IMG/VR virus record: IMGVR_UViG_3300025889_016109
Span: 1-21,346 of that record
DNA length: 21,346 nucleotides
Origin: a virus
Reading direction: 5' to 3' (one strand)
The first letter of the stretch is position 1, and every line of letters begins with the position of its first letter. A program made the position numbers and the translations under genes. This document shows positions 1 through 21,346 of this stretch, one piece after another. A model generated the notes under the pieces. The model was not told where the DNA came from. It did not search any database and saw only the letters and a program-made list of their open reading frames with translations.

Positions 1-327
1 TCGCCCGCCGGCGCGCGCGGCCTGCGTCAGGTGATGCCGAGCGTTGCCCGCGTGCCGAGCTGGCTCCTGCATGTGCCAGCCATCGGTCGCGCCGAGGGTG
101 ACCGGGTGCTAGCCCGCTGGCGTGCGCGCTGCCGTGGCGATCTAGCCTGCGCGCTGCGGGCGTATGCCTGCGGGAATCGCGGCATTGCCGCAGCCTGCGG
201 CGTCGCATACGCTGCCCGCGTGCTATCGCTCGCAGGGGGCCGCCATGCTGATCGCTCTAGTCTCTACCGTGGTCGTACTGGCCGCCGCCTGCGTCGTGCT
301 GCACATGCGCTCGCGTCTGCTCGGTGA
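1..327 (+). CDS. Lytic transglycosylase, SLT family (C-terminal part, truncated by window edge)
   Basis: The frame is open from base 1, so the N-terminus, including the expected catalytic Glu, lies outside the window. The visible part begins SPAGARGLRQVMPSVAR, the classic stretch that follows the catalytic Glu/Ser region in soluble lytic transglycosylases (usually GA.GLMQ.MP.TA). It later shows an LRAYACGNRG segment and a CGVAYAARVLSL segment, which match the AYN.G..R and GYA.RVL elements that end this fold. Enzymes of this family cleave the MurNAc-GlcNAc bond of peptidoglycan, forming 1,6-anhydro sugars. Its place directly before a spanin gene suggests a lysis or cell-wall-entry role. The last 83 bases also encode the start of the next gene in another frame, and the C-terminal tail there (RSSLYRGRTGRRLRR) is basic and not family-like. 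The family call is firm, the exact job is not. Confidence 0.82.
   Translation, partial: SPAGARGLRQVMPSVARVPSWLLHVPAIGRAEGDRVLARWRARCRGDLACALRAYACGNRGIAAACGVAYAARVLSLAGGRHADRSSLYRGRTGRRLRRAAHALASAR
234..239 (+). promoter_or_regulatory. Ribosome binding site that sets the spanin start
   Basis: The purine run AGGGGG lies five bases before ATG 245. It supports starting the spanin at 245 rather than at the upstream ATG 164, which would add a 27-residue N-terminus with no signal-anchor character. Confidence 0.6.
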
Positions 328-562
328 GCGGCTCGAGGCGCAATCGATCCGGCTCGCCGACGCCGACCAGCGCGTGCGCGACCTGACCGACGCCCTAGCG
401 TCTGCCCGAGCAATGCTGCTCGACGCCGATCGGCGCGTGGCCGATGAGCGGATCGCCGCTCGGTCTGCCGCGATGGTCGAGGCGCGGATGCGTAGCGACG
501 ATCCGGCCGAGGTGGCCGCCGGCCTAGGGGACGCACTCGATGCGCTGCGCGATCGTCTGTAG
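245..562 (+). CDS. Rz-like inner-membrane spanin (i-spanin) candidate, 105 aa
   Basis: The protein starts with a single hydrophobic segment (residues about 2-20, MLIALVSTVVVLAAACVVL), followed by basic residues and then a long charged helix rich in Ala, Arg, Asp and Glu (about 22-85) with coiled-coil character. It ends in a short helical tail. An N-terminal anchor plus periplasmic coiled coil is the architecture of lambda Rz-type spanins, which span the periplasm and disrupt the outer membrane in the last step of lysis of Gram-negative cells. The start overlaps the transglycosylase gene by 83 bases, and its end overlaps the next gene by 23 bases. The call rests on architecture and context, since spanins have little sequence conservation. 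A generic membrane-anchored coiled-coil protein is the alternative. Confidence 0.6.
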   Translation: MLIALVSTVVVLAAACVVLHMRSRLLGERLEAQSIRLADADQRVRDLTDALASARAMLLDADRRVADERIAARSAAMVEARMRSDDPAEVAAGLGDALDALRDRL

Positions 563-851
563 CGTCCTGCTGCTCTGCGCGCCCGTATGGGCCGCTGCGC
601 CCGTCGGACTGCGAGCCGGCGAGACCGCGCCGCATGATGGTGTGCTGCTCACCCTAGACGACGCCCGAGCCTGTGGACGGGTCGCTACGCTGCTCGGCGA
701 GTGTCAGCGCGACCTAGCCGCGCGCGTGCCGGCCCTGCCGTGTGTGCCGATGCGCGTGGAGGTCCCGCGCGTGTCGTGGTGGCCGGTCGTGGTGGCCGGC
801 GTGGTAGGCATTGCGGCCGGTGGGGCTGCTGTGTGGATGGTGACGCGATGA
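540..851 (+). CDS. Small exported protein with C-terminal membrane anchor, lysis cassette
   Basis: This 103-residue protein has an N-terminal signal peptide (residues 1 to about 19, hydrophobic VCSVLLLCAPVWA, likely cleaved after an A-x-A). A short polar domain follows, containing the segment LRAGETAPHDGVLLTLDDA. A C-terminal transmembrane segment runs from about 80 to 101, starting at SWWPVVVAGVVGIAAGG. The APxDGVLLT motif recurs, from memory, in small uncharacterised phage proteins next to lysis genes. It could be an outer or unimolecular spanin, a lysis regulator or a holin partner. The Cys at the end of LLLC lacks the small residue expected before a lipobox Cys, so a lipoprotein is unlikely. 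The start lies inside the preceding gene (23-base overlap), with a purine run AGGGGA about nine bases upstream. Its last bases overlap the next gene as ATGA. Confidence 0.6.
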   Translation: MRCAIVCSVLLLCAPVWAAAPVGLRAGETAPHDGVLLTLDDARACGRVATLLGECQRDLAARVPALPCVPMRVEVPRVSWWPVVVAGVVGIAAGGAAVWMVTR

Positions 852-1162
852 CCTGTACCACCCACCACAGCGCCTGCGACTGCCGACAGCGCGCCATTGA
901 CGCGAATCTCGGGCGTCTGCTGCTGTCCGATCTGCGGTACAGCATGGGTCGGAGGTCGACCGCGCCGTACAGCTGCGCCCATGGCATCCGGCAGCTCTGG
1001 CACATGTGCGACGAGGCGCATCGTCGGTTCATGCTGCGCGACTTGCGCGAGCAGTTCGAGATGTGGGAGCGCACCGACCGTCAGTGCCCCGGCGTGCTTG
1101 GCGACGATTGCGACGTGCAAACATGGTCTGAGCTTCTGGCTTGGATGGAGGAACAGCGATGA
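848..1162 (+). CDS. Hypothetical Cys/His-rich small protein, 104 aa
   Basis: I do not recognise a family. ATG 848 overlaps the previous stop as ATGA and the end overlaps the next gene as ATGA, so the frame sits in a coupled operon and is very likely real. The N-terminus MTCTTHHSACDC contains three Cys (3, 10, 12) and two His. Further Cys occur at 43, 54, 80 and 88. The rest is predicted helical and charged (RRFMLRDLREQFEMWER, then TWSELLAWMEEQR). There is no signal peptide or membrane segment, so it would be cytoplasmic. The N-terminal Cys/His cluster could bind a metal. No strong ribosome binding site is visible, which fits translation by coupling. Confidence 0.6.
   Translation: MTCTTHHSACDCRQRAIDANLGRLLLSDLRYSMGRRSTAPYSCAHGIRQLWHMCDEAHRRFMLRDLREQFEMWERTDRQCPGVLGDDCDVQTWSELLAWMEEQR
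1147..1152 (+). promoter_or_regulatory. Strong ribosome binding site for the endopeptidase gene
   Basis: GGAGGA lies six bases before ATG 1159. It decides for this ATG over the in-frame TTG at 1141. Confidence 0.7.
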
Positions 1163-1863
1163 GCAAGCAACAAGCACTGACGAACATGAGCGACCGCGCC
1201 GAGGCGTTGATGCGTGGCGACCCCCGGCTTGACGGCGGCTCGCGCGAAGACGTCGTGACGGCATGGCAACGCGCCAACAGCCTCAAGCCCGACGGCTGGC
1301 CCGGCAACGCGACGCTGTCGGCGCTGTGGAGCCGGAACAAGCCAAGCGCCGATGACATCGTCGCCGCCGCCCGCGCCGCCCTAGACTGGCCGCCCGTGAC
1401 CTACAGCATGAGTCGAAACACCGGGATGGGCGAGTCATGGCTCCCCGACAACGGCGCCGGCTACGCGACCGGCGACTGCTCCGACTTCGCGTGCCACTGC
1501 CTCGGCGTGCCAAAAAACCAGACCAACGGTCAGCGCATCACGACTGGAGCGCCGGTCTGGCTCGGAGCCGACGCTATTGCCTCCGGCCATATCGGCCACC
1601 CGCGACCGCTGGCCGATACGCAACCGGGCGATCTCATTGTGTATCCCGGCAAGTGGGAGCGCGGCGAGCGTGTGGCTATCGGCCACGTTGAGGTCTGCTT
1701 TGAGGTGCGCGGCGGGCGCATCGTCACCATCGGCTGCGCGTCGAGCAACGGCAGGCGCAGGAGTCGGTACGACCAGCCGGGCAGCGCCATCGCTAGGGCC
1801 GACAAGACCGACCTCTGGCGTCGGAAGGGGGCTGTTGCTGTGCGGCCCTGGTGGAATGCGTGA
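1159..1863 (+). CDS. Probable endolysin: peptidoglycan-binding-like N-terminus plus NlpC/P60- or CHAP-like cysteine peptidase
   Basis: The protein has 234 residues and no signal peptide. Residues about 31-57 (VVTAWQRAN, then KPDGWPGNATLSALW) resemble a PG_binding_1 repeat (Q..LG...DG..G..T...L). Residues about 104-115 (ATGDCSDFACHC) place a probable nucleophile at Cys107 at the head of a helix. GDLIVYPG at 157-164 and the His in IGHVEV (His176) match the DhxxY and GHV elements of NlpC/P60 and CHAP peptidases, which cut peptide bonds in cell-wall stems or bridges. A third polar residue may lie in GCASSNG (192-198). The gene overlaps the upstream stop as ATGA and has a strong ribosome binding site. 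It ends 14 bases from the convergent gene. The general class is fairly sure; the exact family and cut site are not. Confidence 0.7.
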   Translation: MSKQQALTNMSDRAEALMRGDPRLDGGSREDVVTAWQRANSLKPDGWPGNATLSALWSRNKPSADDIVAAARAALDWPPVTYSMSRNTGMGESWLPDNGAGYATGDCSDFACHCLGVPKNQTNGQRITTGAPVWLGADAIASGHIGHPRPLADTQPGDLIVYPGKWERGERVAIGHVEVCFEVRGGRIVTIGCASSNGRRRSRYDQPGSAIARADKTDLWRRKGAVAVRPWWNA

Positions 1864-1877
1864 AGCGCCGGCAACCG

Positions 1878-2225
1878 CTAGTCGTCGCCGTCGTAAGCAC
1901 GCACGATCCGCTCGGCCCACGCGCGCCCGGCATCACCGCCCCACAGTAGCCACGCGATCCAGCCCGCCGACGGATTCGACCGCGAGCCCCAGCCCGCCGC
2001 GCTGCGGTCGCTGGCATGGCGGGCGAAATAGCCGCGCATACGCCGGATGGTCTCGATCGGGATGTCGCGACCCGAGGCGATCGCCGTGGCCCGCGCTACG
2101 CCAGAGCCAATGCCCTGCTCACCGGCTTCCTGTGTCGTCAGGCCACCACGGCCGAAGCGCCGACGGAGCTCAAGACCGAGGCGCGCTGCTGCGCGCATCT
2201 GCGCGGTCGTGCGGAAGCTAGGCAT
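1878..2225 (-). CDS. Small conserved phage protein with R(x)RM..YFARH...IAWLLWGGDAGRAW signature, 115 aa
   Basis: The start is taken at ATG 2225, which overlaps the upstream stop by eight bases. The longer frame to 2303 would lie inside the holin-like gene. Residues in the first half are basic and helical (AAARLGLELRRRFGRGGLT). They are followed by GSGVARATAIASGRDIPIET, then IRRMRGYFARHASD and GWIAWLLWGGDAGRAWAERI. From memory, this combination of an RM..FF.RH helix and a WLLWGGDAG..W end occurs in small proteins, or as a domain, in many phages without a firm function; it sometimes sits near head or tail genes. It is the last gene of the leftward operon. A nucleic-acid-binding or virion role are both possible. 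The gene is real with good confidence, its function is open. Confidence 0.6.
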   Translation of the reverse strand: MPSFRTTAQMRAAARLGLELRRRFGRGGLTTQEAGEQGIGSGVARATAIASGRDIPIETIRRMRGYFARHASDRSAAGWGSRSNPSAGWIAWLLWGGDAGRAWAERIVRAYDGDD

Positions 2226-2523
2226 CGCCGGCCCGCCGCTTGATCGCCGCCACCGTAGCCCGGCGCACGCTCGGCCAGAGCTGCGGCCCGACGATGCCGC
2301 CACAGCCGCCCCACACTGCCGCCTCAGCGCCGCCGAGCAGGTAGCCCGCGCCAGCCGCTGCGCCGATGGCCGCGAGCTGCGACGCGACGAGATTGGCGAC
2401 GTCTGCCCACCTGGGGAACGCCACGCCGGCCTCGTCTCGAAGCCGATGGTGCAGCCCGACGACGACCGCGCCGAGCTGCGACGCTAGGACGCCGGCCGCC
2501 ACGTACTCCGCGATCTGCATCAT
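2218..2523 (-). CDS. Holin-like small membrane protein, 101 aa
   Basis: Two hydrophobic stretches are visible: residues about 4-23 (IAEYVAAGVLASQLGAVVVG) and about 50-75 (LAAIGAAAGAGYLLGG and following). They are separated by a polar segment with basic and acidic residues, and the C-terminus is short and strongly basic (RRATVAAIKRR). Small size, two membrane spans and a positive tail are holin features. A holin forms the timed inner-membrane holes that let endolysin out. The first ATG overlaps the previous stop as ATGA, and the upstream neighbour is an XhlA-like protein, a common holin companion. No family signature is certain, so another small membrane protein cannot be excluded. Confidence 0.55.
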   Translation of the reverse strand: MMQIAEYVAAGVLASQLGAVVVGLHHRLRDEAGVAFPRWADVANLVASQLAAIGAAAGAGYLLGGAEAAVWGGCGGIVGPQLWPSVRRATVAAIKRRAGDA

Positions 2524-2843
2524 CGCCGCCCCCCGAGGGCCGCGAGCTGCTGGCCCTGCTGCTCGATCGTCGCGCGCATCTGACCGTGTGCCGCGCGATT
2601 GGCCGCCAGCTCTGTCGCGTGGTCGTCGATCCGCCGCGTGGTCGCCGTGTGCCGCTCCTCGCTCCGGGCCGCGTGTGCCTGTAGGTGCGAGTCAATGCGG
2701 CCGATCATGCCCTCGAGGCGCGCGGCCGTGGCCTGCTGGTCGAGCTCCAGGCCCTTCAACCGGTCCGAGAGCTTCCAGAGCACTCCGCCCGCCGAGAGCA
2801 GCGCGGCGGCAACCTGGATCAGCGTATCGATCGACACGTTCAC
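2520..2843 (-). CDS. XhlA-like membrane-anchored coiled-coil protein, 107 aa
   Basis: The protein starts at GTG 2843, overlapping the upstream stop as GTGA, with a GGAG ribosome binding site about six bases before it. The GTG at 2879 would lie inside the upstream gene and lacks such a site. Residues about 4-22 form a weak hydrophobic segment (SIDTLIQVAAALLSAGGVLW). A long helix follows with heptad character (LSDRLKGLELDQQATAARL, then IGRIDSHLQAHAARSEER, and onward to QQGQQLAALGG). The layout matches haemolysin XhlA-type phage proteins, except that XhlA usually carries its membrane segment near the C-terminus. It could act with the holin encoded next to it. A tail or lysis-regulatory coiled-coil protein is the alternative. 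Confidence 0.45.
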   Translation of the reverse strand: MNVSIDTLIQVAAALLSAGGVLWKLSDRLKGLELDQQATAARLEGMIGRIDSHLQAHAARSEERHTATTRRIDDHATELAANRAAHGQMRATIEQQGQQLAALGGRR

Positions 2844-3412
2844 AGCGACTCCAGATCCGCGACCGTTGCTCCGGTCCACACTGTGATCGCCGCTCCGGTC
2901 TCCACCTCGACGGCCTCAGTCTGCGCCGATATTGCCGGGACCAGTGCCGCTTGTCGATCAAGATTGGCGGTCGGTGTCGCGACGATGGCGGGGGAGGTTG
3001 TGGAGAGGAACGAGAACCCAGGATACAGCGAAGGCCACGCGAAAAAACCGAACGTGCCGGCGGGCTTTGAGCCCCTGATTACCACGCCGTCCGAGTCAAA
3101 ATCGTAAATAGGTTCCTTGTTGTAGGTAGTGCCGCCGCTGGGGTTGTGTGTCTCAAATATCGTCGAATCCGCTCGCAGATACGCCGCCCCCGGCGCGCAC
3201 CGAACTAGCGCCGTGCGCTGGTAGCCGGCCAGATTGGCGGCCATCGCACACCCGACGTACGGCAGCGTCAGCACCTGGACCGGCCATGCGTCCGCGCTGG
3301 CGAGCAGAGCCGCCGCCGCTGGCCGCGTCCACAGCTCGGGGTACTGCGGAGGCTGCACCAGCGGATCGGCCGGGTCGGCGTCGTGCAGGTCTTGCAGGTA
3401 GGTCTTCCGCAT
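2840..3412 (-). CDS. Tail-tip or fibre-region protein, unrecognised, 190 aa
   Basis: I do not recognise a family. The start ATG 3412 follows the upstream stop by three bases and has GGAGG eight bases before it. The N-terminal part is helical with several Trp and Pro residues (YPELWTRPAAAALLASADAW). The second half (about 75-190) is rich in Ser, Thr, Gly and aromatic residues typical of beta-structured tail proteins (SGGTTYNKEPIYDFDSDG, then FFAWPSLYPGFSFLST). Part of the gene (3041..3170) has clearly lower GC than its surroundings: 69 of 130 bases are G or C. That may mark exchanged sequence, as is common at receptor-binding ends of tails. Position at the end of the tail module supports a tip role, which is inference. 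Confidence 0.55.
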   Translation of the reverse strand: MRKTYLQDLHDADPADPLVQPPQYPELWTRPAAAALLASADAWPVQVLTLPYVGCAMAANLAGYQRTALVRCAPGAAYLRADSTIFETHNPSGGTTYNKEPIYDFDSDGVVIRGSKPAGTFGFFAWPSLYPGFSFLSTTSPAIVATPTANLDRQAALVPAISAQTEAVEVETGAAITVWTGATVADLESL

Positions 3413-3415
3413 GTG

Positions 3416-4417
3416 CTACGCCTCCGGCCAGATGCACAGCCCGTGCAGATAGGTGGTGCCGCTGCCGCCGTTCCTGATCTCGATCTCGGCATCGACGTAG
3501 GCCTCGATGCCCGTGCTGGCCGGCGTGACCGTGATCGTGCCGCTCTCGGTCTGCGCCGTGGCGTCGAGCGTCACGCTAGCAGCATCGACGCCCGAGAGCC
3601 GCACCGTGATGACGTCCGAGACCGGGCCTGTGCTGCTGTGCTCCGCGATGGCGCGGACCTTGAGCTGAGTCGGGCCGCCGTAGCCGGGAAGACGGATCCG
3701 AGCCGAGCCAAGCCGCCAGACACCGACTCCTGTCGCCGCTGCCGACTTGGCAGGGTGATTGGTGCGATCGTTGATCTCGCAGACCAGCGACAGACCGCAT
3801 TGAAGCCGATCGTGCCAGACCGCCAGCGGCGATCGGCGGCAGCGGTCGAGGAACTCCTGATGGATCGGCGCGCCGGCCGCGCCCTCTAAGATCCCGTCGT
3901 CATAGGCCACGAAGCCGGACGGCTGCACGCCTGCCGGGACCGACGTGGGGCGTGGGTAGACCACCAGCGCCTGTGGGAAGAACGCGCTAGCGCTCGACAG
4001 CGTGACACGTAGCGCGCGCGACCCGGCCGGGATCGCTGGCAGCGAGTCTTGGAAGATGCCGCTACCGGTCGGCGGCCCGGTATAGCTGCCGAGCGACGTC
4101 CACCCTACAGCGCCGAGCGCGCCCGTCGCGCTGTATTCGTAGGTCCGCGTCACCGTGAACAGCGGCGAGAACTGCGCCAGCTCGGCGAAATAGGGCAGAC
4201 CGTCTGCGCTCGGCGAGATCGGGATGACATACTGCGCCGAGGTGACGCCCGCGTGATACTCGTTCGCAGGCATCGCCTGAATGTGAGGCGGCTGATGATA
4301 GAGCCAAACTGCGTTGATATTCCGCATGATTGTCCGCAACGGCTCGACCGCCAGAGGCGGCAACACGAACGCCGACAACGGCAGGATCTCAGCCTGCGAT
4401 GGACTCGGCCGCGTCAT
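3416..4417 (-). CDS. Tail-tip or baseplate-associated protein, unrecognised, 333 aa
   Basis: No family is recognised. The start ATG 4417 overlaps the upstream stop as ATGA, with GGAGGAG about ten bases before it. The composition is beta-rich. A region near residues 95-165 (VGWTSLGSYTGPP, then IPAGSRALRVTLSSASAFF) looks like a beta-sandwich. The C-terminal 100 residues (SVTLDATAQTESGTITVTP and ending YLHGLCIWPEA) are also repetitive beta strands. The middle holds an unusual Arg/Cys-rich stretch (FLDRCRRSPLAVWHDRLQC). There are no membrane segments. Between the giant hub protein and the lysis genes, a tail fibre, tip or receptor-binding role is the simplest reading. Confidence 0.55.
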   Translation of the reverse strand: MTRPSPSQAEILPLSAFVLPPLAVEPLRTIMRNINAVWLYHQPPHIQAMPANEYHAGVTSAQYVIPISPSADGLPYFAELAQFSPLFTVTRTYEYSATGALGAVGWTSLGSYTGPPTGSGIFQDSLPAIPAGSRALRVTLSSASAFFPQALVVYPRPTSVPAGVQPSGFVAYDDGILEGAAGAPIHQEFLDRCRRSPLAVWHDRLQCGLSLVCEINDRTNHPAKSAAATGVGVWRLGSARIRLPGYGGPTQLKVRAIAEHSSTGPVSDVITVRLSGVDAASVTLDATAQTESGTITVTPASTGIEAYVDAEIEIRNGGSGTTYLHGLCIWPEA

Positions 4418-6912
4418 GTCCAGGCTCCTCCGTCGTCAGCGTGCGCGAACTGCTCCTGATAGCCGGTGCTCGCGCCATACTCCGGGATCGTCGCGTAGGT
4501 CGTGCCGGGGACCGGCGTGAGCGCGCCAATGATGCCCGAGATCGCCAGCCTGCACGCCGTGCCGGTGTCAGTCACTCCCGAGACGCTCGCCACGTTGCCG
4601 ACGCTCTCGACGGTGCCGGGTGTGTAGAGCACGAGGTCAAACGACCCGTCCCGCTCATAGGTCGCCGAAAAATGGCCGTACCAACCGCGCGCGACCTCGA
4701 TGTAGCTGCCGGCGCTGTAGGCCGTGATCACCATCGCCGGGGCAAGCGCCCGCGACACGACCGTGGCCGACGCCGCCACCGTCAGACGCACCGCGCCAGA
4801 GCGCAAATCGACCTCGCGCCCGAGCACGACCGCCGATCCGTTGTAGCCGCTCTGCCCGGTCTGCCAGTCGTAGATCGCCGGGTGCGTGATGTCGAGCTCG
4901 ACCACGTCGCCGGGGTAGGCGTCGATCTGCTGCGAGACGCGGATCGCCATCGTCTGGATCGACGGCTGCGCGGCGAGGTAGGCCGCCACCGCTGGCGTCG
5001 CGCTGGCATAGAGACCATCACGATCCGCGCTGGGGATGCTCCACGACTGCTCGACCGTGCCGTAGACGTCGGCGGCGGCCTGATCGGTGTAGGTGATCTC
5101 GGCGTCGTTGGTGAGCTGCAACCGGATCAGATTCTGCGGCCGTGCGCGTGGCAGCACCTCCACCGGTGACTCGGTGAGCGCTAGCAGGTCCGCAGATGTG
5201 ATCGACACAGCGCCGCCAGAGCCGCCGAGCGCCGTCTTGACGCATGCGATCTTGATCTGCCTGTAGCTGTCGCCGACGTCGGGACGCGCGACCAGCGCCA
5301 GCCCCGAGAGCGCCAGCACGCCGCCGAAGATCTCCGCGACCGACCGCGCACCGGTCTCGACCTCGGCCTGCCACGCCGATAGCCAGCCGTCGCCGAGCAG
5401 CGCGAACGACGCCTGATTGACGCGATCCGTCGTCAGCCCGTAGCCCTGCGCGCGGGGAAGCGTGTCATAGGTCGGATCGCGGAGCGCCGTCGTGCCGCTG
5501 CTGTGCAGGTGCCGCAGCACCACATCGCCGAGCGCGCCCGCGACCGAGTACCGCACGCGCGCGTCGCGCCCGATCGGGCTCGATTGCGTGTCGGTGAGGT
5601 CGGCGGCGCTGAACTGGCCGACGTACAACCGCCCCGCCGTGACCGCTGCGAGCTGCGCCGTCAGCGTGCCGATGCCCTCAATCTCTAGCGTCACCGGAGC
5701 CGACACCGACGCCGGCGCGCCCTCGTCTAGATCGACTGTCAGCCCGTAGATCCCGCCGCCGCTCTGTGCTTTCGGCTCGTCCGGTGCCGACCACGTCACC
5801 CACGGCAGCGGGATCACAATATCGACGCCCGCGACCTGCTGCGCCTGGATGTACGTCCAAACGACCTGGGGCTGCGAGCCGGTGGGGTAGATCCTGATCT
5901 CGTCGCCGCTGACCTGCGGATCGATCGTCACCTGCATACGGTAGCCCGCCGCGTCTGCCACCCACTCCCACGCCTGGACATGGCCGCCGCCTGGGATTGC
6001 CGACGTCAACGCCGAGACCACGGCCGCGCGGAGCTCCGCGCCGGTGTAGGCCGTGCCGGCCGCGAGCAGCGCGTACGGCTGCACCGAGTAGGATTCTGTC
6101 CACGACAGAGCCCCGCCTGTGTAGCGCTGGATCGTCATGCCGTGTGTTGTCGCCGGGTCGATGACGTAGCGGGCCTCGGTGTCAATGACCTTGCCGCTGG
6201 CCTCGGCCTGCAACGCGCGGTCGAGCCGCCGATCGAGCGCCGACGCCTCGAACCGGAACCCTCCCGCGATCCGCTGCGGGCCTTCCTCGATGTAGCCGCG
6301 CCAGACGCATAGCACGTTGCCGGCGTCGCCCCACTGCGAGCCCGGCACATAGCCGCCAGGATCGACGGCGAGCGCCCATAGCGTGACCTCGCGGCCGATC
6401 CACCATCGTGGCGCGTTGGTGACGATGCCCGACGCGCTGCCCGGCGTGTGCGCGTACGCCTTGGCCGCGCGGGTGCAGCCCGTGAACGACGTCGCGGTCT
6501 TGCCGGTGTACGTCACGCGCTCGACGCCGAGCCATAGCGCGCCGGTCGCCGGCCAGCCTGCCGTTGAGTCCACCGCGATCGTCGTGGCCGTCGCCGACAG
6601 CGCCGACGTGAGCCGCGCCGTGTGCGTCGGTGCTAGCAGCGCGGAGCGCACCGCTGCGGTGTCGAGCAGCGCGAAGCCCAGCGACAGCCCGACGCCGATC
6701 CCGCTCGCGCGGTCGATGCTGCTGCCAACCGGGCCGGAGTCGTCGATCACTAGCGCGCCGTCCTCGGACGCGTAGGCGGCGAACGGGCCCGCGCCCGGTA
6801 GCGCCAAGCCCGACACGCGCTCGGACCAGACCGTCGGGATGCCCTCGATCGTCAGAGCGTAGACCACGCCCCACCCATAGGGCTGCGCTGCGTAGAGCTC
6901 CGGCAGACTCAT
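4414..6912 (-). CDS. Large tail hub/baseplate protein, 832 aa
   Basis: This is the largest gene here. Residues about 105-150 carry a phage tail motif, TTIAVDSTAGWP then GVERVTYTGKTATSFTGCTR, which resembles the recurrent V.ST.GFP..G...I..E...YTG...TFTG..RG sequences of phage tail and baseplate proteins. The rest is alternating strands without membrane segments. A middle part (about 390-560) and a later part with ITYTDQAAADVYGTVEQSWS and AYPGDVVELDITHPA resemble hub proteins that form the central ring at the tail tip. The gene overlaps both neighbours as ATGA. Following two proteins that come after the tape measure, it would correspond to the tail-associated hub (gp27-like or Tal-like). No lytic domain is evident. 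The hub role is inferred from order and size. Confidence 0.6.
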   Translation of the reverse strand: MSLPELYAAQPYGWGVVYALTIEGIPTVWSERVSGLALPGAGPFAAYASEDGALVIDDSGPVGSSIDRASGIGVGLSLGFALLDTAAVRSALLAPTHTARLTSALSATATTIAVDSTAGWPATGALWLGVERVTYTGKTATSFTGCTRAAKAYAHTPGSASGIVTNAPRWWIGREVTLWALAVDPGGYVPGSQWGDAGNVLCVWRGYIEEGPQRIAGGFRFEASALDRRLDRALQAEASGKVIDTEARYVIDPATTHGMTIQRYTGGALSWTESYSVQPYALLAAGTAYTGAELRAAVVSALTSAIPGGGHVQAWEWVADAAGYRMQVTIDPQVSGDEIRIYPTGSQPQVVWTYIQAQQVAGVDIVIPLPWVTWSAPDEPKAQSGGGIYGLTVDLDEGAPASVSAPVTLEIEGIGTLTAQLAAVTAGRLYVGQFSAADLTDTQSSPIGRDARVRYSVAGALGDVVLRHLHSSGTTALRDPTYDTLPRAQGYGLTTDRVNQASFALLGDGWLSAWQAEVETGARSVAEIFGGVLALSGLALVARPDVGDSYRQIKIACVKTALGGSGGAVSITSADLLALTESPVEVLPRARPQNLIRLQLTNDAEITYTDQAAADVYGTVEQSWSIPSADRDGLYASATPAVAAYLAAQPSIQTMAIRVSQQIDAYPGDVVELDITHPAIYDWQTGQSGYNGSAVVLGREVDLRSGAVRLTVAASATVVSRALAPAMVITAYSAGSYIEVARGWYGHFSATYERDGSFDLVLYTPGTVESVGNVASVSGVTDTGTACRLAISGIIGALTPVPGTTYATIPEYGASTGYQEQFAHADDGGAWT

Positions 6913-7598
6913 CGGGGCACCGCCACGACCAGCGAGATCCGAGCGTAGCGCTCGGCGTCGCCGTAGGTTTCGAGCTCAGGCGTGCTGACAACGAAGCCGT
7001 CAACGTAGCCGTCGAGATTGTCCGCAGCATATGCGCCGACGCCGTCGCCGACGATGCGGATCCGGCCTGTCAGCGCGTAGCCCTCGGCGAGCGCCGCCTG
7101 ATAGTCGCCCGAGGTGATGTAGACCGACGTCCTGTAGAGATCGACGTTTCCGAACCCTAAGCCCATCGCGCGCCCGTGCCGGTACTGCCGCAGCTCGGCG
7201 CGATCGGCGTTCTGCAGGATCTGGCACTCGTACGCCTGCAGCTCGATCCGTCCAGCCGGCCGCCGGTCTGCGGTGTGCGATAGCGCGGACCCGTAGACGC
7301 TCAGGGCATAGCCGAGCATCGGCCCCGCGCTGCCGTACATGTGCAGCGTGTGCGCGACCGTGCCAGCGATCGTCACCACGCCCGCCGTCTGCGTGATCGA
7401 GTAGGTGCCGGCGAGGGTCGATGCGTTGACGTTGATCTGCAGCGTCATCAGTGCCGCCGACCACAGCCCCGAGGCGTTGATCCGGCATAGCACGATCCCA
7501 GCGCCCTCGTTGATCCCGATCGTGTGGTACGTGTTCAGCGCAGCCACCGATCCGGTCGCCGCGCCGCTGCCGAATAGATACGCCTCGAGGTATGCCAT
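6909..7598 (-). CDS. Distal tail protein, unrecognised, 229 aa
   Basis: ATG 7598 shares one base with the upstream stop (TGATG). A longer open frame to 7691 would lie in the previous gene and is not used. The sequence is beta-rich. It begins MAYLEAYLFGSGAA and contains TLQINVNASTLAGTYSITQT and VVTIAGTVAHTLHMYG. It then holds segments reminiscent of distal tail proteins (AGPMLGYALSVYG and an Arg/Tyr-rich ELRQYRHGRAMGLGFG). It ends in a strand region (YARISLVVAVPR). It lies second after the tape measure, where Dit or connector-type tail proteins are expected. I cannot assign a family. Confidence 0.55.
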   Translation of the reverse strand: MAYLEAYLFGSGAATGSVAALNTYHTIGINEGAGIVLCRINASGLWSAALMTLQINVNASTLAGTYSITQTAGVVTIAGTVAHTLHMYGSAGPMLGYALSVYGSALSHTADRRPAGRIELQAYECQILQNADRAELRQYRHGRAMGLGFGNVDLYRTSVYITSGDYQAALAEGYALTGRIRIVGDGVGAYAADNLDGYVDGFVVSTPELETYGDAERYARISLVVAVPR

Positions 7599-8293
7599 CA
7601 CAGCGCCTCGCCAGCGGCCTCGACCGCGATCCGCCAGATGAGCGGCGCTTGCGCCTCGACGCTGACCGAGGACCACGCTAGCTCGTGCCACACGAGGCGC
7701 GGGACGTCGTAGACCGCCAGCCGTCGCGGGTTGCTTGCGAGCCTTAGCGCGTCGCGCATCCTGGCCGCGTCCGTCGGCGTGCCGATGGCCTCGACGCTCG
7801 GCGCAATCCCTGCGAGCCCTGGCACCATCGGGCGCACCGCGCCGGATGCGCTAGCGTCGCCGTCCGAACCGTCGAACCGATACGCGCGACGGATCGACCA
7901 GTAGCACGGCCCCTGCGCGCCGCTGATGCTCACCGGCCGGTATGGCGCCGCCGTACCCTCCGCGCCTGCGCTGGCCGTCAGCGTCGCCGCCGTCGCTCCG
8001 GCGTGGTAGAGCAGCGACGACCAGATGCTATTCGGCGACCACGTCACCGAGGCGGGGCCGCTGCATTTGAGGATCACGACCGCGCCGCGATTGGCCCCCT
8101 GTGTCCACGTCCAGGTGAACAGAGCCGCGCCAAACCATCCGCGCGCCGGGTCGTTAGCCCACGAAGTGAAGTCAGCGGCAGCGTGGTACGCGCTGCCGTG
8201 GCCGGCGTGTGTGTAGGTCTCGGCCGGATACGTCGGGACCGTGACCGCCATCTGAGCGAACGTCCACGCCTGCGAGGTCTCGACCGACAGCAT
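7598..8293 (-). CDS. Distal tail protein following the tape measure, 231 aa
   Basis: ATG 8293 shares one base with the tape-measure stop (TGATG), which indicates coupled translation. The protein is rich in Trp, Ala, Ser and Thr: WTFAQMAVTVPTYPAETYTH near the start, then WFGAALFTWTWTQGANRG and PASVTWSPNSIWSSLLYHAG. This looks like a beta-sandwich. A helical portion follows (DAARMRDALRLASNPRRL). It has no signal or membrane segment. The gene directly after the tape measure in siphoviruses often encodes a distal tail or tape-measure cap protein. The family is not recognised, and the assignment rests on gene order. Confidence 0.55.
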   Translation of the reverse strand: MLSVETSQAWTFAQMAVTVPTYPAETYTHAGHGSAYHAAADFTSWANDPARGWFGAALFTWTWTQGANRGAVVILKCSGPASVTWSPNSIWSSLLYHAGATAATLTASAGAEGTAAPYRPVSISGAQGPCYWSIRRAYRFDGSDGDASASGAVRPMVPGLAGIAPSVEAIGTPTDAARMRDALRLASNPRRLAVYDVPRLVWHELAWSSVSVEAQAPLIWRIAVEAAGEAL

Positions 8294-10602
8294 CAGACAC
8301 CGCCCGCCGTCGCTAGCCCGGTCGTGCGGAGGCTCCGCAGACTGCCCGCGATGGCCTGCCCGATCTGCTGCTGCGTCCCGATGACAAATCCGCTGCCGAA
8401 CGAGACGTTGATTGCCGCAGTCGATGCGCCGGTGTCAGCCGCCGCCGTCGTCAACGTCTCGCCCGTGCCGGTGGTAGCGCCTGCGCCAGCCGTGGCCGCG
8501 CCCGACTTGACGCGACTGACCGCGCCGCCAGCGATCGCCGCGTATTGGACAGCCGCCGCACCGGCAGCCGCTGCGCCTGCGTAGTTTTTGCGGGCGAACT
8601 CGAGCGCGGCCGTCGCCGCCGAGACGAGCGCCAGGATGCCCGCCTTGCGCCGCTCGGCTGCCTCTAGCGCCGCCGCGCGCTCCTCCTCGCTCTTGGCCGC
8701 CGCCGCCGCGCGCTGGCCCTCGGCATCGCTCAGGCCGATGAGCGCAGCGCCTGCTAGCTGCGTCGCCGAGAGGATCGCGTCTTTGCTGTCGCTGAATCCA
8801 ACCGCGACCGCCGCGCCGAGCTGTGGGAGGGTCGCTAGCACGTTGCCCGTGAGGCTATCGAGCGCGCCGACCTCCTGCCGCACTGCTGCGACGGACTGCA
8901 CCGCTGCGTCGAGCTGCTGCCGTGCGAGGTCTGCCGCCGCCTGTCGTGCCTGCGCGCGCGCTGCGTCGATCTTGGCTTGCTCGTCGAGTGCGTACTGCAC
9001 GAGCTCGTCGATCTCGGCTCGCTCGGCCGCGATGCGCGCCGCCCGCTGCGCGTCGATCTGCTGCTGTAGCTCCAGCCGCTTGCGTTGGGCCTCAATCTCG
9101 ATCGCTAGGATCGCATCGGCGCGCCCCTGCGCCGTGTTGACCGCGCGCTGCGCTGCTGCCGTCGCTGCGGCGGCTTCCTTGGCGATCAGCTCGATCCGCG
9201 CGTCGTAGAGCTCCTCGATCGTCGCGCCGGTCTGCTCTGCTAGCTCGATGCGTTTGCGGTCGGCGTCGATCTCCGCAGCGATCGCCGCCTGCGATGCCTG
9301 CCGCGCCTGTGCCGCTGCCCGCTGTGCCGCTGCGCGCCGCTTCTCGGCCGCGCGCTGGGCCTTGCCCGCCGCGTCTGCCTGCTCTCTGGCCGAGCGCACC
9401 GCGAGATCGATCGAGTCATTGAACAACCGAAAGGCGTTGACCGTCTCGACGGCATCCTTCTTGAAGCGATTGGTTGTATCGTTCCAGCCGTCGCCGAGCT
9501 TGGCGACATCTGCGGCTGCGTCCTTGCCGAACTGCGACAGATCGCGTCCGGTCTGCTCCAGCACCGCGCGGACCTTGTTGAAGTCTCGCTCTGTGACCGC
9601 GACGATGATCGCCGACGCTGCGCCGATCTGCGCTTGCAAGGCCGCGAAAGCCGCTCGGGCTGGGATCAAGGCGACCTTGATCAGATTGACGATCCCGCCT
9701 GTGCTACCACGCACCGCGCGGATAAAATCTGTCAGAGTCTCGACGCCTGCCGCCGCCTCGCCGCCGATGGCCTCGGCCAGCGCGACCTTGAATCGCAACG
9801 TCTCGTTGCCGAGGTCTGATAGAGCCGTGTCCTGCCGATCATAGGTCGTCGTTAGTCTGCTGACATTCTCCGACAGCGACCGCGCAATCTCGTCGGCGAC
9901 GATCTGCCGCCGGGTGACCTCATCGATCTGGTCCGCTGTGATGCCGGCTTGTTTCGCGTACTTCGCGAGCGCGCCGGATGTATTGACGAACGTGCCGACC
10001 GACCGCAGCGCGTTTCCGCGCCCGGTCTCGATGGCGCGCGCCAGCGCCTGCAATGCGTCGTCGCCGCTCTTGCCGGCCTGCGTTGCCCTTCCGGCGAGCT
10101 CTTGCAGTTGCTTTGTGGTGAAGCGCGCCGATACGCCAGCGGATTGCAGGACCGCTTGCAGCTTGACGATATTCTCCGCGCCGACGCCGCCGACGCTTTG
10201 CGCGATGTCAAGCGCGCTGGACAAGCCGCCCTTAGCGCCAAACGCCGCGTCAGCCTGCGCCGATAGCCGATTGGTCTCGTAGGTCAGCTGTGTGATCTTG
10301 ACCGCTGCGACGGCCGCCGCTGCGCCGATCGCGCCGATGCCGACGACGGCCGCGCCTGCCGTAGCTGCGAGACCGCCAGCGCCCGTCCCGAGGCTCGACG
10401 CCAGATCCTTGACGCCGCCGATCACGTTGCCGGATGCCAGCGATCCGACCGCCGAGCCGATGCCGCGCACGCGCTGGGATGCGGCCTGCGCTGCGCTGCC
10501 GAACTGCGTGACCGCGCCCTGCGCGGACTTTGCGGCCTTGCTAACGCCGTCAACGCCGCTGAACTTGACGGAAACTTGGACGTTATTTGCGGCCGTGGTC
10601 AC
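8293..10602 (-). CDS. Tail tape measure protein, 769 aa
   Basis: The protein is long, Ala-rich and almost wholly helical, and sits directly after the tail chaperone genes, the standard place for the tape measure. Residues about 60-105 are Gly/Ala-rich and hydrophobic (GTGAGGLAATAGAAVVGIGA, then AAAAVAAVKI), typical of the membrane-inserting part. Residues about 395-570 are a charged coiled coil with many Gln, Ala, Arg and Glu. A second hydrophobic zone lies near 590-630 (LPQLGAAVAVGF). At about 1.5 angstroms per residue, a family rule of thumb, the tail would be roughly 115 nm long. The start is a GTG 20 bases inside the end of the upstream frame, with an AGAGG motif about nine bases before it. 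No peptidase domain is seen. Confidence 0.88.
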   Translation of the reverse strand: MTTAANNVQVSVKFSGVDGVSKAAKSAQGAVTQFGSAAQAASQRVRGIGSAVGSLASGNVIGGVKDLASSLGTGAGGLAATAGAAVVGIGAIGAAAAVAAVKITQLTYETNRLSAQADAAFGAKGGLSSALDIAQSVGGVGAENIVKLQAVLQSAGVSARFTTKQLQELAGRATQAGKSGDDALQALARAIETGRGNALRSVGTFVNTSGALAKYAKQAGITADQIDEVTRRQIVADEIARSLSENVSRLTTTYDRQDTALSDLGNETLRFKVALAEAIGGEAAAGVETLTDFIRAVRGSTGGIVNLIKVALIPARAAFAALQAQIGAASAIIVAVTERDFNKVRAVLEQTGRDLSQFGKDAAADVAKLGDGWNDTTNRFKKDAVETVNAFRLFNDSIDLAVRSAREQADAAGKAQRAAEKRRAAAQRAAAQARQASQAAIAAEIDADRKRIELAEQTGATIEELYDARIELIAKEAAAATAAAQRAVNTAQGRADAILAIEIEAQRKRLELQQQIDAQRAARIAAERAEIDELVQYALDEQAKIDAARAQARQAAADLARQQLDAAVQSVAAVRQEVGALDSLTGNVLATLPQLGAAVAVGFSDSKDAILSATQLAGAALIGLSDAEGQRAAAAAKSEEERAAALEAAERRKAGILALVSAATAALEFARKNYAGAAAAGAAAVQYAAIAGGAVSRVKSGAATAGAGATTGTGETLTTAAADTGASTAAINVSFGSGFVIGTQQQIGQAIAGSLRSLRTTGLATAGGV

Positions 10603-11265
10603 GTTGCTTCGCCTCTTGCGCCCGTAGCACCATCACGCCAAAAACGGCCCAAGCGGCGAGCCGGGGCGCGTCTATCGTACCGCAAAGGCTGTGCTCCTGC
10701 CATAGGGCAACGACAGACCGCCAGACCGCCGACCGCATCACCCACGCCGGGCAATGCGACCACTCACCGCCGGGTAGATCCTGCGTCGGGACGATCTCGC
10801 ACTCGTGCGAGCACTGATGCCGGATCACCTGCCGAATGATCGCCGGCCGGAGCTCCATCGGTGCGAGGTACTGCGCCGCCGTCGCTAGCGTCGCCTCGGA
10901 GCCGCCGATCGCTAACCAGCGGCCCCCGAGGTAAAACCCCCCCACGTCGCGCGCATGATCGCAGCGTAGAGCGGGACCGCTAGCGCCGGGTGCGGCTGCT
11001 CGGCCACGCGAGCGCCTAGCGCGTCGTCACCGTCTACCGAGACCAGCCCGAGGCGCACGACGCCGCCGATCTGCTCGGCCGGGGGCACGCCGTCCCATCG
11101 CTGAGACTCGACCCACGACAGAGGCCGGATCGTGTAGACCGTCGCGCCGTCGGGCAGGGGCGACGGTGCCGGGATCATCTCCGCGTCACCGTCGCGCCCG
11201 ATGGCCGGATCGGCCGAGCAGACCAGATCGATCCGGTCGTCCTTGTGTAGAGCAAACCATGCCAT
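10583..11265 (-). CDS. Tail assembly chaperone long form (G-T type fusion by -1 frameshift), about 227 aa
   Basis: Reading starts at ATG 11265 and follows the short chaperone frame through residue 110 (ends ...RATWGG). It then shifts back one base at 10933..10943 and continues FYLGGRWLAIGG to the TAA at 10583. The second frame adds 117 residues with plausible protein composition and no good start of its own: the first GTG, at 10945, lies inside the slippery site. The same gene order and frame shift are known for lambda G/GT and many siphoviruses. There the G part coats the tape measure and the T part recruits tail-tube protein. The T-like part holds a His/Cys cluster, RHQCSHECE and then SHC. 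The fusion overlaps the tape-measure start by 20 bases. Confidence 0.75.
10894..10943 (-). promoter_or_regulatory. Programmed -1 ribosomal frameshift signal
   Basis: On the minus strand, seven G (10943..10937) are followed by four T (10936..10933). In the upstream reading frame this gives two overlapping slippery heptamers of form X XXY YYZ: G GGG GGT (10942..10936) and G GGT TTT (10939..10933). After one A comes a hairpin. CCTCGG (10931..10926) pairs with CCGAGG (10899..10894) and GCCGC (10923..10919) pairs with GCGGC (10905..10901). They are separated by a 2-by-1 internal loop and closed by a 13-base loop. The zero-frame stop TAG at 10914..10912 lies in that loop. Either slip gives the same protein sequence. 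Confidence 0.8.
10912..11265 (-). CDS. Tail assembly chaperone short form (G-type), 117 aa
   Basis: This gene lies between the major tail protein and the tape measure, the usual place of the tail assembly chaperone. ATG 11265 is preceded by GGGAGA about five bases upstream; the frame continues further upstream but only as an antisense-like Arg/His-rich sequence inside the tail-tube gene. The protein opens MAWFALHKDDRIDLV. It then has ATVYTIRPLSWVESQRW and IGGVVRLGLVSVDGDDA, and ends ATWGGFTSGAAG. Most ribosomes would stop at TAG 10912. A fraction shift into the longer product. No sequence family is recognised by eye, so the assignment rests on position and the frameshift signal. Confidence 0.75.
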   Translation of the reverse strand: MAWFALHKDDRIDLVCSADPAIGRDGDAEMIPAPSPLPDGATVYTIRPLSWVESQRWDGVPPAEQIGGVVRLGLVSVDGDDALGARVAEQPHPALAVPLYAAIMRATWGGFTSGAAG

Positions 11266-11297
11266 GCGCGTCTCCCTCGCGATGGCACCGGTCGGGC

Positions 11298-12641
11298 CTA
11301 GCCCTGGCCGATGCGGAAAATGCTGTCGAGCGGCGAGTTTGCCGAGGTCTCGGGCGTGTCCGACTGATCTCCGCTGTAGCTGCTCGCCTCGACCTGGACC
11401 TGATAGCGCACCAGCTCGCCAGCATCGACCGGGGCCGCCGTGACGATGGCCGACGGGATGAGCGCCGACCACATGCGGCCGATCCGCGATCCGACCTCGA
11501 CGCCGATCGAGATGGTGTCGCCGCTCTCGAGCAGGTATTGCCATGCGTGCGCGCCGCTATTGGCTGGCGTGCCTCCCGCGTCGTAGATGCCGTCGGTGTC
11601 CTTGTGCGGGATCGAGAATGCCGCCGTAATGACCGGCCGCACGATCTGCACGCTGGCGATCCCGCTGTCCTCGCTGTGACATGGAATGACGCGGAGGTCG
11701 CCGGCCGACCAGCCGATCGAGACGTCCTCGAGGCCGCACGTTGCCGAGCCGCCGATCGTCACGCGACCGTTGCTTGTGCCGAGGATCGTCGGGATGCGCT
11801 GGAAGCTCGACGGGACAACGAGGCCGCCGATGGTCTTGTCGGCGATGAAGTCATAGAAACTAAACGTAAACTCCACGGTGGGAGTCTCGGACGCGTTCAG
11901 ATTGAGCGTGAAGCTCTCGCAGATGCAATCGACCAGCCGGTAGCCGAACGCCGTGTTGTTGCCCTTCCAGCGGATCGTCAGCGGGATCGGCTGGTTGTCG
12001 CTCTGCCACGCCGTGCCGGTGCCGTAGGCGTTGGCGGTGTTGTCGTTGACGGTGTTGGACGCGTTTTCGAAAAGCGTCACCGTCTGCGCGATCTTGTTTT
12101 TCGCGAAGCCGCTCTGTACCGCCGAGGTAGTCGCGCTCAGGCTCGTGAGCAGGTACGCGCCGCCCTTGATCTTCGCGCTGGCTGCCGGGTCGTCGTAGGT
12201 GACAGAGTTGGCAAGCGCTGTCGAGACTCCGGCGGCCGTGTACGTGCTGCACGAGATGTGCCGCTCACCGCTCCAGAACTGCGCCGCCGTATTCACGCCG
12301 CCGACCCAGTTGTCCGCGTAGCTGCCGATCGCATTGCCGAGCAGCGCCTGCAGGTACGGCAGCACGCCAGCGTCACCCGGATTCTGCGCGGTCGGGTCGT
12401 AGCCGTCCGCCAGACCCTCAAGCGGCATCGACATCGTGATCGAACCGCTGCGCCGGCCGATGATGCGCTCCGGTGCCGCGCCGACTTGGCCGGTCATGAG
12501 GTCGAGCTCGGTCGTCTCGGTCTCGAACGTGACGCTCGGCGACTCGGCTTTCAGGTAGACGAAATCGCCAGCCGTGACGTTCTCTGTGCCGAACGCGCTC
12601 TGCGGGGCGAACCCGACGCTGCTGTCGCTCCAATATGCCAT
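11298..12641 (-). CDS. Major tail (tube) protein, 447 aa
   Basis: The protein is long, beta-rich and Gly/Ser/Thr-rich. It starts MAYWSDSSVGFAPQSAFGTE, a typical tube-protein N-terminus with aromatic residues and an AFGT turn. Further typical stretches are TFETETTELDLMTGQVG, then RSGSITMSMPLEGLADG and VEFTFSFYDFIADKTIGG. It ends with a strand-rich segment, LVRYQVQVEASSYSGDQ. The gene lies between the tail terminator and the chaperone pair, where siphophages encode the tube. ATG 12641 shares one base with the previous stop (TGATG) and follows a run of G. An alternative ATG at 12653 would add four residues. It is longer than many tube proteins (about 200-250 aa), so an extra surface domain is likely. 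Confidence 0.75.
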   Translation of the reverse strand: MAYWSDSSVGFAPQSAFGTENVTAGDFVYLKAESPSVTFETETTELDLMTGQVGAAPERIIGRRSGSITMSMPLEGLADGYDPTAQNPGDAGVLPYLQALLGNAIGSYADNWVGGVNTAAQFWSGERHISCSTYTAAGVSTALANSVTYDDPAASAKIKGGAYLLTSLSATTSAVQSGFAKNKIAQTVTLFENASNTVNDNTANAYGTGTAWQSDNQPIPLTIRWKGNNTAFGYRLVDCICESFTLNLNASETPTVEFTFSFYDFIADKTIGGLVVPSSFQRIPTILGTSNGRVTIGGSATCGLEDVSIGWSAGDLRVIPCHSEDSGIASVQIVRPVITAAFSIPHKDTDGIYDAGGTPANSGAHAWQYLLESGDTISIGVEVGSRIGRMWSALIPSAIVTAAPVDAGELVRYQVQVEASSYSGDQSDTPETSANSPLDSIFRIGQG

Positions 12642-13066
12642 CACGCCCCCCATTCAAAAACGACCCTGGCCGTTCTGCTCATCACGAGATCGCCGTCGTC
12701 TACCAGCGAGCCGACCGCAAGATCCGGCTCGATCTTACTGACGTCGATGTTGTTTGTCGATTGCCATTGGTACAGCGCCTCCACGATCGCCTCGCTGTCA
12801 GCGATAGCGCGACCGAGGCTGCGGCCCTGCGGATCGACGTAGTAGACGTCGATCGTGATCTGCGTCTCGTAGTCGCTGCACGTGTGGCCCGCGTTGACCC
12901 GCCGGCCGCCAGTCGCCGACAGCACGACCGCCCGCGACCCGCGGAGCGCCACGCGCTGGCCGATCAGGGTGCGGAATCTGTCGTCCTGCGACGTCGGATC
13001 GGCGACTGCGACCGCGTCGATCACAGGCACCAGAGCATCGAGGATGCCGCGCGTCGTGGTCGGCAT
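12641..13066 (-). CDS. Tail terminator/tail completion protein candidate, 141 aa
   Basis: Directly upstream of the tube gene and joined to both neighbours by one-base TGATG overlaps, this protein has the size and position of tail terminators (lambda gpU type). These cap the tube and connect it to the head. It starts with a helix (ILDALVPVIDAVAV). It then has strands RVALRGSRAVVLSAT and YETQITIDVYYVDPQG, a helix IADSEAIVEALYQW, and final strands VMSRTARVVFEW. This alpha-beta-beta-alpha-beta layout suits the family. Its assignment is by fold pattern and order, not by a diagnostic motif. Confidence 0.6.
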   Translation of the reverse strand: MPTTTRGILDALVPVIDAVAVADPTSQDDRFRTLIGQRVALRGSRAVVLSATGGRRVNAGHTCSDYETQITIDVYYVDPQGRSLGRAIADSEAIVEALYQWQSTNNIDVSKIEPDLAVGSLVDDGDLVMSRTARVVFEWGA

Positions 13067-13932
13067 CAGCGCACCGTCGGGATCGAGTAGAGCATCTGCT
13101 GGCCCTGCTCGGTTTGGCCGTCGTCGTTGTCGTCGTACTCACGGAGGCCGGCGACGATGACGCGCAAGGAGTCGTCGAACGCGAACCGCATCTCGCGGAG
13201 CAGCGACACTAGATCGCCCGTCGGCGCGATGCCGTGGTCCGCGAGCACGTAGCGAATGCCTGCTTGGATGACCTCGGAGAACAAGTTCGAAGCACCAGAG
13301 TAGAGCCACGGCCGCCGGCCGGTCGCGTCGAGCGCGTGCTCGATCTTGGCGTTGACGCGATCCGCGACCGACCCGCAGAAGGCCCCGCTCCGCTCGTCCT
13401 GATAGACCGCTGCGAGCACATCCGCCACATTCTCCGCGCTGCACCGCTGCCACGACCAGCGCACGACGGCCGCGCCGAGGTAGGCGTGAACGACCGTGCC
13501 GCCCGCGTTGGTCGCCGTGATCTTGATCTGGTAGCCGTCGCCGGGCGTCGCGCTGACAGCCGCGAACGTGATCCGCGCGGTGAGGTCCACCACGGGATCG
13601 CCAGCGTCCACATCGACCGGCAGATCCGACTTCAGATAGAACCCAAACTGCCCGCCGTGAGGCTCGATGCGCGCCAGCTCGCGGACGTAGGTGACGCCCT
13701 GCGACACCACACGGATCGAGTCGCCGACGCTGAAGCCAGCCGCTGAGATCACATCGAAATAGGCGGCGTGCTGACCATGCACGGTCGTCGAGCCAGTGGG
13801 GAGAGTCACCGACCCGGAGGCCAGCACGCCGCCGGATCGGTCGAGTAGCTGCGCCGTGAGCGACGCCGGGAGCAGCCCGTCGGGGTCACTCCACAGGAAC
13901 GCGACGGCCTGATCTGTGCGTAGCTCGATCAT
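13066..13932 (-). CDS. Head-tail connector/adaptor candidate, 288 aa
   Basis: ATG 13932 overlaps the previous stop as ATGA, and the end shares one base with the next start. Residues 1-150 are beta-rich (ELRTDQAVAFLWSDPDG, then IRVVSQGVTYVRELARIE and TARITFAAVSATPGDGYQ). Residues about 155-288 are helical with ENVADVLAAVYQDE, DRVNAKIEHALDATG and FSEVIQAGIRYVLADHGI, ending in a flexible acidic tail (EYDDNDDGQTEQGQQ). The helical half resembles small head-completion or adaptor proteins bound under the portal. Between capsid and terminator genes, a connector is expected. The two-part make-up suggests a fusion or an extended connector. Identity is inferred from position. Confidence 0.5.
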   Translation of the reverse strand: MIELRTDQAVAFLWSDPDGLLPASLTAQLLDRSGGVLASGSVTLPTGSTTVHGQHAAYFDVISAAGFSVGDSIRVVSQGVTYVRELARIEPHGGQFGFYLKSDLPVDVDAGDPVVDLTARITFAAVSATPGDGYQIKITATNAGGTVVHAYLGAAVVRWSWQRCSAENVADVLAAVYQDERSGAFCGSVADRVNAKIEHALDATGRRPWLYSGASNLFSEVIQAGIRYVLADHGIAPTGDLVSLLREMRFAFDDSLRVIVAGLREYDDNDDGQTEQGQQMLYSIPTVR

Positions 13933-14687
13933 GCGCGGGCCTCGATGAGCGCCGACAGATCCGCGATCTGCCCGTCGGATAGCACGGCCTCGACCACCAG
14001 AGCCTGCGCGATGCGGCCGGCGAACGCGCTGGATGCCCCGCCGTTGCGGCTGCCGATGTTGGTCACCGCAGAATCTGCGCCGTCGCCAGTGTCGCCGTCG
14101 ATCGTCTGCGTGTACGGCAGCGGCTGGCCGTCGCTGTATAGCGAGGTCTCGCCAGCCGCTAGCGCGCGGTCCACGCGACCGACGAGGACGCCGCCGGAGT
14201 AGGCCGCGCTGCTCGTCGCGACGCTGTACGCGCCGGAGTAGCACGAGATCCGCGCCTCGCCGGTGGCAATGATGCTCAGTGCGTAGCCGTTGGTCGCCGT
14301 GTTGTAGGCCGGGCCGCGCTCGGCGATAAATCCGAGGCCTGGCACTGCATCGACCGCGACCAGAGCGCACACCGTCAAACTCTTAGGGTCCGAAGTAGTG
14401 CTAACCGTGAGATTCATCGACACGCCGTCGAAGCCGATCCACCGCCGTCCGTTGGCGTCGCTCGCGATAATCGGAGCCGCGCCGGGTGCCGTGATGCTCG
14501 CGCCAGCGATTCGATTCGTGGCCTCAGCGACCGCCGAATACTCAGCGCCGCCCGTGGCATGCGCGTCGAGCCACCAGCTACACAGCGGCCCCCATGATTG
14601 CAGGATGCGCGCGCTAGCTGCTGCGCGCCGCGCCTGCCTCGGCGCCGTGCGGATTGCGCTGCGCGCTTGGCCGGCGGCGTAGATCAT
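13929..14687 (-). CDS. LamG/concanavalin-like domain virion protein, 252 aa
   Basis: After a basic helical N-terminus (residues about 1-30, with RSAIRTAPRQARRAAASARI), the protein shows the signature of a laminin-G/concanavalin A-like jelly roll. WIGFDGVSMNLTV sits near residue 85 and SLTVCALVAVDAVPGLGFI near 105-125. NGYALSIIATGEARISCYSG follows. RVDRALAAGETSLYSDGQPL comes near 170-190, and FAGRIAQALVVEAVLSDGQI near the end. The LYSDGQ and FAG.IA...V..A.LS elements are the usual markers. Such domains bind sugars or other ligands and are common on tail fibres. Here the gene is among head-neck genes, so it may decorate the head or neck. Start ATG 14687 shares one base with the preceding stop. 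Confidence 0.65.
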   Translation of the reverse strand: MIYAAGQARSAIRTAPRQARRAAASARILQSWGPLCSWWLDAHATGGAEYSAVAEATNRIAGASITAPGAAPIIASDANGRRWIGFDGVSMNLTVSTTSDPKSLTVCALVAVDAVPGLGFIAERGPAYNTATNGYALSIIATGEARISCYSGAYSVATSSAAYSGGVLVGRVDRALAAGETSLYSDGQPLPYTQTIDGDTGDGADSAVTNIGSRNGGASSAFAGRIAQALVVEAVLSDGQIADLSALIEARA

Positions 14688-15025
14688 CAGTAGGTGACGC
14701 CCTGCGCGTGAATCGCCACAGTCTCGCCACCGGCGAGCGCCAGGACGCGCACATAGCAGCGCAGCGCGCCGCGCGGCTCGATCTGTAGGACGCCGCCGCC
14801 GTCAGCGGTGAGGAACGTCGTCGGGGGGACGTCGGTGTACGCAATCCAGCCCGCCGGGCCGAGCAGGTAGACCGCGACCTGCGCCGAGGTGCCCCCAGCG
14901 ATGCCGATCCACAACTGCGCGAATCGCTGGTCGCGGAGGTCGAAGCCGTCGGTCGGGGCGCTCGGCGCAGCCGTCGGCGCGACAATGCCGGTCGTAGAGC
15001 CGAGAGCGATCGGAGCCTGGAACAT
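14687..15025 (-). CDS. Small beta-rich virion protein after the capsid gene, 112 aa
   Basis: I do not recognise a family. ATG 15025 is preceded by GAGGTG. The protein begins MFQAPIALGSTTGIVAPTAA, followed by a linker rich in Ala/Pro/Thr and then strands RFAQLWIGIAGGTSAQVAV and YLLGPAGWIAYTDVPPTTFL. It ends with RCYVRVLALAGGETVAIHAQ. An all-beta small protein immediately downstream of the major capsid gene is often a head decoration or stabilising protein, but a neck protein is equally possible. It shares one base with the start of the LamG-like gene, so the two are probably made together. Confidence 0.5.
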   Translation of the reverse strand: MFQAPIALGSTTGIVAPTAAPSAPTDGFDLRDQRFAQLWIGIAGGTSAQVAVYLLGPAGWIAYTDVPPTTFLTADGGGVLQIEPRGALRCYVRVLALAGGETVAIHAQGVTY

Positions 15026-15043
15026 CTCACACCTCGGAGGGTA

Positions 15044-15073
15044 GGGGGCGCGGCCCCGTAGAGCCGCGCCCCC
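15044..15073 (-). terminator. Perfect 11-bp GC hairpin after the major capsid gene (partial terminator or mRNA-end structure)
   Basis: GGGGGCGCGGC (15044..15054) and GCCGCGCCCCC (15063..15073) are perfect inverted repeats around an eight-base loop, beginning nine bases past the capsid stop codon. No T run follows on the minus strand, so a classical intrinsic terminator is incomplete. It could trim downstream transcription or protect the 3' end of capsid mRNA, raising capsid output over downstream genes. The arms are symmetric, so it would fold in either strand. Confidence 0.5.
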
Positions 15074-15082
15074 GCCTGTCAG

Positions 15083-15994
15083 CTAGGGCACGTTGCTGCC
15101 GATGATGCCGAACTCATAGGCCTTCGCGTAGAACGAGGCCTGGAACTTCGCAACCATGTTGACGAAGATCCCATCCTCGCTCGGCAGGACGTCGAGGGTC
15201 GGAGCCTCGCCCATCCAGATGCCGACGGGGCTCTTGTCGCGGTCGATCAAGAACCAGTCATCGTCATCGGTCGCGAACGGATGCACGATCACCTGGGCGT
15301 AGTTGGCGAAGGTGTTGGTCTGCATGTCCGCGCCGCTGTAGACGCTGCCGATGAGCTCCTTGGCGATGCGCTCATTCTTGGGCGACACCACCAGAACCAT
15401 GTTGCTGCCCGCCATGTTCATCGGGAGCGCCTGCTGGTTGCGGTAGTTGCGCAAGAGCTGCTTGGCCGCATCGAGCGTGGTCTCGCTCAGGGCCGCGACG
15501 AGCAGGTTGTCCTGCGTGCCAGCCGCCGCGGTCGTCTGAGCGAAGCCGAGGCCGGTGTCGATGAAGAACTTACCAACGCCGACCTGACCAGCGCCCGCGC
15601 CCGCCATCGGGTGAGCCGCCGTGAACAGACCGCCAAGTCCGTCAAAGAACAGCTTATTCACATTTTGCGCGGCGGCGTTGGCGAGCTGACGGCCCGCGTC
15701 GGCGGCGAGGTTGGTCGACCAGTTGAGCTGCGCCCACGGGACGCGGTGCTTCAACACGAACGCTTCCTGGGTGATCGTGCTGATGCCGCTCGTCAGGTCC
15801 GAGGCCGTGACCGAGGTCGTCGCCGAGGTGACCGACTGCGCGAGGCCGCCGGCGTTGGTCGCCATGAGGCGCGCCTGACCGCCCTCGTAGTCGAGAACCT
15901 CGCAGCAACGCGCGTAATCCTCGGTGGACTGCGCGAGTTGATCGACGAAGGTTTCCTGAGCGATCCTGATGACATTGTCGAGGCTGTTAGCCAT
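15083..15994 (-). CDS. Major capsid protein, 303 aa
   Basis: The gene follows the scaffold region and precedes connector genes, as expected for the shell protein. It has an AAGGA ribosome binding site eight bases before ATG 15994. The N-terminus is helical and acidic (MANSLDNVIRIAQETFVDQL). FVLKHRVPWAQLNWST comes near residue 80, LANAAAQNVNKLFFDGLGG near 105-120 and SNMVLVVSPKNERIAKELI near 195-215. The sequence WFLIDRDKSPVGIWMGEAP near 250 and ASFYAKAYEFGIIG at the end follow the order of HK97-fold coat proteins. They resemble most the Mu gpT-like or related subgroup (short N-arm, no obvious cleaved delta domain). Many copies would build the icosahedral shell around the scaffold. The assignment as capsid is strong, the subfamily is not certain. 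Confidence 0.85.
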   Translation of the reverse strand: MANSLDNVIRIAQETFVDQLAQSTEDYARCCEVLDYEGGQARLMATNAGGLAQSVTSATTSVTASDLTSGISTITQEAFVLKHRVPWAQLNWSTNLAADAGRQLANAAAQNVNKLFFDGLGGLFTAAHPMAGAGAGQVGVGKFFIDTGLGFAQTTAAAGTQDNLLVAALSETTLDAAKQLLRNYRNQQALPMNMAGSNMVLVVSPKNERIAKELIGSVYSGADMQTNTFANYAQVIVHPFATDDDDWFLIDRDKSPVGIWMGEAPTLDVLPSEDGIFVNMVAKFQASFYAKAYEFGIIGSNVP

Positions 15995-16005
15995 GATTCA
16001 GATCC

Positions 16006-16389
16006 TTAGTGCATCAGACCCGCGCGGCGGGCCTCCTCGATGCGCTGTGCGCGCTCCTTGCGCGCTGCGATGTAGTCCTGCTCGGTCTTGACGTACACGA
16101 TCGCGCCCTGCGGATAGCCGGTCACCGTCTGCAGGCCGTCCAATCGGATCCAGCCCTTGCCGGTGTAGCGGACATCCAAAGCCGCGATCTGCCCCTCAGG
16201 AAGAGCCGGATCGACGATGGCAGAGCGCCAGCCGTCGGGCAGACCGAGCACACGCCCAGGCTGCATATCAGCGTACGAGGAGCGGTCTTTGCGCCGCGCG
16301 CGCGCTGCCTCCACCGCCTCCGGGGTCGGCAGGGCAAGCTCGGCCGGTGCTTTCGGCTGCTCTTCGATCTTCTTGGTCTTGGTCGCCAT
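16006..16389 (-). CDS. Hypothetical head-module protein, 127 aa
   Basis: I do not recognise a family. ATG 16389 has GGAGGTG about five bases upstream, a strong signal that argues for abundant product. The N-terminus is Lys/Glu/Pro-rich and disordered (MATKTKKIEEQPKAPAEL). A short folded core follows (VLGLPDGWRSAIVDPALPEG, GWIRLDGLQTVTGYPQGAIVY), and the C-terminal helix is charged (YIAARKERAQRIEEARRAG). It lies between scaffold and capsid genes, with only 11 bases to the capsid start. A head-assembly accessory or minor capsid role is possible. Confidence 0.5.
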   Translation of the reverse strand: MATKTKKIEEQPKAPAELALPTPEAVEAARARRKDRSSYADMQPGRVLGLPDGWRSAIVDPALPEGQIAALDVRYTGKGWIRLDGLQTVTGYPQGAIVYVKTEQDYIAARKERAQRIEEARRAGLMH

Positions 16390-16409
16390 TAGGCACCTCC
16401 GCGCGGATC

Positions 16410-16961
16410 TTACCGCTTGTCGAACATTGCCTGCAAGCTTTTCGCCGACACCAGCGTCGATCGACGCTGACCCGTCAGGATCTGCGCCACCGCGCTAGAC
16501 CGCTCGCCGATGGCCGCCAGCGGCGAGGGTGCCGGCGTGGCCGCCTTGACCGTCTCCGGGTGTTGCTTGATCCACGCCTCGAGCGCTTTCGCGCCGTCAG
16601 CCGTGCGCGGGTCGAGATCGGGCACGTACTCATGGTACGCCGGCAGCACGCCAGCGCGATCGAGCGCCGCCGATCGGGCCTCGCTACGCAGCCGCGCCCG
16701 CTCGGTCTCGACCTCGGCCCGCCATGCGATGCGCTCGGCCTCCAGCCGCTCGGCCTCGGTCATGGCCGCCTGTGTCGCCTCGTCGGCTGCTGCGTCGGCG
16801 GCGGCCTTGGCTGCGCGGAGCTCGGCGAGCTGCTCCTGCATCGCCGCGAGCTGCGCGCTGTAGTCCGGTGCCGTCGTGGTCTCGGCCTGCGTGGCCGGCG
16901 TGGCCGGCGTGGCCGGCGTGGTTTCGGCCGGCTGGGTCTGCTCTGTCGTCTGCTCGTCCAT
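16410..16961 (-). CDS. Capsid scaffold protein, 183 aa
   Basis: The start is ATG 16961, preceded by GGGGGAGAG; the frame open further upstream to 17315 lies inside the neighbouring gene and is not used. The N-terminus is a low-complexity Thr/Pro/Ala/Glu segment with repeated TPA units. Residues about 35-100 are a charged coiled coil (MQEQLAELRAAKAAADAAA, ATQAAMTEAERLEAERIAW). The C-terminal part, from RAGVLPAYHEYVPDLDP through ALEAWIKQHPETVKA to a basic end (SAKSLQAMFDKR), fits the C-terminal helices of scaffolds that bind coat protein. Position just before the capsid region fits. It would assemble inside the procapsid and leave before DNA packaging. Exit could be by proteolysis or through pores; no protease is seen. 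Confidence 0.72.
   Translation of the reverse strand: MDEQTTEQTQPAETTPATPATPATQAETTTAPDYSAQLAAMQEQLAELRAAKAAADAAADEATQAAMTEAERLEAERIAWRAEVETERARLRSEARSAALDRAGVLPAYHEYVPDLDPRTADGAKALEAWIKQHPETVKAATPAPSPLAAIGERSSAVAQILTGQRRSTLVSAKSLQAMFDKR
16891..16917. repeat. Three tandem 9-bp repeats in the scaffold gene
   Basis: The unit GTGGCCGGC is present three times in a row on the plus strand, with a partial fourth GTGG. On the minus strand it encodes the Thr-Pro-Ala repeats of the scaffold N-terminus. Such in-frame repeats can change copy number by slippage, altering linker length. Confidence 0.75.
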
Positions 16962-16969
16962 CTCTCCCC

Positions 16970-17626
16970 CTATAGATACCGGGTCACGCGCCCGGCTTCG
17001 ATGTCGGCTGCTAGCTCCCGTGCAAGGATTGCATCGCCGCTCGTCGATGTGATCTGCGTCCGACCGCCGAACGCGAGCGCCCGCGCCGCTAGCGCGGTGA
17101 GCGCCGTTCCCACGCCCTGGATCTCTCGGAACGTCGGCTGGATCGGATTGAGCCGCAGCCGCTTCCAGACCTGCGCCCCCTTCTGTCGATTGGCGACAAG
17201 CACGCGCTGATTCGTCCCGCGCTTGTTCGCCTTGATCCTGCTGCCGAGCGAGCGCCCCGCGAACTCGATCACAGCGCCGACAACGCCGAAGTTGCGGACA
17301 CGTAGGCCGCTCCACATGCCGCCCGTGACATTGCCGGGGATGGTGCGGCCGGTCTCGCCGTGCATCGCCTCACTGCCAGCAAACGAGCGCTTGCGCGTGC
17401 CGATCGCCTGCGCGTAACTCTCGCTGATGATGTACGGCCGGCGGGTGCTGTAGGGCCGCGACTGCGAGGCGAAATCGCCGCGCATCGCCCGCGCGCGCGT
17501 CGTGCGTGCCAGCCGCGCCGCCGTCGTCAGCGCCGCCGAAAGCCGGCCGATCGCCTGTAGGTCGTTGGCCGCGATCGCCTGCTTGACCGTCTTACCGCCG
17601 ACGCGCACCTCGATCGGATCGCTCAT
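16970..17626 (-). CDS. Unrecognised 218-aa protein between portal and scaffold
   Basis: ATG 17626 overlaps the portal stop as ATGA, so the two are probably translated together. The first half is helical with many Ala/Arg (AIAANDLQAIGRLSAALTTA, then RLARTTRARAMRGDFASQS). The middle, GGMWSGLRVRNFGVVGAVIE and then FAGRSLGSRIKANKRGTNQR, resembles the strand-turn regions of HK97 gp10-like and minor head or tail-completion proteins. The C-terminal part ends in a helix (AILARELAADIEAGRVTRYL). No protease triad is evident. I have not identified it with confidence; a minor head or connector protein is the best guess by context. Confidence 0.45.
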   Translation of the reverse strand: MSDPIEVRVGGKTVKQAIAANDLQAIGRLSAALTTAARLARTTRARAMRGDFASQSRPYSTRRPYIISESYAQAIGTRKRSFAGSEAMHGETGRTIPGNVTGGMWSGLRVRNFGVVGAVIEFAGRSLGSRIKANKRGTNQRVLVANRQKGAQVWKRLRLNPIQPTFREIQGVGTALTALAARALAFGGRTQITSTSGDAILARELAADIEAGRVTRYL

Positions 17627-18999
17627 GCTGCCCCCGTCGGCGGCGTCGGCGGCGTCGCGCCAAGCGCCAGACCGAGATCCCGCACCTCGGCCAGATTCTG
17701 CGCAATGCGCGCCCGCGCACCCTCGCGGCTTAGGCCGTCGCGCGCCATGAGGTAATCCACCGGCGACAGCGTGCCGGCCGCCATCTGTAGCTGCACCGCT
17801 TGGGCCTCGTGCAGCGGGTCGGCGTAGGGCAGGAACTTCGCGAACCGCAGCGATACGCCAATATCGTCGGGGATCTGTAGCGGGTCGGTGCGATTGGCGA
17901 TCTTCGCCATCAAGCGCAGCATCTCGCCCTCGGCCTGCTCGAAGATCGGGATGTAGCGCTGCGCTGCGTCCACGCGATCCCGTGCGTCGGCGGCCCTGGC
18001 CGTGGCCGTGGTGCTCGTGTTGTTTTTCAGGAACGCATCCGGCGACAGGTCGAACATCGAGCAGAGCAGCCGCAGCCGGGCCTCGTTCCACGACGTGATC
18101 TGCGCGAGCGGCGGCTGGCCCTGCACGATCCGCAGCGTCGGGCTCGGCGCGGTCGGATCCATGCTGTAGAGCGCCAAGACTTTCTCGGGCCCGACCTGGA
18201 GCTCCTCGACCATCTGCCCGAGCTGCGCGCCCTCTAGCACGCGCTGGCCCCACGCCTGCGTGTGCACCAGTAGCTCGGTGTCGCTCTCCTGGATCATCAG
18301 CGCGATCGCCGCGTTTAGGATCGCGTCATTGATCGGCGCCTCGTAGCGGCCGGGCATCGGCGACTCGGACCGAATGCCGACCGCCGGGATCATGCCGAGG
18401 CCGTGCGCGATGCTGTCGCCGATCAGCGGCATCTTGCCGTCAGCGGTCTGGTACCACGCCTCGGTCGCGCTGAGGTACATCTCGCCGTACACCACCGCCC
18501 CGGCCTCGTTCTGCATCGGGACCTTGCAGCGGACCGCCTTGGCCGCTTGCAGGTCGTAGGCGTGCATGACGTCGCCGTACTCAAGATCGAACTGCCACGG
18601 CGAGAACACCTGCCACCGGAACGCGCCCGCCCGGTCTCGGATCGGGACGCAGATCACCGTCTGCTGGACGAGCAGCTCGCGGTGGATGTGGAGCATGGTC
18701 TCGTCGATCCGGCTGGCGTCGTACAGCGCGCGGAGCTTCTGGAACACCGGCGCGGGCAAAGTCGCGTCACCGAACCGGCGCACCACCGGCCGCGCGTACA
18801 GAGCGCCCGACAGCTCGTGCGCGTACCGCTGCACCAGCGGGACGTATCGCTCCTGAATGCCGCGCGTGCGAGGAAACGTCTTCGCCAGCTCGGCCGCGAT
18901 CGATCGGTAGTCGCCGCGCAATAGCTCGTCAATCTGGCGAGATCGCGCACGAAACCTGGTCTCGTTCAGGACGTCGACATCACCACCGAAAAGCAGCAT
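17623..18999 (-). CDS. Portal protein, 458 aa
   Basis: Portal proteins form the dodecameric channel at one capsid vertex, where the terminase docks and the tail attaches. This gene follows the large terminase after a 51-base gap and has a GGAGGTG ribosome binding site. The length of 458 residues is typical. Useful stretches are RYVPLVQRYAHELSGALYAR, a wing-like region WQVFSPWQFDLEYGDVMHAY and a stem-like helical region (APINDAILNAAIALMIQES). Then come SWNEARLRLLCSMFDLSPDA and a helix-rich C-terminus (EQAEGEMLRLMAKIANRT). The extreme C-terminus ends in TPPTPPTGAA, encoded by a short 9-base repeat (GTCGGCGGC twice on the plus strand). The fold family (lambda-like or HK97-like) is not resolved by eye. 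Confidence 0.8.
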   Translation of the reverse strand: MLLFGGDVDVLNETRFRARSRQIDELLRGDYRSIAAELAKTFPRTRGIQERYVPLVQRYAHELSGALYARPVVRRFGDATLPAPVFQKLRALYDASRIDETMLHIHRELLVQQTVICVPIRDRAGAFRWQVFSPWQFDLEYGDVMHAYDLQAAKAVRCKVPMQNEAGAVVYGEMYLSATEAWYQTADGKMPLIGDSIAHGLGMIPAVGIRSESPMPGRYEAPINDAILNAAIALMIQESDTELLVHTQAWGQRVLEGAQLGQMVEELQVGPEKVLALYSMDPTAPSPTLRIVQGQPPLAQITSWNEARLRLLCSMFDLSPDAFLKNNTSTTATARAADARDRVDAAQRYIPIFEQAEGEMLRLMAKIANRTDPLQIPDDIGVSLRFAKFLPYADPLHEAQAVQLQMAAGTLSPVDYLMARDGLSREGARARIAQNLAEVRDLGLALGATPPTPPTGAA

Positions 19000-19050
19000 C
19001 GGACACCTCCACCGGCCGCAGTCTACCGCCGCCGACGCGCCGCGTCACGC

Positions 19051-20436
19051 CTAGAAGTGCGCGACGTTTGGACCCTCGTTGCGCCCGGTGAACAGGCCGT
19101 CCGGCCCGCGCGTGTGCCGTAGTGGCAGACGCCCGGCGTGCAGGTCGGGGAACCGCAGGCCGGCGACGATCGCATAGCGCAAGCTGTCGATCGCGTGGTC
19201 GTGCACGTTGTCCTTGTAGATCCGGTCGGTCGGCGTACCGCTACGGTCGCAGACGTACCGATAACCCTGCATCGACGGCACGATCCCCTGTAGATCGCCG
19301 TCGTACGTGCGCGGCAGGCTCGACGAGAACAGCAACGTCGGCGGGGCATCGACCGGTGCGAGCATGTCCGAGACCGCCGTCACGCCGTGCCGCACGTACT
19401 GGTCGTGTCGCGTCGATAGCGGCATCACGATCGTGCGTCGCGAGCCCCATACCGAGCGGAGCCATTGATTCTCGCTAGGGATCGCGCGGTCTGCCGCGAT
19501 GAGGTACGGCGCGCGGCTGTACGTGTCGATCATCGTCTGCACCGTCTGCCGCCAGTGTCCAGACGACCTCGGCCGCTCGACGCGCTCGTCTACCACGATC
19601 CACCGGCCATCCGGCAGCACCTGGATCGCCACCGCCACCGCTCGCGCGACGCCCCAGTCAACGCCGAACACCCACCGCGCGCCGGCCTCGTGCGCTCGCC
19701 AATCGTGCGCGATGATATGACGCGCCGTGTCAAACTCAGGGAACACCACCGACGACGGTCGCAGCGCGTAGGCCATGACCTCCTGTTGATAGCGCCGCTC
19801 GCTCATGGCCTTGCGCCAGCTCTCGATAACGTCGCGACCTAGATAGGGATTGTCCCAGCTAGTGCAGCGCGTGACCCACCACGCCGGATCGCGCTCGGAC
19901 TGCCGATCGGCAAAGAGCCGGGTGATGCCGCGCATCCCGTTCGGGCTCGAAGCAACCGCCAGACCGGGGCGCGGGCAGGGTAGGCGCACCGTCGCCGCTA
20001 CCGTCTCCCATACTGTGATCTCGTCGGTCTCGGACCAGCAAACCTCGTCGAGCGCGCACCAAGCCAGATTCTGCCCGCGCAATTTGTCGATCCGCTCGTA
20101 GCCGCGCCAATGGACCGTCGCGCCATTGCGGAGCTCGAGCACCTGATCGGCCTTGGAGTACCGCTGCACGTAGTCAATGCCGGTCGCGCGCCGGAGCGTC
20201 TCTAGGTGGTCTCGCAGGAACGGCAGAAGATTCCTGCTCAGGTCGCGCTCGGTACGACCGAGCAGCGCGCCGGGTACGCCTGGATTCGCCAGCGCTCGCA
20301 GTAGGACGTCGAGCGTCAGCGTCCACGATTTGCCCGCGCCGCGACCAGCGCAGAAGAACCGATGCCTCGACGGGCTCGTCAAGAACTCCACCTGCTTTCG
20401 GTACGGCCCGAAGACCTCGACGAGATCGAGCTGCAC
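19051..20436 (-). CDS. terL: Terminase large subunit, 461 aa
   Basis: This is the DNA-packaging motor, an ATPase and nuclease that works at the portal. Numbering from GTG 20436, Walker A is GRGAGKS at 31-37, Walker B is LAWCALDE at 124-131 and the coupling motif SSPNG is at 163-167. The RNase H-like nuclease shows VFGVDWG (Asp260), AADRA (Asp316) and HDHAIDSLRYAI (Asp417) as likely metal ligands. The start GTG shares one base with the stop of the small subunit (TAGTG) and has GAGG seven bases upstream. An alternative GTG at 20463 has no ribosome binding site. Length and motif order are typical. The packaging type (cos or headful) cannot be read from this. Confidence 0.9.
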   Translation of the reverse strand: MQLDLVEVFGPYRKQVEFLTSPSRHRFFCAGRGAGKSWTLTLDVLLRALANPGVPGALLGRTERDLSRNLLPFLRDHLETLRRATGIDYVQRYSKADQVLELRNGATVHWRGYERIDKLRGQNLAWCALDEVCWSETDEITVWETVAATVRLPCPRPGLAVASSPNGMRGITRLFADRQSERDPAWWVTRCTSWDNPYLGRDVIESWRKAMSERRYQQEVMAYALRPSSVVFPEFDTARHIIAHDWRAHEAGARWVFGVDWGVARAVAVAIQVLPDGRWIVVDERVERPRSSGHWRQTVQTMIDTYSRAPYLIAADRAIPSENQWLRSVWGSRRTIVMPLSTRHDQYVRHGVTAVSDMLAPVDAPPTLLFSSSLPRTYDGDLQGIVPSMQGYRYVCDRSGTPTDRIYKDNVHDHAIDSLRYAIVAGLRFPDLHAGRLPLRHTRGPDGLFTGRNEGPNVAHF

Positions 20437-21194
20437 TAGCTGACCTCGATCGCGTCGCCGCACATGCCGGGAGCGGCGCTCGGCGTCGGGCTCTCGACCA
20501 TCGCCGGCGAATCGAGCGACACGCTGATCTGTAGCGGCGGCACCTCGGCCACGTCTGCCTGCCGACTGGCGATCTCTAGCGCGCGGCCTGACAGGCCCGA
20601 GAGCCGCGTCACCGTCGTGAGGTAGTGCTGCGGATCGAGGCGGCCGGCGGCGAACTCAGCCTCGGCGACCTGTAGCGCTCGGATCCACGTCGCCTGCATG
20701 GTCTCCATCGTGAGCTGCGGAGGATCCTGGATCTCGGCTCGCTCCTGCTCGGTCGGCGGGTCGGGACGACGGCGGCGGCCTCGGCCGTAGTCGTCGGGGA
20801 TGATCCGCTCGAGCAGCCACGCCGCCGCCTTCGCGTCGCCTGTGCTGGCCGCTGCGTGCATGACGTCCAAGAGCCGCGACTCGCAGTGCGACTGCGCCGC
20901 GTACATCTGCTCCTGGAACTCGCTCAGCTCCGGGTTGCGCATCCACATGTCGAACACGCGCGGGGTGATGCCGGCGAGACCGCATGCGCCGTTGGTGCTC
21001 ATGCCCTTGCGGAACGCCTCAACCAGGATCGCCTCGACCTCCGGCGTCCTCTTCGTCTTCCGGCCGATCTTGGCCCCATGCTGCTCCGATGATGCGATCA
21101 AGGCGGGCTCGGCCGTGCGCGGCTTGCGGCGTGGTTTCGTCTCGCGCTTGCGCGGCGAGCGCTGCGGCTTCGCGCCGTTTGGATCGTCTGCCAT
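20436..21194 (-). CDS. terS: Terminase small subunit, 252 aa
   Basis: This first gene of the leftward set recognises phage DNA and passes it to the large subunit. Residues 1-45 are basic and disordered (KPQRSPRKRETKPRRKPRT). Residues about 50-85 hold a helix-turn-helix (EAILVEAFRKGMSTNGACGL then AGITPRVFDMWMR), the usual DNA-binding element. A helix and AAAWLLERIIPDDYGRGRRRR follow, a frequent small-terminase element of the WLLE...P..YGR type. The C-terminal region is helical (LQVAEAEFAAGRLDPQHYL, GRALEIASRQADV) and ends in a flexible Pro/Ser tail. ATG 21194 has GAGG eight bases upstream. It shares one base with the large-subunit start. Confidence 0.82.
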   Translation of the reverse strand: MADDPNGAKPQRSPRKRETKPRRKPRTAEPALIASSEQHGAKIGRKTKRTPEVEAILVEAFRKGMSTNGACGLAGITPRVFDMWMRNPELSEFQEQMYAAQSHCESRLLDVMHAAASTGDAKAAAWLLERIIPDDYGRGRRRRPDPPTEQERAEIQDPPQLTMETMQATWIRALQVAEAEFAAGRLDPQHYLTTVTRLSGLSGRALEIASRQADVAEVPPLQISVSLDSPAMVESPTPSAAPGMCGDAIEVS

Positions 21195-21346
21195 AGCTGC
21201 CGCCTCTCCCTAGATCCTGCCGCCATCCCTTGGGCTTGCGTCCTCTCATGGTCGCGCCAGCCGTGCCAGGAATCGGGCCGCGTTTGCTGTGTGCTTTGTA
21301 AGTATGCGAAACCATTTGCGCAGAAAAAGCGCGGCGAGGAGGGAAC
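21195..21346. other. Leader region upstream of the packaging genes
   Basis: This end of the window has no gene I can support. From about 21287 to 21330 it is the most AT-rich intergenic stretch, containing AAACCATTTGCGCAGAAAAA on the plus strand. That would suit a promoter for the leftward genes. I found no convincing -35/-10 pair. The purine run GAGGAGGGAAC at 21336..21346 could be a ribosome binding site for a rightward gene beginning beyond the window, which would make this a divergent promoter region. Confidence 0.25.

Follow-up and report, generated by a model that had tools for sequence, protein, structure and literature searches.

A Probable Lambda G/GT-Type -1 Frameshift Site With Two Overlapping Slippery Heptamers in the Tail Assembly Chaperone Gene of a Nearly Orphan Phage

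Gene Organization of the Locus

The DNA analysed here (the window) is the entire IMG/VR virus record IMGVR_UViG_3300025889_016109, a stretch of 21,346 bases from an uncultivated tailed phage, in which the structural genes lie on the minus strand. The genes of this run encode, in order, the large terminase, the portal, the major capsid protein, a probable tail tube protein, the frameshift locus described below, a probable tape-measure protein and distal tail proteins (Table 1). The assignment of the tube protein is weak, as its match to Pfam Phage_tube_2 (E = 8e-5) falls short of the curated cutoff of that family; it also matches PHROG 290, annotated as minor tail protein (E = 6.7e-7). Shine-Dalgarno sequences precede both the chaperone and the tape-measure genes, in the former case a Shine-Dalgarno-like GAGG situated 9 nt upstream of the ATG, and the end of the -1 frame and the start of the probable tape-measure gene share 20 nt.

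Three other features of the record may be mentioned at this point. Within the head-tail module, a Laminin-G/concanavalin-like protein is encoded at positions 13929-14687 (minus strand; Pfam Laminin_G_3, E = 3e-7), which may serve in decoration or in glycan binding. Running against the structural genes, positions 1141-1863 (plus strand) encode a protein with CHAP and peptidoglycan-binding domains that is probably an endolysin. The strongest local 40-nt fold of the window is a GC-rich hairpin, GGGGGCGCGGC ... GCCGCGCCCCC, at 15078-15043 (minus strand), which directly follows the stop codon of the major capsid gene and is shared with the related contig L004; as no T run follows it, we read it as an attenuator or processing site and not as a textbook terminator.

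Table 1. Features of the frameshift locus and of the two flanking genes (coordinates refer to the window).
Feature	Coordinates	Strand	Remarks
Probable tail tube protein	11298..12653	minus	451 aa; matches to Pfam Phage_tube_2 and PHROG 290
Zero-frame ORF, gpG-like short tail assembly chaperone	11265..10912	minus	117 aa; ATG at 11265, TAG at 10914-10912
First in-frame heptamer, G_GGG_GGT	10942-10936	minus	24 nt before end of zero-frame stop; hairpin 4 nt downstream
Second in-frame heptamer, G_GGT_TTT	10939-10933	minus	21 nt before end of zero-frame stop; hairpin 1 nt downstream
Candidate stimulatory hairpin	10931-10894	minus	17 bp (8 + 9), one bulged G, 3-nt loop, about -28 kcal/mol
-1 frame extension, gpT-like	10583..10932	minus	adds 117 residues, including the Phe decoded at the slip
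Probable tape-measure gene	8293..10602	minus	769 aa; assigned from its location, length and sequence character; matches no family

The Two Reading Frames

A previous sequence-only reading of this DNA had proposed that an upstream frame of 117 amino acids (aa) and 117 further residues in the -1 frame combine into a product of 227 residues, and both the ORF coordinates and the translation bear this out. The fusion consists of 110 + 117 residues and has the same sequence whether the slip takes place at the first or at the second heptamer, so that peptides cannot distinguish between the two. The change of coding frame at the site is reflected in codon usage: under a model trained on the other genes of the phage, the likelihood per codon of frame 0 falls from +0.26 upstream of the site to -0.55 downstream, where it meets 6 stops, and that of frame -1 rises from -0.48 upstream to +0.11, with 0 stops, downstream. 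The final third of the -1 frame shows a weak codon preference, yet this frame is still the best of the three over nearly all of it. No Shine-Dalgarno sequence was found ahead of any of the possible -1 frame starts that were checked, and the extension would be reached only via frameshifting.

The Slippery Sequence

The overlap of the two frames holds the sequence G7T4 (10943-10933, minus strand; the sequence-only reading had named no strand), which includes the only G or C homopolymer of at least 7 nt in the window and contains, as had been claimed, two overlapping in-frame heptamers. Across the genes of the phage, 6 in-frame XXXYYYZ heptamers are seen (2 here and 4 elsewhere) against about 20 expected from codon shuffling, and in the minus-strand coding regions the depletion is about three- to five-fold, bearing in mind that the shuffle treats all genes as one pool and takes no account of local composition. 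Such scarcity is the pattern expected if these sites are harmful except where they are used. By the same shuffling, a tandem pair of heptamers would turn up about 0.009 times in an overlap as large as this one. A further 123 viral loci carry G7T4 with an in-frame stop equally far downstream, and none of them has the two-ORF layout, defined as at least 60 open codons upstream and at least 60 in the -1 extension; thus no second case of exactly this heptamer pair and spacing came to light in such a gene.

Whether both heptamers are usable, as the sequence-only reading supposed, appears doubtful, since G_GGG_GGT slips least of all 64 heptamers in E. coli, at 0.018% in the absence of a stimulator (PMC4066793). 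In the second heptamer, the A-site UUU re-pairs cognately after the slip, and A-site UUY codons are shift-prone in E. coli even following RRU (PMC4066793). In spacing the first heptamer therefore appears superior, in codons the second, and which of them acts, or whether both do, would depend on the host. As both yield the same protein, an altered rate is the only possible consequence of having two.

The Downstream Hairpin

The distance of 1-4 nt between slippery site and stem that had been noted is correct. The stem itself had been described as an interrupted 11-bp one; a hairpin is indeed present, but its best fold is stronger, with 17 bp and a single bulge. Similarly, the zero-frame stop had been placed in the loop, and the TAG does include the loop but also covers the top pair of the stem. 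Measured by folding energy, the hairpin belongs to the top 0.04% of the 40-nt windows from both strands, and a surrounding stretch of 68 nt is 3.6 s.d. more stable than its dinucleotide-shuffled versions. A downstream RNA structure that stimulates slippage is frequent, though not obligatory, at chaperone frameshift sites of the lambda type. Synonymous recodings of the 3' arm reach a mean of -21.8, with 3.8% equalling the observed energy and 0 surpassing it; the amino-acid sequence itself thus favours structure, and selection on the hairpin is therefore only suggested. When the bases covered by the ribosome are removed, a hairpin of about 13 bp is left at the usual spacing from either heptamer position. 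An Rfam search gave no credible match.

Relatives of the Phage

Neither the two chaperone frames nor the tape measure matched known families in Pfam, PHROGs, NCBIfam and phage records, which says little about the chaperone in particular, because most other structural proteins of this phage are likewise matchless in phage records. A tblastn search against 50,697 phage records returned no match for the tape measure, tube, -1 frame, portal, capsid or an 832-aa tail protein; the terminase, at <60% identity, is the sole structural protein tested with a match in these records. Scanning viral and genome contigs with the tape measure, the fused chaperone, the tube and the tail-tip proteins revealed no relative covering the locus, and scans with the terminase and capsid proteins retrieved three short contigs (L002-L004, 98-100% identity), all of which end before it. 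Judged by sequence comparison, the phage is nearly an orphan, almost without known relatives. The structure model obtained for the short chaperone, with a pLDDT of 45, is unusable. Note also that a near-identical stretch (TATTGTGGGGGGGTTTTGTTG...), followed by a 429-codon open frame, recurs in many viral contigs (L109, L150, L135 and others); it is unrelated to the frameshift locus.

Alternative Explanations

The frames, the heptamers, the hairpin, the switch of coding frame and the missing -1 start are features of the DNA as recorded, and three explanations other than programmed frameshifting were weighed for them. The record itself might be in error: a sequencing or assembly indel could have shortened a true run of eight Gs, in which case the gene would be one continuous 227-aa ORF requiring no frameshift. 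The site falls within the longest run of Gs on a lone metagenomic contig, one more G would fuse the two frames, and there is no second contig across the site. Such an error would, however, leave unexplained why heptamers, a near-optimal hairpin and a canonical stop distance all coincide, and two-frame chaperones are common at exactly this gene position in siphoviruses (PMC10885494). We thus regard an indel as improbable.

A start of its own for the -1 frame, used through translational coupling or re-initiation, would make the locus two separate genes. An in-frame GTG at 10945 and an ATG at 10858 could serve, and some annotators list the chaperone pair apart (L028-L030), but both codons are without a Shine-Dalgarno sequence, the GTG overlaps the G run some 30 nt ahead of the zero-frame stop, and heptamers and hairpin would again be left without explanation; this arrangement seems more improbable still. 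The least credible of the three is transcriptional slippage, in which RNA polymerase would insert one G in G7 and so produce mixed mRNAs for both proteins. Although a homopolymer run exists here and nucleic-acid structure can assist such slippage, the efficient bacterial cases occur at about 9 As or Ts (PMC5009743), as opposed to 7 Gs at this locus, where the heptamers are moreover correctly phased and the mRNA hairpin lies downstream.

Proposed Mechanism

The locus is best explained, with a probability of roughly 0.9, as a programmed -1 ribosomal frameshift of the lambda G/GT type in a tail assembly chaperone gene, as the sequence-only reading had it; this explanation is well supported by the gene order, the switch of coding frame, the hairpin with the slippery site ahead of it, and the lack of a start for the -1 frame. 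Weighing against it are the missing family matches of both frames and of the tape measure, the weak tube assignment and the faint codon preference late in the -1 frame. Slippage itself, its rate and the roles of the proteins are inferred, as follows. The majority of ribosomes would translate the 117 codons and halt at the UAG within the hairpin, and so produce the short chaperone. For a minority, the hairpin would delay progress with the G/U run in the P and A sites, and a slip of one base back on GGG-GGU or GGU-UUU would allow the stop to be bypassed in the -1 frame and the 227-aa fusion to be made. In lambda, too, the short form comes from most ribosomes and the fusion from few (PMC5009743). 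By analogy with lambda, the short form would coat the tape measure, and the C-terminal part of the fusion would recruit tube subunits.

Counted from the first P-site base, in the convention of PMC8861025, the hairpin starts at +11 for the first heptamer and at +8 for the second, and the stem of dnaX and HIV constructs lies at +12 (PMC8861025). On the first heptamer, the hairpin would accordingly reach the mRNA entry of the ribosome at nearly the dnaX/HIV distance; one step further, on the second heptamer, about 13 bp of it would remain. Given an E. coli-like host, most slips probably occur on the second heptamer, since the tRNA in its A site finds a cognate pairing again. A more speculative and rather unlikely variant is a two-step element, in which one long hairpin would stall the ribosome first on G_GGG_GGT, at a near-canonical distance, and then a second time, in partly melted form, on G_GGT_TTT, both stalls jointly setting the rate. 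If true, such an element would provide two chances to slip towards one protein, at a rate that neither site reaches alone. Since the same protein results from both, the tandem heptamers offer a clean natural test of how spacing and tRNA re-pairing divide the work. The locus adds a -1 frameshift site in a phage that has hardly any relatives by sequence, and it illustrates that such a site can be recognised from its anatomy alone where homology fails.

Comparison With Known Frameshift Sites

The locus shares with lambda G/GT its position between the tube and tape-measure genes, the -1 direction and an extension overlapping the start of the tape-measure gene. The lambda order V-G-T-H is matched here, with a T/H overlap of 8 nt in lambda versus 20 nt in this phage. 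The lambda heptamer G_GGA_AAG likewise lies close to the end of the zero-frame stop, which follows it by 18 nt, the figures for the two heptamers here being 24 and 21 nt. Differently from this locus, lambda has another and single heptamer without a strong adjacent hairpin in the fold that we made of it, and no protein homology between the two was found. The orf17/orf18 site of Pseudomonas phage D3 has the same 21 nt from heptamer to stop end, a hairpin 3 nt downstream and the stop in the loop region, but a single heptamer (G_GGA_AAG) and a weaker hairpin (-19.5 kcal/mol).

More broadly, the distance of 21-24 nt from slippery site to stop end found here lies within the range of 18-24 nt seen where a -1 site could be recognised in annotated phage chaperones, 11 in all, among them those of lambda, D3, TM4 and Bxb1; a tandem heptamer pair was not seen in these 11, which are few and mostly related actinophages. 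The actinophages Bxb1, Koko, Naca and Phontbonne (GGGGGAA) share a G-rich site, 21-24 nt to the stop end and hairpins 1-4 nt downstream, but have a single site, which belongs to the PRFect fivetwo motif (PMC10885494) and is not a tandem XXXYYYZ. The sequence-only reading had considered the closeness of the stem unusual; the comparison does not support this, since hairpins at 1-4 nt are common in known phage chaperone sites (D3 +3, Bxb1 +1, Phontbonne +1, Koko +4, Naca +2), some of them with the stop in the loop. The 4 nt of the first heptamer also fit the spacing rule of 4-10 nt derived from IS elements (PMC4066793).

Among the PRFect classes, GGGGGGT comes under 'six' and GGGTTTT under 'threethree' (PMC10885494). 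The PRFect data set counts 3711 candidate sites against 2476 frameshift genes, so that genes with two or more candidates are not rare; a description of the overlapping GGGGGGT/GGGTTTT pair was not found in excerpts of that paper (PMC10885494). The frameshift signal of this phage is thus very probably an ordinary one for tail chaperones, in which only the side-by-side slippery pair is a little unusual.
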